From Candidatus Kapaibacterium sp. (GTDB lineage Bacteria; Bacteroidota; Ignavibacteria; Kapaibacteriales; UBA7675), in contig JANQRB010000139.1 in NCBI GenBank assembly GCA_028284775.1, positions 124,001-188,000 of the forward strand: 64,000 nucleotides of DNA. Direction: 5' to 3'. The first letter of the stretch is position 1, and each line of letters begins with the position of its first letter. The notes beneath the pieces were generated by a model that saw nothing but the letters and a program-made list of their open reading frames with translations, was not told where the DNA came from and made no database searches. Made by a program: the position numbers and the translations under genes. Shown piece by piece: positions 1 through 64,000 of the stretch.

Positions 1-2
1 TT

Positions 3-122
3 ATCGAACGTTGGGTTTTCTCCGGCAATCGCGAGTTTGTCTTTGTGGATTTCAGCGGCTTCGGCGATTTTCGCTTATCAACCGCCCTCAGCCCAGGTGA
101 GAAGTACGTTTACGGACGATGA
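3..122 (+). CDS. C-terminal fragment of an unidentified protein
   Basis: An open frame enters from the left edge and ends at a TGA after 39 codons. The translation contains FVFVDFSGFGDFRLST. This resembles the end of GWxTD-domain proteins, in which a FVFVD..GFGDYRL-like strand closes the domain, but so short a tail cannot be assigned firmly. Only the last 39 residues are visible and nothing is known of the start. The other two frames here are less protein-like. Confidence 0.45.
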   Translation: MERWVFSGNREFVFVDFSGFGDFRLSTALSPGEKYVYGR

Positions 123-1163
123 ATAAATTCATACTGCTACCACTCCGAATCATTCAAAAATCAGAGTATTCTTCTGCGGAAATTCACAGAGAGAGATACT
201 GCCATCCCTCTTCATTCCGACAGAAATTTTATCAAAAAAGTAGGTTTTGTCAGAAAAAGCCCTAGACAATAATCAGAGAACAACTTATCGCCTCGCGTGA
301 GCGGACAGGGATTGCAGATAGTTTCTCTTTTCGGTCATTCAATACTCACACTTTAAGCGATCCCTGAATAGCTTGCTGATGTCCTTCCAACTAAAATTTT
401 CATATCCCCTCAAACTAAGGGAGTGAGGCACGGACTGAGCGCAGAACGGGGAGGGTTTATGAATATTTCAGGACTCTTGAACTCCCCTAGCTCCTCGTTC
501 CAAAAAAGAGAGGGACTTGAAAATAACTGAGTTGAACTGCACTAATCTCCACTATTTGATACATTGATATTCCGCTGCAGAATTTTGATGCAGAGAAGTG
601 TATTCGACAAATGATTGCCCTGATGCCCGTGAATTAGCCATAGATTCATCACAGTATTGGAAGCGAAACTTGTTTCGGACAGCCAAAAAGTCAATCACTG
701 TACAATGTCGCTGTCGCACACTACGCCGGACAAACAACGATGGCGCGTCCTTGCTGGTGTGGAAGTACAAAAGCAGCAATAATACCGATGACAAGCTTTG
801 GCCTTGTCACGAGTTTATTCGATGATCTGACGACACGCCGGGAAGAGATTTCCGACTGCAGCACTATTACATTCAGCTCCGGAAGCATCATCGCGCCGTC
901 TGTCACCAGACGCGAGATAAGAAGGTACATCGAGACCAAATTTAGTCAGAAATGCCTTCAAGTCCATATTTGTCCGTACTGAGGAACTGAATTTCATACA
1001 GGAGTCTCGACGCGTAAAGCCGAGTATCTTTTAGCGCCACATAGAAAACAGCAAAATTTCAGCGATTACAGGGGAATTAATGCAGAGTATAGCAACAGTG
1101 TGTCTATTGATTCGCGATCGCTTTCCCTAATGGTAATTAGGCTTTGCAGGTGTCGGTCAGACA

Positions 1164-1291
1164 GGAAAAAATTATCATCATTTTGCTCTGGAAACAGCTA
1201 GATTCAGAGGCAAGCAACAAGCATCGGCACCACGAATGTTACGTTTTCGTTACTGCTTCGCAACAGGCATTCGGAAAAAATTATCATTTTG
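1164..1291 (+). repeat. Pair of short direct repeats
   Basis: The motif GGAAAAAATTATCAT followed by TTTTG occurs at 1164-1185 (with an extra CAT) and at 1272-1291, about 108 bases apart. Both lie in the gene-poor region upstream of the peptide cluster. They could be paired protein-binding sites or chance in AT-rich DNA. No function is claimed. Confidence 0.35.
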
Positions 1292-1829
1292 ATTAATTAC
1301 TGTCGGATTTCACTAAAAAAACCCTGATCTTGGTCGAGATACATGATATTGAATGTTGTGCCTGTCGTTCACAGCTTCGCTGGGTGCGATATCGCAGCAA
1401 GAAATGTCGCGATCGGAGATAAGTGGCGAGGCAAGGATGCTGATTCGCCGGAAGCTAAACCCGACGCACACGGATGTGCGTACAAAAAAGACAGTCAAAA
1501 TGTCTTTGCGGGAAGCAGCACACTGCCAATGCATCCTTGCAATTACTGCCCGAATTAAGACAAAGAAGTCGATTTATTATTCCGGTTTTATGGCGCTGGA
1601 AACGCTTGCCCATGACCTTCTTCTTTGGGTGACAATCGAGTTTCAAATTCTTTGCAAATCCTCGTCTACAGCTGGTAGATGAAAAAATTACTTAATAAGA
1701 GTTGCAATCTAAGGCGGCAAAAAAGCAGTTTTTTACGTAAAAATACGGATTGACTGCCAATCCAATCATTCGCATTACAAACTATCAACTGATTTCCGCA
1801 AAAAAATTTCGTCCTAAGCAAATGAATAC

Positions 1830-1858
1830 TTGACACGAAGAAAAAAATATAGTAATTT
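1830..1858 (+). promoter_or_regulatory. Candidate promoter of the peptide cluster
   Basis: A perfect TTGACA hexamer at 1830-1835 is followed after 17 bases by TAATTT at 1853-1858, a weak -10 match. An A-tract lies in the spacer. The overlapping TAATTTAG is also close to the Bacteroidota -7 consensus TAnnTTTG. The first peptide start codon lies 54 bases downstream, preceded by a GGAG ribosome binding site at about 1900-1903. Confidence 0.45.
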
Positions 1859-1911
1859 AGCGATAGTTAAATCAAAAAGCAAGTCACTTAGTAACTGATG
1901 GAGAAATTTTT

Positions 1912-2085
1912 ATGAAAGCTTTTAATCTTGACACCCTGAGCCTTGACGAAATGTCGAACATCGATGCCGGTTCGAATGATCCTTTTGCCGGTTCTTTTTC
2001 AACATCGACTGAATTTGGTGTCAGCGTTGGTGACAGCGGGTATGACGATCCCGGGTTTGTGACGATCTGGAGCTTCGATGTTTAG
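1912..2085 (+). CDS. Secreted peptide precursor 1 with double-glycine-type leader
   Basis: A 57-residue precursor. The leader (residues 1-20) ends LSLDEMSNIDAG. This fits the double-glycine consensus of class II bacteriocin and ComC-type precursors: Leu at -12, Ser at -11, Glu at -8, Met at -7, Ile at -4 and Ala-Gly at -2/-1. The predicted mature part has 37 residues and starts SNDPFAG. It has no Cys, Lys, Arg or His, six acidic residues, seven aromatic residues and the C-terminus WSFDV. A GGAG ribosome binding site precedes ATG. Tandem paralogues and a C39-peptidase exporter follow on the same strand. Export and leader removal are inferred from family knowledge. The biological activity (antimicrobial, signal or other) is unknown. 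No modifying enzyme lies beside it, so an unmodified peptide is the simplest reading. Confidence 0.8.
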   Translation: MKAFNLDTLSLDEMSNIDAGSNDPFAGSFSTSTEFGVSVGDSGYDDPGFVTIWSFDV

Positions 2086-2162
2086 AGACTGAAGCTGAAA
2101 GTTGCTCCCATGTTCCCCAAGTCCAATTTTTTCCTCAAACCATAACTATCTGAGATACTACA

Positions 2163-2333
2163 ATGAGCTTTGACCTGAAAAGTTTAACCCTCGACGAAAT
2201 GACCCAGATCGATGCCGGTTCGAATGATCCCTTTGCCGGTTCTTTTTCTACTTCAACTGAATTTGGCGTCAGTGTTGGTGACAGTGGCTATGACGACCCC
2301 GGGTTTGTGACGATCTGGAGCTTCGATGTTTAG
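2163..2333 (+). CDS. Secreted peptide precursor 2 with double-glycine-type leader
   Basis: A 56-residue paralogue of the preceding peptide. The 19-residue leader ends LTLDEMTQIDAG and differs from copy 1 at several positions, including one residue of length. The 37-residue predicted mature part is identical in amino acids to copy 1, although nine of its codons differ, all synonymously. The start codon follows CTGAGATACTACA, a weak ribosome binding site compared with copy 1. The 77-base spacer after copy 1 is itself partly repeated after copy 2, so gene and spacer were duplicated together. Confidence 0.8.
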   Translation: MSFDLKSLTLDEMTQIDAGSNDPFAGSFSTSTEFGVSVGDSGYDDPGFVTIWSFDV

Positions 2334-2410
2334 AGACTGGATTTGAAAGTTGTTTTGTATTCCCAGGATTCAATTTTTTTCCTCAAACCATAACTATCTG
2401 AGATATTGCA

Positions 2411-2581
2411 ATGAGCTTTGACCTGAAAAGTTTAACCCTCGACGAAATGACCCAGATCGATGCCGGTTCGAATGATCCCTTTGCCGGCTCTTTTTCCACT
2501 TCGACTGAATTTGGTGTCAGTGTTGGTGACAGTGGCTATGACGATCCCGGGTTTGTGACGATCTGGAGCTTCGATGTTTAG
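2411..2581 (+). CDS. Secreted peptide precursor 3 with double-glycine-type leader
   Basis: Third tandem paralogue, 56 residues. The leader is identical to copy 2 and the predicted mature part is identical to both other copies. Five codons of the mature part differ from copy 2, all synonymously. The last eleven codons and the stop are identical in DNA in all three genes. The sequence after the stop diverges from the spacers of copies 1 and 2, which marks the end of the tandem array. The exporter starts 448 bases downstream on the same strand. Confidence 0.8.
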   Translation: MSFDLKSLTLDEMTQIDAGSNDPFAGSFSTSTEFGVSVGDSGYDDPGFVTIWSFDV

Positions 2582-3029
2582 AGGAGAACTCTGACTTTTA
2601 CCCACTTCAGTCAGCCTTCCACCTTGCGCTGATGAAATGATGCCCTTTAATAGTACAGGCCTAACGTGAAATTCCGTTTTCTGCACATTGAACTCGGAAG
2701 CTCCTTTTTCCACCAATTGCAATACGCCGCAACAGCGATTTGGGCAACACTAGCAAAAGTGAAGCTCTACATCCAGAAAAATTTGAGGCTACGAATATCA
2801 GATTCAGCATCGTAGCCTATTAGTGCACAAAAGTAATTTTCCTGTTAGCATTAGAATCGTCTTTTTGTTCATTTACTTGTCGCAGCTAAGCAAACTTTGG
2901 CCATACACATGCATCCTGGTCAATAGTAAGCAGAATGCCTAAACTGGGGCGTTCAATCACCAGAGAAGTTTGGCACGCATTTGGATAGAAAGAGAGGATT
3001 GAGTTTCAGCGGATTATTGAATACTACAA
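2582..3029. other. Spacer between peptide genes and exporter
   Basis: A 448-base stretch on the path from the peptide genes to the exporter, without a convincing gene. It contains the hairpin listed at 2786-2818. No further leader-type peptide could be found in the forward frames. An antisense open frame across copy 3 continues into it but has no protein-like features. A promoter for the exporter could lie here, but none matches a consensus well. Confidence 0.5.
2786..2818. terminator. Hairpin between peptide genes and exporter
   Basis: AGGCTACGA and TCGTAGCCT form a perfect 9-bp stem around a 15-base loop. On the + strand it is not followed by a clear T-run. On the - strand CAAATTTTTC follows. 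It may act as a partial terminator or RNA stabiliser that separates high peptide expression from lower exporter expression, as is common downstream of bacteriocin structural genes. This is inference from position. Confidence 0.35.
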
Positions 3030-5222
3030 ATGCGACGTAGATTTTTCTTTGTCAAACAACAAGATGAACGTGACTGCGGCGCAGCATGCATTGCCTCCAT
3101 CACCGCATATTACGGTTTGAAGATTCCTCTTGCACAAGTACGAGAATTTACGGCCACCGATCGTAAGGGCACCACGATACTCGGCCTCGTGGAAGCCGCT
3201 GAAAAATTAGGATTCCAGGCCAAAGGAGTCAGAGGAACACTTGATTCATTGCGGGACGTTCCAACACCGTTCATTGCCCGAATCGACAAGCCAGGTGTGG
3301 GATTCCATTATGTCGTCGTCTACAATATCGGCAAAAAGCATGTTCACATTGGTGACCCGGCGCAAGGCATTGTAAAAGTGACGCTGGCGGACTTTCTCAA
3401 TCAATGGACAAACATTCTGGTCCTTATCAGCCCGGCCGAAAACTTTGCTCCCGCCGACCACACCGAATCAAATCTACGACGATTCTGGCATTTGATTCGC
3501 CCCCATAGCAGCCTGCTTGCTGAAGCATTCGTTGCCGCCATCGTCTACACCGTCCTGGGTGTCCTTACGGCATTCTATGTGGGTACACTTCTCGACTCAG
3601 TGTTCCCCAACGGCGATGAACGATTGCTGCATATTCTATCGGCGGGCATGCTGCTGCTGATCGTACTGCGCGCTTTCTTCGGCTGGACACGCCGCCTCTT
3701 GCTGCTAATGGTGGCCCAGAAGATAGACGCCAGCCTCATTCTCGGCTACTACAAGCACATTCTCAATCTGCCGCAATCTTTCTTTGATGCTCGTCGGGTC
3801 GGTGAAATTATCTCACGTGTCAATGATGCCGTCAAAATCCGCACGGCCGTCAGCGGTGCGACACTGACGATCCTGGTCGATTCGCTGATGATAGTCTTTG
3901 CATTCGCTGTTCTGCTGCTCTATTCAGCCAAATTGGCCCTGCTGGTAGCTTGTGTTTTTCCGGGTTTTGTCATGGTGTTTATGTTGTTGCGAGGTCCGAT
4001 TCGGCGCACACAGCGATCGCTGATGGAACGTTCGGCCGAGTTACAGGCTCAATTCACCTCCAGCATCAACGGCGTCGAAACGATCAAAGCCGTTTCAGCC
4101 GAAAATTATTCCAACCTCAAAACGGAACTGATTTTCACGCGCATCCTGCGCTTGATGGACAGCGCGACCAAACAGAATATGTTCAACTCAACAGCGGCCG
4201 AGCTCTTAAGCTCGATTGCGGTGGTGACGCTCTTCTGGTTCGGCGGCTTGCTGGTGTTTCAGGGCGATATCAGTCTCGGTGAATTGGTTGCATCATTCAC
4301 GCTGCTCGGTTACCTGACTGCGCCGCTGGCGCGTCTGGTCAACGTTCATCAGAATGTACAGGATGCCCTTATTGCCGCCGATCGCTTGTATGAAATTCTG
4401 GCCATCGAAACCGAGGACAAACACAACGAACTCAAGATCAAACTGGATGTCGACAAGGTAAACGGCGAGATTCTCATCGATGGCTGTTCCTTTCGCTATG
4501 GCGCCCGCGCTGACGTCATCAATAAGCTAAGCTTCAGCATACCGGCGGGCAAAATTACTGCAATTGTCGGCGAGTCAGGTTCCGGCAAGTCGACAATTCT
4601 TAAGTTGCTCCAAAAAATGTATAGCGTCCGCGAAGGCAAGATTTTGTTGGACGGCGTTGACCTGCGCGACATTGAAGTGCACTCACTGCGACAAGTACTC
4701 GGTGTCGTCCCGCAGCATATTGAACTGTTTCACGGCACGGTTCTTGAGAATGTGGCCTACGGTGAATCACAGCCTCGCGTCCAAAGAGTGATGGAAGTAT
4801 GTAGTCTCGTCGGGGCTGATGCGTTCATCAACGACCTGCCCCATCGATATAATTCATTGCTCGGCGAACATGGTGCAACGATCTCCGGTGGTCAGCGCCA
4901 GCGCCTGGCCATTGCGCGAGCGCTCTACAAGGACCCACGCGTGTTACTGCTCGACGAAGCGACCAGTAATCTCGACAGCGCCGCGGAAGCCGCCATCCAA
5001 AAACTACTCAGTTTGCTGAAGTTCCAGAATATGACCATTGTCCTGGTGGCTCATCGTCTGAGTACTGTTATGCGCGCCGATCAGGTTGTTGTTGTCGAAA
5101 AAGGCGCTGTCGCTGAGTTCGGCACACATAAAGAGCTGCTGCAAATGCGCGGCAAGTATTTCGATATGTGGAATCGGCAAATTCCTTTTAACTCATTCAG
5201 CGATTTATTGACGGAATCGTAA
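3030..5222 (+). CDS. Peptidase-containing ABC transporter (C39 bacteriocin exporter)
   Basis: A 730-residue protein with the full peptidase, membrane and ATPase layout of PCAT exporters, which cut double-glycine leaders and pump out the peptide. The C39 peptidase (residues about 1-140) has all catalytic residues: Gln10 (oxyanion), Cys16 in DERDCGAAC, His93 in GFHYVVV and Asp109 in GDPAQG. Six membrane segments follow (about 160-450). The ATPase has Walker A GESGSGKST (about 514), signature ISGGQRQR (about 617), Walker B VLLLDEAT and H-loop VAHRLS. It sits just downstream of three leader-bearing peptide genes and one base upstream of its adaptor, so substrate and partner are inferred with good support. 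The ribosome binding site is weak. All key residues are intact, so a degenerate peptidase is unlikely. Confidence 0.93.
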   Translation: MRRRFFFVKQQDERDCGAACIASITAYYGLKIPLAQVREFTATDRKGTTILGLVEAAEKLGFQAKGVRGTLDSLRDVPTPFIARIDKPGVGFHYVVVYNIGKKHVHIGDPAQGIVKVTLADFLNQWTNILVLISPAENFAPADHTESNLRRFWHLIRPHSSLLAEAFVAAIVYTVLGVLTAFYVGTLLDSVFPNGDERLLHILSAGMLLLIVLRAFFGWTRRLLLLMVAQKIDASLILGYYKHILNLPQSFFDARRVGEIISRVNDAVKIRTAVSGATLTILVDSLMIVFAFAVLLLYSAKLALLVACVFPGFVMVFMLLRGPIRRTQRSLMERSAELQAQFTSSINGVETIKAVSAENYSNLKTELIFTRILRLMDSATKQNMFNSTAAELLSSIAVVTLFWFGGLLVFQGDISLGELVASFTLLGYLTAPLARLVNVHQNVQDALIAADRLYEILAIETEDKHNELKIKLDVDKVNGEILIDGCSFRYGARADVINKLSFSIPAGKITAIVGESGSGKSTILKLLQKMYSVREGKILLDGVDLRDIEVHSLRQVLGVVPQHIELFHGTVLENVAYGESQPRVQRVMEVCSLVGADAFINDLPHRYNSLLGEHGATISGGQRQRLAIARALYKDPRVLLLDEATSNLDSAAEAAIQKLLSLLKFQNMTIVLVAHRLSTVMRADQVVVVEKGAVAEFGTHKELLQMRGKYFDMWNRQIPFNSFSDLLTES

Positions 5223-5223
5223 G

Positions 5224-6519
5224 GTGAGCAGCGAAAAACCAATAGCGCCCAAACTAATGCTCCCGAACGGCGACAATCGTATCACGATTCCTGAAATTAT
5301 CGCCAGACCGGCATCAAGCCAGGACGGCATCGTCCTGAGCGAGGATTTACTGCCCCAGACCGTTGAGGTTTACCTGGCACGTCCCTCGCGCCGGCAGCGC
5401 TGGGTCTTCTGGCTACTAATCCTCTTGCTGGCCGGTATCAGCGGCTGGGCCTACTTTTCCAAAGTTAACATCGTAATTCGGGCGCCTGGAATTATCAGAC
5501 CCTCCACTGATCTGCAGGTATACTACGCACCCTTTGATGCCTTGCTTGAAAGATTGGATGTCAGCGAGAATGCCACGGTGCAGGCGGGCGACACGCTCGC
5601 AGTTTTCCGTCTGCGCGAGTGGAAAGAACAACAGCAACTCACCGAACAAGAGCTCCAGGAGTCACAGCGCGAGATAAATGACATCCGGCGGATCCTCGAG
5701 GTCCTGCCCGCCGAAGTGAGCGGGACCAATGTTATGACTGCACTGCCGGAGTCGATCGAACTCAGCCTGCTCAAGTATCGTTCGGACTATAGCCTTCTGC
5801 AGCGCGATCTGCACCTGATGCAGGAACAATTCACGGTGTTTAAGAAACGCAGTGATCGTGCCGAGCGCCTTTTTGATAAGAATGTCATCAGCGCCGAAGA
5901 ATATGATACCGAAGCCAGTGCGACCCGTCTGCAGGAACTTAAGATTAAACAATTTCTGAATGACCAGGAGAAGAAGCTGCGCGATGCGGCTTTTGCGCTG
6001 CAGCAAACGCAAGTAGCCATGCAGAAGGACCTGGCTCAGCTGCGCAACACTATCGACAAAGCGCATATCATAGCCAATGTCTCCGGTACGATTAGTTCGC
6101 TGCGTGTCGCCAAGAAAGGGATATTCTGCAATCGCGGCACTGAGCTGTTTGCCGTTACGCCGGATCTTGAGCTGCGGGCTGAAATTCGAGTGCCGCCAAA
6201 AGACGCGGGTCTGCTGCGTGACAGTCTGCAGATCAGTTATCTCGTGGAAGCATACAGCTACAGCGACTGGGGCGCCGCCACGGGCTATATCACGACCATT
6301 CCGGATGATATCATCCTGGATCGCGAGACCGGTAAGGCCTACTTCAACGTCCTGGGTTCATTTGACAGCCTGAGCTTGCCATACAAGAAAGCAGCCCAAT
6401 CCGGGATCGCCGTACCGCTGCGCAAAGGGCTGACTTTTCAGGCCAATATAATCGTGGGGCAAAAACGTCTGCTGGAGTTGCTGTACGACAAAAGCGTAGA
6501 CTACTTTCACTTTGAATAG
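5224..6519 (+). CDS. HlyD-family periplasmic adaptor of the peptide exporter
   Basis: A 431-residue membrane fusion protein. A cytoplasmic N-terminus of about 55 residues precedes one membrane segment (WVFWLLILLLAGISGWAYF). Then come a lipoyl/barrel half-motif (VIRAPGIIRPS), a long coiled-coil hairpin (about 130-270) and the closing lipoyl and beta-barrel segments. Such adaptors bridge the inner-membrane exporter to an outer-membrane channel, and no TolC-type gene is in this window. The GTG start lies one base after the exporter stop, so translation is probably coupled. Its 3' end overlaps the convergent kinase gene by 13 bases. Confidence 0.9.
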   Translation: MSSEKPIAPKLMLPNGDNRITIPEIIARPASSQDGIVLSEDLLPQTVEVYLARPSRRQRWVFWLLILLLAGISGWAYFSKVNIVIRAPGIIRPSTDLQVYYAPFDALLERLDVSENATVQAGDTLAVFRLREWKEQQQLTEQELQESQREINDIRRILEVLPAEVSGTNVMTALPESIELSLLKYRSDYSLLQRDLHLMQEQFTVFKKRSDRAERLFDKNVISAEEYDTEASATRLQELKIKQFLNDQEKKLRDAAFALQQTQVAMQKDLAQLRNTIDKAHIIANVSGTISSLRVAKKGIFCNRGTELFAVTPDLELRAEIRVPPKDAGLLRDSLQISYLVEAYSYSDWGAATGYITTIPDDIILDRETGKAYFNVLGSFDSLSLPYKKAAQSGIAVPLRKGLTFQANIIVGQKRLLELLYDKSVDYFHFE

Positions 6520-8615
6520 ACGCCGTTGGCGGAAGGGAATTCAACGCCAAAGGTAGCGCCGTCGCCGAAGCGGCTTTCACACCAGATCCGGCCATTCATT
6601 TCTTCAACAAACTTTTTCGAAATGGCCAGACCAAGACCCGAAGAGCTCTCGCCGCCGGTCGGCTTGGCGCTCAGCCGAACAAACTTCTGAAACAGTCGGC
6701 TTTTGTCATCATCCGTCAGTCCCGGTCCTTCATCGCGCACGGCACAAACAACCCGCTCGCCTGCGCTTTTGAGACTGATCCAAACATCTTTCTGTTTGGG
6801 TGAATATTTAAGGGCGTTGGAAAGCAGATTCTCGATCACTTCACGAATCCGCTCTTCGTCGCCGATTATCAGATGGCGTGCATCTTCACTGCTGTAGTGC
6901 AGATTGATGCGTTTCTTGTTGGCGCGCGTCGTGTACAGATCCACAATCGAAGCGGCGATATCGTCCAGCGAGATTAACTTGCGCTCAAAGTGCATCTTGC
7001 CGTCTTCCAACATACGTACATCCAACAGGTTGGACACCAGCTTCATCATCGAATCCGAACAGCCTTGAATATTGTCGATGTACTTCAGAATATCGCGCTT
7101 GGTGAGCAGCGACAGATATTGCTTCATGGAGTCGGCAGCCAGCAACACGCCCGTCAAGGGATTCTTCAGGTCGTGCGCAACGATACTCATGATCTCATTC
7201 TTCTCGTTGTTAACTTTCCGCAATTGATCATTAGTGTATTGCAGCTTTTCGTTGGCGACTTCCAGCTCATGGTTAACCTTCATCGTCTCCAGCTGTTGCA
7301 CTTCAATCTCTTCTTTGGCAGCTTCCAGCGAACGGGTCTTTTCTTCCAGGGCCGTATTCGTTTGCTCGATTTTAACGAGTGCCGAAGCCAGCTCAACGTT
7401 TTTCAGACGATAAATCTCTTTTTCCCGTTCGACGCGTTCCATGTCATAGCGGAATTCAATTGCGGTGATCGCTTTTTGTTTTTCGATGTTAAGAACTTCG
7501 TCCCTGATCTGAGAAAATCTTCGATAATGAAATAACGACGATTCAAAATCCTTTAATTTTTCATATACAGAAGAACAGTGTTCGTGAACACGGAAGCTGA
7601 GTTCTTTATCATTAATTTCTTCGGCAATTGACAAAGATTCGACACAACTATCTATCGCCTGTTCATAATTCTCAATTGCTCCTAAAATTTTGGCGATGTT
7701 TAAGTGCACACTGGCTTGGCCAGCCTTATCTCGCAGCTGTTCAAAAAAGAGGAGAGCCTTCTTTTGATACTCCAAGGCGGATTTATGGTCTCCCAGATCA
7801 TTGTAAACATTACCCATATTCTGAACTGCATGAGCAATGCCATTTTTATCTCCGATTTTTTGACGCACCTGAAGAGACTTAACTAAACATTCCAGAGACT
7901 CATCGTATCTCTTGAATACCTGAAAAATGAGACCGATGTTTCCAAGCGTTTGAGCCAGACCGCTATACTCATCGATTTCCTCAAAAATTGGAAGTGCTTT
8001 CTTGAGATACTTGAGCGCAGTTTCGTGGTGGCCAAGGTAAAAATAAATTGCACTGATGTTATTTAGCGTCCGAGCTGCGTTTCTTTTGTCACCAAGCTCT
8101 TCGCTAATATTGACGGCCTTCAGGTGAAATTCGAGCGCGGTATCATATTGCGAGAGTTGTTGATAGATATTTCCGATGTTTGTAAGTACGTTGGCGGCTG
8201 ATTTCTTATCCCCCGCACTCTCAAGTAGATTTAGTGATTTATGCTGGTGATCCAGAGCCTCATTGAATTTGCTCAATTTTAGATACACAGCCCCAAAAAG
8301 ATTGTGAACGCTCGCTTCACCCTCTTTGTTGTCAATCTTTTGAAATATCTTCAAGGCAGACTGCGCGTCTTCCAGGGCCGACTTACTGTTTCCAAGCAAA
8401 AAGCTGGTCACTCCCGAATTACGATAACTGTATCCCTCCGCTTGTCTATACTCGTTGGATTCGGCTAGTTTTCTGGCATTGACAGCCAGCTTCCGTGCAA
8501 AATTCGGATTATTGTACCTGGAATTCCACGCACACTCATTCAGGATATCTGCGCGTTCCCGGTCATCGTGGGCCTGGTCAAGTTTTTGCTGTATGTCCGG
8601 GTATTCTTCCAGCAT
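6507..8615 (-). CDS. Soluble TPR-sensor histidine kinase
   Basis: A 702-residue cytoplasmic kinase without membrane segments. Residues about 55-370 form a run of some eight tetratricopeptide repeats with a period near 40. A long coiled coil (about 385-470) leads into HisKA. The H-box IVAHDLKNPL carries the phosphorylated His near residue 478. ATPase motifs are N-box NLLSNALKYS, G1 DEGPGL and G2 GLGLAI. The TPR part probably senses a protein or peptide ligand, by analogy with other TPR kinases. No response regulator lies nearby. It is convergent with the exporter adaptor and overlaps its end by 13 bases. The TPR half looks richer in A/T than the kinase half, as if the sensor were grafted. Confidence 0.9.
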   Translation of the reverse strand: MLEEYPDIQQKLDQAHDDRERADILNECAWNSRYNNPNFARKLAVNARKLAESNEYRQAEGYSYRNSGVTSFLLGNSKSALEDAQSALKIFQKIDNKEGEASVHNLFGAVYLKLSKFNEALDHQHKSLNLLESAGDKKSAANVLTNIGNIYQQLSQYDTALEFHLKAVNISEELGDKRNAARTLNNISAIYFYLGHHETALKYLKKALPIFEEIDEYSGLAQTLGNIGLIFQVFKRYDESLECLVKSLQVRQKIGDKNGIAHAVQNMGNVYNDLGDHKSALEYQKKALLFFEQLRDKAGQASVHLNIAKILGAIENYEQAIDSCVESLSIAEEINDKELSFRVHEHCSSVYEKLKDFESSLFHYRRFSQIRDEVLNIEKQKAITAIEFRYDMERVEREKEIYRLKNVELASALVKIEQTNTALEEKTRSLEAAKEEIEVQQLETMKVNHELEVANEKLQYTNDQLRKVNNEKNEIMSIVAHDLKNPLTGVLLAADSMKQYLSLLTKRDILKYIDNIQGCSDSMMKLVSNLLDVRMLEDGKMHFERKLISLDDIAASIVDLYTTRANKKRINLHYSSEDARHLIIGDEERIREVIENLLSNALKYSPKQKDVWISLKSAGERVVCAVRDEGPGLTDDDKSRLFQKFVRLSAKPTGGESSSGLGLAISKKFVEEMNGRIWCESRFGDGATFGVEFPSANGVYSK

Positions 8616-8780
8616 TGGGGCTACGCGTGACGTTGGGCTCTGTAGCGTATTTTATGTTTGCAAAGAATCAAGGCTGTTCTGACGACTTTGATGGTAGACT
8701 CACCAACCGGGTAAGCATTGACGCACAAAAATTACGATTTTTTCTACAATAACCATACTTACCCTGCCTGAGCCTCGCAA

Positions 8781-11700
8781 TCAGGCGCCAATCGGCAGGC
8801 AGACCGTAAATGTCGATCCCTCACCTTCCTTGCTTTCGACCGCTATCGTCCCTTTGTGTAATTCCACAAAGTCTTTGACAATCGAAAGGCCGATACCCGT
8901 GCCCGGCCGATGCATACTATTCGAAGCCCGAAAAAAGGGCGTAAAGAGACGGTCCAGTTCTGTCTGAGGGATGCCGATGCCCCTGTCCATGACTTTGATA
9001 TTGACCTGGTCTTCGTTGCGACACAGCTTGAGCTGTACACTGTGTTTGTTGTCGGAATACTTGATTGCATTGGACAACAAATTTTTGATCACTTGTCGCA
9101 GCAGCTTTTCGTCAGCCCTGACCCAGGGAACGTCTTCGCTGAAATCGCTCTCGATCTGCGTTGCTTTCGGGTCATTTGAACGCAAATGGTCCAATAGTTC
9201 CACGCAAAGAGCGCGCACATCCACAAATTCGAGATTGAGACTTTCGCCAACTGCGGGCAGGGAACTCTGTAGTAAAAAATCATCCATGAGATGTGTGAGC
9301 TCGGTCACGCGGTTTTTGATCTTGCGAACCTCCTCCAACCGATTGACGACATCCATACGATCCACATAGCGTTCAAGCATTTCCGCGGAGGAAAGGATGC
9401 CAGTCAGCGGCGTTCGAAACTCATGCGATACGGTTGAAACAAAGCGCGTCTTAAGCAGGTTCAGTTCCCTTTCGGTTTCCAGGGCTTTACGCAGGTGCAG
9501 CTCTGCCTGCTTCTGCTCCGTGATAATATGACAAAACATGCGGATGATATCGCTTTCGCTCAAATACGATACCGACAGCTCATAAATAATGTGTTCGTGT
9601 TCCAACTCCTGCCGAATGACCGTATCGGGTGCCTCCGTGAGATTTTCGACCCTGCCGACAAGCCAGTTTAGTACGGGATGCGCAAATCCCTGCTCGTCAA
9701 GATCGGGGAAATGTCGATACGCAACCCGATTGCGATAGACTACTTCACCATTCTTTCGGATTTCGATTATCGGGTTGGGGTTTTGCTCGGGAAAGCTGGC
9801 CAGGGCACGCAGTCGCTCTTCGACGGCTTTCTTTTCAGTCACGTCGAGCGCAACCTGGATATAATACCGCTCGCCGCTTTCCACCTGATAACGCGTCGCA
9901 TACATTTCCAGCCAGCGGTACGCACCGGACTTATGCCGAAAACGATAGGTTTCGTGCAGTACCGCGGCCGAGTCTTCCTGAAACCACTTATCCCATTTAT
10001 CATTCACTCTGTCACGGTCATCCGGATGGTACAGATTCATCGTCTGCTCGCGATTGAACTGCGAGAATTCTTCCGGCGTATATCCTGTTTGCCGCACGAA
10101 GGCTTGATTGCCGCCCGAAAAACGGCGTATGCCATCTTTTTCGACCATCTGCATAATCGCAACCGGAACAGCATCGACCAGCACCCGGTTGCGCTCTTCA
10201 CTGTCACGCAACAGGTGCTCCACCTCTTTCAGTCCGGTAATATTGACCGCCGAACCGACTACTTCACGAACTGATCCGCCCTCGTTGACAGGTTCCAGGG
10301 CGTAGAATAGCCATTGTCCATCGAATTCGAGCTCAAATGTAACCGACTCCCCCGCAAAAGCACGATCGAGAAAAGGACCGACGCGGAGACGATGCGCTTC
10401 GCCAAAAACTTCGTCCGGAGCGTATCCTTTCACCCGTTGCGATGTGAATTCACCGGCCAACTTTCCTTCACGCAGCATATAGGCATAGCGGTCGTCGGCC
10501 GTCCGCACAAGCTTGAAGACCAAATTCTGGAGATTCTCGATTGTGCGACGAAAGTCTTTCGTCAGCGAGTCCTCCACGGCATCCTGCGCGCGTTTCAATT
10601 CACTGATATCAACGCAAATCTGATTGAGCGCGTATACGGAGTCGTTCTCATCGACATCGGCGTAGAGGTAGGTGTCGAGCCAGCGCAGCTCATTGTTTCT
10701 GTTGATGATTCGATAATTAATATGCTTGCGACCGATGTAGCCCTGCGCCTGCCATTCCTTGAAAAACGCAAAAATGCGCTCGCGATCCGCCTCGTGAATC
10801 ATCGCCACCAATTCCTGCGGCGTCAGAGCTTCATATTCTTTAAGCGTATAACCGCATTGCCGCTCGAATTCCTGATTCACATACTCGTAGCGATGCTCCT
10901 CGAGCAGATATTTCGTGACGGCAACCGGCGCATTTCGGACAAGCTGACGAAAGTTCTCTTCGCTCTGTCGCAACTCCAGCTCGGCCCGCACCCGGCCCGT
11001 CACGTCGGTCAAAACGCCCACGGATCCGCGCGTGGCAGCAGCTTCGTCGATAATAGACGTCAGCGATATTTCGACCCATATCCGCTCGACGCCGTTCTTA
11101 ACCAGTGTATTCAGATAGCGACCGGATTCACTGCCATAGGTGGTTTGCCAGCGATCCACTTGTCCGCGACTGTCGAAATCGGCATCAAAAACATCTGAGT
11201 AATCACGTCCCAGTAAACTCTCTCTGCTGCGAGCCGTAAGCTCGCACATCCGCGCATTTACGTATTCGATAACGCCATCGGCATTGGCCATAAACAAAGC
11301 TTCGCCAAGGCTTTCGAACACCTTTCGATAGTGGTCCAATTCGGCCAGGCTGCCTGTGGATGTTGGTGTTTCGTTCTCGCTCTCGCTTTCCGAATCCAGC
11401 AGATCGGCGCAACGTACGTGAATCACGTAGCATTCGAGCTGACCCTCGGAATCCTGTGATGTATGCAGAGCACGGCTCAGGTCGAAACGCATTCTCCCGG
11501 GGAAGATTCCTACGAGACGCTGAGCGTCGGATGCACGGACAGAAAGTGCGGCGATTTCAAGGAAGGTCATCTCCCGGGTCAGCTCACCCTCGATGCACTG
11601 AAATCGCAATACATCATCTATCGAAACACTGCCCTTATCTGCTGTCCCAAGCTCACACAGATTCCTGGCGGTATCATCGGCAAAACGTATGCACGCGTCG

Positions 11701-11819
11701 CGGTTCAGGACAAAAACGCATTCTACCCAACGCCCGGTGTCGGCGTCGCGATTTGGCCCCTGCTGATCTGAAGAGAAATCCAGCGGCCGGCGATCGTCGT
11801 GTGCCAATACATTACTCAT
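8781..11819 (-). CDS. Multi-PAS sensor histidine kinase
   Basis: A 1012-residue soluble hybrid-sensor-style kinase. After an N-terminal segment of about 150 residues come at least four PAS folds (about 165-285, 290-415, 420-535, 540-670) and a fifth weaker one (about 670-775). HisKA has FVSTVSHEFRTPL, with the phospho-His near residue 798. The ATPase has NLLSNAIKYS, DRGIGI and GTGIGLSI. There is no receiver domain and no membrane segment, so the input is probably intracellular or redox/light-like through PAS cofactors that cannot be predicted here. The gene lies 165 bases upstream of the TPR kinase on the same strand, so the two may be co-transcribed. No partner regulator is visible. Confidence 0.9.
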   Translation of the reverse strand: MSNVLAHDDRRPLDFSSDQQGPNRDADTGRWVECVFVLNRDACIRFADDTARNLCELGTADKGSVSIDDVLRFQCIEGELTREMTFLEIAALSVRASDAQRLVGIFPGRMRFDLSRALHTSQDSEGQLECYVIHVRCADLLDSESESENETPTSTGSLAELDHYRKVFESLGEALFMANADGVIEYVNARMCELTARSRESLLGRDYSDVFDADFDSRGQVDRWQTTYGSESGRYLNTLVKNGVERIWVEISLTSIIDEAAATRGSVGVLTDVTGRVRAELELRQSEENFRQLVRNAPVAVTKYLLEEHRYEYVNQEFERQCGYTLKEYEALTPQELVAMIHEADRERIFAFFKEWQAQGYIGRKHINYRIINRNNELRWLDTYLYADVDENDSVYALNQICVDISELKRAQDAVEDSLTKDFRRTIENLQNLVFKLVRTADDRYAYMLREGKLAGEFTSQRVKGYAPDEVFGEAHRLRVGPFLDRAFAGESVTFELEFDGQWLFYALEPVNEGGSVREVVGSAVNITGLKEVEHLLRDSEERNRVLVDAVPVAIMQMVEKDGIRRFSGGNQAFVRQTGYTPEEFSQFNREQTMNLYHPDDRDRVNDKWDKWFQEDSAAVLHETYRFRHKSGAYRWLEMYATRYQVESGERYYIQVALDVTEKKAVEERLRALASFPEQNPNPIIEIRKNGEVVYRNRVAYRHFPDLDEQGFAHPVLNWLVGRVENLTEAPDTVIRQELEHEHIIYELSVSYLSESDIIRMFCHIITEQKQAELHLRKALETERELNLLKTRFVSTVSHEFRTPLTGILSSAEMLERYVDRMDVVNRLEEVRKIKNRVTELTHLMDDFLLQSSLPAVGESLNLEFVDVRALCVELLDHLRSNDPKATQIESDFSEDVPWVRADEKLLRQVIKNLLSNAIKYSDNKHSVQLKLCRNEDQVNIKVMDRGIGIPQTELDRLFTPFFRASNSMHRPGTGIGLSIVKDFVELHKGTIAVESKEGEGSTFTVCLPIGA

Positions 11820-12198
11820 GCCTGGATATGCTCAATCGTCTCCGGACGCCCGCGTCCGCCAGTGACAGTTCGCCGATTATCAAAGGAAGGGTTTATAAGA
11901 CGCTGCCGTGACAGTCAACCGACAGAGGCAAACCGAGACCTAGGTCCACTAATTCCAATGAGCAAGAGCAGCCAAAGCGAGCGGGAATCTCCAAATCCTT
12001 AACTTAGCGTCAATGCTCAATATATGCAACCCAATTGGCAAATTGCGAACCGACACTACCTGTGCGGGCTTGTGAATGGCAATTTCACCGGTCTGTATCA
12101 GCCCCTGGTCTGTCTTTCTTGGCGTCATAGGCGGTGTATATTTTCGTATATTCGTAGCCCGAAATCCGGCAACTACATTTTAACTATAACATTCATCC
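11820..12198. other. Divergent promoter region between PAS kinase and lgt
   Basis: 379 bases separate two divergent start codons, so promoters for both directions should lie here. TATATTTTCGTATATTCG at about 12137-12154 resembles the TAnnTTTG-type -7 element seen in Bacteroidota and lies about 45 bases before lgt. The match is imperfect. No gene or repeat is seen. Confidence 0.4.
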
Positions 12199-13014
12199 AT
12201 GGACTTTCTTTCCGCCATCCCCTGGGATTTCTCACCTGATATCATTGACTTTGGATTGTTCAAGATTCGCTGGTACGGCATCCTGTTTGCGCTGCCATTT
12301 ATTGTCGGCTACTATCTGATGCTTCCGATCTTCAGAGAAGAAGGCAAAAAACAGGAAGAACTGGAAACGCTTACGATTTATATGATTGTCTCTACTATCG
12401 TCGGCGCGCGCCTTGGGCACTGCCTCTTTTACGATCCGATTCAGTATCTCAGCCACCCACTCGAAATTCTCAAGGTCTGGGAAGGCGGTCTGGCCAGTCA
12501 CGGAGCCGCTCTCGGTATTATGGCCGGAATGTATCTATTTGCGCGCAAACGCAAAGGATTTACTTTTCTTTGGGTGGCGGACCGCGTTGTCCTGGTCGTC
12601 GCCATTTCCGGTATTTCAATCAGACTGGGCAACTTATTCAATTCGGAAATTTATGGCATTGCGACCGATCTGCCCTGGGGATTCATATTTCTCAACGACG
12701 GTCAGACTATCGCCCGCCACCCGACGCAGATATATGAGGCGCTGGCCTATGGCTTTGTGTTCGCGCTGTTGTACGGTCGATACCGAAAGTACAAGACCAA
12801 GTTGCAGCAGGGCTCGCAATTGGCCTGGTTTCTCATTTTAGTGTTCAGCGCTCGCTTTCTGATCGAATTTGTTAAGATCCCCCAGAAAGGACTTGATGAC
12901 GGTACATTGCCGCTGCAAATGGGGCAGTTGCTGAGTATTCCTCTTATTGCACTCGGTGTATATCTCCTCCTTAAACATCGCAGGCGGCAGCCGGCGGCAA
13001 TGCTCAATTCCTGA
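12199..13014 (+). CDS. lgt: Prolipoprotein diacylglyceryl transferase
   Basis: A 271-residue inner-membrane enzyme that moves diacylglycerol from phosphatidylglycerol to the lipobox Cys of prolipoproteins, the first step of lipoprotein maturation. Visible family marks are IRWYGILFA near the N-terminus, GARLGH (69-74) in place of the usual GGRLGY, His101 in GGLASHGAALG, IRLGNLFNSE (141-150, with the essential Arg) and ARHPTQIYEA. Seven hydrophobic segments fit the family, as does the length. Several lipoproteins in this window (18162, 29375, 39225, 45180, 47249) would be its substrates. No strong ribosome binding site precedes the ATG. Confidence 0.95.
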   Translation: MDFLSAIPWDFSPDIIDFGLFKIRWYGILFALPFIVGYYLMLPIFREEGKKQEELETLTIYMIVSTIVGARLGHCLFYDPIQYLSHPLEILKVWEGGLASHGAALGIMAGMYLFARKRKGFTFLWVADRVVLVVAISGISIRLGNLFNSEIYGIATDLPWGFIFLNDGQTIARHPTQIYEALAYGFVFALLYGRYRKYKTKLQQGSQLAWFLILVFSARFLIEFVKIPQKGLDDGTLPLQMGQLLSIPLIALGVYLLLKHRRRQPAAMLNS

Positions 13015-13069
13015 ATGATTCTCAAGCGTCGCTTGCCGACGAGTCATCGCACAAATCAACTGACAAGGC

Positions 13070-14893
13070 ATGAAATCAAGTACAATTCCTCGTCGCATTG
13101 CTCTTCGGGATTTCTTTCGCAATCCGGCGGCTGGTAACTTTCAGATTTCTCCGGATGGCGAGTTCATCTCTTATCTGAAGCCCTACCAAAACCGCATGAA
13201 TATCTTTGTCAGGCCGCGCGACGGCGGCGGCGAACGGCGCGTCAGTTCGGCTACGAGTCGCGATATTACGGCCTACATGTGGAAAAACGATCGATTGTTG
13301 TATATGCGCGACTCGGCAGGTGATGAAAATTATCGCCTGTATAGCGTCGATCGCCAAGGTAACAACTACCGCGACCTGACGCCCTTTGAGAATGTGCGCG
13401 TCAAACTGGTAGATGAATTGCCCGATATCAACGACGAAGTGCTCATCTCAATGAATCACCGCCGTAAGGATGTCTTCGATGTTTATCGCCTTAATATCGA
13501 AACCGGCGATCTGCAAATGGTGGCCGAAAATCCCGGCAACATCACAAGCTGGATCACCGATCACGAAGGACGTCTGCGCCTGGCTTTCGCCGCCGATGGC
13601 GTGGATGAGGCGATTCTCTATCGCGATTCGGAACAGGATGAATTCCGCTGTCTGATGCGCAATAATTTCAAGACCTCCGTCTTCCCGCTCTTTTTTACCT
13701 TTGACAACGCAAATTTTTATGCGATTTCCAATCAGAACCGCGACAAAAAAGCGATAGTCTTGTTCGACATCGCCCAGGGCCGGGAACGTGAACTGTTGTT
13801 TGAGCATCCCGATGTCGATGTCAGCGGCCTCAGCTATTCACATTACCACAAACGCTTATGGGTGGCGAGTTTTACAACATGGAAACGACAACTGCACTTC
13901 TTCGACCAGGAAATCAAAGAAGTGTACGATTCGCTTTTTCGGCGATTCGAGAATAAAGAAGTGAGCATCGTTGATACGGACAAAACAGAACGTCGTTTGA
14001 TTGTTCGCAGCTACAGCGATCGTTCGCTCGGCAGCTACTATTTGTATGATCGTGCCGACGACAGCCTGGAGCTTCTCTGCGAAGTGAGCCCCTGGCTGAA
14101 TGAAGAAGAGCTTTGCCCGATGAAGCCGATAGAGTTCACCGCTCGCGACGGTTTACAGATTCACGGCTATCTCACCCTGCCGCTTGGACGCCCGGGCAGG
14201 AATCTGCCGACCGTTCTGCACGTTCATGGCGGTCCTTGGGCACGAGACAGCTGGGGCTACCGGGCACAGACGCAATTTTTGGCCAATCGCGGTTACGCTG
14301 TGCTGCAGATCAACTTCCGAGGCTCCACTGGCTATGGAAGAGAGTTCTGGAAAGCCTCGTTTCGTCAATGGGGAGCGGCAATGCAAGACGACCTCAGCGA
14401 CGGTGTTCACTGGCTGATTGACCAAGGTATTGCCGATCCGGATCGCGTGGCAATTTACGGCGGTTCGTATGGCGGCTATGCCACGCTGGCGGGCCTGTGT
14501 TTCACACCGGACCTTTATACCTGCGGTATCGACTTCGTCGGCGTTTCCAATCTGCTCACATTCATGAACTCCATTCCTCCATACTGGAAACCCCTGCAAA
14601 CCAAGATGTACGAGATTATCGGTCATCCCGAACGCGACCGAGATATGTTAACTCAGCGATCACCCGTTTTTAATGTTGATAAAATCAAGGCTCCCCTGCT
14701 CGTTGCTCAGGGCGCCAAAGATCCGCGTGTCAATATCGAAGAGTCAAATCAGATCGTCAATGCGCTGCGGGAACGCGGCATCGACGTACCCTACATCGTT
14801 AAGGATAACGAAGGACACGGCTTTCACAATGAAGAGAATCGCCTTGAGTTTTACGAGGCGATGGAACAGTTTCTTGCGAAACATCTGGAATAA
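13070..14893 (+). CDS. S9-family (prolyl oligopeptidase-like) serine peptidase
   Basis: A 607-residue protein with an N-terminal seven-bladed propeller region (about 1-340) and a C-terminal alpha/beta hydrolase. The catalytic triad is visible: Ser466 in GGSYGGYATLAG, Asp551 in AKDPRVN and His583 in EGHGFH. The oxyanion-side motif HVHGGPWARDSWGY is also typical. This is the acylaminoacyl-peptidase/dipeptidyl-peptidase group, which trims short peptides. There is no signal peptide, so a cytoplasmic role in peptide turnover is likely. It starts 55 bases after lgt on the same strand. The exact substrate cannot be read from sequence. Confidence 0.92.
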   Translation: MKSSTIPRRIALRDFFRNPAAGNFQISPDGEFISYLKPYQNRMNIFVRPRDGGGERRVSSATSRDITAYMWKNDRLLYMRDSAGDENYRLYSVDRQGNNYRDLTPFENVRVKLVDELPDINDEVLISMNHRRKDVFDVYRLNIETGDLQMVAENPGNITSWITDHEGRLRLAFAADGVDEAILYRDSEQDEFRCLMRNNFKTSVFPLFFTFDNANFYAISNQNRDKKAIVLFDIAQGRERELLFEHPDVDVSGLSYSHYHKRLWVASFTTWKRQLHFFDQEIKEVYDSLFRRFENKEVSIVDTDKTERRLIVRSYSDRSLGSYYLYDRADDSLELLCEVSPWLNEEELCPMKPIEFTARDGLQIHGYLTLPLGRPGRNLPTVLHVHGGPWARDSWGYRAQTQFLANRGYAVLQINFRGSTGYGREFWKASFRQWGAAMQDDLSDGVHWLIDQGIADPDRVAIYGGSYGGYATLAGLCFTPDLYTCGIDFVGVSNLLTFMNSIPPYWKPLQTKMYEIIGHPERDRDMLTQRSPVFNVDKIKAPLLVAQGAKDPRVNIEESNQIVNALRERGIDVPYIVKDNEGHGFHNEENRLEFYEAMEQFLAKHLE

Positions 14894-14970
14894 AGTTCTG
14901 CGCGCTTCACATCATTTTGTCCATCCATTCGTCTGCATTGGTTATGCAAAACGGACAAGGAACAGCTTGA

Positions 14971-15480
14971 ATGGCTAGAAATTCCACATCAATGTTTAAC
15001 GAGAAGAAGGCCGCCGGCCATGCCGCTTCATCACCATCCGACAAGGATACAGACCAAGATAGGCTGACGGGAACTCAACGCGAGCGGCTCAGCAAACAGC
15101 TCGATGAACGGACACGCGACTTCCGTCCCGAAGATGAAGAGAAGGTGCTGCGCCAGGTGCCCGCCAAGGTACAAGACATACTCAACTCGACGGCAAAACA
15201 ACGTCCTTTCGTCTTGCGTTTGCTAGCCAATGTCAGGGAAATGTTTAGCCTGCTGCGCGATCCTGATTTTAAGTTGCAGTTGACCACCAAAGCGATTCTC
15301 GTTGCGGCACTGGGCTATTTCGTCCTGCCCTTCGATCTTATCCCGGATTTTTTGCCGATCGTTGGTTATCTCGATGACGCCTTTATTATCAGTCTGGCTC
15401 TGGCGCGCATTACTCATGAGCTCGAACGTTTCCGCGCAACAAGCGGTCGCGGGGGCGTTGAAGCCGAGTCCGGCAGCTGA
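14971..15480 (+). CDS. DUF1232 (YkvA-like) membrane protein
   Basis: A 169-residue protein. A charged N-terminal half of about 95 residues is followed by the DUF1232 core [20 protein letters not shown], which holds a short hydrophobic hairpin. Function of the family is unknown. Members are thought to be small membrane-associated proteins. The last 67 bases overlap the convergent rsmI gene, so the two messages are antisense at their 3' ends. Confidence 0.85.
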
Positions 15481-16313
15481 CTTTTGCTCCGATCCTTCAA
15501 AAATCGCGAGGTCTTGCCCTGGCCGCCGCTAGCCTTTTTGCTCCATTTGCTACCGCCGAATTTTTTAGCGGTATGAGATTTCCGGCTGTGTGGCTTGCGC
15601 TCGCCGGCTGAAAAGCCCGCGAAACACAAGACAAACTCGCCCTTGAATTTCAGCTTGCTGAATTTCCGCCACAATTCGTCAATCGTACCATAATGGTGGG
15701 TCTCCGAAGGCATCGTGAGGTTGCAGCCCAGATAAGCCCGTCGATCCGCAAGTACCGTTGCCGCCGCTTCGAGAAAGGGCTTTAGTCGATAAGGCGTTTC
15801 AAGCAGGACAACGGTGCGCGGCTCCTTCGCCAAGCTACGTAATTGCTGCAGCCGCTCATCCGACTCGCGGCTGAGAAATCCTGCGTACAAAAACTGACTG
15901 CTGTCCAAGCCGCTGGTAACAAGCGCTGTCAGGATGCTGGATACCCCGGGAATTGCCGTAACGTTGATTCCCAATTCCAGAGCGCGTCGAACAAGCCCCT
16001 GCCCCGGGTCGGCAACAAGCGGCGTGCCGCAGTCTGAGATCAGCGCCAGGGCACTACCCGTCTGGAGTTTTTGCAGCAAGATTTCGGTTTGTTCCTGCTC
16101 ATTGTGTTCGTGGAGCTCTTCAATCGGTTTGCTTACGCGGTGCTGGTGCAGTAGACGTGCCCCTACCTTCAGCTCCTCGCAGACTACCAGATCAGCCTTT
16201 TTAAGCACTTCGATCGCGCGCAGCGTAATGTCGTCGAAATTGCCGATCGGCGTCGAGACAATAAACAATGTCCCCGTGGGAGCGCTGTCTTCAATACTGT
16301 TTGGAGTTTCCAT
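15414..16313 (-). CDS. rsmI: 16S rRNA (cytidine-1402-2'-O)-methyltransferase
   Basis: A SAM-dependent tetrapyrrole-methylase-fold enzyme that 2'-O-methylates C1402 of 16S rRNA at the decoding site. Motifs are [19 protein letters not shown] at the N-terminus, [19 protein letters not shown] and [13 protein letters not shown] chose the ATG at 16313 over a TTG four codons upstream. The catalytic body ends near residue 240. The remaining 60 residues are Lys/Arg/Ser-rich low-complexity sequence, much of which overlaps the 3' end of the DUF1232 gene. Such basic tails may bind RNA, or the tail may simply be read-through into the neighbour. Confidence 0.93.
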
Positions 16314-16411
16314 AAGAAGCCGCAAAAATACGAAAATTCGGTCCTTGCCAAAGTGCCGGCACCATAGTAAATTGGCGCGCCGAGGAATCCGCCCGGTAGA
16401 ATGCGCTCCTT

Positions 16412-17197
16412 ATGACCGGGAAAAGAATTGAGACGGATATGTCAACTCCATTGTCTGTAGAGCCGGAAGAACAACAGCGTCTGATCCAAACTAAGTATAA
16501 GCAGGTACTGGATCGATGTAAGCTGGCGGCTCAATGCGCGCAGCGCGATCCGGCGGAAATTCGCATCGTCGCAGTCAGTAAGGCGCAGCCCGTCCGTGTT
16601 CTACAGGCGGCAATGGATAGCGGCATAGCCAGGTTTGGTGAAAACTATGTGCAGGAGTTTATCCAGAAAGCTGCCACGCTGGAGGCGGCGGGCGATCGGG
16701 TCGGCCCCTCGCCGGAATGGCATTTCATCGGACACCTGCAACGCAACAAAGTCAAATACATCGCCGAACGCTGTACATTGATTCACTCGGTCGACTCGCT
16801 GCGGCTGGCAGAAGAACTGTCGCAGCAGGCTCTGCGCCATCAACGTCGGATGGATGTTCTGCTGCAAGTGAATACTTCCGGCGAAGAGTCGAAATACGGT
16901 GTTCGGCCCGAGGAAGCTGCAACGCTTGCCGAAACGCTGCTGCCCCTGCCCGGCATTGCAGTTAAAGGTCTTATGACGATCGCGGTGTTTGCCGACAATG
17001 CTGCAGTCACACGACCGATGTTTCGCACTTTGCGTGAACTGCGCGACGATCTTGCCTCCCGTTTTGCCGACGAGGTACATAGTCTGCGGGAATTGTCAAT
17101 GGGAATGACCAATGACTTTGAAACGGCGATTGCCGAAGGGGCGACCTTGCTGCGAATCGGCACGGCTATTTTCGGGCCGCGTAGCTCTAACAAGTAA
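16412..17197 (+). CDS. YggS-family pyridoxal phosphate homeostasis protein
   Basis: A 261-residue alanine-racemase-N-fold protein that binds PLP and buffers the free cofactor. The PLP lysine is in IVAVSKAQPV. GENYVQEF and WHFIGHLQRNK follow as in all YggS/PLPBP proteins, with LSMGMTNDFETAI near the end. A second in-frame ATG at 16439 would remove nine residues and gives a protein closer to the usual 230-250 length. It sits before a purine phosphorylase, not in the cell-division operon common elsewhere. Confidence 0.93.
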   Translation: MTGKRIETDMSTPLSVEPEEQQRLIQTKYKQVLDRCKLAAQCAQRDPAEIRIVAVSKAQPVRVLQAAMDSGIARFGENYVQEFIQKAATLEAAGDRVGPSPEWHFIGHLQRNKVKYIAERCTLIHSVDSLRLAEELSQQALRHQRRMDVLLQVNTSGEESKYGVRPEEAATLAETLLPLPGIAVKGLMTIAVFADNAAVTRPMFRTLRELRDDLASRFADEVHSLRELSMGMTNDFETAIAEGATLLRIGTAIFGPRSSNK

Positions 17198-17262
17198 CAT
17201 TTCGGATGAACTGTGGTCGCGCACCGCAGCTATGAGTTGAGTAAACAGACGAAGATTTCCCT

Positions 17263-18087
17263 ATGACGATGAGCCCGGATATCGATGCTGCCTTCGACTT
17301 TATTCGTCAACAAACTGATTTGACGCCCGCGACGGGTATTATACTGGGAACCGGCCTTGGCGGACTGGTAAACGACCTCGACATCGAACAGGCGATAGAT
17401 TATGAAACCATTCCCGGCTTTCCGGTATCAACGGTTGAAACGCATTCCGGTCGATTGCTGTTCGGCAGACTTGGCGGGCAGACGGTGGCGGCCATGCAGG
17501 GCCGGTTTCATTATTACGAAGGTTATTCCATGCAGCAACTCGCCTTTCCGCTGCGTGTGATGAAAAAGCTCGGCGTTGAGCGACTCTTTATTTCCAATGC
17601 CTGCGGTGCGATGAATCCGCAGTACCGCAAGGGCGACGTCATGATCATCGAGGATCATATCAACCTTATCGGCGACAACCCTCTGATCGGACCCAATGAT
17701 GAAACGCTTGGGCCTCGTTTCCCGGACATGTGTGAGCCGTATTCGCGGCGATTGATCGAAATAGCCGAAGCGGTTGCGCTCGAGCAGCGCATCAAACTGC
17801 AAAAAGGAGTCTACGTTGCGGTTGCCGGGCCGAATCTCGAGACGCGTGCCGAGTACCGTTTTTTACGCATCATTGGCGCAGACGTAGTCGGTATGAGCAC
17901 GGTACCTGAAGTGATCGCAGCCCGCCATCTGAATATGGAGGTCTTCGGCATCTCCATCGTAACGGATGAGTGTTTTCCGGAAGCGCTGCAGCCGGTGAAT
18001 ATTCAGGACATAATTGCGACGGCAATGGCGGCCGAGCCGCAGATGACGACGATTCTGAAAGGTGTTGTCGCCGCCGTCGGATCTTAG
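17263..18087 (+). CDS. Purine nucleoside phosphorylase (trimeric type)
   Basis: A 274-residue PNP that splits inosine or guanosine with phosphate to free base and ribose-1-phosphate in purine salvage. Family marks are GIILGTGLGGL (phosphate loop), THSGRLLFGRLGG, MQGRFHYYEGY, ISNACGAMNP, GPNLETRAEYRFLR (base binding), VGMSTVPEVIAARH and SIVTDECFPE. Length and motifs fit the low-molecular-mass trimeric class (punA/PNP II), rather than hexameric DeoD. It lies 65 bases after the YggS-type gene on the same strand. Confidence 0.93.
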   Translation: MTMSPDIDAAFDFIRQQTDLTPATGIILGTGLGGLVNDLDIEQAIDYETIPGFPVSTVETHSGRLLFGRLGGQTVAAMQGRFHYYEGYSMQQLAFPLRVMKKLGVERLFISNACGAMNPQYRKGDVMIIEDHINLIGDNPLIGPNDETLGPRFPDMCEPYSRRLIEIAEAVALEQRIKLQKGVYVAVAGPNLETRAEYRFLRIIGADVVGMSTVPEVIAARHLNMEVFGISIVTDECFPEALQPVNIQDIIATAMAAEPQMTTILKGVVAAVGS

Positions 18088-18161
18088 CCCGACTTTTCCT
18101 TTTAATTAATTGTGAAAGCTGTATTTTCCAGGCAGAGATAAAGTTTCTAAGGAATGGATCC

Positions 18162-19238
18162 ATGAATTCGCGAATTCAATACCGACTGTTGGCACTGACG
18201 CTCGTCAGCCTTAGCCTCGTGAGCTGTGAACCTGAAGAAGTCGTCGTTGGAGGCGGCGTCAATCCCTGGCGTCTCTTTGTCAGCACCGACGACAGCCAAT
18301 CGCAAATAGCGGTTGCCGAGTTACCGTCCAACAGTATTCTGCCCGACGGCGGCGATCTGTTGAATACCGGCGGCAAAGTGACTCACATGGTAAACTTTCG
18401 CGATTTCCTTTATGTATTTACGCCCGAGCAGCATCGTATCGATGTACTTTCACTTAAAGTAGGCGATGACTTCAAGTTCGTGGAAACGCTCGATTTTTCG
18501 TCAATCGAACCGATGCTGGAGCCCTCCGACATCAGCTTCGGCAATGCGACAACGGGATATATTACCTTCAGCAATTCCTCGACCGTGATTGTGCTTGACG
18601 TCACCACTATCGGAGGTGATGCCTCGCTGTGTCGCCTCTGCGATGAACTAGAGGCCGGCCAGAATCCGGTTGCGATCACCGTACTGGAAAACCGTATGTT
18701 TGTCGCCAATCAAGGTGACAATTCCGTGACGGTCATCAACACCCCTACGGGGCTTACATCGACGATATCGGGATTGCCGGCGGCGCCGACTTTTATCGAA
18801 GCCATCCCCGGACGCGACCAAATCGCCGTTCTCAGCCTGGGCGCCGGCAAACTGGAGGGCGACAATAGAGAGCAAAGCGAGAGTATCCTTACCTTTATCA
18901 ATGCCGGTGATGAGAGTATTGTTGAATCGATTCCAATCTTTCTTACTGAGAGCACGCGCCTGTCCAACACGCCGCGCGGCCTTGTCATTACCGAGCGTGA
19001 CTATATCATGATTCCCTCGAATCACTACGTTTTACGTCTGGATCTACGCAACCTGGCCAGCAGCCCCACGCGCGTCCTTAATCTTGCGGTAAAGTCTTCC
19101 GTTTACAATTCCATTCGTGACGAAGTCATCTTCATCGACGAGGACAATCGAACAATCAGAGTGCATAGCGCTACCGGTTCGAGAATCGCGTCTTACGCCT
19201 TGCCTGCATCGCCGATTGCGACCTTAGTTCCGCGTTAA
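18162..19238 (+). CDS. Beta-propeller (YVTN-like) lipoprotein
   Basis: A 359-residue protein starting at the ATG at 18162. The longer open frame upstream overlaps the phosphorylase gene and is not used. The signal peptide ends LVSLSLVSC followed by EPEE, a lipobox with an acidic +2. The rest is beta-rich with repeats such as FVANQGDNSVTVINTPTG, as in YVTN-type seven-bladed propellers. It is probably anchored to the outer membrane or periplasmic face. Its function is not known. It precedes cheV by 24 bases on the same strand. Confidence 0.75.
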   Translation: MNSRIQYRLLALTLVSLSLVSCEPEEVVVGGGVNPWRLFVSTDDSQSQIAVAELPSNSILPDGGDLLNTGGKVTHMVNFRDFLYVFTPEQHRIDVLSLKVGDDFKFVETLDFSSIEPMLEPSDISFGNATTGYITFSNSSTVIVLDVTTIGGDASLCRLCDELEAGQNPVAITVLENRMFVANQGDNSVTVINTPTGLTSTISGLPAAPTFIEAIPGRDQIAVLSLGAGKLEGDNREQSESILTFINAGDESIVESIPIFLTESTRLSNTPRGLVITERDYIMIPSNHYVLRLDLRNLASSPTRVLNLAVKSSVYNSIRDEVIFIDEDNRTIRVHSATGSRIASYALPASPIATLVPR

Positions 19239-19262
19239 TACAAACCAACGGAGTCTGTCGAG

Positions 19263-20216
19263 ATGCAACCTACAATTGGAGAAATCGCCGAAACGCGCCT
19301 GGAAGATCTTGAAGTCATCGAATTTACGCTCTCTTACCCATCGCCGACCGGCGCGATGCAGACGCAGTCTTTCGGCATCAACGTTGCCAAAGTGCGCGAA
19401 ATCATTCGGATGCCGAATCTGACGTCACTGCCCAATTTGCCCTCGGGTGTTCGGGGTATTTTTAACCTGCGCAATCATATCATTCCCGCGGTCGACCTGG
19501 CCTTTCTTTTGTTTGATTATTCCAATGTGTCCGCTGATCGCAAAATGATCGTCTCTGAATTCAATCGGATGCAGTTTGGCTTTATCGTCAACGAGGTAGC
19601 CCGTATTCATCGTTTCGAGTGGTCGCAGGTGGAGTCGCCCGACGCCATCCAGGATTTCGATCCCGAAAACGCCTCTATTATCGGAATCATCAAAACAGAA
19701 AACCGCAATATTCTTATGGTTGACGTCGAAAAAATTATTGCCGATGTCAATCCTCAGCTGGCGATCGACGATATCAAAACCGATCAAAAACCCTTCGGCG
19801 CGGGGCTGCGAGTTATTACCGCCGACGATTCTCCTACCATTCGCAAGATGGTCTCTCACCGGCTGAAACTGGCCGGCTTCGAGATTGAGGCCTTTCGCGA
19901 TGGTCAGGAAGCGTTGAAAGCCCTCGAAGAGATTGCTGCCAAGGTGGCGAAGGGCGGCCAACTCAGTGAGCATGTAAACCTCGTGGTCACCGATGTGGAG
20001 ATGCCGCAGATGGACGGCTACACATTGACCGATCGGATACGTAAGAACCCGATACTTGCCAACCTGCCCGTTATTATTTTTTCATCCTTGATCAGTGACG
20101 ACATTTTGCACAAGGGCAAACGAGCCGGAGCAACCGCTCAGCTTACCAAACCCCAATTATCCTTGTTGCTCGATACCGTTCTTGCGGTCTTAAATTCGAC
20201 GAAAAAGGCGGCTTGA
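19263..20216 (+). CDS. cheV: Chemotaxis coupling protein CheV (CheW-REC)
   Basis: A 317-residue protein with a CheW-like domain (about 15-175; NVAKVREIIRMPNLTSLPNL and FNLRNHIIPAVDLA) and a receiver domain (about 190-315). The receiver has acidic pair DD in ITADDSPTIRKM, phospho-acceptor Asp244 in VVTDVEMPQMDGY, and the Lys of LTKPQ. CheV couples chemoreceptors to the CheA kinase and adapts the signal by its own phosphorylation. No other che genes are adjacent, so it is an outlying member of the chemotaxis set that fits the flagellar genes at the right edge. Confidence 0.93.
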   Translation: MQPTIGEIAETRLEDLEVIEFTLSYPSPTGAMQTQSFGINVAKVREIIRMPNLTSLPNLPSGVRGIFNLRNHIIPAVDLAFLLFDYSNVSADRKMIVSEFNRMQFGFIVNEVARIHRFEWSQVESPDAIQDFDPENASIIGIIKTENRNILMVDVEKIIADVNPQLAIDDIKTDQKPFGAGLRVITADDSPTIRKMVSHRLKLAGFEIEAFRDGQEALKALEEIAAKVAKGGQLSEHVNLVVTDVEMPQMDGYTLTDRIRKNPILANLPVIIFSSLISDDILHKGKRAGATAQLTKPQLSLLLDTVLAVLNSTKKAA

Positions 20217-20231
20217 CGAAGTATTGAATCA

Positions 20232-21215
20232 ATGAAATCGACCGTAAATCCAGGACAATTATTGGCACAGGCGGCTCCATTGGGTCGCCTTGTTGCTTTT
20301 CCGGACGCAAGGGATTCGCGAACGATTCTTGCTGCGAGACGTCTGGCGGATGAGGGTATCTGCCGGCCGCTGCTCATTGGAGCCGAAGACGAGATTCGTT
20401 CGCAGGCCGCAGCCGCCGGCAATCTGGTGCTTGATAATGTCGGGATCGAAGATCCCGCTCGTTCGGATCGATTCGACGAGCTGGCGGAGCACCTGTATGC
20501 CAAACGGCGACATAAGGGGTTGAGCCGCGAAGAAGCGCGACGTCTCGCGCGCAATCCACTCTTTTACGCCGGCTTGCTGCTCGATTGCGAGGCGGTCGAC
20601 GGTTGTGTCGGCGGTTCGCTCAGCACGACGCCGGACATCCTGCGCGCCGGCCTGCAGACCGTGGGCACAGCCGACGACGTCAATACCGTCAGCAGTTTTT
20701 TTCTGATGCTCTTCCCGGACAAAACATTTGCCTATGCCGACTGTGGTGTGCTGCCCAGTCCCAATGTCGATCAGCTGGCCGATATCGCAATTTGCACGGC
20801 CCGCAATTACCGCAAACTTAGCGGCAATACACCGTCCGTCGCGATGCTGTCCTTTTCCACGAAAGGCAGCGCCGATCACGAATCGATTGACAAAATGCGG
20901 GCGGCGACCGCCTTGATAAGGGAACGCGAACCCTCCTTGCTCGTCGATGGTGAATTGCAATTCGATGCGGCCACTGTTCCCTCCGTCGCACGACGCAAAG
21001 CACCTGATTCTCCTCTGGCAGGTCGGGCCAATGTCTTCATTTTCCCGGATCTCAATGCCGGCAACATCGCTTACAAAATCACGGAACGGCTGGCGGGTGC
21101 GCAGGCGATCGGCCCCAATGTGCAAGGGCTCCGCCGGCCCTACCTCGATCTGTCCCGTGGCTGTACGGCTGACGACATTGTTGTCAGCGCTGCCATCTGC
21201 GCCCTGATGAAGTAG
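20232..21215 (+). CDS. pta: Phosphate acetyltransferase
   Basis: A 327-residue enzyme of the short Pta form (no N-terminal DRTGG domain) that interconverts acetyl-CoA and acetyl phosphate. Motifs are [53 protein letters not shown]-like [39 protein letters not shown] and [14 protein letters not shown]. It starts 15 bases after cheV. No ackA lies beside it. Together with acs at 26234 it gives the cell two acetate/acetyl-CoA routes. A phosphate butyryltransferase is a less likely alternative. Confidence 0.92.
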
Positions 21216-21465
21216 AATGCCGCGTCTGGTCGACAGCAACTATGAACGGCCGGTGTTTTGCCGTGTAGCAGCAATTGGAAGTTTCGTCCTTTAAGCCGAA
21301 TTTTGCACTATCGTCTGACGCCGCGCTTGACCCAGAGCAAGTTGTAAGTCATTAATTCCGGCTTGTACATTGTGGTCAACTCGGCGGAGGCTTAGGAGGA
21401 ACTCTGGAACGGCCTCAAGTAGTCGACGCTGCCTATTATGTGATAGAAAAGCTGCCGTTACCTGT

Positions 21466-22212
21466 ATGATATACTTTGTGTCCGACCTTCATCTCGGCTT
21501 GGGAGATCGCGAAGCAGACCGCCGGCGCGAGCGTGATTTCGTGACTTTCCTGCGGCGGATTAAAGATCACTGCGAAGCGTTATATATAGTCGGCGACCTG
21601 TTTGACTACTGGTTCGACTACCACAGCGTGATCCCCAAGGACCATTTTCGTTGCCTGGCGGCCCTGGACGATTTGCGCAGCAGCGGCGTTCCGATTCACT
21701 ATCTGATCGGCAACCATGATTTCGGACACAAGTGGTTTTTCGAGCAAGAACTGGATATTCGCATCCACCGGCAGGATCTTGCGGTAGAACACCAGGGCAA
21801 GCGTCTCTATCTGGCCCACGGCGACGGCAAAGCGCTCAATGACAGGGGCTACCTGGTGCTGCGGGCGATTTTACGCAACCGCCTGTGCCAATGGCTCTAC
21901 CGCTGGATTCATCCGGACATCGGCATCGGACTCGCGGCATCGACCTCGCGTAAGAGTCGCGGATATACCGATGCACGAGACTACGGCGACAGCGACGGAC
22001 TGCAGCTATTCGCCCGCCGCAAAATCGAAGACGAAGGGTTTGATTACGTCGTAATGGGACATCGTCACCTGCCCCTTGTTCGCCCTTTTGGTGAAGGACA
22101 TTACATCAATCTCGGCGACTGGCTTGTCCATCGTACTTTTGCCCGACTCTCCGGCGGTGAGCTCGAACTGCTCAAAGTTGATGATTTCTTGCTGGATCAG
22201 AAAGTGGCATGA
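21466..22212 (+). CDS. lpxH: UDP-2,3-diacylglucosamine diphosphatase (LpxH-like)
   Basis: A 248-residue calcineurin-type phosphoesterase starting at the ATG at 21466. The open frame continues upstream, but the family begins IYFVSDLHLG. The metal ligands are all present: DLHLG, GDLFDYWFDY, IGNHDFGH, AHGDGKALND and MGHRHLP. LpxH removes UMP from UDP-diacylglucosamine to give lipid X in lipid A synthesis, at the inner membrane. Its presence supports an LPS-bearing outer membrane. LpxH versus the related Bacteroidota LpxH2-type enzymes cannot be separated without alignment. Confidence 0.88.
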   Translation: MIYFVSDLHLGLGDREADRRRERDFVTFLRRIKDHCEALYIVGDLFDYWFDYHSVIPKDHFRCLAALDDLRSSGVPIHYLIGNHDFGHKWFFEQELDIRIHRQDLAVEHQGKRLYLAHGDGKALNDRGYLVLRAILRNRLCQWLYRWIHPDIGIGLAASTSRKSRGYTDARDYGDSDGLQLFARRKIEDEGFDYVVMGHRHLPLVRPFGEGHYINLGDWLVHRTFARLSGGELELLKVDDFLLDQKVA

Positions 22213-22250
22213 GGCCAGAGGAACGGCTGCAGCCACAGTAAAGACAGATA

Positions 22251-24560
22251 TTAATCACCGAGCACTTCCAGACGTGCGTACTTCAGCATCAGCGTCTTTT
22301 CGCCAACGCCGGCAAAACGAACACGAGCGCGCCGTTGATCTCCCGACCCGGCTACATTCAGCACTTTTCCCTCGCCGAATTTGCTGTGATGTACACGAAG
22401 GCCGGAACGCAGTCGACTGCGATTTTGCTCTTCCGGAATCTGCGAATAGGTCTGATCCTCGTCGGGCTTGATGTCGTCAAAGTAGCTTGTCTTACTCGTT
22501 GTTCCGGCGCTCGCCGTCGAAGATGGTCTGGTGGCTTGACGGCTGCCGCGCCCGCGCGACGGCCGCTCTGATGCAGCAGCTTGAGAGCGGCCCAGTTCTT
22601 CGATCTTGTCCTTGCCGATTTCGCCGAGAAAATAGGAAGGCTGCGGATAGCTGAGTTCGCCAAAGCGATACCGGCGCTGGGTATACGAAAGATACAAACG
22701 CTGTTCCGCCCGCGTGATAGCAACGTAGAAAAGACGGCGTTCTTCTTCCAGCTCTTCCGGCTCCTTTTCCGCTCGGGCCAGGGGAAACAATCCCTGCTCC
22801 ATACCAACGATAAACACAGTGGGAAATTCCAGGCCTTTGGCGCCGTGCATCGTCATCATTGTCACAATCTTGTCCTGATCCTGTGCATCCTCTGCATCGT
22901 CTATCAGGGCGACTTCCTGCAAGTAGTCCGTCAGGGTCGGTTCGGCATTTTCGCGACTGTATTCGGTAACGTGCGACAGAATGCGCTGCACGTTGTTGTA
23001 GCGATCGAACGCATCGTCGCCATGGGCTTCCTGATACATCCGCGGCAGACCGGACGCTTCAAGATAATTCTTCACCACTTCATCCATTGGCATTTCAGCA
23101 AGCGTTTCGGTAAACCTGGCAACCCAGCTAACGAAATCAAGGGCTGCCGTCCTGGCTCTCTTTTGCAGGTTGGGAACACTTTCAATGGATCGGCAGGCAT
23201 CAAAGAGCGAAAGGTCGCGGTCATTCGCATAAGCTGCAATACGCTGAAGAGAAGTCTTGCCGATTCCGCGCGCTGGCTCATTGACGACGCGCAAAAAACT
23301 TTCATTGTCGCTTGGATTGACCAGCAGCCTGAGATAGGCCAGGGCATCCTTTACTTCCTTACGCTTGTAAAAGCTCATTCCGCCGATGATGACATAGGGA
23401 ATGTTGCTGCGTCGAAAAGCATCCTCCAGGGCCTGAGACTGGGCATTGATACGATACAATACCGCAAAATCTTTGTACTTCAACCCTTTGCCGCTTATCT
23501 CGCGTTTGATGGTGTCTACAACAGCCGCTGCTTCCTCGCGATCGTCATAACAACGCCGGAGATACACCGGATCGCCCGCGTCATTGTCGGTCCAGAGCTC
23601 TTTTTTGAGCTGGCGCACATTGTGCTGGATCACATCGTTGGCCGCAGCCAGAATGGTCTTGGTGGAGCGATAATTTTGTTCCAGTCGCACGACGCTGGTG
23701 TCGGTGAAATCCTTTTCGAATTGCAGGATGTTGCGTATGTCGGCGCCGCGCCAGCGGTAGATACTCTGGGCGTCGTCGCCCACAACGCAGATGTTGCGAT
23801 GCTCTTTAGCCAGCATCTGGATCGACATATACTGGGCGTGATTCGTATCCTGATACTCATCCACCAGGATATAGTGAAACTGCCGGCTGTATCTGGCGAG
23901 GATTGCCGGATCGCTGCGCAGCAGAGCGATCATATTGAGCAGAATGTCATCAAAATCCATGGCATTGCTGCGCCGCATGCGATTGACATACTCCTTGTAG
24001 ACAAGCCCCACCTGTTGTTCGAATACCGAATCGGCCTGTCGCTGATACTCCTGCCAGGAAAGCAGACTGTTTTTTGCCTTGGAAACAGCGCCGCGAACAG
24101 CCTGCGGCGTAAAGTCCTGCTGCGAGATGCCAAGATCGGTCATAACGGCCCGGATCTGGTTGAGGCTGTCTTCGCCGTCATGGATCGAAAAGGAACGTGT
24201 GTATCCGAGCAGCTCGGCTTCGCGACGCAGGATGCGGGCAAAGATGGAGTGGAAAGTGCCCGCCCATACGCGCTGTGCCTGCTCCGCGCCAACCAGATCG
24301 GCAATACGGGCTTTCATCTCGCGGGCGGCCTTGTTGGTAAAAGTCAAGGCCAGAATGTTAGAAGCAGGCACGCCCTGCTCGATAAGATACGCCAGACGAT
24401 AGGTCAATGCTCTGGTTTTACCGCTCCCGGCGCCGGCCAGGATCAGCATGGGTCCGTCGATTTTATTACAGGCCTCGCGCTGTTTGGGATTCAGGCCGGC
24501 CAGCAGCCCCTGGCTTTTGCCTTTTCGTTCCGAACGCGATACAAGACGTACATTTTTCAT
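22251..24560 (-). CDS. UvrD/PcrA-type DNA helicase
   Basis: A 769-residue superfamily 1A helicase using ATP to unwind DNA 3' to 5' in repair and replication restart. I chose the ATG at 24560, because the longer frame runs into dapB. Motifs are Q-motif LNPKQREA, Walker A LAGAGSGKT, TFTNKAAREMK (Ia), DEYQDTN (II), VVGDDAQSIYRWRGAD (III), LEQNYRST (IV), TMHGAKGLEFP (V) and VAITRAEQ (VI). The C-terminus has the PcrA-type tail with HSKFGEGKVLNV. It lies 31 bases downstream of dapB on the same strand. Confidence 0.94.
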   Translation of the reverse strand: MKNVRLVSRSERKGKSQGLLAGLNPKQREACNKIDGPMLILAGAGSGKTRALTYRLAYLIEQGVPASNILALTFTNKAAREMKARIADLVGAEQAQRVWAGTFHSIFARILRREAELLGYTRSFSIHDGEDSLNQIRAVMTDLGISQQDFTPQAVRGAVSKAKNSLLSWQEYQRQADSVFEQQVGLVYKEYVNRMRRSNAMDFDDILLNMIALLRSDPAILARYSRQFHYILVDEYQDTNHAQYMSIQMLAKEHRNICVVGDDAQSIYRWRGADIRNILQFEKDFTDTSVVRLEQNYRSTKTILAAANDVIQHNVRQLKKELWTDNDAGDPVYLRRCYDDREEAAAVVDTIKREISGKGLKYKDFAVLYRINAQSQALEDAFRRSNIPYVIIGGMSFYKRKEVKDALAYLRLLVNPSDNESFLRVVNEPARGIGKTSLQRIAAYANDRDLSLFDACRSIESVPNLQKRARTAALDFVSWVARFTETLAEMPMDEVVKNYLEASGLPRMYQEAHGDDAFDRYNNVQRILSHVTEYSRENAEPTLTDYLQEVALIDDAEDAQDQDKIVTMMTMHGAKGLEFPTVFIVGMEQGLFPLARAEKEPEELEEERRLFYVAITRAEQRLYLSYTQRRYRFGELSYPQPSYFLGEIGKDKIEELGRSQAAASERPSRGRGSRQATRPSSTASAGTTSKTSYFDDIKPDEDQTYSQIPEEQNRSRLRSGLRVHHSKFGEGKVLNVAGSGDQRRARVRFAGVGEKTLMLKYARLEVLGD

Positions 24561-24591
24561 GGATTTATTATCGCGAGTTTGGTATGCAAGT

Positions 24592-25338
24592 CTACAATTC
24601 TTCAAAAATCCGACTGAAGTCGGCGTAATCGCTGCGGCCATCGATCCAGCGCGCAGCGCGCAAGGCTCCGGCTGCAAATCCGTTCCTGTTGCGCGCGCGG
24701 TGCGTCAGTTCCAAAGTGTCGGCCTCCGAGTCGATAAGCACGGTATGAGTACCGGGAACATCACCGCCGCGTGTGGAGCCGACGTGTAAGACTGTCGCGG
24801 CCGGCGGGCCCTGCGCCGCTTCCGTCAACAGCTCGGATTTGTCGTCGAGCTCCTGCATGAGAATCGCCGCCAGACTCAAGGCTGTTCCACTCGGACTATC
24901 GGCCTTGCGCCGATGATGAATTTCATGCATCATGACATCGTACTGATCATAACGATTGGCCAGGATGGCTGCCCGCCGTACAATGGCGAAAAACATATTC
25001 ATCCCGATAGAAAAGTTGGAACCTACCACGCAGCCGACGCCCGCCTCCAGCACAAGTTGCCGCACTTCGTCCTGCTGCGCCTGCCAGCCGGTGGTCCCGA
25101 TTACCATTGCCTTTCGATGCGCGGCAAGCAAGCGGACATTATTCACTACGGCATCCGGCAGAGAAAAATCGATCGCTACGTCAAATTCCTCCCATTGACG
25201 GCATTCGCGTAATGGACGATCCTCGTCAAAAACGGCAGCAACGCGACAGCCATAGCCGGCAGCCAATTTATCCACCAATTGCCCCATTACGCCATATCCC
25301 ACAATGGCGATTGCCGTCTCCGATGATGTCGCCGACAT
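24592..25338 (-). CDS. dapB: 4-hydroxy-tetrahydrodipicolinate reductase
   Basis: A 248-residue NAD(P)H enzyme of lysine and diaminopimelate synthesis. The N-terminus has AIVGYGVMGQLV (dinucleotide binding), the middle GTTGW, and the substrate site has EIHHRRKADSPSGTAL with the catalytic His and Lys. GDVPGTHTVL and LTHRARNRNGFAAGAL near the end are typical. It is followed by the helicase gene after 31 bases. Diaminopimelate would feed peptidoglycan along with D-alanine from alr at 42736. Confidence 0.95.
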   Translation of the reverse strand: MSATSSETAIAIVGYGVMGQLVDKLAAGYGCRVAAVFDEDRPLRECRQWEEFDVAIDFSLPDAVVNNVRLLAAHRKAMVIGTTGWQAQQDEVRQLVLEAGVGCVVGSNFSIGMNMFFAIVRRAAILANRYDQYDVMMHEIHHRRKADSPSGTALSLAAILMQELDDKSELLTEAAQGPPAATVLHVGSTRGGDVPGTHTVLIDSEADTLELTHRARNRNGFAAGALRAARWIDGRSDYADFSRIFEEL

Positions 25339-25514
25339 AGAGCTAATCTCCGCTGTTTGTCATACTACCCTTCGTTGCAGCGCCGCACTCGCCGCGCTGC
25401 AAGCTGATTTTCCGGACCTGCTTCGCCATCAGAACGCTACGGTCGCAACGAAGCAACGCTCCCGGTTTACCCATGTTCATTCCGCTCCGCGCCAGGATGA
25501 AGGACTGCAGAGAT

Positions 25515-26204
25515 TCAGCCCCCGGGGCCAGGTGATGTCGCGAGTTCCTTCAAGATACCTTCCGTGATATCAAATCGGCGGCTGCCGGCAAAATTGCTCA
25601 TAACGAGGGGGCTGTGCGTCGCAACGATGACGGTCCGCTGTTTGCCTGCCAGCTCGCCGAGTACGGTGATGACCTTTTCGGTCGTTGCATCGTCCATGTT
25701 GCCGGATGGCTCGTCGGCGATAATAACGTCGGGATCATGGATGATCGACCGCGCCAGTGCCACCAGATGTCGCTCGCCGCCGGAAAGTTGAGCGGGGAAC
25801 TTATTCCGGAGAAAAGAAATACCGACATCGGCAAGGACTTCCAGGCAGCGCTTGTCGGCGGCACGCCGTCCAAATTTTGCCGCATACAGCGGATAGATAA
25901 CATTTTCATACACTGTGCGGTTTGGCAGCAGCTTGCTGTCCTGAAAGATCAAACCCATGTTGCGTCGCAAGGCAGGATAAGCACGTCTGGCGATGGTGTC
26001 ACTGGCTTGCCCGCCTACAAATACGCGGCCTTCGCTCGGCATCAGATCGAGGTACAGCAGTCGCAGCAGCGTTGTTTTGCCGGCACCGGTCTGTCCGGTT
26101 ACCAGGAGCGTCTCACCGCTCTCGATCTTAAAGGATACGTTCCGCAATGCCGGAATACGTTCGGTCGGATAGCGGACCGTGACCGTCTCGAATGCAAAAT
26201 TCAT
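25515..26204 (-). CDS. FtsE-like ABC transporter ATPase
   Basis: A 229-residue ATPase. Walker A is [16 protein letters not shown], the Q-loop [13 protein letters not shown], the signature [15 protein letters not shown], Walker [14 protein letters not shown] and the H-loop ATHS. The QDxxLLxxxTVxENV stretch matches FtsE, the ATPase that with FtsX controls peptidoglycan hydrolases at the septum. FtsX is not adjacent, so a LolD/MacB-type lipoprotein or export ATPase remains possible. It starts 29 bases after acs ends, on the same strand. Confidence 0.8.
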
Positions 26205-26233
26205 AGTTTGTAGCGCCGTTTGACCGGCAAATC

Positions 26234-28306
26234 CTATGCGTCGTCATCTGCCTCGCGCAGACGTTCCAGTACCGAAAAATCTTCAAGCGTCGTCGTGTCG
26301 CCCGTGATGCTGCCGCCGGCCGCAATTTCTCGCAGTAAGCGACGCATTATTTTGCCGCTGCGAGTTTTCGGCAAGGCATCGGTAAAGCGAATTTCATCGG
26401 GCCTGGCAATATGACCGATTTCGCCCCCAACGTGATTCCGCAGTGCCGAGCGTAGTTTCTCCACTGCCCTGGCCGACTGCTTAGCCTGCCCTTTGAGCGT
26501 TACAAAGGCCACGAGGGCATTGCCTTTAACATCGTCCGGTCGCGCCACGACAGCCGCTTCCGCAACTGATTGATGCGACACAAGTGCCGATTCGATTTCG
26601 GCTGTCCCGAGACGATGGCCGCTGACATTGACGACATCATCCACGCGTCCCATAATCCAGATATAGCCGTCGGCATCGCGTCGGGCGCCATCGCCGGTAA
26701 AGTAATACGCCGGGCGGCCGTCTTTTTGCGGCGGATACTCGCTCCAATATGTTTTTTTATAGCGCTGGAAGTCGCCGAAAACCGTTCGCAGCATCGAAGG
26801 CCAGGGCTGTTTCACCACCAGATAGCCGCCTTCGTTGACGTCGCAGGGACTGCCGTCACGCCGTACAACATCGGCATCGATGCCGGGCAGGGGCAGGGTA
26901 GCCGTCCCCGGCTTGAGTGGCGTTGCGCCCGGCAGCGGCGATATCATTATCGCCCCCGTTTCAGTCTGCCACCAAGTATCCACGATAGGACATCGTCCGC
27001 CGCCGATAACACGATGATACCACATCCAGGCTTCTGGATTAATCGGCTCGCCAACCGTACCCAAAAGACGCAGCGAACTAAGATCGTGGCGGCGCGGGTG
27101 CTTGTCGCCCCATTTCATAAATGCCCGGATTGCTGTCGGCGCCGTGTAAAAGATCGTGATCCGATGCCGCGCAATCATGTCCCAAAAGCGATCGGGCTCG
27201 GGGTGGTTGGGCGCTCCTTCGTACATAAACAGCGATGCGCCGTTGGCGAGCGGGCCGTAGACGATATAACTGTGCCCCGTTATCCAGCCGACATCCGCCG
27301 TGCAGAAATACAGGTCGTCCTCGCGAAGATCGAAGACCATCTTAGTAGTATAGGCCGCCTGGGTCAGATAACCGCCGGTGGTATGAAGTATTCCCTTGGG
27401 CTTGCCGGTGGACCCGCTGGTATAGAGTATAAACAAGGGGTGCTCGCTGTTCAAAGCCGGAGCGGACGCGATCGGGCTTGCATCCGCCATCAGCTCATGC
27501 CACCAATGATCACGCCGCGACTTCATTCGAACTTCGACGCCGCTTCGCCGCAGTACCACGACCTTCCTGACGGTCGCTGATTTTTTGACCGCCTCATCAA
27601 CCGCCTCTTTGAGTGCGATCGACTGACCGCGTCGGTATGCGTCGTCCTGGGTGACGACACAGACGGCTTTGGAGTCGTTGATTCTCTCCCGAAGGGCATC
27701 GGCGGAAAATCCACCGAAAACAACAGTATGGGTTGCGCCGATTCGTGCGCAGGCCAACATCGCTATTGCCGCCTCGGGCAGCATGCCCATATAAATCGCC
27801 ACCACGTCGCCGCGTTTAACACCAAGCCCCTTCAAGACATTAGCGAATTTGCATACCTGCGTGAAGAGCGCCTGGTAGGTCAGGGTACGCGTATCGCCCG
27901 GCTCACCCTCCCAGATGATCGCTGCTTTGTTACGGCGCCATCCGGCCACATGCCGGTCGAGACAGTTATGCGCGACATTAAGCTTACCGCCGACGAACCA
28001 TTTTGCGCGCGGATACTTCCATTCGCAGGTCGACCGCCACGGCGCAAACCAGTCCAGTGCGCGGGCGCGCTCTTCCCAAAATGCGTAGATGTCGGCGGCG
28101 GCTTGCTTGCGAAGAGCTTTCAATTTGCGCAGCGATGAAACATGCGCTTCATTACTAAAAGCCGGTGGCGGATGAATGAGCCGCTCTTCCTGCAGGACCG
28201 ATGATATGCTTGTATCCGTTAAACTCACCGCGTCCGGCCTTGCCTTGTCTGTCTGACTGGATTGAGATCGGACCCGGCGCTTGCCGCCATGAGAATTAGA
28301 GGCCAT
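26234..28306 (-). CDS. acs: Acetyl-CoA synthetase
   Basis: A 690-residue AMP-forming enzyme turning acetate, ATP and CoA into acetyl-CoA. Marks are P-loop-like [56 protein letters not shown] and the C-terminal [14 protein letters not shown], whose Lys is the usual acetylation site. The first 36 residues are Ser/Arg-rich and precede the normal family start ([12 protein letters not shown]), so the true start may lie a little downstream, though no better ATG was found. It forms a tandem with the ftsE-like gene. Confidence 0.94.
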
Positions 28307-28768
28307 ACTTGGTTTTGCAGCGATTGTGATAAAGAGGGCTTCCGGATATAGCTACAATCCGTCAAATATGCGAAGAGCGACGCTTTATTCCAAAGTGCCC
28401 TGTGTTTTGCTCCGACAGGCAAATCAGTCTCCCCGCTGCATTTGCAAACGGACCTCTGCGGCTCCGATGCAGTACGAAGCTGCTGCCTGTGAGCTTGACT
28501 ATCTTGCTGCACTAAGACTGTGAATTTCGACTGCCCTCTGAAAAGCCGATCGCCAACATCCGTCCACGTATCCGGAATTGTGCCTGCCGGGAATCGCCTA
28601 CTAATTAACAGCGAGGTCACTGTCGCGACCGCAAAGGTGTTAACTGTACTGCGTGCACCAGATTGCGAAAAGGAATTTGAAGCCGGCACATAAAACTTAA
28701 ACATACTGGCGCCGGAGCAGGCAAATGCAAGGCGAAAGCTGGCGATTCTGCATGTTAATCGCTTCGGA
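28307..28768. other. Spacer upstream of acs
   Basis: 462 bases between the acs start and the end of the thioesterase gene, both on the - strand. The acs promoter should be here. An open frame on the - strand (28225-28704) overlaps the acs start out of frame and shows no protein family marks. Nothing else is seen. Confidence 0.5.
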
Positions 28769-29278
28769 TCACGATGCCTGTTCGCCGAGACGCATCGTCT
28801 GAAGCAATTCGCGGTGCTTCAGCCTTTGTTCGCGTCGCAGCGCCGCTTCCTCATACCGCCGTTTTTCATTTTCCGTCACCGGGCTAAGCTGTGGTACGGG
28901 CAGAGGTTTGCCGTAGTTGTCGATGGCAACGAAGGTTAGATAAGCTTTACTGGTTTGAATCCGGGAGTTATTCAGGGGGTCTTCACGCCAGGCGCGCACA
29001 CCGATTTCCATTGACGTTGTGAATGCGCGGTTAACCATAGCTTGCAGGGTGACAACGTGTCCGATTTTAATCGGCTCGAAAAAGTTAATCTCGTCCACTG
29101 ATGCCGTAACGCAGACGCGGCCGGAATGACGCATCGCGACGAGCGCCGCTGCAATATCGATCCAGTGCATCAGACGTCCGCCCAATAGATTCCCCAATTG
29201 ATTGGTGTCGTTGGGCAAAACGAGTTCGGTCATTTCCACACTCGACTCGGAGGGAGTTTTGTTCACCGTATGCTGCAT
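28769..29278 (-). CDS. Acyl-CoA thioesterase (YciA/BACH hotdog family)
   Basis: A 169-residue single hotdog-domain thioesterase that hydrolyses acyl-CoA. Marks are NQLGNLLGGRLMHWIDIAAA (catalytic region), VTASVDEINFFEPIKIGHVV and AYLTFVAID. A charged helical tail of about 40 residues follows (ENEKRRYEEAALRREQRLKHR). Members of this group prefer medium to long acyl-CoA. The precise substrate cannot be read. It stands alone with spacers on both sides. Confidence 0.9.
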   Translation of the reverse strand: MQHTVNKTPSESSVEMTELVLPNDTNQLGNLLGGRLMHWIDIAAALVAMRHSGRVCVTASVDEINFFEPIKIGHVVTLQAMVNRAFTTSMEIGVRAWREDPLNNSRIQTSKAYLTFVAIDNYGKPLPVPQLSPVTENEKRRYEEAALRREQRLKHRELLQTMRLGEQAS

Positions 29279-29374
29279 AATTATCTTCTTTCCGGCTGAG
29301 TTAATAAAGTCACATTCGCCGCTGTGGGAATGTCGACTGTGACGAATGAGAACGGCGGCGCGTGCAAAGGATGA

Positions 29375-30148
29375 TCAGAGATCTTCTTCCAGATCGTTGA
29401 CGTCGTCATTCAGTTGGCCATTCGGGAAGTTGCGGCGGTATAGGCGGATAGTTTCGCGGGCATCATCGGAATTCTTCAGCTCTACCAGCGTGCGAATTTT
29501 GCCCACATAGGCTAATTCGAGGAATGGAGTATCGGGATAACTATCGATGACGGAATCATAATAGACTATCGCCGACCGCAATGAGCGCATCTTAACATAG
29601 AGAACCGCCGTTTCATATTCGCGGCGGGCCAGTTTTTCCCGCAGCTCTTCAATCCGCTGCGATGCTTCCTGCGCGAGCGAATCATTGGGAAAATACGATT
29701 GATACTCGGAAAATTTACTGATCGCCTGATCCGTATACGACTGATCGCGGTTGAAGCTGGGTGATAGTCTGAAGTAACACATCGCCTCCTGGTAATGCGC
29801 TCGCTGGACAAATTCGCTGCGTGGAAAGGAACGGTAGACGGATGAATAGTTGAATGCCGCCAGAATGTACTCTTTGCGGGCAAAGTTGATTTCGGCGAGA
29901 TAATACTGCGCATCGTCGGCATACTGACTGGCGGGATACTGCAGGCGGATTACATTAAACAAACGGCGCGCATCCAGCCAGTCTTCATCCTGGTAAGCGG
30001 CCATGGCATCCTGAAAGATGTCATCGACGCTTTCCGTCACCGTTGCGGATTCACCACTGCCGCAAGCGCTCATTGCCAGGCTGAGACAAGCAAGCGCGAT
30101 AACTCCCAGGCGGCGACAGCTGAGCTTGAGTAGACTTGTACAGAACAT
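29375..30148 (-). CDS. bamD: Outer membrane assembly lipoprotein BamD
   Basis: A 257-residue TPR lipoprotein. I use the start MFCTSLLKL at 30148. The signal peptide ends LSLAMSAC followed by GSGES. The body holds five TPR-like repeats, including FNVIRLQYPASQYADDAQYYLAEINF and YQEAMCYFRLSPSFNRDQSYTDQAI, where the loop with P and RDQ is typical of BamD. With BamA it inserts beta-barrel proteins into the outer membrane from the periplasmic side. No other bam gene is near. The low-confidence alternative is a CpoB-like TPR lipoprotein. Confidence 0.9.
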   Translation of the reverse strand: MFCTSLLKLSCRRLGVIALACLSLAMSACGSGESATVTESVDDIFQDAMAAYQDEDWLDARRLFNVIRLQYPASQYADDAQYYLAEINFARKEYILAAFNYSSVYRSFPRSEFVQRAHYQEAMCYFRLSPSFNRDQSYTDQAISKFSEYQSYFPNDSLAQEASQRIEELREKLARREYETAVLYVKMRSLRSAIVYYDSVIDSYPDTPFLELAYVGKIRTLVELKNSDDARETIRLYRRNFPNGQLNDDVNDLEEDL

Positions 30149-30304
30149 AGGTCGCAAACTTACACAGTCAGCGTCAATTGTTGCAATAGAATTTTGCGGT
30201 ATCAGTGTCGCTCCCCTTGCTTTCCCCATCGAGTCTTCACCAAAATTTTCGTATCTTGCTGAATTATTTCAGCCATCAATAACGCCGAAGACGGGAAATA
30301 ATTG

Positions 30305-31258
30305 ATGACGGACGGTCAGAACGGTCAGACAGACAATCAGGATGAGTTGAAAGTTACGGCGAGCGCAGCGCAAGAATCTAATCAGGAACAGATGGACATC
30401 GATGCCGCTGCGCAGGCCCAGATCGGACGACGGATAGATTGTCTGGAAAATGGGTTTGTGCGCCTGGTGGACTTCATGGGCAATGATGCCGCTATCGTTC
30501 AGGCGGCGCGTGTTTCCTATGGCGCCGGTACCAAACGACTGCGGGAAGACCGCGGGCTGATTCGCTATCTGATGCGTCATGCCCACACCACCCCCTTCGA
30601 AATGGTTGAATTCAAGTTTCATGTTAAGCTACCGGTCTTCGTCGCCCGGCAGTGGATCCGGCATCGAACTGCCAACGTCAATGAATACAGTGGCCGCTAT
30701 TCGGAAATGCCGGATCAGTTTTATCTTCCGGAGGCCGCGCAGATCCGCAGCCAGAGCGCGGTGAACCGGCAGGGACGCTCCGAAGACACGCTGCCCGAAG
30801 CCGAAACGGAAAAAATTCTGCAGCAGCTGGAAGTCGGCCAGCAGCGATCCTATGCCGAATACCTGGCAATGCTGGAAACCGGCTTCGCGCGCGAACTGGC
30901 CAGGATTCATCTGCCGCTGTCCGTCTACACGGAATGGTATTGGAAAATCGACCTGCACAACCTTTTTCACTTTCTGCATCTACGCCTGGATGATCACGCT
31001 CAATTCGAGATTCGCGTCTTTGCCGAGGCGATGGCTGATATTGTAAAGAACATCGTGCCCCTGGCCTGGGAAGCCTACGAAGATTATCGCCTGCAGGCGA
31101 TCAGGATGACACGCTGCGAAAGAATTGCATTGAAAAAATTGCTGGGACAGCGAAGAGACAACGAACTGGACGACGCGGAGTTAACGGCAATCGGTCTGTC
31201 AAAAAGGGAAATCCGCGAATTTCGGCGCAAACTGGCTGATCTGGATTCTTTACTTTAA
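30305..31258 (+). CDS. thyX: Flavin-dependent thymidylate synthase
   Basis: A 317-residue FAD enzyme making dTMP from dUMP with methylene-tetrahydrofolate and NADPH. The signature RHRTANVNEYS matches RHRx7S exactly. VSYGAGTKRLREDRGLIRYLMRHAHTTPFE and IHLPLSVYTEWYWKIDLHNLFHFLHLR are the other family blocks. An in-frame TTG lies immediately upstream of the ATG. About 40 extra N-terminal residues rich in Gln/Asp precede the domain. hutH starts 21 bases downstream on the same strand. Confidence 0.95.
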   Translation: MTDGQNGQTDNQDELKVTASAAQESNQEQMDIDAAAQAQIGRRIDCLENGFVRLVDFMGNDAAIVQAARVSYGAGTKRLREDRGLIRYLMRHAHTTPFEMVEFKFHVKLPVFVARQWIRHRTANVNEYSGRYSEMPDQFYLPEAAQIRSQSAVNRQGRSEDTLPEAETEKILQQLEVGQQRSYAEYLAMLETGFARELARIHLPLSVYTEWYWKIDLHNLFHFLHLRLDDHAQFEIRVFAEAMADIVKNIVPLAWEAYEDYRLQAIRMTRCERIALKKLLGQRRDNELDDAELTAIGLSKREIREFRRKLADLDSLL

Positions 31259-31279
31259 CATTACAATTCGAACACGCTT

Positions 31280-32800
31280 ATGACTCTTTACCTGGACGGG
31301 ACTTCCCTAACGGTGGAGGACTGCGCTGCCGTCGCTGCAGGGCAGGTGCCGGCAATTGCCTTGAGCGCGGCGGCCTGTGAAGCTGTTGAACGTTCACGCG
31401 CGATAGTTGAAAAATGGGTGAAAAGCGGCCGCGTAATCTACGGTGTCACCACCGGTTTTGGTGAATTTTCCGATGTAAGTATTCCAAGTGACGATCTGGA
31501 GCTGCTGCAGGAAAATCTGGTGATGTCGCACAGCGTAGGGACCGGCGATTGGCTGCCGCGTGAAGTTGTTCGTACCATGCTATTGCTGCGTATCAATGCT
31601 CTGGCACGTGGCTATTCGGGAATTCGCCTCAAAACGCTGAATACCTTGATCGCGATGCTTAATCACGACATTGTACCGGCAGTACCTTCACAGGGATCGG
31701 TCGGCAGCAGCGGCGATCTGGTGCAGCTTTCGCATATCGCCTTGTCGGCGATTGGCCAGGGGCGCTGCCTGACAGTTAGCGGCACGGAGCCGGCCGCGAA
31801 TGCATTAGCCCGGCACGGGATCAAGCCCGTTCGTCTACAAGCCAAAGAAGGTCTGGCCCTTATCAATGGAACACAAATGATGTGCGCCTTTGGCGCCCTG
31901 GCGCTTGCCAAAGCCGAGGCGCTGGCGGAAGTCGCCGACATCACCGGCGCTATGAGCCTGGAGGCGCTGCGGGGCACGGACACCGCCTTTGACGAAAGAC
32001 TCCAACTCCTGCGCGGGTATCGCGGCCAGAGCCAATGCGCCCGTAACCTGCGTAGCTTGCTGCGAAACAGCGCAATCCGCGAATCGCATCGTGACAATGA
32101 CGGCAAAGTGCAGGATGCCTACTCGCTGCGCTGCATGCCCCAGGTGCACGGCGCTTCGCGGGATGCATTCCGCTATGTTCGCGAGGTAATCCAAATCGAA
32201 ATCAACTCGGTCAATGACAATCCGATTATCGTGCCCGACGAGGAGCGGCATATCGAAGGCGGCAACTTTCATGGTCAACCGCTGGCGCTGGCGCTCGACT
32301 TCCTGGCAATCGCCGCCGCCGAGCTGGCGAATATTTCCGAGCGGCGCATCGAACGTCTGGTCAACGGTTCACTGAGCGGAGGGCTTCCTCGCTTTCTTGC
32401 AAAGAACGGAGGATTGCATTCGGGTCTGATGATTGCTCAATACAATGCCGCATCACTGGTATCTGAAAATAAAGTGCTGGCCCACCCCGCAAGCGTCGAT
32501 TCCATTCCCACCTCCGCCAACCAGGAAGATCACAACTCAATGGGCAGTATTGCGGCGCAGAAAGCCTGGCGCGTCGTGCACAATCTGGAACGTGTTCTGG
32601 CCATCGAGTTGCTTAGCGCTGCCCAGGGCATCGATTTTCTGCGTCCGCTGCAATCCAGCGAACAGCTCGAAGCAGTTCACCGCTGCGTACGGGAAGAGGT
32701 AAGTTTCAATGATGCCGATCGGGTGTTGTACGACGATGTGGAAGCGGTTCGCCGTTTGATTGCTACCGGTAAAGTCGCTGCAGCCAGCCAATTGAGCTGA
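31280..32800 (+). CDS. hutH: Histidine ammonia-lyase
   Basis: A 506-residue MIO enzyme that removes ammonia from histidine to give urocanate. YGVTTGFGEFSD, LVMSHSVGTG (the Ser-His pair that marks histidine rather than tyrosine or phenylalanine lyases) and NDNPIIVPDE, HSGLMIAQY and PTSANQEDHNSMG are all present. The prosthetic-group tripeptide reads Ser143-Ser144-Gly145 instead of the usual Ala-Ser-Gly, and it is followed by DLVQLSH where APL is common. No hutU, hutI or hutG is in the window, so this is a lone gene, perhaps co-transcribed with thyX. An aromatic ammonia-lyase with shifted specificity is possible but less likely. Confidence 0.9.
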   Translation: MTLYLDGTSLTVEDCAAVAAGQVPAIALSAAACEAVERSRAIVEKWVKSGRVIYGVTTGFGEFSDVSIPSDDLELLQENLVMSHSVGTGDWLPREVVRTMLLLRINALARGYSGIRLKTLNTLIAMLNHDIVPAVPSQGSVGSSGDLVQLSHIALSAIGQGRCLTVSGTEPAANALARHGIKPVRLQAKEGLALINGTQMMCAFGALALAKAEALAEVADITGAMSLEALRGTDTAFDERLQLLRGYRGQSQCARNLRSLLRNSAIRESHRDNDGKVQDAYSLRCMPQVHGASRDAFRYVREVIQIEINSVNDNPIIVPDEERHIEGGNFHGQPLALALDFLAIAAAELANISERRIERLVNGSLSGGLPRFLAKNGGLHSGLMIAQYNAASLVSENKVLAHPASVDSIPTSANQEDHNSMGSIAAQKAWRVVHNLERVLAIELLSAAQGIDFLRPLQSSEQLEAVHRCVREEVSFNDADRVLYDDVEAVRRLIATGKVAAASQLS

Positions 32801-33237
32801 GCAAAGGAAAGGATTTAAAATGACGAAAGAAATGCACCAGTCCATGATAGCACTTCTTCGTCACTGATCCCCTGCCGCCGGGTTATTTTTCGAAAATGTC
32901 TTTGACAAATCCCTGATAGTAATTTCAAGCGTGGCACCACACTGCCGGAAGCCGACTCTTCAGATCGTCGACCGCAAGATAATTTGATTTACTGTGTGGT
33001 TTGGACGTATTTCACGCACGATTACTCGCTTTGTAACGCACTTGATTCACTTGCCAAAAATACGACTTTGCAGTTCTTTCAGGAGTTAAAGCGTGAGGCG
33101 CCAATGGTTTTGATACAGGTCTGTGATTGTAACGCCCCTCTTCCTTCAGGCAAATATAAACAATTGAAGGTCCAATGTCTGTAGGACAACATCTGATTTT
33201 TCTCTAAGGGTTTTTCTGATACCTGGGCTCAAAAACT

Positions 33238-33297
33238 TTATGTTTCAAAATTTTTTGACTTGCTTTAACTGTTAGACGATTCGGATTCGAAACATAA
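33238..33297. repeat. Inverted repeat TTATGTTTC/GAAACATAA
   Basis: Perfect 9-base arms at 33238-33246 and 33289-33297 with a 42-base spacer, in the long spacer before pdxH. Too far apart for a simple terminator. It could be paired regulator half-sites or chance in AT-rich DNA. Confidence 0.3.
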
Positions 33298-33391
33298 CAG
33301 CCGCCAGCAGCCGCTACAGATAATTGCAAGAGCTTCAGCAATAATGCATTGGTCCGCAGCTGACTGTTATGACATCATTGTTTGTCTGCTA

Positions 33392-33415
33392 GACGATACA
33401 CAAATTCGTATCGTC
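33392..33415. promoter_or_regulatory. Palindrome upstream of pdxH
   Basis: GACGATAC and GTATCGTC are perfect 8-base arms around ACAAATTC. It lies 83 bases before the pdxH start codon and has the size of a dimeric regulator operator. No T-run follows, so a terminator is unlikely. Confidence 0.4.
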
Positions 33416-33498
33416 ATTGGAGGAATACTTCGACGCGAGAGACGCCGGTCGAAATGATTGTCTTGCGGAGCACACTAACAGCAATAGGGAGGATCGAC

Positions 33499-34137
33499 GT
33501 GAAAGACATCGCGAAACTGCGCAATGATTATCGAAGGGACAGATTGGATGAATCGGCTGTTCTTCGCGATCCATACGCACAGTTCAAGCAGTGGATGGAA
33601 GATGCCCTGGGCAACAAGCTGCACGAGCCGACCGCCGTTACGCTGGCCACCGCAAGCCTGAGGGGCGTTCCCTCGCTCCGTACCGTCCTGCTTAAGGGCG
33701 TTGACGAACGCGGCTTTCAGTTTTACAGCAATTATGAAAGTCGCAAGGGACGCGAACTGGCGGTCAATCCAAGTGCGGCATTGTTGTTCTTCTGGCCGGA
33801 GCTGGAACGGCAGATTCGCATCAATGGTCGGGTAACACGTCTGCCGCGCGCAGAATCCGAGGAGTATTTTCGCAGCCGTCCATTGGAGAGCCAGCTCGGG
33901 GCATGGGCTTCGGCGCAAAGCAGTACCATTGAAAACCGACAGGTTCTTGAAGATCGCTTTCAGCGCCTCCGCGAAAAGTACGCAGATGGCAATGTCCCTT
34001 TGCCGGATTTCTGGGGTGGTTACTCCCTGCTGCCCGATGAAATAGAATTCTGGCAGGGCGGCGGTGCTCGTCTCCACGACCGGATAGTTTATCAGGCATC
34101 GGAATCGGGTTGGTCTATCAGCCGGCTCGCCCCCTGA
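33499..34137 (+). CDS. pdxH: Pyridoxamine/pyridoxine 5'-phosphate oxidase
   Basis: A 212-residue FMN enzyme that oxidises PNP or PMP to pyridoxal phosphate. I chose the GTG at 33499. It has GGGAGG six bases upstream and gives the family start DIAKLRNDYRRDRLDES, whereas the longer open frame adds 39 unrelated residues. Motifs are PTAVTLATAS, RTVLLKGVDERGFQFYSNYES, ALLFFWPELERQIRINGRV, ESQLGAWAS and the C-terminal IEFWQGGGARLHDRIVY with the ending LAP. It supplies PLP used by HisC, Alr and the YggS-type protein in this window. Confidence 0.93.
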   Translation: MKDIAKLRNDYRRDRLDESAVLRDPYAQFKQWMEDALGNKLHEPTAVTLATASLRGVPSLRTVLLKGVDERGFQFYSNYESRKGRELAVNPSAALLFFWPELERQIRINGRVTRLPRAESEEYFRSRPLESQLGAWASAQSSTIENRQVLEDRFQRLREKYADGNVPLPDFWGGYSLLPDEIEFWQGGGARLHDRIVYQASESGWSISRLAP

Positions 34138-34182
34138 GGGCAGTGCAGCAAAGCCCAACAGCCTCACAACCCTTCTGACAGC

Positions 34183-34215
34183 AAAAAGGCGAATCTTCGC
34201 ATGAAGATTCGCCTT
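34183..34215 (-). terminator. Intrinsic terminator after rpsR
   Basis: AAGGCGAATCTTC and GAAGATTCGCCTT form a perfect 13-bp stem with a four-base loop. Read on the - strand the stem is followed at once by TTT, as expected for a Rho-independent terminator closing the ribosomal cluster. On the + strand no T-run follows, so pdxH gains little from it. Confidence 0.8.
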
Positions 34216-34243
34216 GGAAACTTGTCTATTTTCAGTTTAGGTC

Positions 34244-34486
34244 TTAGTTGATATCCTGAGCTACAAAGGGCATCAGTGCCAGATGTCGAGCATATTTGAC
34301 GGCTTTTGCAATCAATCGCTGCTGGTGTGCCGTCACGCCCGTCAAACGCCGGGGCAGAATTTTTCCCTGATCATTGGTGAATTTCTGCAGGGTGCGCACT
34401 TCGAAATAATCCACGATACGAGAATCGCCAAGAGGATTGGGGCGCTTACGGTTGCGTTGGTCTTGTCGTTTGCTGCGCGGATTCAC
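34244..34486 (-). CDS. rpsR: Small ribosomal subunit protein bS18
   Basis: An 80-residue basic 30S protein that pairs with bS6. The core [50 protein letters not shown] is typical in full, and only the short N-terminus is variable. It follows rpmE on the same strand instead of sitting in the more common rpsF-ssb-rpsR-rplI order. A strong terminator stands 29 bases after its stop. Confidence 0.96.
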
Positions 34487-34524
34487 TGACCTACTCCACT
34501 GTAGACATTAATAAACATTGATGA

Positions 34525-34812
34525 TTAGGATTGCGGCTGTTCTTCGGCGGCCGAACTGTCCTGCTTGCCTGCAGCCGCTTCGGCAACCTTCTGCTCTTTG
34601 ATTTTCTGCGTCTTTTCAAAGCGCTTGTTGAAACGATCGACGCGACCGGCGGTATCAACAAGACGTTGTTTGCCGGTAAAGAAGGGATGCGACTTGGAGT
34701 CGATCTCCAACACCATACGATCGCTCTTATAGCAGGAGCGGGTCTTATAGGTCGAGCCGTCCGTCATAACCACTTCTACCGTGCGGTATTCCGGATGAAG
34801 TCCTTTTTTCAT
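34525..34812 (-). CDS. rpmE: Large ribosomal subunit protein bL31
   Basis: A 95-residue 50S protein. MKKGLHPEYRTVEVVMTDGSTYKTRS and HPFFTGKQRLVDTAGRVDRFNKRF are the family blocks. It is the Cys-poor form: the four zinc-binding Cys of zinc-type L31 are missing and only one Cys remains. The final 25 residues are a Lys/Ala/Gln/Ser-rich tail. Its ATG lies one base after the stop of the upstream 58-residue gene, so translation is likely coupled. Confidence 0.95.
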   Translation of the reverse strand: MKKGLHPEYRTVEVVMTDGSTYKTRSCYKSDRMVLEIDSKSHPFFTGKQRLVDTAGRVDRFNKRFEKTQKIKEQKVAEAAAGKQDSSAAEEQPQS

Positions 34813-34813
34813 A

Positions 34814-34990
34814 TCACTTCGCCAAATCGATTTTATCTACTGCTGAAATGTCGGGCACGCGCACGAAACGCTGAAAATAGCGGACCGTACCCTGGTCGGA
34901 TCGGTAGCCCTGAATTACTTTGACGTTGATACTATCTTCGCCTTTTTTTCCCTTTTTGAGCTTATCGCCAAAGGTCTGTTTCTTCGCCAT
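34814..34990 (-). CDS. Small basic conserved-looking protein upstream of rpmE
   Basis: A 58-residue open frame beginning MAKKQTFGDKLKKGKKGEDS and ending DISAVDKIDLAK. The N-terminus is Lys-rich. The second half (VKVIQGYRSDQGTVRYFQRFV) looks like a small beta hairpin. It ends one base before the rpmE start codon, the tight spacing of a translationally coupled pair, and a ribosomal role is inferred from that. I recall similar MAKKQTFGDK-type small proteins beside ribosomal genes in FCB-group genomes, but cannot name the family. It is too short for most gene finders. Confidence 0.75.
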   Translation of the reverse strand: MAKKQTFGDKLKKGKKGEDSINVKVIQGYRSDQGTVRYFQRFVRVPDISAVDKIDLAK

Positions 34991-35199
34991 AATCGAAGCT
35001 CCGACGGATTTTTTTAAGAAGCCCCAAATATAATGAATTCTGCCGGCTCAGGCAAAGAGAATTGTTTGCCAGACCCAATGAATTTCACAGAAACCCATAG
35101 AATCAAGGTCGAACTGCCCGGGCTCCCGAAAGCTGCGAGTCACGCCGGCGCAGTCGATACGGTCATGAATAGCATTCGTTGGCGCCCTTGAATCGGCTT

Positions 35200-36669
35200 C
35201 TACGGAAACAGACCGAGCTGCATGTAAGCGGTCGCCACCTTATCAATCGCCGAAACGTAGGCGGCGGTCCGCATGTCCTTTACTTTCTTATTTGCGCGCC
35301 AAAGATCCATTATCTCATCATAGGCGAACATCATCGTGTCTTCGAGGCCCGAATAGACAAGATCGCGTTCGCCGGCGCCCGTCATCAGCATTTTGCGTTC
35401 CTTGTCGCTGAACATCTTGCCCGTTAACGATTCGATGGAATCGATCATGCGTTTTTGCACGCCTTCATCAAAGCGTTTCCCCATCCGGCCAAAACGAATA
35501 TGGGAGATGTTCTTCAACCATTCAAAATAGGAGACCGTCACACCGCCCGCATTGAGGTACATATCCGGTAAAATAAAAACACCTTTATCCAGCAGAATAT
35601 GTTCGGCCTGGGAGGTAATCGGGCCATTCGCGCCTTCGGCGATGATTTTCGCCTTGATGCGCGGAGCGTTGCGAATGGTGATCTGATTCTCCAAAGCAGC
35701 CGGAACCAACACATCGCAGGCATACTCGAGTAATTGCGCGCCGCGCTTGAGCGTCTTGGCTTTGGGAAAGCCGGTGATGGAACCGTTTTCACGGCGCCAT
35801 TCGGCCAGCTCTTCCACTATGATGCCTTTCGGGTTGTAGACGCCGCCGTCCCACTCGGCCACGCCGATTATGATTCCGTCGCCTTCCTCCTGGATAAACT
35901 TTGCGGCATGGTAACCAACATTGCCAAATCCCTGAATAATAATCTTCTTGCCCGCAATCCCGGCTTCGATACCGTAGCGTTTCAGGTCTTTGGATTTACT
36001 CAGAGCATGCCGCAGCCCGTAAAAGACGCCAAGGCCGGTGGCCTCTTTTCGCCCGCGTACCCCGCCCTGCGCTATCGGCTTACCGGTGACGCAAGCCATC
36101 GCGTTGATATCCTCACCGCTGGTGAAGGTTGCGTAGGTGTCCGCTATCCATGCCATCTCACGCTCGCCGGTGCCATAGTCCGGCGCCGGGACATCAACCG
36201 ACGGACCGATGAAATTCTTCTGAACCAGCTGCGAAGCGTAACGACGGGTAATCCGCTCCAGCTCTTCGGTGGTATAATTGTGCGGGTTAACCTTAACACC
36301 ACCCTTGGCGCCTCCAAAGGGCACATGAACGATTGCGCACTTGAAGGTCATCAGGGCGGCCAAAGCCATCACTTCGTCCTGATCGACCAGCTCACTGAAA
36401 CGAATACCGCCTTTGCAGGGCAATTTGTGCTGACTGTGTTCAACACGCCAGGCCTCGAATACTTCTATCTCGCCGCGGATGCGGACCGGAAACTGAAAAT
36501 AATACACTGAATTGCAAACACGAATCTGATCGGCAAGTCCCTGAGGATACTTCGTAACGGCAACAGCTTTGTTGAAGTTTTCCTCTACAGACTTAAAAAA
36601 TGGAATAACGCTTGGTTTAGCCAACGTTTCTGTACGCGCCGCGGATTTCAATGAAGCTCGTTTTGCCAT
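35200..36669 (-). CDS. gdhA: Glutamate dehydrogenase (Glu/Leu/Phe/Val family)
   Basis: A 489-residue enzyme interconverting glutamate and 2-oxoglutarate plus ammonia. PCKGGIRFSELVDQDEVMALAALMTFKCAIVHVPFGGAKGG contains the two substrate and catalytic lysines. DVPAPDYGTGEREMAWIADTY follows, then nucleotide binding IIIQGFGNVGYHAAKF and IIAEGANGPITSQAEHIL. The motif layout is that of the animal-type GDH, and specificity for glutamate is inferred from it. It is a single gene with a hairpin between it and the upstream dioxygenase gene. Confidence 0.92.
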   Translation of the reverse strand: MAKRASLKSAARTETLAKPSVIPFFKSVEENFNKAVAVTKYPQGLADQIRVCNSVYYFQFPVRIRGEIEVFEAWRVEHSQHKLPCKGGIRFSELVDQDEVMALAALMTFKCAIVHVPFGGAKGGVKVNPHNYTTEELERITRRYASQLVQKNFIGPSVDVPAPDYGTGEREMAWIADTYATFTSGEDINAMACVTGKPIAQGGVRGRKEATGLGVFYGLRHALSKSKDLKRYGIEAGIAGKKIIIQGFGNVGYHAAKFIQEEGDGIIIGVAEWDGGVYNPKGIIVEELAEWRRENGSITGFPKAKTLKRGAQLLEYACDVLVPAALENQITIRNAPRIKAKIIAEGANGPITSQAEHILLDKGVFILPDMYLNAGGVTVSYFEWLKNISHIRFGRMGKRFDEGVQKRMIDSIESLTGKMFSDKERKMLMTGAGERDLVYSGLEDTMMFAYDEIMDLWRANKKVKDMRTAAYVSAIDKVATAYMQLGLFP

Positions 36670-36711
36670 AATCGCTAGTTATTGGAATTGGATAATGCGA
36701 GTATTCAAGAA

Positions 36712-36747
36712 CCTGCAAAAATTGACGCCGCGGAAAAGACCGCGGCG
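36712..36747 (-). terminator. Likely terminator after the HPPD gene
   Basis: CGCCGCGG and CCGCGGCG form a perfect 8-bp GC stem with the six-base loop AAAAGA (+ strand). On the - strand it is followed by TCAATTTTTGC, a T-run after a short gap. It stands 34 bases past the dioxygenase stop and before the gdhA start, so it would end the hisC-HPPD message. Confidence 0.6.
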
Positions 36748-36781
36748 CTGACAGTTTGGTTGATATAGGAACAGGGCTTCC

Positions 36782-37912
36782 TTACAGGTTGCCTCGAGTC
36801 TCCTGCTCTCGTTCGATCGACTCAAAAAGCGCTTTGAAGTTGCCTTTGCCGAAGGATTCGGCGCCATGGCGTTGTATGATTTCGATAAAAAGGGTCGGCC
36901 GATCCTCAAGCGGCTTCGTAAAAATTTGCAGCATATAGCCTTTGTCGTCGCGATCGACCAGAATCTTCAATTGCCGCAGCCGCTCGAAGCTTTCGTCGAT
37001 ATCGCCAACGCGATCGCGAAGCTCATCGTAATAAGTATCGGGGGTCACGAGAAAATCGACGCCATTAGCGTGGAGCTGAGAGACAGTATGGACAATATCG
37101 CTGGTGTGCATTGCAATATGCTGCACGCCCGGCCCATTGTTAAACTGAACATATTCTTCGATTTGCGACTTTCGCAGTCCTTCCGCCGGTTCATTGATCG
37201 GGAACTTTATCCAGCGGTTTTCATTTGCCACGACCGTCGAGCGCAAGGCGGTGTAATCCGTTGAAATATCCTTGTCGTCAAAGGACACAAAACGCGAAAA
37301 GCCAAACACCTTTTTGTAGAATTCGACGGTTTCGTTCATTTGCTCCCAGCCGACATTGCCGACCACGTGATCGACAAATTGAAGGCCGACGGCCTGGGCC
37401 AGCGTATCCTGCGGCGTTGCTTTAAAGTGGGGCAGAAATGGCCCGGTATACGAATCTTCGCGCTGAACAAAAGTATGCACGGTATCGCCGTAGGTGGCGA
37501 TAGAAGCAAGTGTCACGCTGCCGTTCTCATCTTCGACCGTGTGCGGTTCGGCGACTCCCCTGGCGCCACGACCGGTGGTTATCGAATAGGCCTCGGCAGC
37601 ATCCGTCACGTGCAGCGCGATATCGCGTACTCCGTCGCCGTGCTGCTTCAGGAAATCGGTCGAGGGATGATCCGGCAACAAGGGAGTCGTGAGCAGCAGC
37701 ACGATTTTGCCTTGCCGCAAGGCATAACTTACCGTTTCCCGGACACCCGTCTCAGGGCCGGCATACGCGAACAGCTCGAAGCCAAAAGCCCGACGATAGA
37801 AGTAGGCCGCCTGTTTAGCATTGCCGACAAAAAATTCAATGTGATGAGTTCCCTTAATAGTAAACAGATCACGTCCTTCTTCCTGCTCTGATGCGTTTTC
37901 CGCCCTTGCCAT
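36782..37912 (-). CDS. hppD: 4-hydroxyphenylpyruvate dioxygenase
   Basis: A 376-residue Fe(II) dioxygenase turning 4-hydroxyphenylpyruvate into homogentisate, in tyrosine breakdown. I chose the ATG at 37912, preceded by AAGGAG. The longer frame adds 31 unlikely residues. The three iron ligands are visible: His in LQFVDHVVGNV, His in NGPGVQHIAMHT and Glu in LFIEIIQRHG. The family end GKGNFKALFESIEREQ is present. It lies 89 bases after hisC on the same strand. No homogentisate dioxygenase is in the window, so the fate of homogentisate (breakdown, or quinone/pigment use) is open. Confidence 0.95.
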   Translation of the reverse strand: MARAENASEQEEGRDLFTIKGTHHIEFFVGNAKQAAYFYRRAFGFELFAYAGPETGVRETVSYALRQGKIVLLLTTPLLPDHPSTDFLKQHGDGVRDIALHVTDAAEAYSITTGRGARGVAEPHTVEDENGSVTLASIATYGDTVHTFVQREDSYTGPFLPHFKATPQDTLAQAVGLQFVDHVVGNVGWEQMNETVEFYKKVFGFSRFVSFDDKDISTDYTALRSTVVANENRWIKFPINEPAEGLRKSQIEEYVQFNNGPGVQHIAMHTSDIVHTVSQLHANGVDFLVTPDTYYDELRDRVGDIDESFERLRQLKILVDRDDKGYMLQIFTKPLEDRPTLFIEIIQRHGAESFGKGNFKALFESIEREQETRGNL

Positions 37913-38001
37913 AACTTTACTCCTTAAGAATGTTAAAAACCTGCTGCACCACTTCGTCCGGTGTGCGTTAATTCGGCGGCAGGATTCGCGCCGCCGGGCA
38001 G

Positions 38002-39126
38002 TCACTCCTGATCGACAACAACATGGACAGATTCTCCGAGCGCCGCAACGAATCGGCGATTGTCCTCGGGCAAAGCCGTGCTGACCCGAAGACAGTGCGG
38101 CAGTCCAAAGCCCCCCAAAGGCCTGGTGATAAAACCCAGCCGCAGCAGCGCATCATATAATTTAAGCGCGGCATTTGTCGTTTTGCAATCAAACATGACA
38201 AAATTGCCGAGCGAATACGGCATCGAAATTCCCATCGCGGGTACTTCTTGCCGGAACAAGTGCAGCGCGGCCGTGTTTGTACTGACCGTCTGCTGCAAAA
38301 ACTCTTTATCATCGAGTGCGCCCAGGGCCGCCGACTGCGCCACGGTGGATGGTTCGAATGGGAACTTCACTTTGCGCATTGCATCGATAATCGCCTGATG
38401 AGCAATACCGTAACCGACGCGAAGACCGGCAATACCGTAGGCCTTGGAAAAAGTCCGCAGGGTCAGAACATTGTCAAAGCGATAGAGCAGTGAATCCGGG
38501 TAACTGTCGGGCTCGACATCCCGAGCATACTCCAGATAGGCTTCATCGAGGATTATGAGGACATTGCCTGGAATCCGCGCGTGAAGCCATTCGAATTCAT
38601 CACGCGTAATGTAGGTGCCGGTCGGATTATTCGGATTCGCAATGTAGACCACTTTAACCCGCGGACCGAGCCCCGCTGCCAGCGCCTGTACGTCGAATCG
38701 AAAGTCCGCTGTCAAAGGCAGGTAGTTAACTTTGTTGCCGCAGGCCTGAGCCTGCACTTTGAATCCGACAAAGGTTCCGTCGCAGGTCAGCAGCTCATCG
38801 CCGCAGCCGAGCACCGCGCGCAGGGCAATGGAAAGAATACTCTCCGAGCCGCTGCCGCAAATGACATTGTCGGTATGAACCTGATGGCGATCGGCCAGCG
38901 CTGCCGACAGCGTCGCTCCGCCATTCGGATAGGTATGCAGGCTGCCGGCGAATTCCGCCATACGTGCGACTGCCTTCGGCGACGGGCCGAAGGGATTTTC
39001 GTTCGAGGCGAGTTTAATAAGCTGTTCTAGGCCTAGTTCCCGCTGTACGACTTCGATAGACTTGCCAGGTTTGTATGGCGACAAGGTCTGAATGTGCTCG
39101 GGCAATTCAATCATGCGTACCGACAT
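38002..39126 (-). CDS. hisC: Histidinol-phosphate-type aminotransferase
   Basis: A 374-residue class I/II PLP aminotransferase. Marks are KLASNENPFGPSPKA, NVICGSGSESILS, NPNNPTGTYITRDEF, ILDEAYLEYA and the PLP-lysine block TFSKAYGIAGLRVGYG. It matches HisC best, which in many bacteria also uses tyrosine and phenylalanine. No his genes are near, and the next gene in the same direction is 4-hydroxyphenylpyruvate dioxygenase. A tyrosine aminotransferase role here is therefore a reasonable inference: tyrosine to hydroxyphenylpyruvate to homogentisate. Confidence 0.9.
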   Translation of the reverse strand: MSVRMIELPEHIQTLSPYKPGKSIEVVQRELGLEQLIKLASNENPFGPSPKAVARMAEFAGSLHTYPNGGATLSAALADRHQVHTDNVICGSGSESILSIALRAVLGCGDELLTCDGTFVGFKVQAQACGNKVNYLPLTADFRFDVQALAAGLGPRVKVVYIANPNNPTGTYITRDEFEWLHARIPGNVLIILDEAYLEYARDVEPDSYPDSLLYRFDNVLTLRTFSKAYGIAGLRVGYGIAHQAIIDAMRKVKFPFEPSTVAQSAALGALDDKEFLQQTVSTNTAALHLFRQEVPAMGISMPYSLGNFVMFDCKTTNAALKLYDALLRLGFITRPLGGFGLPHCLRVSTALPEDNRRFVAALGESVHVVVDQE

Positions 39127-39160
39127 TCCGGATTCACAAGCTTCCCCTATTTACAGTGGT

Positions 39161-39189
39161 GTAAATTACGAAACACGTCGCTAATTTAC
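39161..39189. promoter_or_regulatory. Palindrome upstream of hisC-hppD
   Basis: GTAAATTA at 39161-39168 and TAATTTAC at 39182-39189 are perfect inverted 8-base arms, 13 bases apart, centred about 50 bases before the hisC start. The layout fits an operator for a dimeric regulator of aromatic amino acid breakdown. No regulator gene is adjacent. Confidence 0.45.
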
Positions 39190-39224
39190 GACAGGAAAAA
39201 TCTCGTATTCGGCGAAAAAGAGCT

Positions 39225-41039
39225 TTATTGAATGATACGGGCGCTGACCTTTATGCGGCGCTGCTGCGCATAAGTTTCGTCGTCGCTGTCGGCCGCAACA
39301 ACGCGATTTGTGATGCGAAAACGCACCCGCTCCTCGTATTGCGGATAGATGCTGTCCACCGCCAGCAGGCGCTGCAATTCCCTGGCGGTAAAATAAGCCC
39401 GCAGCCGCGACAGGACCTTGTTGCTCATCCGATCGCCGCGTTGCACATAAACGTTTAAGTCCGGATCGCTGATCGATTCATCGGCGTAGCGGGCGCTTTC
39501 AGAGATCGGTCGCGGATCGGCAAATCCTTCTACCGTGATTTCCAGCACTTCGCGTCCGGTAGCGCATTCGTCGAGAAAGATGGCCATGAAATCCTTTAAC
39601 ACGTCGGCCATATCAACCAGCGCCTGTTCTACACTCGGAGCATAGCCGTCGTAACGTTCGCCCGGTAGCTCTATGTAGGTCGTGCTGTCGTCTTTGCCGA
39701 TTAGGTTAAAAAGAAATCGGGAGCGCAGATCCTGCAGATTGTCGCTCGTGCTCGGCTTATAGTAGCCTGTCACAAAAAAGGGCACCGAGTAGCTCGGGAG
39801 AGCCGTCTGCGGCAGATCAAAGGTCGGCACGCTGAATTCAACCCTCAGCACCACGGGTTCGAAAGCGCAGGGAGCTGAAATATTTTGTTCCAACGGGTCG
39901 CCGCGATAACATGGATTGCTGTAGGCGAGGCGGTAGTCGGCGCCGGGGTCGACCGGCATTTCAAAACGGCCGAACTCATCGAGCGGCAGGGAGGCGATAC
40001 GCTCGTCCGCTGCATTATAAACATCGACAGCCTCGGAACCGGGACTGTGAAAGTCGGAGTCGACCCGGCCCTGTATCATTACATCCTGACAGAGCCGCAT
40101 GGCATACAAATCGCAACCGCCGCAACCGCCCAGGCGATTCGAAGCGAAGATAATCGAATCGCGCCAGAGCGCCGGACTGTTCTCGTCGAACTGCGTATTG
40201 AGCGGAAAGGGCAGGGCCTGCGGGCGGCCGTAAGCGCCGGTAATTCCTGGCCTCGAGACCAGTAAATCGAAACTGCGGTTGCTGCTGTGGGCATTGGAGG
40301 CAAAATACAAGGCGTTGTCGGGCGCCAACGCGGGCGTGATTTCATCGAACTCGGTGTTAACGGCGTCGCCGAGATTACGCGGCGTTGACCAGGGCTGCCC
40401 CAGAGCCGGACGCGTAGCGATATACAGGTCGGCGTCGCGGGCTGCGGCGTCGACATCATCTGCGTTAAGAGGCCGGTCCGAAGCGAATATGAGCAGCAGG
40501 CCATCGGCGGAAATTACCGGCTGAGCATCCCAATAGGGTGAATTGACCGTCCGACCGAGCGGCTCCGGCATACTCCAGCCATCCTCGTTGTGCACACAGA
40601 CGAACAAATCCGCATCGGCCTCGGCGCCGGCTGCACTGAAACTGGCAAAATACATTTCAACCCGACCACTGCTGCCGTCAAAGTAGAAGGCGGCCGAGCC
40701 GTCATTGAGGAATGAATTCAGCGGCGGGTTCCGCACAATTTCCGCTTCCGAGAACCCTGCGGCTGTCACTTCGCTGGTATAGATATCTTCGCCGAATTTG
40801 GACAGGCTGTCGACGAATTCCATCGCTCTGCCGCCATGGCGATTGGAGGTGAACAACATCTGCGTGAGCCCGTAAGGCACTGGCGCATATTCATCATAAG
40901 GCGTATTGACGCCGAGGCCGAGATTGCCTTCGCTGGTGGTGCCGCTGCAGTATTCCACCGCCGGCGAGCACGAAGCGAAGCTCAGGACCACAGCGCCGAG
41001 TATCGCGGGAAGAGAAAAGGATCGGACGAAATGCCGCAT
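39225..41039 (-). CDS. PD40-repeat lipoprotein with C-terminal OmpA-like domain
   Basis: A 604-residue envelope protein. The signal peptide ends AVVLSFASC followed by SPAV (lipobox). Residues about 50-310 hold PD40/WD40-like propeller strands such as LLLIFASDRPL, ALYFASNAHS and SIIFASNRLGGCGGCDLYAM. A short carboxypeptidase-regulatory-like region follows (about 315-375). The last 180 residues resemble an OmpA-like peptidoglycan-binding domain, with VEGFADPRP and NKVLSRLRAYF in the expected places, though the usual NxxLSxxRA motif is altered. This layout is common in Bacteroidota-type genomes. Its function is unknown and probably structural or linked to secretion. Confidence 0.8.
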   Translation of the reverse strand: MRHFVRSFSLPAILGAVVLSFASCSPAVEYCSGTTSEGNLGLGVNTPYDEYAPVPYGLTQMLFTSNRHGGRAMEFVDSLSKFGEDIYTSEVTAAGFSEAEIVRNPPLNSFLNDGSAAFYFDGSSGRVEMYFASFSAAGAEADADLFVCVHNEDGWSMPEPLGRTVNSPYWDAQPVISADGLLLIFASDRPLNADDVDAAARDADLYIATRPALGQPWSTPRNLGDAVNTEFDEITPALAPDNALYFASNAHSSNRSFDLLVSRPGITGAYGRPQALPFPLNTQFDENSPALWRDSIIFASNRLGGCGGCDLYAMRLCQDVMIQGRVDSDFHSPGSEAVDVYNAADERIASLPLDEFGRFEMPVDPGADYRLAYSNPCYRGDPLEQNISAPCAFEPVVLRVEFSVPTFDLPQTALPSYSVPFFVTGYYKPSTSDNLQDLRSRFLFNLIGKDDSTTYIELPGERYDGYAPSVEQALVDMADVLKDFMAIFLDECATGREVLEITVEGFADPRPISESARYADESISDPDLNVYVQRGDRMSNKVLSRLRAYFTARELQRLLAVDSIYPQYEERVRFRITNRVVAADSDDETYAQQRRIKVSARIIQ

Positions 41040-41188
41040 TCCTAAAAATTATGAAAATCCTTGCTTTTACCGAAACAATAGCGGGCAATGGCGCTCGTTA
41101 TGCCTAAATTGTTTTGTTGAAGAACGAGGCCGATGGACTGTCCGGCGTCGTAACTGAATATCCGCAAACGCAGTCAGCGCAATACCCG

Positions 41189-42178
41189 ATGAAGAAAGAA
41201 CGAATAGCGATTGTCTTTACAGGCGGCACCATTTCAATGCGACGCGACCCCGATTTCGGCGGCATCGCGCCGGCTTTGTCGGCTGAACAAATCCTCGATC
41301 TGGCTCCGAATCTCCACACGCTCGCCGACATCGAGATGCATTCTTTCGGTACCCACCCCGGGCCTCACATGACACCCAGTCTGATGCTCGAGCTGAAGGA
41401 CATAGTGCAGACGTATGCGGATCGGGAGGATATATTCGGTATTATCATTACACACGGCACCGACACGCTCGAAGAAACGGCGTACTTCCTGGATTGTACG
41501 TTGAAAACCTCGAAGCCGGTTGTTATTGTCGGATCCATGCGCAACAGCAGCGATTTTGACTGGGACGGGCCGCGCAATCTGCGCGATGCGGTGCTGATTG
41601 CGACTAATGCCGATGCGCGCGACAAAGGCGTACTCGTATGCTTTAACGAAACCATTCACGCCGCATCCGAAGTTTCAAAAGTCGACACCAGCAATCTCAA
41701 TACTTTTGAATCGCTTAACTTCGGCCCGATGGGGCGCATCGCGAGCAATACGATCTATTTCTATCGCGATCCGGTGCACCGTGATTATTTCGAAACCCGC
41801 TTCATTCCCAATTTTGTCCCGATCATCAAAACGTATACCGGGCAAGAGACTTTTTTGCTGGAAAAAGTAATCGACCATCAGCCCGAAGGCATAATAATCG
41901 AGGCGATGGGCGTCGGCAACGTGCCTCCACCGGTTGCTGCGGAATTGTACCGAGCAATCCAGCAGGACATTCCGGTTATTCTTGTCTCGCGTTGTCCTGT
42001 CGGGCGCGTCGAACATGTTTACGCCTATGAAGGTGCAGGGAGCGAACTTTATGATGTAGGCGTTATTTTTGTCGATTACCTGAATGCCCAGAAAGCGCGC
42101 ATCAAGCTGATCGCGGCTTTAGGCGCTGAAGAGCCTCCGGAGCGCCTGCGGGCCATTTTCGAGTGGAGTAAACATTGA
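41189..42178 (+). CDS. L-asparaginase
   Basis: A 329-residue amidohydrolase turning asparagine into aspartate and ammonia. I chose the ATG at 41189, giving MKKERIAIVFTGGTIS. The longer frame adds 25 residues with no family likeness. The two nucleophile blocks are present: TGGTIS (first Thr) and IITHGTDTLEETAYFLD (Thr and Asp). FNETIHAASEVSKVDTSNLNTFES and EAMGVGNVPPP are also typical. No signal peptide, so the cytoplasmic type I class is likely. Confidence 0.92.
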   Translation: MKKERIAIVFTGGTISMRRDPDFGGIAPALSAEQILDLAPNLHTLADIEMHSFGTHPGPHMTPSLMLELKDIVQTYADREDIFGIIITHGTDTLEETAYFLDCTLKTSKPVVIVGSMRNSSDFDWDGPRNLRDAVLIATNADARDKGVLVCFNETIHAASEVSKVDTSNLNTFESLNFGPMGRIASNTIYFYRDPVHRDYFETRFIPNFVPIIKTYTGQETFLLEKVIDHQPEGIIIEAMGVGNVPPPVAAELYRAIQQDIPVILVSRCPVGRVEHVYAYEGAGSELYDVGVIFVDYLNAQKARIKLIAALGAEEPPERLRAIFEWSKH

Positions 42179-42203
42179 CGGCAACGCGCCCGGAAGCGAG
42201 CAG

Positions 42204-42602
42204 GTGGAGTACCCAAGGGTGAATTCTTTACGAACGAGCGGATACTATTACAGCTTATTCGGCATTGCGGCGGCCTTCGCTTTTGCCTATGCGGGCGCCG
42301 ATACAGCAAACCTGCTGCTCGTATTTGGCGGGGCGGGCCTCGGCACACTTCTTGTCGGCAGCGGATATCTTATTATGGCGCAGCGCCGCGCGGGTTTGCT
42401 TCTGGCGACATTTACCTGTGCATTACTGCTGGGCTATTATGCCTATAACTTTGTGCTCGGCGTGTCGGTGATGATGCCCGTCCAGCGCCTTATTGAAACT
42501 TCAATGCTGGTGCTCGCTCTTATCGGGCTCGCAATTGGGCTATCCTTTCCCGACTCCGCATCAATGATCGGCGTCCGTCATAGGCAGGATCAGCCGGAGT
42601 AA
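42204..42602 (+). CDS. Small four-helix membrane protein (TMEM14/UPF0136-like)
   Basis: A 132-residue protein with four hydrophobic segments (about 14-30, 35-58, 63-85, 95-115) and a short charged tail. Placement of small residues and the MMPVQRLIETSMLVLAL stretch resemble TMEM14/UPF0136 proteins, whose bacterial role is unknown. The start is GTG at 42204 or GTG at 42219. The gene begins 25 bases after the asparaginase stop on the same strand and may be co-transcribed. Confidence 0.65.
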   Translation: MEYPRVNSLRTSGYYYSLFGIAAAFAFAYAGADTANLLLVFGGAGLGTLLVGSGYLIMAQRRAGLLLATFTCALLLGYYAYNFVLGVSVMMPVQRLIETSMLVLALIGLAIGLSFPDSASMIGVRHRQDQPE

Positions 42603-42735
42603 CCGTTCGCATTCCGCAGGATTGACAATGTTCAGCATGGTCCGGGCAGCAGCGCCTTGCCATGGTCTTTATCCGGCCTCAGACCTAAACTCAAGGCTAT
42701 CGACGGCGGCAGCACCGTCGATATGACAAACTCGT

Positions 42736-43869
42736 ATGAATCGATGCGCAGCAGTCATCAATCGCTCCAATCTTCGCCATAATGTCCGACAGATTCGCGC
42801 GCGTGCGCGTGGGGCGGACATTCTGGCAATTGTCAAAGCCAACGCCTATGGGCACGGAATAACATCTTGCGCCCAACTGTTTCGCAGCGAAGGTGTCAAA
42901 GTTCTCGGTGTGGCGTATGCCGATGAGGCTGCTGAATTGCGCCGTGCCGGCGACACGGGACGAATCCTGGTCCTGACCCCTCCCTTTCCCGAAGAAGCCC
43001 GACGTTTTTGCGAGCTCGGCCTCGAGTTCGTGGTCTGCTCCGACGATACGCGCACAGCTTTTAATGCCGAGGCGCTACGCCGCAAAACCGTCCTGAAAGC
43101 CCATCTCTATCTCGATACCGGTTTGCATCGCGACGGTATCGACTACCGCGAGGCCCTGCCGTTTATGGAAAGCTGCCACCCAGCCCAAGGCATCGCGTTT
43201 CAGGGCCTCTGCACCCATTTCGCCACTTCTGACGAAGCCGATAAAACTTTTCTGCTGACACAGGTAGAGCGCTTCGAAACGGCGCGCAAAGCACTTCATG
43301 CGGCAGGATATTCTTTCGCCGATATTCACGCCAGTAACAGCGGCGCCCTCAGCGACGTAGCGGCGGCGCACTACAGCCTGGTACGTGCCGGCAGCGCCCT
43401 TTATGGCTACAATGCATCCACGCAGCTGCAGCAACCGCTGGACCTCCGACCGGCCCTTCGTTTTGTCGCGCGTATCAACGCGATCCGCAGCATCGAGGCC
43501 GGCGAGTCTGTGAGTTATGGGCGTCGGTTTACCGCTTCGGAGCCGACAAAGATCGCCACGATTGCTGTCGGCTATGGCGACGGTCTCCATCGCAGCCTCA
43601 GTGGCAGGCTTGACTGCCTGGTGGGCGGCCGACGATTGCCGATCGTCGGAACAATTTGTATGGATGAGTGTATGGCTGACATCGGCGATGCTCCGGTGAA
43701 TGTCGGCGACGAAGCAGTCTTTATCGGCTGTCAGCAGAAAGCGCACATCAATGCACAGGAATTGGCGGAGGCCGCCGCTACGATCCACTATGAAATCCTG
43801 TCGAGTATCGCCGCCAGAGTACCGCGCCTGTATGTGGATGAGGCTCCGCCCCTGAAGCCGGGAGCTTAG
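42736..43869 (+). CDS. alr: Alanine racemase
   Basis: A 377-residue PLP enzyme making D-alanine for peptidoglycan. ILAIVKANAYGHG holds the PLP lysine. SVSYGRRFTASEPTKIATIAVGYGDG holds the second catalytic Tyr in the C-terminal domain, and GRRLPIVGTICMDECMADIGD follows. Length and motifs fit the usual enzyme. A single gene, not fused to murF as in many Bacteroidota. Confidence 0.95.
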   Translation: MNRCAAVINRSNLRHNVRQIRARARGADILAIVKANAYGHGITSCAQLFRSEGVKVLGVAYADEAAELRRAGDTGRILVLTPPFPEEARRFCELGLEFVVCSDDTRTAFNAEALRRKTVLKAHLYLDTGLHRDGIDYREALPFMESCHPAQGIAFQGLCTHFATSDEADKTFLLTQVERFETARKALHAAGYSFADIHASNSGALSDVAAAHYSLVRAGSALYGYNASTQLQQPLDLRPALRFVARINAIRSIEAGESVSYGRRFTASEPTKIATIAVGYGDGLHRSLSGRLDCLVGGRRLPIVGTICMDECMADIGDAPVNVGDEAVFIGCQQKAHINAQELAEAAATIHYEILSSIAARVPRLYVDEAPPLKPGA

Positions 43870-43961
43870 TGAACCGCAACAGCGGGATTTCCCCTCGCAG
43901 GTTGCCTGCTTCGCCGATATTTTATCTATCTTTTTCGGGACACTCTCCGGAGCTTGTCCTA

Positions 43962-44049
43962 AATTGACGGCTCCGGTCCGTCAATTCGCTCGCGATCAAT
44001 GCGTTAATGCTTCGATCGCGGGAGAAGCGGCACGATACATCCGTCAATT
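43962..44049. promoter_or_regulatory. Three CCGTCAATT elements upstream of the guanylyltransferase gene
   Basis: AATTGACGG (43962-43970) and CCGTCAATT (43978-43986) form a perfect 9-base inverted repeat around seven bases. A third CCGTCAATT lies at 44041-44049, just 33 bases before the start codon. The repeated half-site suggests regulator binding upstream of the gene. The palindrome could alternatively be a hairpin after alr, but no T-run follows. Confidence 0.45.
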
Positions 44050-44082
44050 AGTTCCGATACCCTAATCACAATCCTGGAAGTT

Positions 44083-45171
44083 ATGAGGCGAGTAGCAGTT
44101 ATTATGGCCGGTGGATTCGGGGTGCGTTTATGGCCACGCAGCCTGGAAAAGCACCCCAAGCAGTTTATTCACATTATCGGGCGCGGGACGATGATCCAGA
44201 ATACCGTCTTCCGCCTGTCGCCTCTCTTCGAGGCGGAAGATATCTTTGTCATAACCAGCGAAGGCAATAAACAGACGGTTCGCGAACAATTGCCGTCGAT
44301 CCCGGAAGAGAATATCCTCATCGAGCCTTTCGGACGCAATACCGCGCCCTGTACGGCGCTGGCGGCTATGATTATCGATGCTCGCTATGCCGAAGATGTC
44401 GTGATAACGGTGCTGCCTTCGGATCATCTGATCATGAATGTCGGCGAGTTTCAGACCGCCCTGAAGCTGGCGCACCTGGCGGCCGAAGAAATCGACGGCA
44501 TCATTACGCTCGGCGTAACGCCCACGCGGCCGGAGACCGGATTCGGCTACATCCAGGTGACCGACGAGGAAGGCGTTGAAAATCCCTTCTTCAACCGCGG
44601 GCTGCGTCTGATGGCCAATTTTGCTGAAAAGCCGGATATCGACACCGCCAAACGCTTTTTGCAGGCTGGCGACTTTCTCTGGAATTCCGGCATCTTCGTC
44701 TGGAAGACCTCGATCGTCTGGGAAGCAATGGAAAAGTACCTGCCGGATCACTTCGCCCTTTTTCAAGTCCTGAAAAAGCATATCGGTAAAGACAGCTATG
44801 ACGAGTTTCTGGAAAACTGCTATCGTCAGATGCGTAATATTTCGCTGGATTACGGCATTATGGAAAAGGCGCGGGATATGTATGTGCTGGAAGCTTCTTT
44901 CGGCTGGAGCGATGTCGGCACCTGGGATGAATTTCATCGTCTGTCCCTGAAGGATGCAAGCGACAATGTGCTGGAAGGCAATGTGATTGCAATCGACACC
45001 TCCAATTGCCTGATAAGCGCGCGCGAAAAATTGATTGCCGCCGTCGGCATTGAAGATTTAATCGTGGTGGAATCCGACAGCGCGATTCTGCTGTGCAAAC
45101 GTTCGGAATCACAGGATGTGAAAGAAATTATCGACTTCCTGCGCCGGAAACAAATTACTCACTTTCTCTGA
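44083..45171 (+). CDS. manC: Mannose-1-phosphate guanylyltransferase
   Basis: A 362-residue nucleotidyltransferase making GDP-mannose from mannose-1-phosphate and GTP for surface polysaccharides. The N-terminus has VIMAGGFGVRLWPRS and HPKQF, the GTP and Mg site. FGRNTAPCTALAAM, VLPSDHLI, GFGYIQV, FAEKPD and NSGIFVWK follow in order. The length fits the single-domain form without the isomerase domain. It ends eight bases before the RlpA gene. Confidence 0.93.
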   Translation: MRRVAVIMAGGFGVRLWPRSLEKHPKQFIHIIGRGTMIQNTVFRLSPLFEAEDIFVITSEGNKQTVREQLPSIPEENILIEPFGRNTAPCTALAAMIIDARYAEDVVITVLPSDHLIMNVGEFQTALKLAHLAAEEIDGIITLGVTPTRPETGFGYIQVTDEEGVENPFFNRGLRLMANFAEKPDIDTAKRFLQAGDFLWNSGIFVWKTSIVWEAMEKYLPDHFALFQVLKKHIGKDSYDEFLENCYRQMRNISLDYGIMEKARDMYVLEASFGWSDVGTWDEFHRLSLKDASDNVLEGNVIAIDTSNCLISAREKLIAAVGIEDLIVVESDSAILLCKRSESQDVKEIIDFLRRKQITHFL

Positions 45172-45179
45172 TATCGCTT

Positions 45180-45653
45180 ATGACTGTGCAGCAGGCTCTC
45201 GGCATTGCCGCTCTGGCAGCATTGATAATTTTCAACAGCGCCTGCGGCTCCGCCGTTCGTTATAGTTCAGCCGGCGCCGGGTCGTCCGGGGAGTTGGGGA
45301 ATACGGCTTCGGCACGGGAGCCTTCGGGCGATACCGAAGAGACAAAGGACGATGTATCGTCAGGCTCTACCTTGCGCGGTATCGCCAGTTATTATGCCGA
45401 CAAGTTCCACGGACGTTTGACCGCCAACGGCGAACGCTTCGATCAAAATAAGTTAACCGCCGCCCACCGTACATTGCCCTTTGGCACGCGCGTACGAGTA
45501 CGCAACCTCCGCAATGACAAAGTCGTAGTCGTTCGCATCAATGATCGCGGTCCTTTTGTCGACAATCGAATCATCGATTTATCGCGGGCAGCGGCCGAGG
45601 CGCTGGAAATGATTCGTGACGGCGTTGTACCGGTCGAAGTCACGCTGTTGTAG
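45180..45653 (+). CDS. rlpA: RlpA-like septal-ring lipoprotein
   Basis: A 157-residue lipoprotein starting at the ATG at 45180. The signal peptide ends LIIFNSAC followed by GSAV. After a Ser/Gly/Glu-rich linker (about 30-65) the double-psi beta-barrel follows: RGIASYYADKFHGRLTANGE, LTAAHRTLPFGTRVRV and INDRGPFVDNRIIDLSRAAA, with the conserved Asp and His of RlpA lytic transglycosylases. No SPOR domain is present. It acts on peptidoglycan at the outer-membrane side. Likely co-transcribed with manC. Confidence 0.88.
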   Translation: MTVQQALGIAALAALIIFNSACGSAVRYSSAGAGSSGELGNTASAREPSGDTEETKDDVSSGSTLRGIASYYADKFHGRLTANGERFDQNKLTAAHRTLPFGTRVRVRNLRNDKVVVVRINDRGPFVDNRIIDLSRAAAEALEMIRDGVVPVEVTLL

Positions 45654-45779
45654 CAGGGACGACTGATGCGTATTCGATGAGACGGAAGGCCGTAGATTAT
45701 CTGCCGAACTAAATAATTAGCGGCTCGCTTCGTTAGAATTGCTGCTGTGTAAACGGCAGTCGATCCGGAACACCTGAGG

Positions 45780-47102
45780 ATGATCATGGAAAAAGTCGCA
45801 GCGGAAAAAGTACTCGGAGTCGTTGAAAAGGAAGTAGCCGCGCTTGAGGGCCGCGTCAGTGCCGCCGATATCGCCGGACGCACCGGTTTCTCGCTGAGCG
45901 ACGCTCAGGAGAGCCTTGAACGCATGATGGAACTGTATCAGTGTCGTGTCTCCGTCCGGGAAGCAACCGGCGACATCCTGTTCATTTTCGATCGCCCCCT
46001 GCGCAAACGCGGATCCAAGACTTTCAAGGAAAACCTTCACCAGCTCGCACAGTCTGCGTGGCAGCTATTTGTTAAAGTCTACAAAGCCTCAATTGGCGTG
46101 GTACTAATAGTCTACACGCTCATTTTCGTTGTCGCGCTGATTGTCATCGCCCTGCGTCTGGCCGGTGATGATCGCGACCGGGATCACAGCTTTCTGCCGG
46201 CAATGATCGGCAGTATCTTTCGTGCGATCCTGTACGGCATGTTGTGGTCCCGACTAAACCAGGCGCCCTATGATTATGCCTTCGACAACGATGGCATGCG
46301 TTTTAAGCGATTTAAACCCAAAGACGCCGGCAACAAAGTCGCTAAGTTTATTCCTGCCGTCTATTCCTTTGTCTTCGGACCGGATCGCCCCGACTATTCG
46401 CCATTGGATGATGCAAAAGAAGCCGCGGCCTATATTCGCAAAAACAAAGGTAAACTGACGGCCGGGCATCTGATAGCTCTGGCGGGCTGGACCTATCCGC
46501 AGGCCGAAGAGAAACTGGGCGACTACCTAGTGCGTTTCAAGGGGCAGCCGGAGCTGACTGAATCCGGTACGGTGATTGCAGAATATCATTCGCTGGCGGC
46601 GACACCGCCCACAAAGGCGGATACGGCCGCCATTGAGTTTTACCACGACGAAACCGAAGCGCCTTACGTGATGAATGGCAACACAGGCCTGCAAAATGCC
46701 ATCATCATTGCAATGAATATCTTTAACTTCGTAATGGCCGGCTATGTGCTCGGCAATTTCAGCGGCAGCCTGGCACTGTGGCTGGGCGGCTTGCCACTGG
46801 TATTTTCGACGACGTTTTTTGCGATTCCGCTGCTGCGAATTCCCTATGTACGGCGCAAAGAAAAACAACGCCATCGCAACAACATCCGCAAAAAGTTAAT
46901 CGGCGCTATCCTGAATAGCGGCGATGAAGCCGTCACGCTCGCCAATCTGATTCGTCGCGCCCGCATCAGCGCCGCCGATGAAAAGCTGGCCGCCCAACTA
47001 CTGGAAAAAATCGTGATCGAACTGCAGGGCAACATCGAGTTAAACGATGAAGGCACCGCACTGTACAGTTTCCCGCGTCTGGCGCGTGAGTTCTTGATTT
47101 AA
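45780..47102 (+). CDS. Unrecognised membrane protein with winged-helix-like ends
   Basis: A 440-residue protein I cannot assign to a named family. Residues 1-70 look like a winged helix (VSAADIAGRTGFSLSDAQESLERM). Two hydrophobic segments follow at about 107-128 and 140-155. A second winged-helix-like unit (KLTAGHLIALAGWTYPQAEEKL) lies at about 220-270. Two more membrane segments follow (about 310-360), and a third such unit (ISAADEKLAAQLLEKI) ends the protein. The repeated helix-turn-helix-like parts on a membrane scaffold suggest a membrane-tethered regulator or scaffold. That is inference only. Spacers stand on both sides. Confidence 0.75.
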   Translation: MIMEKVAAEKVLGVVEKEVAALEGRVSAADIAGRTGFSLSDAQESLERMMELYQCRVSVREATGDILFIFDRPLRKRGSKTFKENLHQLAQSAWQLFVKVYKASIGVVLIVYTLIFVVALIVIALRLAGDDRDRDHSFLPAMIGSIFRAILYGMLWSRLNQAPYDYAFDNDGMRFKRFKPKDAGNKVAKFIPAVYSFVFGPDRPDYSPLDDAKEAAAYIRKNKGKLTAGHLIALAGWTYPQAEEKLGDYLVRFKGQPELTESGTVIAEYHSLAATPPTKADTAAIEFYHDETEAPYVMNGNTGLQNAIIIAMNIFNFVMAGYVLGNFSGSLALWLGGLPLVFSTTFFAIPLLRIPYVRRKEKQRHRNNIRKKLIGAILNSGDEAVTLANLIRRARISAADEKLAAQLLEKIVIELQGNIELNDEGTALYSFPRLAREFLI

Positions 47103-47248
47103 CATGTTCATTCCGTTAATGACGGCTCGCTTGTGAATATCGGAATACTGGAGGCAGCGGATTTGTCGTCTTGGGGTCGCCTGATCGCAGTTTCCGCGCG
47201 CGTCAGCTGTTAAGTCCTCTGGAATCTGGCCGCTCGAGAGAGCGACAG

Positions 47249-48580
47249 TCAATGACTGTGTCCATGGCCGCCTTCGCCTTTCTGCATCTCAGCCAGCACA
47301 TAATAGGCCCCGTTCAGCACGATCAGCGCATCTTCGGGTAAAGCTTGCTCAAAACGAACTTCAACAAAACCATCCTCGCGAATTCCGGTTTCGACCTCGA
47401 ACAGCTGTAATTGCATTTCGTGCGGGGCGTGTCCGCCGACACTCGCAGCGTCTTCCCCATGGTCGTGACCTGCATGATGGTCATGATGGCCATGTTCATC
47501 GTGATCGAGATCGTGGTCATCCACTGACAGTCCTGTGCCGTCGGCGGAATGTTCCTTTCGGCCGGAGTGGCCTGAGGCGTTGTCGTAAATGAAGATGACA
47601 TCGCGATTCAGATAACGAACGATTGCGTCTTCGGGCAGCGTTTCCACCGCGAGCGAATCGGTATAGATACTCGCCTCGACATACAAACCTGGAATAAGGG
47701 ATTCAGGTTCATCCACAATTTCAGCGTGAACGCGGACGGCGCGGTTTTCTTCTTCGAATGTTTTACCGACGGCAAAAACTTTAGCTTCGATCTCACGCCC
47801 GGCCATACTTGTCAGGGTCAGCGAAACTCGCTGTCCTTCACGGACGGCTGCGATGTCCTGCTCAAAAACGAGTAAATCGGCGTGGAGGTGGTGATTATCC
47901 ACAATTTCAAGCAGATCGCTTTCCGGCTCAACAAAGCTGCCCATCTGCACATCGATATGCCGAACATAGCCGCTGATGGGCGCGCGCAGAGGCACCTCGG
48001 TCGCCAGCTTGCCGGCCAGAACCTCACTGCTGTCAATACCGAGGAGCATAAGCTGTTCGGCGGCGCTGCGTTGGCGCATCGCCGCCGTAAAGGCATTCGT
48101 TTCCGCGAGCTGCAGTGCCTGGCGCGTAGAGACGCTGTCGCCGAACAGGCTTTGCTCCCGTCGGTACTCGCGTACAAGATACATCGCATCTTTACGAGCC
48201 GTAAGAAACTCTTCCTGCAGCTCGATGATGTCAGGATGTTCGAGCGTCGCGAGTACCATTCCCTGCCTGACGAAGCTGCCCTCCACCACTGCGATGGATC
48301 GTACTCGGCCTCCGGTAAGCGAACTGAGATCCGCTCTGTTCTGCGGCGGCAATTGCAAGGTACCGGTGGCATGAACCCTCCGCCGCAGGAAACGCTGTTT
48401 CGCGTAGCCCAACCTGATACCGGCATTGGCAATCTGATTAACGCCGATATGAACAATGCCTTCGTCGCCGTGTTCATGATGATCGTCGTGCCCGTCGGCC
48501 TTCGTTTGCATATCATTGCTGCTGCAAGAGACAGAGAGCAGTACAAGAATAAGCGTACAAAAAACCTGTTGAAGTGACAT
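47249..48580 (-). CDS. Heavy-metal RND efflux periplasmic adaptor (CusB/CzcB-like)
   Basis: A 443-residue adaptor lipoprotein (signal ends LLSVSC). The N-terminal mature part has a His cluster (DGHDDHHEHGDEG). The body has lipoyl (VVEGSFVRQGMVLATLEHPD), alpha-hairpin and beta-barrel regions, with the family block LRAPISGYVRHIDVQMGSFVEPES-like at about 200. Near the C-terminus a dense His/Asp stretch (about 350-375) and a final GHGHSH probably bind metal. It takes metal ions from the periplasm to the pump encoded 29 bases upstream. Confidence 0.92.
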   Translation of the reverse strand: MSLQQVFCTLILVLLSVSCSSNDMQTKADGHDDHHEHGDEGIVHIGVNQIANAGIRLGYAKQRFLRRRVHATGTLQLPPQNRADLSSLTGGRVRSIAVVEGSFVRQGMVLATLEHPDIIELQEEFLTARKDAMYLVREYRREQSLFGDSVSTRQALQLAETNAFTAAMRQRSAAEQLMLLGIDSSEVLAGKLATEVPLRAPISGYVRHIDVQMGSFVEPESDLLEIVDNHHLHADLLVFEQDIAAVREGQRVSLTLTSMAGREIEAKVFAVGKTFEEENRAVRVHAEIVDEPESLIPGLYVEASIYTDSLAVETLPEDAIVRYLNRDVIFIYDNASGHSGRKEHSADGTGLSVDDHDLDHDEHGHHDHHAGHDHGEDAASVGGHAPHEMQLQLFEVETGIREDGFVEVRFEQALPEDALIVLNGAYYVLAEMQKGEGGHGHSH

Positions 48581-48609
48581 AGTGTTAACAATAGATGTAT
48601 GTGTAACAA

Positions 48610-51600
48610 TTAGTTGCTTGAGGATATTCTACCCTGGTTCCGATTCACGGCGGTCTGCGTCCCGGCTTGCGCTTCTTCCTTCTTGCCGCTTCCAAAATAG
48701 CCGTAGAGAATCGGCAGTACAAACAGCGTTAAGACGGTAGCGGTACAGATTCCGCCGATAACGACTGTCGCCAAGGGGCGCTGTACTTCGGCCCCGGCGG
48801 AGTGAGAAAAGGCCATCGGCAGGAAGCCGAGAATATCGGTCGAGGCAGTTAACAGGATCGGGCGCAGACGGGAGCGCGTGCCCTGCAGAATGCGACTAAG
48901 AGGATCGCCGATGCCTTCGGCCTGCAATTCATTAAATTTGTTAATCAGTACCAGACCATTTAAGACAACGACGCCGCAAAGCGCAACGAAACCAACACCG
49001 GCGGAAATGCTGAAGGGCATATCGCGCAGGCTTAGCGCGGCGATGCCGCCGATGCCGGCCAGCGGAATAGCGGAATAAATCAGCAGAGTTTGCTTTACGG
49101 AGCGCAGCGAGAGGTACAAGAGCAGAAAAATTGCCGCCAGCGCCGCCGGCACAACTATTGTCAGTCGCTGCTCGGCACGCTGCATATTTTCGAAGGCGCC
49201 GCCGAAACGCAGGTAATAGCCGGGCGGCAGCGTAAGACCGTCGTCCAGACGCCCCCTGATTTCTTCGATCAGCGATTCGACATCCCGCCCCCTGATGTTA
49301 ATACCGATCGATATCCGACGGCGGGCGTCCTCGCGCGAAATCTGCATCGGCCCATCGCGGATATCGATATCGGCAACTTCGCGCAGGGGGATGTGAGCGC
49401 CATTGGAAAGGGGAATCATCAGCCGGCTGATTTCGTCGATGTCATGGCGATAGTCGTCGTGGAGGCGCAGCACCAGGTCGAAGCGCCGCTCGCCTTCATA
49501 GATCACGCCGGCCTGCGCACCGCTGAATGCCGTCTGCAGCAGCAGGTTGACCTGAGCGACGGAAAGTCCGTGCTGCGCGAGCCTGGCACGCCTGTAGTGC
49601 ACGAGCACCTGCGGCATTCCCGATGTCGCTTCCACCATCAAGTCCGCCACACCGGGTATTGTCCGAATCAGGCCCGCCGCTTGATTAGCCTTCGCCGCCA
49701 GAATTTCATGGTCATCGCCGAAAATCTTAACGGCAATATCTTCGCGGACGCCCGTTAACAATTCGTTGAAACGCATCTTGATCGGCTGCGTGAATTCGTA
49801 GTTAACGCCGGGCAATACGCTCAGTACTTTCTTGAAGCGCTCCACCAGCTCGAAGCGGCTGTCGGCGGAAACCCATTCCTCCTTTTCAGCCAGAATCACG
49901 AAGACATCGGCAATTTCCATAGGCATCGGATCTGTCGGCAATTTGGAGACGCCCGCGCGACTGACGATCTGTTCGATTTCCGGAAAATTCTGCATGAGTA
50001 GCTGTTCCACGCGGGTGGACGTCCGTTGCATTTCAAGCAGCGAAGAGCCCGGCTTGAGAATAATGTGAAAGGCGATGTCGCCCTCTTCGAGGTCAGGCAC
50101 AAATTCACCGCCCAGGCGGCTAAAGAGAATAAGGGAAAACGCCAACAGCGCCAGGGCCAGGCCCAACACGAGGATGCGGCCGCGCAGCGCCAGGCGCAAC
50201 AGCGGCTCGTACACGCGTTGCAATCCGGCAACGATTCGGTCGCCAACGTTAAAACGGCCGGGACCATCGCCGCGGCCCAGGGTCAGTGCCGCCATCATCG
50301 GCACATAGGTAAAACACAGGATCATGACGCCGATGATCGCATAGGCGACCGTCAGGGCCATCGGTGTAAACATCTTGCCTTCCACGCCGGTCAGAGCGAG
50401 AATCGGCACGTACACGATCACGATAATGAGCTGCCCGAAGAAAGCGGAGTTCATCATGCTTACGGCCGCACTCTTCGCAATCGTATCCCGTTCGTCAGCG
50501 CTGAGCGCCTCCTTCTGTTGGCGCCGCCGTCGTGTCAATTGAAAGACTGTATATTCGACAATAATGACGGCGCCATCGACAATAATGCCGAAATCAATCG
50601 CGCCCAGGCTCATAAGGTTGGCCGAGACACCGGTGAGATGCATCATACCGAAGGCAAAGAGCAGAGACAGCGGTATTGTGGACGCGACAATCAGTCCGGC
50701 CCGCATACTGCCAAGCAGCAACACCAATACGAGGATGACGATCAGGCCGCCAAGCGCAAGATTTTCGCTCACGGTAGCGGTCGTACGCTCGATCAGCCTG
50801 CTGCGATCCAGAAACGGAACGATCCGCAGACCCTCGGGCAGCGAATTCTGAACTTCCGCGATCCGCTCTTTGACATCTTCTACTACCCGATAGGAATTCG
50901 CGCCTTTAAGCATCATTACGGTGCCGCCGACGCATTCCCCCTTGCCGTTGCGCGTGACGATGCCATAGCGCGGCGGGCTGCCAATTCGCACCTCAGCGAC
51001 GTCGCCCACCGTAATTGCCTGGCCGCCGATATTCTTAATCGGCACCTTTGCGATGTCTTCTTCCGAGCGAAGTAGTCCTTCACCGCGGATAAAATAAGCT
51101 TCGCGCTCCTTTTCAATGTAGGAAGCGCCGGTGTTGGCATTGTTATCCTCCAATGCCTTGAACAATTCTCTCAGCGTGATGTTCATGCTGAGCAGTTGCC
51201 GTGGCCTGACAGCCACTTCGAACTGTTTGATGGCGCCGCCGAAACTGTTAACTTCCACGACGCCCGGAATTTTCATCAACTGGCGCTGCACCTGCCAGTC
51301 CTGAATTGTTCGCAGTTCCAAGGGGGAATAACGATCTTCAAAGCCGGGTTGCGGCTCGATAGTGTACTGATAAATTTCACCGAGGCCCGTACTCACCGGC
51401 CCCATAAAGGGCTCGCCGAGACCGGAGGGGATTTCATCCTTAATATCGGCGAGCTGCTCCGCCACCAGCTGCCGCGGCAGCCAGGGGCCCTGTTCTTCCT
51501 CGAAGACGACCGTCACGACCGAAAGGCCAAAGCGCGAAATCGAGCGCAGCTCGCTCACGCCGGGCAAATTGGCCATCGCCAGCTCTACGGGGTAGGTAAT

Positions 51601-51792
51601 AAACTGCTCGACTTCTTCCGTGGCGAGCGTCGGTGAAATCGTTATGACCTGTACCTGGTTGTTGGTAATGTCGGGCACGGCATCGAGCGATATGTGCCAC
51701 ATTGCGTAGAGGCCCCAGGCAATCAGGGCCAGCGTCGCCATACCGATAACCAGTTTGTTCTTGACGGAAAAACTTATGATGCTTTGTATCAT
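48610..51792 (-). CDS. Heavy-metal RND efflux pump (CusA/CzcA family)
   Basis: A 1060-residue proton-driven pump with 12 membrane segments and two large periplasmic loops. The HME-class block in TM4 is present (LGAIDFGIIVDGAVIIVEYTVF), as are VPDITNNQVQV near the N-terminus and the paired repeats of RND proteins. The metal (Cu/Ag versus Zn/Co/Cd) cannot be read with certainty. The His-rich adaptor would suit divalent Zn/Co/Cd or Cu. It is downstream of a Cys-rich protein and upstream of its adaptor. Confidence 0.94.
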   Translation of the reverse strand: MIQSIISFSVKNKLVIGMATLALIAWGLYAMWHISLDAVPDITNNQVQVITISPTLATEEVEQFITYPVELAMANLPGVSELRSISRFGLSVVTVVFEEEQGPWLPRQLVAEQLADIKDEIPSGLGEPFMGPVSTGLGEIYQYTIEPQPGFEDRYSPLELRTIQDWQVQRQLMKIPGVVEVNSFGGAIKQFEVAVRPRQLLSMNITLRELFKALEDNNANTGASYIEKEREAYFIRGEGLLRSEEDIAKVPIKNIGGQAITVGDVAEVRIGSPPRYGIVTRNGKGECVGGTVMMLKGANSYRVVEDVKERIAEVQNSLPEGLRIVPFLDRSRLIERTTATVSENLALGGLIVILVLVLLLGSMRAGLIVASTIPLSLLFAFGMMHLTGVSANLMSLGAIDFGIIVDGAVIIVEYTVFQLTRRRRQQKEALSADERDTIAKSAAVSMMNSAFFGQLIIVIVYVPILALTGVEGKMFTPMALTVAYAIIGVMILCFTYVPMMAALTLGRGDGPGRFNVGDRIVAGLQRVYEPLLRLALRGRILVLGLALALLAFSLILFSRLGGEFVPDLEEGDIAFHIILKPGSSLLEMQRTSTRVEQLLMQNFPEIEQIVSRAGVSKLPTDPMPMEIADVFVILAEKEEWVSADSRFELVERFKKVLSVLPGVNYEFTQPIKMRFNELLTGVREDIAVKIFGDDHEILAAKANQAAGLIRTIPGVADLMVEATSGMPQVLVHYRRARLAQHGLSVAQVNLLLQTAFSGAQAGVIYEGERRFDLVLRLHDDYRHDIDEISRLMIPLSNGAHIPLREVADIDIRDGPMQISREDARRRISIGINIRGRDVESLIEEIRGRLDDGLTLPPGYYLRFGGAFENMQRAEQRLTIVVPAALAAIFLLLYLSLRSVKQTLLIYSAIPLAGIGGIAALSLRDMPFSISAGVGFVALCGVVVLNGLVLINKFNELQAEGIGDPLSRILQGTRSRLRPILLTASTDILGFLPMAFSHSAGAEVQRPLATVVIGGICTATVLTLFVLPILYGYFGSGKKEEAQAGTQTAVNRNQGRISSSN

Positions 51793-52177
51793 TGTCCTTA
51801 TCTGCCAGGATTAAATTTGAGTAGCAATGTTGCGGCTCGCGGGCCTCGACATAGAAGGTGTCAGTGGCTGCCCGGACCACCTGACGTGGTCGGGTGCGGG
51901 CCATGACCTAACCTACCGATAAACGGCGCATAGAACGCTTGGAGTCAACCGGATGCGAAAGCAATGATAGCCCTGCGGCATTGCCGGTTTTTCACGCTTC
52001 GGAAGCTGAACGCCGCATGGCGCCGATAGGCACAATTGTCGAGCCGGACGTCGCAAGGCCTTTCCAGAAACCAGGCGACGCAGGAATAGACAGGCAGTGG
52101 TCGTCGGCCGCCGACTTGTACTGCAAGCAGGCAGCAGCGAAATCCCTTTTTGGGCTTATGCGATTGGCCGGAAGAAT
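51793..52177. other. Gap where an outer-membrane channel gene would be expected
   Basis: 385 bases between the Cys-rich protein and the pump, both on the - strand. In related operons a TolC/CusC-type gene of about 1.2 kb stands here. No fragment of one can be recognised. A + strand frame (51939-52421) crosses it but has no family likeness. Confidence 0.5.
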
Positions 52178-52525
52178 TTACGTCGTTGCGGGAAGTTCAA
52201 TTGGTGGACGCCAGATGGAATGGGCATTCGGTCCAAGACATTGCGGTGAAGATTCCGTCATTATGAAATATCGATTCGACTTAGTGCACGTGATCACACT
52301 GAGGTATGAAGCGATTGGCGTCTGGCAGCAAACGCAGGCACAAAATGGCGAACACTCGCTGCAATCCCGGGAATCGTCGCGGGGGTCGGATGAGCTATCG
52401 TCGCCGCAATTACTGGTCTGACATTCATGGGCAGCAGGAGCGGTATTGCCCAACACGATGTCGCCGCAGGGTAGCAGCATTTGCATTCCGCAGATTAGCA
52501 TCAATATGACGGCCGCTTGCTTCAT
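52178..52525 (-). CDS. Cys-rich secreted protein of metal efflux operon (DUF6660-like)
   Basis: A 115-residue protein with a signal peptide (MKQAAVILMLICGMQMLLPC) and a dense Cys cluster CSPFCACVCCQTP at about 78-90. The C-terminus HSIWRPPIEL matches the SIWxPPxL ending I recall for the DUF6660 proteins that head CusA-type operons in Bacteroidota. A periplasmic metal-binding or metal-sensing role is inferred from the Cys cluster and position. No experiment is known to me. Confidence 0.72.
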   Translation of the reverse strand: MKQAAVILMLICGMQMLLPCGDIVLGNTAPAAHECQTSNCGDDSSSDPRDDSRDCSECSPFCACVCCQTPIASYLSVITCTKSNRYFIMTESSPQCLGPNAHSIWRPPIELPATT

Positions 52526-52570
52526 TGGCGCTTAACATACAAAACTATCGCCTTACCGCCGATACGAAAA

Positions 52571-53128
52571 TTATTCCCCCTCGGCAGCGCCCGCTACTCC
52601 GAGATAGACAGCCGGTACGTGATCTGTTAACCAGACGCCATTTGCGGCGAGCAAAAATTCAAAGCCTTCGGCGTACATAAGGCCGCTGTCGACTCGAAGT
52701 ACAATGGGCTCGCCATACCGGCGGCCGACCTCTGCCGCAACGGTCTGATTTTCGGAGAGATGAACATGATGACGAGCGCCTTTTAACAGCCCCCGGGCCC
52801 GGATAGAGTTCAGCCTGGTCCGCGCCGTTCCGTGGAAAAGCAGCGCCGGCGGCGCCTGAGAGGTATAGCCAAGTTCAACACGAACGGAATGCCCCTGATT
52901 AGCGCGAATGCGGCAACCGTCCCCGCTGAAACTGTAACGGCCCTTACTATCCGAATCCACGATATGTCGCAGCGCTTCCGGCGTCCATCCCCTGGCTGCA
53001 CCGCCACAGGCACGCAGCAGCTCATCGACATCGGCCCAGCCCGCCTCGTCGAGACTGATACCGACTTTTGCAGGCTGATGACGGAGAATCAGGCTGAGAA
53101 ACCTGCTGCGTTTGCTTGTGTCGTCCAT
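52571..53128 (-). CDS. kptA: RNA 2'-phosphotransferase (Tpt1/KptA)
   Basis: A 185-residue enzyme that moves a 2'-phosphate from RNA to NAD, giving ADP-ribose 1'',2''-cyclic phosphate. Marks are SRFLSLILRHQP, ISLDEAGWADVDELL, LFHGTARTRLNSIRARGL and HHVHLSENQTVA, including the conserved Arg-His-Arg-Arg set. In yeast it finishes tRNA splicing. Bacteria have no such splicing and its bacterial substrate is unsettled. It lies eight bases after the hydrolase-OsmC gene on the same strand. Confidence 0.93.
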   Translation of the reverse strand: MDDTSKRSRFLSLILRHQPAKVGISLDEAGWADVDELLRACGGAARGWTPEALRHIVDSDSKGRYSFSGDGCRIRANQGHSVRVELGYTSQAPPALLFHGTARTRLNSIRARGLLKGARHHVHLSENQTVAAEVGRRYGEPIVLRVDSGLMYAEGFEFLLAANGVWLTDHVPAVYLGVAGAAEGE

Positions 53129-53136
53129 TGCCTGTT

Positions 53137-54354
53137 TTATTCTTTCAAACTTGTTCGCACCACTACTTCGGCGTGCAGCGTTCGATGGACCGGGCAGCGG
53201 TCGGCAATCTCAAGCAGTCGTTGACGCTGAGCGGCGTCGAGATCGCCGATGAGCTCGATTTCACGTGTAATCACATCGACTTTGACGTCTTTCGATTCGC
53301 AGTCCGCACAATCGTTGGCGTGCACTTTCTCATGCCGCAGGCTTACTTCCACCGCCTCCAGGGGCCATTGCTTGCGATCGGCGTACATTCGTAGCGTCAT
53401 CGAGGTACAGGCGCCGAGCGCTGCGCTGAGAAACTCGTAGGGCGTTGGTCCAAGATCACGCCCGCCGACGGACGCGGGTTCATCGGCGATCAGCGAATGG
53501 CCATTGGCGCGAATCTCCGTGGTATAAGAGGACGAGCCGGTGCGGGTAACAACCAGGTTGTCCTTGGCGCCGCGTTCCGGGACGCTGATGGGCGCGTCGA
53601 TGTAGCTGGCCGACCAACTTGCGATCACGGAGCCGGCGTAGAGCGAATCACGCTGCGCGCTGAGCAGGTGATCGGCCCGGTCGAGCGAGATGAAACTTTT
53701 GGGATGTTTTGCGGCGGTGAATATTTCGCCGGCATTGTCGATGCCGACCGTCTCATCCAGGGGAGCGTGAAGCACCAGCAATGCCGCGCCCAGATTGCGG
53801 ATCGATTCCCGCATGCGCGTATCTTCCAGGTCGTCGAGAAACTGCTTTTTAAGGGTAAAACTGCGGCCGGCGATCTCCACGTCGGCAATACCCCTTTCTT
53901 CGATCGACTCCAGCGAGCAGCGGAGCAGGTGTTTAACGTGGGCCGGGTCGGAAGGAGCGCCGATGGTGGCGACAGCTTTCACCGAGGCAAGCTGGCCGGC
54001 AGCCTGCAGAACGGCAGCTCCCCCCAGCGAATGGCCGATTAAAATTTGCGGCGCCTGATAGTCGGCTTCCAGAAAAGCCGCGGCGGCCAGCAGATCGGCA
54101 ACATTCGAGGAAAAGTTGGTATCGGCAAAATCACCTTCGCTTTCACCGAGACCGGTAAAGTCGAAGCGCAGAACCGCGATACCTTCCCTGCTGAGAGCGC
54201 GGCTGATATTACCGACGGCATTTAAATTCTTGGTGCAAGTAAAACAGTGAGCAAAAATCGCAAAGGCCAGCGGCCTGCCGTCGATCGGCAATTCCAGACG
54301 CGCCGCCAATTGCGCGCCATCTGCACCTGTAAACCTGAGTTTCTGTGATTTCAT
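53137..54354 (-). CDS. Alpha/beta hydrolase-OsmC fusion protein
   Basis: A 405-residue two-domain protein. The first 255 residues form an alpha/beta hydrolase with the nucleophile Ser in LIGHSLGGAAVL and an acidic/His pair in the usual later positions (LDRADHLL). Residues about 270-405 form an OsmC domain with a reactive Cys in ALGACTSMTLRMYADRKQW and a second Cys pair (DCADCESK). OsmC proteins reduce organic hydroperoxides with thiols. The fusion is a known architecture, and a detoxifying esterase/peroxidase is likely. There is no signal peptide. Confidence 0.92.
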   Translation of the reverse strand: MKSQKLRFTGADGAQLAARLELPIDGRPLAFAIFAHCFTCTKNLNAVGNISRALSREGIAVLRFDFTGLGESEGDFADTNFSSNVADLLAAAAFLEADYQAPQILIGHSLGGAAVLQAAGQLASVKAVATIGAPSDPAHVKHLLRCSLESIEERGIADVEIAGRSFTLKKQFLDDLEDTRMRESIRNLGAALLVLHAPLDETVGIDNAGEIFTAAKHPKSFISLDRADHLLSAQRDSLYAGSVIASWSASYIDAPISVPERGAKDNLVVTRTGSSSYTTEIRANGHSLIADEPASVGGRDLGPTPYEFLSAALGACTSMTLRMYADRKQWPLEAVEVSLRHEKVHANDCADCESKDVKVDVITREIELIGDLDAAQRQRLLEIADRCPVHRTLHAEVVVRTSLKE

Positions 54355-54652
54355 ACCTAGCCAGTGAGATTGGTTCGGATTGTCAATTCAATAGTGCCCG
54401 GATCAGGACTTTGTCAGCGCAAGCTACAAATTTCATCGCAATCGCCGGCGCTTGCTGCTGTTATAGCCGCGTTTGAACTCTACAGCGATGACACACGTGG
54501 TAATTTCGAGCTTTAATTCGTAGATTAGGGTGAGGGAATCCTGCCGCACACAGGCAGAAGCGACTAGCCAAAGCAACTCAGTGTCTTTGAATTGCCGAAC
54601 CGAATACTTTCGAGCAAGTGACAGGTATTTACAATCTTATCAGCGTAGGCCA

Positions 54653-55624
54653 ATGGCAAAGAATATGATATATCGTCTTTGCTACATCGCAATCTTTGTA
54701 TTCAGCCTGGAAACTGCAATGTCACAATCTATCGATTCTGCCGAACGAGAACTACAAGACTTTGACAAAGAGTGGAATTACAGCGCGCCCGACAAAACGG
54801 CCGAACGATTCACGGAGCTGGTGCCCGACGCGCTGGCGAAACGCGATACATCGTATTATCTGCAGTTGCTGACACAGATCGCGCGCTGCAACAGCCTGCA
54901 GTTTAAGTTTAAAGAGGCGCACGAAATACTCGATGAAGTGGAAGCCTTACTCACGGACGACTACCCGATCGCGCGGGTCAGATATCTGCTGGAGCGGGGC
55001 CGCAGTTTCAACTCCGCCAACGAAAGCGATTCGGCGGCGGCGCTTTTCACGGAAGCCTGGGAACTCTCTCGCCGTACGGGCGCTGAATATCACGCCGTCG
55101 ATGCGGCGCATATGCTGGGTATCGCTTTCAGCGGCGAGCGCGGCAATACCTGGAATTTGCGCGCAGTTGAAGCCGCTGAATCTTCAAGCAACGCGCGGGC
55201 CCGAGGCTGGCTGGCTGCGCTCTATAACAATATCGCCTGGTATTATCATGACGAGGCGGGCGACTTTCAGCTGGCACTGAACTATTTCGAGCAATCGCGC
55301 GACGCCTATCAGGCAATGGATCGCGCCAATGCCGTCAGAATTGCCCGCTGGAGCATCGGCCGTGCCTATCGCTCGCTGGGACGCCTGAATGAGGCTCTGT
55401 CGCTGCAGCTTGAACTTGAGCGTGAATATGAAATGCAGGAGAAAGAAGATGGCTTTGTCTTTGAAGAAATCGGCGAATGTTTATTGGCCCTGCAGCGTGC
55501 TGATGAGTCAAGCGCATATTTTCTCAGAGCCTATAAGCTGTTAAAAGACGTGGCATGGCTCAAGGCAGGCGAACCGGAACGCCTTGAACGCCTCAAAAAA
55601 CTCGCCGATGGCGAGGATGACTGA
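54653..55624 (+). CDS. Exported TPR protein
   Basis: A 323-residue protein starting at the ATG at 54653 (a second ATG lies four codons on). A signal peptide (LCYIAIFVFSLETAMSQS) is followed by six or so tetratricopeptide-like repeats. No enzyme domain is seen. Tetratricopeptide proteins of this type hold partner proteins. The partner is unknown. The upstream extension of the frame is not used, since it lacks a start with a ribosome binding site. Confidence 0.75.
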   Translation: MAKNMIYRLCYIAIFVFSLETAMSQSIDSAERELQDFDKEWNYSAPDKTAERFTELVPDALAKRDTSYYLQLLTQIARCNSLQFKFKEAHEILDEVEALLTDDYPIARVRYLLERGRSFNSANESDSAAALFTEAWELSRRTGAEYHAVDAAHMLGIAFSGERGNTWNLRAVEAAESSSNARARGWLAALYNNIAWYYHDEAGDFQLALNYFEQSRDAYQAMDRANAVRIARWSIGRAYRSLGRLNEALSLQLELEREYEMQEKEDGFVFEEIGECLLALQRADESSAYFLRAYKLLKDVAWLKAGEPERLERLKKLADGEDD

Positions 55625-55638
55625 TCTGCACCTCAAGC

Positions 55639-55758
55639 TTACTTGAGCACAAAGACCATCGCCACAAGCAACAATAGCGACACAACAAACACTATCGCCA
55701 GCCGCTTTCCTTGCTGCGACTTTTTGGGATCGATTTTCTTGCGGTGTTTTTTGCTCAT
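55639..55758 (-). CDS. 39-residue single-span membrane protein
   Basis: A short frame with a Lys/Arg-rich head (MSKKHRKKIDPKKSQQGKR) and one hydrophobic span (LAIVFVVSLLLLVAMVFVL). AAGG lies about ten bases before the ATG. The positive-inside head and the clean span are what a real small membrane protein shows. It is convergent with the TPR gene, 14 bases away. Function unknown. Confidence 0.6.
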   Translation of the reverse strand: MSKKHRKKIDPKKSQQGKRLAIVFVVSLLLLVAMVFVLK

Positions 55759-56019
55759 CCCTTATGCACCTTAATTGAATCTGCAGGCTGATTTTTTTGT
55801 GCGTATTTTGTGTTCTCGATTGAACGGGAGCAGTGTTGAGGCACTGCTGCGACCGATATTACAAAATAAATTCTGCTAACGCAATATCGAGATTACGATC
55901 ACTCGCTTCGAGTGCGGTCACATCAACGGAACGCTCAGTCGTCCATCGCTGACGGCAGTTGCGGCGATTCGTAAACCTTATCCTGGCAGCACTCGTCTTA
56001 GGCCCCTAGAGGACGAGGT

Positions 56020-56613
56020 ATGCAGAGTCGGCAGGAAGAAAGTGATAGCCGGTCAATACAAGTCGGCAGTGCTTTCAGTGAATTGTTGCGCCAGCATCGG
56101 CAACAGGTATACAATATGGCCTTCGACCTGACCGGCGATCAGGCCGAAGCTGAAGATCTGGTACAGGATGTCTTTATCAAGGTCTTCAATGCTCTCGCGT
56201 CCTTTCGCGGCGATGCCAAGCCAAGCACATGGCTGTATCGCATCACTGTGAATGCCTTTATCGACCGGTCGCGAACCAAGGCATTCGCCGCCAGTCGGCA
56301 GAGTGAAGATTTTCGCGACGATCGTTCGTATCAATCATACGATTTGCCGGAACACGGGGCCTCTAATCCGGAATCGCAGACGGCTTCAGGTCAGATTCAA
56401 CAACACATCAGCCTGGCATTGGCTACCTTGTCGCCGCAGCAGCGGGCGGTGTTTGTGATGCGACATTATCAACATCTGGCGCTGAAAGAAATTGGACAGA
56501 ATCTCGGCATCTCGGAAGGAACGGTTAAAAGTCTGCTTTTTCGGGCTATCAGGAAACTCCAACATGCATTATCCTTTTATCGCAAGGAACTCGGACTGGA
56601 GGAAAAACAATGA
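56020..56613 (+). CDS. ECF RNA polymerase sigma factor
   Basis: A 197-residue group IV sigma factor. Region 2 has VYNMAFDLTGDQAEAEDLVQDVFIKVF and STWLYRITVNAFIDRSR. Region 4 has LATLSPQQRAVFVMRHYQHLALKEIGQNLGISEGTVKSLLFRAIRKL. Such factors answer envelope stress or other outside signals when released by their anti-sigma factor. The stop overlaps the start of the next gene (ATGA), so the pair is translated together. Confidence 0.94.
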   Translation: MQSRQEESDSRSIQVGSAFSELLRQHRQQVYNMAFDLTGDQAEAEDLVQDVFIKVFNALASFRGDAKPSTWLYRITVNAFIDRSRTKAFAASRQSEDFRDDRSYQSYDLPEHGASNPESQTASGQIQQHISLALATLSPQQRAVFVMRHYQHLALKEIGQNLGISEGTVKSLLFRAIRKLQHALSFYRKELGLEEKQ

Positions 56614-57413
56614 CTAGGCGCCCAGAATTCGAGGAGCTGCTTCCCGGCGCGCTCTATGGTCAGCTCACTAACGATGAGCAGGCATTTTTTGACGAATATC
56701 TCGCAGCCAGTCCGGAGCTGCAGCGGGACTTCGAGCAGGCACAAGAAACTCTGGCTGTTATGGATCGTCGCGAACGTCCACAGCCGGGTCCCGCGTTCTG
56801 GCAGGCGCTGGAGAACCGGATCACCGATCGCAGTCGCGCGTCCTCTCAATCCCGGAGCGGCGGCGCCAAAGCTGAAATTGTAGCACTTCGATCGGCCGGA
56901 TTAAAACGTCTCGCGCGCTTCGCCATCGCAGCCTGTCTTTTGATCAGCGGAATTCTCATCGGACGCATGATACCGGCCGAGCGCAGTGTACCCCTTGCCT
57001 ATGTCGATCGGGATGCTTCGGCCAACAACATCCTGGTGTCCTCTGTGTCAGATGCCGACCTCCGCAATCGCGTACGTTCCTACCTGGAGCGATCCTCGCT
57101 GCTGCTGATGGCAGGCGGTCGCACCGGTCTCAGTCAGGCCGCGCTCTCGGCTTGCGATTTTGACCTGGGCTATCAAAAAGAAATGTCGCATCAGCTCTTG
57201 CACCAGACACGCGAACTTCAGCGCGAACTTTATGCACGCCAGGGCAGCGACCACGTTGCCTTCGCGGCCCTCGTCGCCGAGATCGAAAGCTATCTGCTGC
57301 AAATCAGCCATCTGGAGTCGATGAGCGACATCACCTCCGTCCAACCCCTGCACTCGGAAATGGAAGAATTGTTCTGTCAGGTCAAGTGTAATCTGGCGGA
57401 TGTACAGCCCTGA
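56610..57413 (+). CDS. Membrane anti-sigma factor (no zinc motif)
   Basis: A 267-residue protein. The N-terminal helix bundle (LLPGALYGQLTNDEQAFFDEYL) resembles the anti-sigma domain that holds ECF factors, but the HxxxCxxC zinc motif of ZAS proteins is missing. One membrane segment lies at about 101-122, followed by a 145-residue periplasmic part without known domains. Start overlaps the sigma gene by four bases, the classic layout of a sigma/anti-sigma pair. The role is inferred from that. Confidence 0.8.
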   Translation: MTRRPEFEELLPGALYGQLTNDEQAFFDEYLAASPELQRDFEQAQETLAVMDRRERPQPGPAFWQALENRITDRSRASSQSRSGGAKAEIVALRSAGLKRLARFAIAACLLISGILIGRMIPAERSVPLAYVDRDASANNILVSSVSDADLRNRVRSYLERSSLLLMAGGRTGLSQAALSACDFDLGYQKEMSHQLLHQTRELQRELYARQGSDHVAFAALVAEIESYLLQISHLESMSDITSVQPLHSEMEELFCQVKCNLADVQP

Positions 57414-57509
57414 GAGGCGATCGCAGGAGTACGATCGTAGCAGAGCGCCCCGGCTCGTGCAGCACAAGCGCGGGCATTAGAACACAGCCCATTAACTGGA
57501 GACAATCAG

Positions 57510-58226
57510 GTGAATCGATATTTGTTGACTTTAATGGCCTTCGTCTTATTCGGCGCAGCCGCCGCTTTTGCGCAGCCGCGTCTGGAAATCGTCGGCGGCA
57601 ATACCTACAATTGGGGAAATGTACCTCGTGGCGATGACTCGCTCACGGCCAGGATCGAGCTACGCAATGCCGGCGATAAAGAACTGAAAATCGACACTGT
57701 CAGACCCTCCTGCTCGTGTACGGCAGCGCCGCTCGACAAAAAAAATCTGAAGCCCGGCGAATCGACCTATATGAACGTAACCCTTAATGTGAAAGGAAAA
57801 AGCGGCAATATCCAAAAAAATATCACCCTGACGACCAATGATCCCAAGAAGCCGAATACCTACCTGACCTTAAAAACTAAAATCGTCGTTCCGATCGCCA
57901 ACAATCCCCAGTACTTTCAATTTCCAAAACTTGTCGTAGGCCAGCCGGCTCGCTCGACGATGGATCTGCACAACACAACCGGTGATATCGTCATCCTGGT
58001 CGATGTCGCGACCGACAAAAATACCAGTGTCGACCTGGATACGCCGGTCTCGCTTATGCCGGACGAAAAACTCAGCGTCAACGCCACGGTTACGCCCCGC
58101 AAAGCGGGCTACTTCAACACACGCATAACCATCAAAACCAGCCATCCCGACCAGGCTTCCTTTGATCTGAAAGGATATGGCAAGGCGGAAGAAGCCCTGG
58201 CGGAAAAGGCCGGTGCGCAGGAGTGA
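57510..58226 (+). CDS. DUF1573 periplasmic protein
   Basis: A 238-residue protein with a GTG start and a signal peptide (LLTLMAFVLFGAAAAFAQP). It holds a DUF1573 domain with NWGNVPRGDDSLTARIELRNAGDKELKI and the VRPSCSCTAAPLDKK Cys pair, then a second Ig-like region (about 125-225). Proteins of this type are common in Bacteroidota and bind partners in the periplasm. Exact role unknown. It may be a target of the sigma factor upstream. Confidence 0.85.
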   Translation: MNRYLLTLMAFVLFGAAAAFAQPRLEIVGGNTYNWGNVPRGDDSLTARIELRNAGDKELKIDTVRPSCSCTAAPLDKKNLKPGESTYMNVTLNVKGKSGNIQKNITLTTNDPKKPNTYLTLKTKIVVPIANNPQYFQFPKLVVGQPARSTMDLHNTTGDIVILVDVATDKNTSVDLDTPVSLMPDEKLSVNATVTPRKAGYFNTRITIKTSHPDQASFDLKGYGKAEEALAEKAGAQE

Positions 58227-58420
58227 CAGCCGGAGCGCTGCAATTTTTCTGAGCTGTTGAACGACGAATCGTTAACAACGGCAAGATTCACTGTTGGCGC
58301 GTATCTGCTAAAAAGCGCATTGGCAATCGCTGCAAAAGCCCTATTTTTGCGGGGGCTCGGATAGGTCTGAGCCATTCATCTCCCAAAACTCTTGTTAACC
58401 AGCATTGAAGGATTTCCCCG

Positions 58421-58999
58421 ATGCCCACGACACCCATAGCTTTGCAGGCCCTCTTTCCCACTCGCCCGATCACAGCCCGGCATTCGGCGGGTCTCGTTAT
58501 CGCCGGCTCGCTCATCGTCGCGGTTTGCGCGCAGATAAACGTTCAGCTCCCTTTTGCACTGGTACCGATTACCGGTCAAACCTTCGGCGTCCTGTTGGTG
58601 GGAGCGCTGCTTGGCAGTCGACTTGGCGCGCTGGCGCTGCTGGCCTACCTGGCTGAGGGAATTGCTTTCCTGCCTGTCTTTGCCGGCGGTGCGGCGGGAC
58701 CGATGCACCTCGCCGGACCGACGGGTGGTTATCTTGCCGGCTTTGTTCCGGCGGCCTGGCTGGCTGGCTGGTTGGTTGAAAAGGGCTGGGATCGTACACC
58801 GTGGCTCGCGACGGCGGCGATGGTTTTGGGCACGGCCTTGATTTTTCTTTGCGGTCTCACCTGGCTGGCAATGTATGTTCCGCCGGAGGCGCTACTGACG
58901 GCCGGACTGACACCGTATCTGCCCGGCGCTGCGATAAAGATCGGATTGGCGGCCCTTCTCCTGCCGTCCCTGCGAACTCTCATCAAGACGCGTGACTGA
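58421..58999 (+). CDS. bioY: Biotin transporter BioY
   Basis: A 192-residue S-component of an energy-coupling transporter, with six membrane spans. Family blocks are INVQLPFALVPITGQTFGVLLVGALLGSRLG and FAGGAAGPMHLAGPTGGYLAGF. It takes biotin across the inner membrane, with or without the BioMN energy module, which is not here. Its last 17 bases overlap the convergent trhO gene. Confidence 0.94.
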   Translation: MPTTPIALQALFPTRPITARHSAGLVIAGSLIVAVCAQINVQLPFALVPITGQTFGVLLVGALLGSRLGALALLAYLAEGIAFLPVFAGGAAGPMHLAGPTGGYLAGFVPAAWLAGWLVEKGWDRTPWLATAAMVLGTALIFLCGLTWLAMYVPPEALLTAGLTPYLPGAAIKIGLAALLLPSLRTLIKTRD

Positions 59000-59936
59000 T
59001 TGAAGAATCACCGGCGGCCTTGTAACTGTGTTTGGGCGCCTGTTCGCATTCGGCCGAGCAGGCGCCTCTGTGTTTTTGTTCACAGTTCCGACAGCAGACA
59101 AACACTTCGTGGCACTCCAGGTTGGCACAATTGAGCAGGCGATCGACCGCAGCGCCGCAGTGCAGGCACTTGGTAATAATTGAAGCATCCTCTGTCCGAT
59201 TGACACGCACGGCAATGCGTTCGTCGAACACATACATACTGCCTTCGAATAAGCGCCCCTGCACAACGTCGTCCTTGCCGTAACTGGCAATACCGCCACG
59301 CAACTGCGAAACCTTGCTGAAGCCTTCGTTGATCAGATAGCCCGATAGTTTTTCGCAGCGGATCCCGCCCGTGCAATAGGTCAGGATCGGTTTGTCTTTA
59401 TGGTCTTTCAGGTTTTTGCGAATCCAGCGCGGGAATTCGCGGAAACTCTTCACGTCGGGTCGAATCGCACCGCGAAAATGACCGAGGTCGTATTCATAGT
59501 CATTCCGGCCGTCGAGAATTATGACGTCCTTCTCATCCTGCATTGCCTGAAAAAATTCGATCGGATTTAAGTACTCGCCGGTTAACTCATTCGGATCGAT
59601 TGCCGCGCCCTCGCCGAAATTGACGAGCTGGGCAACCGGCTTTACGCTCAGACGGCCAAATACGTGCTTCTCCACTTCATCGATCTTAAACACCATATCC
59701 TCAAAGCGCGGATCCATCTGCAGCGCATTGATGTAAGCTTCGCACTGGTCGATCGTACCGGACAGCGTTCCGTTAATTCCCTCTTCGGCAATCAGAACCC
59801 GTCCTCTCACGCCCAGGGCCTGGCAGAATTTCAGGTGCCGCGCCGCGTATTCGCTATGCTGTGCCAGCGGCACGTACTTGTAATACAAAAGGACGCGATA
59901 TGGTTTTGGCTCGTGAACGAATCCGCTGGATTTCAT
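58983..59936 (-). CDS. trhO: tRNA uridine(34) hydroxylase, rhodanese family
   Basis: A 317-residue UPF0176/TrhO protein that hydroxylates U34 of some tRNAs. The N-terminal domain (about 12-110) contains EGINGTLSG. The rhodanese domain has the active Cys in ILTYCTGGIRCEKLSGYL. The C-terminal part carries a Cys-rich zinc-type cluster (CLHCGAAVDRLLNCANLEC, then CCRNCEQ and CSAECEQ). The overlap with bioY is only at the 3' ends. Confidence 0.93.
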   Translation of the reverse strand: MKSSGFVHEPKPYRVLLYYKYVPLAQHSEYAARHLKFCQALGVRGRVLIAEEGINGTLSGTIDQCEAYINALQMDPRFEDMVFKIDEVEKHVFGRLSVKPVAQLVNFGEGAAIDPNELTGEYLNPIEFFQAMQDEKDVIILDGRNDYEYDLGHFRGAIRPDVKSFREFPRWIRKNLKDHKDKPILTYCTGGIRCEKLSGYLINEGFSKVSQLRGGIASYGKDDVVQGRLFEGSMYVFDERIAVRVNRTEDASIITKCLHCGAAVDRLLNCANLECHEVFVCCRNCEQKHRGACSAECEQAPKHSYKAAGDSSISHAS

Positions 59937-60093
59937 GCTTGCTGCCGGCTTTAATACACAAAAAGTTCATTGATTCAATTGCGGCGCTAAAACGTCCTGT
60001 TTCCCGCGACGGCTAAGCTGCAGCCGCCTCTGATCTGCCCCCGACCGCTAGCAGGATATTTCCGCGACGCAACGGATTACACCGTGGCCGATG

Positions 60094-62148
60094 TCAATAA
60101 TCAATCAGCTTCTGCAAGCGCTGTGCGATATCGTCGACCGAAGGCACAACGGCATTCATCAGGTCGGGATTATAGGGAATCGGCACATCGGCGGTGGCTA
60201 GGCGTTCCACCGGCGCATCGAGGAATTCGAAAGCGTCTTGTGCAATGTTCGCTGCGATTTCAGCGCCGAAGCCGGAGGTCAGGAAGTCTTCGTGCAGCAC
60301 CAGGCAGCGATTCGTTTTATGCAGGGAGGTGAGCACCGTCGCCATATCGCAAGGGCAGATCGTCCGCAGGTCGATAATTTCGACATCGGCGGTCAGCTTC
60401 TTGACGGCCGCCTGAGCGCGGCTGACCATTTCACCCCAACTGACGATCGTGGCCTGACTGCCTTCCCGCACTATTGCCGCTTTACCGAAAGGCAGCACAT
60501 ACTCATCGCCGGGATAAGCGCTGCGGCCGGCCGAGGTGTCAAGCAGAGCGCGATGCTCCAGGAAAAATGTGGGGTCGTTGCCGCGCAGGGCCGAACGCAG
60601 CAGACCAACGGCATCGCGGGCATTAGAGGGAAAGGCGATCCGCCAGCCAAGGGTGTGAGCGAAAATTGCTTCATTGCTGACGCTGTGCCAGGGATCGCCG
60701 GTTTTTTTGCCGTAGCCGACGGGAATGCGTAATACGAGCGGAGCGGCAAAATCGCCATTGGTGCGCCAGCGGATCGTGCCGCAGTCGTTCATCTGCTCGG
60801 TTGCCGGGTCGGCGTATTTGCGAAACTGAATTTCCGGCACCGGCACGAGGCCCGCCATCGCCAGACCGACCGAGCGGCCCACGATTCCCTCTTCAGACAG
60901 CGACGTGTCGAAAACCCGGTCCTCGCCGAATTTACGCATCAGGTCCAGCGTCGCACCGTGAACGCCCCCTTTCACGGCCACATCTTCACCGAAAACGACG
61001 ACCCTGTCATTTTTGTCGAGCTCCACTTCCAGCGTCCGGCGAATTGCATCCACCATGTTCCAGCGCCGCTTCTCAGTCTCCTTCACGATTTCCGATGAAT
61101 GAGGCGCCTTAATCGCCTCGGCTGCCAGACCGCCGACTTGCTGAAAGTTGCGTCCGTCGCAAAACAGGTGCCGAAGTACATTGGTGGGATCGGGCCAGGC
61201 ATCCTTCAGTGCTTCATCGGCACCGCGGCGCACTTCGGCTAATACCTCGGCATCCAGTTCCTGCCACTTTTTCCTGGACAGAATGCGTTTGCTGCTCAGA
61301 AAGCGTTCGAGAGTGTGCAGGGGGTCACGCGCCTGCTCTTCTTTAATCTCCGCCTCAGACTTGTAAGATTGATTGTCATCGAAGGAGTGGCCGCAGAGAC
61401 GGGGCGCCTTCAGCCGTAGCAATACCGGCGATTTACGATCGCGTGTTTGAGCAACAGCCTGCTCCACGCAACGCAGCGCATCCTGCGGATCGGAGCCGTC
61501 ACCGTCGATAACCAGCAGATTGCCGAAGGACGCCAGGTTAGCTGCAATGTTACCGCCGGGTGTCTGCAGATGGCCGCCAACCGAGATACCATAACCGTTA
61601 TCTTCTATAAAAAAGATATATGGCAGGTTAAGAGTCGTGACAATATTCAACGCCGACCAAAATCCATTGGTCGCCACCGAAGCATCGCCGCCGAGAGCTA
61701 CGGCAACCGCGCCTTTCCACTCTTCTTGTTTCAAGGTCTCGGATCGATAGACGATGCCTTGCGCCCAGCCGACCGCCGGGGTGTATTGCGCGCCGACGTC
61801 GCCGCTGGTAGGCAGCACCGTCACACCCCGACGCGGCGGCATATTGTGCACCACGCCAATGTCGCGCCCGCCGTTACGGCTTGCGGCTTTGCCCAGCGGC
61901 CCCGCAAATGCTTCCTTGATACTCAGCCCCGCCGCCAGCATGAACGGGCGTGATCGGTAGTAAAGCGTCGCACAGTCATGGCCATGATTCATCATTCTGC
62001 CGAGCAGAATCTGAATCAACTCGTGGCCCTTGGCGGAAAACTGGTAAGTAATCTTGCCGGCCGGACGCAGCTCCGTTTCTTCTATGGTATCGATATGCCG
62101 CGATGTCAACAGAAGTCGGGCAACATCCACCCAATCTGCTTTGGTCAT
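60094..62148 (-). CDS. Fused alpha/beta E1 of a 2-oxoacid dehydrogenase complex
   Basis: A 684-residue thiamine diphosphate enzyme with both E1 halves in one chain. The alpha half (about 1-330) has the TPP motif GGDASVATNGFWSALNIVTTLNLP and ends EDNGYG. The beta half (from about 350) has VVFGEDVAVKGGVHGAT, LSEEGIVGRSVGLAMAGLVPVPEIQF and the C-terminal lyase-type domain. It decarboxylates a 2-oxoacid, most likely branched-chain, for transfer to E2 lipoyl. Branched-chain versus pyruvate cannot be settled from sequence alone. E2 and E3 are not in the window. Single-chain E1 is usual in FCB-group bacteria. Confidence 0.92.
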   Translation of the reverse strand: MTKADWVDVARLLLTSRHIDTIEETELRPAGKITYQFSAKGHELIQILLGRMMNHGHDCATLYYRSRPFMLAAGLSIKEAFAGPLGKAASRNGGRDIGVVHNMPPRRGVTVLPTSGDVGAQYTPAVGWAQGIVYRSETLKQEEWKGAVAVALGGDASVATNGFWSALNIVTTLNLPYIFFIEDNGYGISVGGHLQTPGGNIAANLASFGNLLVIDGDGSDPQDALRCVEQAVAQTRDRKSPVLLRLKAPRLCGHSFDDNQSYKSEAEIKEEQARDPLHTLERFLSSKRILSRKKWQELDAEVLAEVRRGADEALKDAWPDPTNVLRHLFCDGRNFQQVGGLAAEAIKAPHSSEIVKETEKRRWNMVDAIRRTLEVELDKNDRVVVFGEDVAVKGGVHGATLDLMRKFGEDRVFDTSLSEEGIVGRSVGLAMAGLVPVPEIQFRKYADPATEQMNDCGTIRWRTNGDFAAPLVLRIPVGYGKKTGDPWHSVSNEAIFAHTLGWRIAFPSNARDAVGLLRSALRGNDPTFFLEHRALLDTSAGRSAYPGDEYVLPFGKAAIVREGSQATIVSWGEMVSRAQAAVKKLTADVEIIDLRTICPCDMATVLTSLHKTNRCLVLHEDFLTSGFGAEIAANIAQDAFEFLDAPVERLATADVPIPYNPDLMNAVVPSVDDIAQRLQKLIDY

Positions 62149-62669
62149 AAGCTTTTTCTACACTCCGATCTTCGGGGAATAATGCACTATATCAAGGCTA
62201 CTCATTGATGCAGATTTTAAAATTACGAGTCTCGCGCGAGTTTTCATAATAGATGAGCAATCCGTTGGAAACCACAGCGACAATTCGGGCACGTTCGCTG
62301 CTGCGCCACTGCAAAACACAGCGCGGGTGGTGGATAATAATGACCAGAGCAGCCGAATGTGCGGTATGCCACCGATGCGGGTGTCCACGACCGACCTGTC
62401 ATGAAGCAATGCAAATGCGACTCGGCGTCCGCTCCGCACACCTACAAGATTGGCACAGCTTTTGATCGACTCCTTTGGAGCGGAAGTCCCGAAGCCTCCG
62501 GAAGCGGGACGCGCTCGCTGACGCTGCATCGTTTTTGCGGAACGCGCCATCCGACCCTGCCTGGCAATGATGGCGTACAGCTGCCGACCGGTCTGATATC
62601 CGGCACGGAGCACCGTCTGAGGATCCAGAGTCGCGATCGGCCCTGCGCCAACCAGCCAAGGAGCTGCCG
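62149..62669. other. Spacer before the flagellar genes
   Basis: 521 bases between the divergent E1 and FlhB-domain genes. One + strand frame (about 62180-62520) has protein-like stretches such as LAQLLIDSFGAEVPKPPE but is broken by in-frame TGA codons and has no start. It may be a decayed gene, perhaps flagellar. This is a weak inference. Promoters for both neighbours should lie here. Confidence 0.4.
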
Positions 62670-63035
62670 ATGAAAGAACGCAAACCCTCGTCGATGGCGC
62701 GAGCGGTAGCACTTACATACAGTCCCGATCAGGACAGCGCCCCCATGGTTTCGGCCAAGGGCAGCGGATTGCTGGCGCAAAAGATTCTGGATATCGCGCG
62801 CGAACGCGATATCCCGATTCGCAAAGATCCGGACCTGATTGACCTGCTCGCTTCGGTCGATCTGATGGAAGAGATTCCGCCCGCGCTGTACACGGCTATT
62901 GCCGAGGTGCTGGCCTTCATTTACAACGTGAACGAAGAGCAGCAGCAACTTGTGATATCCACGATGGACAACGACAATGCTGAAAGCAATTTACACGGCC
63001 GCGCTGGGGATGATGCCCCAACAGACCAAACTTGA
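62670..63035 (+). CDS. FlhB C-terminal-domain protein (FlhX-type export switch)
   Basis: A 121-residue protein equal to the cytoplasmic C-terminal domain of FlhB/YscU. ARAVALTYSPDQDSAPMVSAKG, GLLAQKILDIARERDIPI, DLIDLLASVDLMEEIPPALYTAIAEVLAFIY follow the family from end to end. The membrane part and the NPTH self-cleavage site are missing, as in stand-alone FlhX proteins that can replace the cleaved FlhB domain in flagellar export. A second ATG lies eight codons on. Its 3' end overlaps flgF by 59 bases in another frame. Confidence 0.85.
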   Translation: MKERKPSSMARAVALTYSPDQDSAPMVSAKGSGLLAQKILDIARERDIPIRKDPDLIDLLASVDLMEEIPPALYTAIAEVLAFIYNVNEEQQQLVISTMDNDNAESNLHGRAGDDAPTDQT

Positions 63036-63753
63036 ATCCGCGGCGAACAATATCGCCAATGCCCAGACGACCGGCTTCAAACGAGAGGGCGTCTTCCAGC
63101 AAAGCCTCATCGAAGCCCGCGACAACCTCCATAATGTGGCAGGCGACATCGAGCAGGATGATCCCCGGTCGTCGCGCTATGCGGACTTCGCGCAGGGTTC
63201 ATTCGAAAAAACCGATAACCCCTTTGACCTGGCGATCGATGGCAAAGGCTATTTTATGCTGCTCGATGAGAATGGCGACGAAAGTTTCACGCGCGCCGGC
63301 CGTTTCGCGCTGGCGGCGGACGGCAGCATCGTTGCACCCGACGGCAAAGCGTTGCTGGGTGACGGCGGTCCGCTCGTTATCCCCGAATTCCTGACGCGGC
63401 GGACCTCGCCGCAGGACGAGCAACCGCTGGAATTGCGGGTACGCGAAACGGGCGAAGTATTCGTGAACCAGGAATTCCTCGGACGCGTGCAGATTGTGGA
63501 CATACAGAATCCGCAGACAATGCAGCGACTGAGCGGCACACAGTTTGCACCGACCGAAGAAACCTTCTTTAATGCCATTCCAGCCGAAGATCTTCATCTT
63601 AAACAGGGATTTCTGGAATTGTCCAATGTCGACATCGTGCAGGAAATGGTGGAAATGATACACTTGCAGCGCGGCTTCGAACTTGGTCATCGCGTTATAA
63701 ACACAAATGACGGCACGTTGGAGCGCAGCATCGAAATCGGCCGCGTACTGTAA
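62977..63753 (+). CDS. flgF: Flagellar proximal rod protein FlgF
   Basis: A 258-residue rod protein. The N-terminus [36 protein letters not shown] is the conserved flagellar rod/hook start, and the centre has [12 protein letters not shown] and [13 protein letters not shown]. The C-terminal helix ends [30 protein letters not shown]. FlgF builds the proximal rod in the periplasm. No strong ribosome binding site precedes the ATG. Coupling to the upstream overlapping gene is possible. Confidence 0.92.
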
Positions 63754-63772
63754 ACTATGCAAGGAAGGCGAT

Positions 63773-64000
63773 ATGGATAAGACTTTGTTAACGGCCGCAA
63801 CCGGTCTCTCGGCGCAGCAGCGCTACGTCGAGATTATTGCCAACAACCTGGCCAATGCCAATACGACGGGCTATAAACGCGTTCGTCCCGAGTTTCACGA
63901 CTTGCTCTATGAAACGCTGCGCCCTGCGGGCAATACGCAGTTTTTCGGTTCCGAACCTTCCAATGAAGTTCAAATCGGCGCCGGTACCGAGCTGGTAGGC
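63773..64000 (+). CDS. flgG: Flagellar distal rod protein FlgG (start only)
   Basis: The first 76 residues are visible before the window ends. [36 protein letters not shown] is the rod-protein start and [16 protein letters not shown] matches FlgG rather than FlgF. AAGGAAGG precedes the ATG. It follows flgF by 19 bases, the usual operon order. The rest lies outside. Confidence 0.92.

What the first reader, a model, noticed from the sequence alone, without database searches (positions are those of the whole stretch)
1912..6519. Self-contained peptide secretion locus: three identical-core precursors, C39 exporter and adaptor
Seen directly: three tandem small genes whose leaders fit the double-glycine consensus, followed on the same strand by an exporter with an intact C39 peptidase (Q10, C16, H93, D109) and a HlyD-type adaptor. 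The mature peptide is acidic, aromatic-rich, and free of Cys and basic residues. That does not resemble lantibiotics, pediocin-like bacteriocins or siderophore microcins known to me. No modifying or immunity gene is recognisable.
Basis: partly seen in the sequence, partly recalled or inferred. Interest (0 to 1): 0.9.

Follow-up and report, generated by a model that had tools for sequence, protein, structure and literature searches.

The report
Acidic secreted-peptide locus with dedicated exporter
An uncultured bacterium related to the Ignavibacteria carries three copies of a gene for the same small acidic peptide next to the one machine in its genome that can trim and export it; such loci are a known kind, but this peptide family is new, keeps its tail end across related genera, and does not look like an ordinary bacterial toxin.

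Summary
Window 1912-2581 holds three small genes whose mature 37-residue peptides are identical. Their DNA differs only at third codon positions (9, 7 and 5 silent changes, no amino-acid change). A C39 exporter with intact catalytic residues and a HlyD adaptor follow. The genome has one C39 protein and no other gene with this leader. All three genomes of the family, from three genera, keep the order GWxTD protein - peptide - exporter - adaptor, and share a promoter (window 1830-1860), a GGAGA ribosome site, an acidic core and a C-terminal 'IW'. In a second family (UBA7675, Ignavibacteria) a contig edge before the exporter ends in ...ATIIWSQIP*, probably a fourth, truncated member. No other homologue was found in 391 genomes of the class. 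The kind is known: double-glycine peptide + C39 exporter + HlyD loci are widespread in Bacteroidota, one with five tandem near-copies. New is the peptide family, more acidic than all 34 Bacteroidota cargoes compared. Export is well supported; function is not shown. I weakly favour a peptide acting on the producer's own population (EbfG-like matrix or surface factor, or a signal) over a bacteriocin. The neighbouring histidine kinases are not an obligatory part.

The parts
1830..1860 (+). Conserved promoter: TTGACACGAAGAAAAAAATATAGTAATTTAG (TTG, 20 nt, TAATTTAG), resembling the Bacteroidota-type -33/-7 promoter
   Evidence: Only stretch of the 1.8 kb upstream region conserved with G001 (81% over 54 nt); pattern kept in all three genera; located by exact pattern. 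Assignment to the Bacteroidota sigma factor is from general knowledge.
1900..1904 (+). GGAGA ribosome-binding site of peptide gene 1
   Evidence: Invariant in the three-genus alignment
1912..2085 (+). Peptide precursor gene 1: leader MKAFNLDTLSLDEMSNIDAG | core SNDPFAGSFSTSTEFGVSVGDSGYDDPGFVTIWSFDV
   Evidence: the leader profile matches only these peptide genes in the three genomes at E below 1
2133..2157 (+). 25-nt repeat CCTCAAACCATAACTATCTGAGATA before peptide gene 2 (part of the duplicated unit)
   Evidence: read directly; identical copy at 2381-2405
2163..2333 (+). Peptide precursor gene 2: leader MSFDLKSLTLDEMTQIDAG | identical core
2381..2405 (+). 25-nt repeat before peptide gene 3
2411..2581 (+). 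Peptide precursor gene 3: protein identical to gene 2
2786..2818 (+). 9-bp hairpin without a T run in the peptide-exporter gap (possible RNA processing or partial stop; weak)
   Evidence: fold z = -2.6. G001 has a strong terminator-like hairpin with T run in the same gap (z = -4.4); G002 has none.
3030..5222 (+). Peptidase-containing ABC exporter, 730 aa; C39 domain at residues 7-137, catalytic C16, H93, D109, oxyanion Q10
   Evidence: Pfam C39 6.8e-37, ABC_membrane 3.3e-45, ABC_tran 7.7e-35; TIGR01193 554 bits against a cut-off of 524; PCAT1 alignment; only C39 domain in the genome
5224..6519 (+). HlyD-type periplasmic adaptor, 431 aa (start codon GTG as called)
   Evidence: HlyD_3 2e-8, HlyD_D23 6.5e-8; TIGR01843 3.9e-29 but below its curated cut-off; homologue 43% identical in G001, 34% in G002

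Best explanation
A dedicated type I-like secretion locus for one unmodified acidic peptide. A conserved promoter transcribes the tandem peptide genes. The C39 domain of the adjacent exporter binds the leader, cuts after Asp-Ala-Gly and drives the 37-residue peptide through exporter, HlyD adaptor and an unlinked TolC-type channel to the outside. Three copies raise the dose. Outside, the peptide most likely acts on the producer's own population rather than as a toxin: best guess a matrix or surface component, with the conserved hydrophobic C-terminus as its sticking part, working like the EbfG1-4 proteins of Synechococcus elongatus; an intercellular signal is the close alternative. Shown here: genes, selection on the coding sequence, catalytic residues, leader fit, promoter and synteny conservation, one exporter per genome. 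Inferred: cleavage site, export, use of TolC, absence of modification. Not shown: the extracellular role.
For: Only synonymous change among the copies. Leader fits the C39 consensus and is found only beside this exporter in G000, G001 and G002. One C39 gene per genome in all three family members, each next to the peptide. Promoter and ribosome site conserved across three genera. Same chromosomal place (rimO - GWxTD - peptide - exporter - HlyD) in three genera, and the exporters of four families of the order form one clade (SH-aLRT 97), which fits long vertical inheritance rather than a mobile bacteriocin island. No immunity-like gene kept between the genomes. Core strongly acidic in all three (-6, -6, -4), without the cationic or membrane-helix character of bacteriocin-type cargo: 34 Bacteroidota cargoes range from -3 to +2. 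The C-terminal hydrophobic segment (TIWSF, TIWSF, PIWVIIG, TIIWSQIP) is the best-kept part of the core and scores as an aggregation hot spot on the AGGRESCAN scale as I recall it. Precedents: EbfG1-4, four GG proteins encoded in tandem and secreted with the help of C39 exporter PteB, needed for biofilm, three of them amyloid-forming (PMC4997328, PMC9981879); Treponema denticola, three tandem GG genes, secreted, no killing detected (PMC11879956).
Against: No experiment. EbfG mature proteins are larger (6-7 kDa, PMC4997328) and no sequence kinship is shown. G001 and G002 have only one gene copy. The strong negative charge would oppose self-association unless cations help. Structure prediction gave no confident fold (mean pLDDT 51.5). 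The same exporter clade carries bacteriocin-like cargo in family f8.
Confidence: 0.4

Rival explanations
1. Class II microcin-like bacteriocin: the exported peptide inhibits competing bacteria, probably close relatives, with target and self-protection unknown.
For: Exporter and adaptor are the usual bacteriocin export pair. In sister family f8 the same exporter clade has a typical GxxxG hydrophobic cargo (FWATLGGFFLGLFMGFAVGGIIGAVLGAGQGAVIDDARP, L084), and many Bacteroidota relatives have bacteriocin-like cargo, one with five tandem near-identical genes (L107). The core diverges between genera while the leader is kept. Bacteroidetocins also lack a recognised immunity gene (PMC6671954).
Against: Net charge -6 and no basic residue, no Cys, no long amphipathic or membrane helix; no immunity-like gene in any of three genomes; chromosomal place conserved across genera, not a mobile island; precursors of 48-57 aa are shorter than verified class II microcins (75-120 aa, PMC9746304).
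Confidence: 0.3
2. Quorum or status signal: the peptide is exported and read by a receptor on sister cells, or after re-uptake by a TPR protein such as the neighbouring TPR histidine kinase.
For: Small size, dedicated conserved promoter, conserved C-terminal motif with divergent middle, TPR histidine kinase next door in the window, G001 and G011; C39 exporters serve pheromones in streptococci (the competence-peptide exporter ComA is the second best-matching solved transporter).
Against: The TPR kinase is absent (E up to 1e-60) from G002, which keeps peptide and exporter, and relatives of it occur in G010 and G014, which lack the orthologous exporter. The kinase is also kept in place as part of a long syntenic block. 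Three copies are not needed for a signal.
Confidence: 0.2
3. Precursor of a modified natural product (RiPP) whose enzyme is encoded elsewhere.
For: Ser/Thr/Asp-rich core; cyanobacterial NHLP and N11P double-glycine precursors are mostly acidic (PMC3140520).
Against: No modifying enzyme recognised among the neighbours in three genomes; no match to NHLP, N11P or any precursor family; the exporter scores far below the NHLP exporter cut-off (476 against 853 bits).
Confidence: 0.08
4. Non-functional or untranslated repeats.
For: None beyond lack of expression data.
Against: All differences between the cores are silent; homologues in other genera with promoter and ribosome site conserved.
Confidence: 0.02

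Closest known systems
Double-glycine peptide + C39 exporter + HlyD loci of Bacteroidota (e.g. Chitinophaga L099, Larkinella L106, Dyadobacter L107)
   Same: Exporter about 43-46% identical over its length, small GG-leader genes near it, sometimes as tandem near-copies
   Different: Their cores are neutral or weakly charged (-3 to +2), many with GxxxG; the window family is -4 to -6 with a conserved C-terminal IW; no core homology
EbfG1-4 / PteB of Synechococcus elongatus (PMC4997328, PMC9981879)
   Same: Several tandem GG-type small secreted proteins, C39 exporter; mature proteins without homology to proteins of other cyanobacteria
   Different: EbfG mature proteins are 6-7 kDa and differ from each other; different phylum; no sequence kinship tested
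Class II microcins (microcin V type, PMC9746304)
   Same: Precursor with GG/GA-type leader, C39 exporter, membrane fusion protein, TolC elsewhere
   Different: No immunity gene found, shorter precursor, strongly acidic core without Cys, no activity known
PCAT1/CtA (solved exporter 4ry2, 6v9z; PMC6959990)
   Same: Exporter is full-length homologous (9e-163) and the leader keeps the L-12, E-8, L/M-7 and hydrophobic -4 contacts
   Different: CtA cargo is 66 residues; Gram-positive host
TepA1-B1 locus of Treponema denticola (PMC11879956)
   Same: Three tandem GG-signal genes upstream of exporter genes; secreted, no killing found
   Different: Each peptide gene is paired with a lipoprotein gene; no sequence kinship tested

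Membership tests
Peptidase-containing ABC transporters (PCAT, C39) | N-terminal C39 domain with Cys/His/Asp and oxyanion Gln, fused to ABC membrane and ATPase domains | tested here: met
Double-glycine (GG) leader peptides | Short leader with hydrophobic -12, -7, -4, acidic -8 and a small pair (GG, GA, AG) at -2/-1, next to a C39 exporter | tested here: met
   Pattern met in all five full-length precursors of the three genera (consensus)
Double-glycine (GG) leader peptides | Leader actually cut by the C39 domain and the rest exported | not testable with these tools
   needs in vitro cleavage or mass spectrometry
Class II microcins | C39 exporter, membrane fusion protein and TolC-type channel | tested here: met
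   (channel unlinked)
Class II microcins | Cognate immunity gene next to the precursor | tested here: not met
   No recognisable candidate in the window; the peptide-exporter gap shows no meaningful conservation. Immunity genes are hard to recognise, so this is weak.
Class II microcins | Antibacterial activity | not testable with these tools
   needs an inhibition assay
Class IIa (pediocin-like) bacteriocins and bacteroidetocins | YGNGVxC motif or at least two Cys in the mature peptide | tested here: not met
   Mature peptide has no Cys and no such motif (features)
Class IIb two-peptide bacteriocins | Two different peptides with GxxxG helices | tested here: not met
   All three cores identical; GxxxG occurs in the window core (GVSVG) but not in G001 or G002
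Lanthipeptides, NHLP and other RiPPs | Modifying enzyme in the cluster, recognised precursor family | tested here: not met
   No such neighbour recognised in three genomes; no precursor family match
EbfG-type biofilm proteins (works like) | Required for biofilm; matrix or cell-surface location; amyloid formation | not testable with these tools
   Only analogy of architecture and a hydrophobic hot spot
EbfG-type biofilm proteins (membership) | Sequence homology to EbfG | not tested
   No EbfG sequence was compared

The most novel reading that the evidence does not exclude
A lineage-specific family of acidic exported peptides, vertically kept with one dedicated exporter per genome, serves as a self-directed extracellular factor (matrix builder or intercellular signal) in Ignavibacteria-related bacteria, recognised or assembled through its conserved C-terminal IW segment; to my knowledge this would be the first such peptide system described in that group.
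Probability: 0.25. Interest if true: 0.6.

Novelty: new member of a known kind. Interest (0 to 1): 0.4.

Why it matters
Double-glycine peptides of Gram-negative bacteria are predicted in very large numbers and are usually filed as bacteriocins. This family is a clean case in which that default is doubtful: one exporter, one cargo, fixed chromosomal place, conserved promoter, acidic core, conserved tail. A 37-residue unmodified peptide is easy to synthesise, so killing, signalling and matrix roles can be told apart directly.

Tried and rejected
(1) Homologues outside the family: peptide and profile searches of 119 relatives and 391 genomes of the class gave only the three genomes; the other hits up to E = 1 mostly lie inside larger frames and score at chance level, and were dropped. 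(2) Orphan cargo elsewhere in the three genomes: leader profile found none. (3) GG peptides next to the other exporters of the order: none by pattern in f6 (the short frames before the exporter there look like a translated tRNA, by eye only), present in f8 but unrelated in the core. (4) TPR histidine kinase as dedicated receptor: rejected as obligatory because G002 lacks it. (5) AlphaFold of the precursor: no confident structure, so no fold search was made. (6) Mature peptide against solved structures: nothing. (7) Rfam and tRNA scans of the window: nothing. (8) Rest of the fourth peptide in G011: a search for it on another contig found nothing. (9) Literature on such loci in Ignavibacteria/Kapabacteria: none in the library searched.

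Full report
What is there. The window lies at 124001-188000 of contig C119 of a 7.9 Mb, 190-contig genome. Three small genes (1912-2085, 2163-2333, 2411-2581) precede a 730-residue ABC exporter with an N-terminal C39 peptidase (3030-5222) and a HlyD-type adaptor (5224-6519), all on the + strand. The three mature peptides are identical; the leaders of copies 2 and 3 are identical and that of copy 1 differs. Between the cores there are 9, 7 and 5 nucleotide differences (pairwise), every one at a third codon position and silent. That is strong evidence that the reading frame is translated and selected. The mature peptide has net charge -6 and no Lys, Arg, His or Cys.

The exporter. Q10, C16, H93 and D109 are present and invariant among four related exporters. 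The closest solved protein is PCAT1 (9e-163), followed by the competence-peptide exporter ComA. The genome has no second C39 domain. The leaders carry the contacts seen between PCAT1 and its substrate: L-12, E-8, M-7 and a hydrophobic residue at -4 (PMC6959990). An outer-membrane channel is not encoded here, but 13 OEP-type domain matches exist in the genome.

Relatives. The family holds three genomes from three genera; each has exactly one C39 gene, with a small GG-type peptide gene just upstream. G001: MQNLEIQTLTLDEMTQIDAG|TSSISYDTSFDAISEPAMDSGNAGYALETIWSFEA. G002: MKNFDIETLTIEELTEVDGG|ATQGTIDKDIFLPGVDEDHTQPIWVIIG. Invariant in the alignment are leader positions and, in the core, one Gly and the C-terminal Ile-Trp. 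All cores are acidic (-6, -6, -4). The gene order rimO - GWxTD-domain protein - peptide - exporter - HlyD is the same in all three. In G011, a member of another family of the order (record title Ignavibacteria bacterium UBA7675), the contig ends 137 nt before the exporter match, and that stub reads ...ATIIWSQIP* with a stop about 106 nt before the exporter; G002 has about 110 nt in that place. I take it as a fourth member cut by the assembly edge; this is inference from nine codons. A search for the remainder found nothing. A profile search of 391 genomes of the class found no further homologue, and the leader profile found no other cargo in the three genomes.

Regulatory anatomy. Of the 1.8 kb before the first gene only about 54 nt are conserved with G001 (81%). 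They contain TTG-N20-TAATTTAG at 1830-1860, largely kept in all three genera together with a GGAGA ribosome site. This resembles the -33/-7 promoters of Bacteroidota (general knowledge). In G001 a strong hairpin with T run lies between peptide and exporter (z = -4.4), which would give more peptide than exporter mRNA. The window has a weaker hairpin without T run (z = -2.6) and G002 none, so this is not a shared feature.

History. In a tree of 49 exporters those of families f1 (window), f10, f6 and f8 form one clade (SH-aLRT 97), sister to 26 exporters, all but one from Bacteroidota records. The simplest reading is old vertical inheritance with cargo turnover: in f8 the same exporter clade sits near a strongly hydrophobic GxxxG peptide (L084) or near a different family (L054, L058), and in f6 no GG peptide was recognised.

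How it works, and how sure. Export of a cleaved 37-residue peptide through exporter, adaptor and an unlinked channel is well supported by anatomy (my estimate about 0.85) but not shown. The role outside is open. Against a bacteriocin: strong negative charge without a basic residue (34 Bacteroidota cargoes compared span -3 to +2; that set was picked by leader pattern and eye), no immunity-like neighbour, fixed chromosomal place. For a bacteriocin: cargo of sister loci, the usual export pair, fast core divergence, and bacteroidetocins that also lack a recognised immunity gene (PMC6671954). For a matrix or surface role: tandem copies, hydrophobic C-terminus scoring as an aggregation hot spot (AGGRESCAN values recalled from memory), and the EbfG precedent (PMC4997328, PMC9981879). 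For a signal: dedicated promoter and conserved terminal motif. The adjacent TPR histidine kinase is the obvious candidate receptor, but G002 keeps the peptide system without it and G010 and G014 keep a relative of the kinase without the orthologous exporter; it also belongs to a longer syntenic block, so adjacency carries little weight.

Comparison. GG peptide + C39 exporter + HlyD is a known kind, common in cyanobacteria (PMC3140520), Enterobacterales (PMC9746304) and Bacteroidota (PMC12648078). Five tandem near-copies occur in Dyadobacter L107, so multiplicity is not new either. New here is the peptide family. I file it as a new member of a known kind, not as a bacteriocin.

Limits. The genomes are metagenome assemblies; only three or four members are known; no expression data; nothing was run against metagenome collections.

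Noticed in passing
6507-8615 (-) and 8781-11819 (-): A TPR-repeat histidine kinase and a multi-PAS histidine kinase converge on the adaptor gene; an orthologue of the TPR kinase lies beside the exporter in G001 and G011, but G002 has none.
   Followed up: yes
1-122 (+), complete gene in L017 12770-14122: GWxTD-domain protein of unknown role directly upstream of the peptide genes in all three genera; paralogues are common in the order.
   Followed up: partly
123-1829: About 1.7 kb without a credible gene between the GWxTD gene and the peptide promoter; the whole gap is only about 590 nt in G001 and 525 nt in G002. Possibly decayed sequence.
   Followed up: partly
L084 (G056, family f8), 1060-869 nt before the exporter match: GG peptide MEKFTGIKGIQPLSRQEMENTGGG|FWATLGGFFLGLFMGFAVGGIIGAVLGAGQGAVIDDARP, a GxxxG-rich bacteriocin-like cargo near an exporter of the same clade.
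   Followed up: partly
L058 757-933 and L054 5729-5863 (family f8): Two further GG peptides sharing a core start DNTATV, one followed by a hydrolase-like gene, one by a metallopeptidase-like gene (by eye), then the exporter.
   Followed up: partly
L107 126-947 (Dyadobacter diqingensis): Five tandem GG peptide genes with core WYVSLLWGAIEFGSSHN (one with an extended C-terminus) before a related exporter.
   Followed up: no
L069-L072 (family f6): Orthologous exporter + HlyD without a recognisable GG peptide nearby; cargo unknown.
   Followed up: partly
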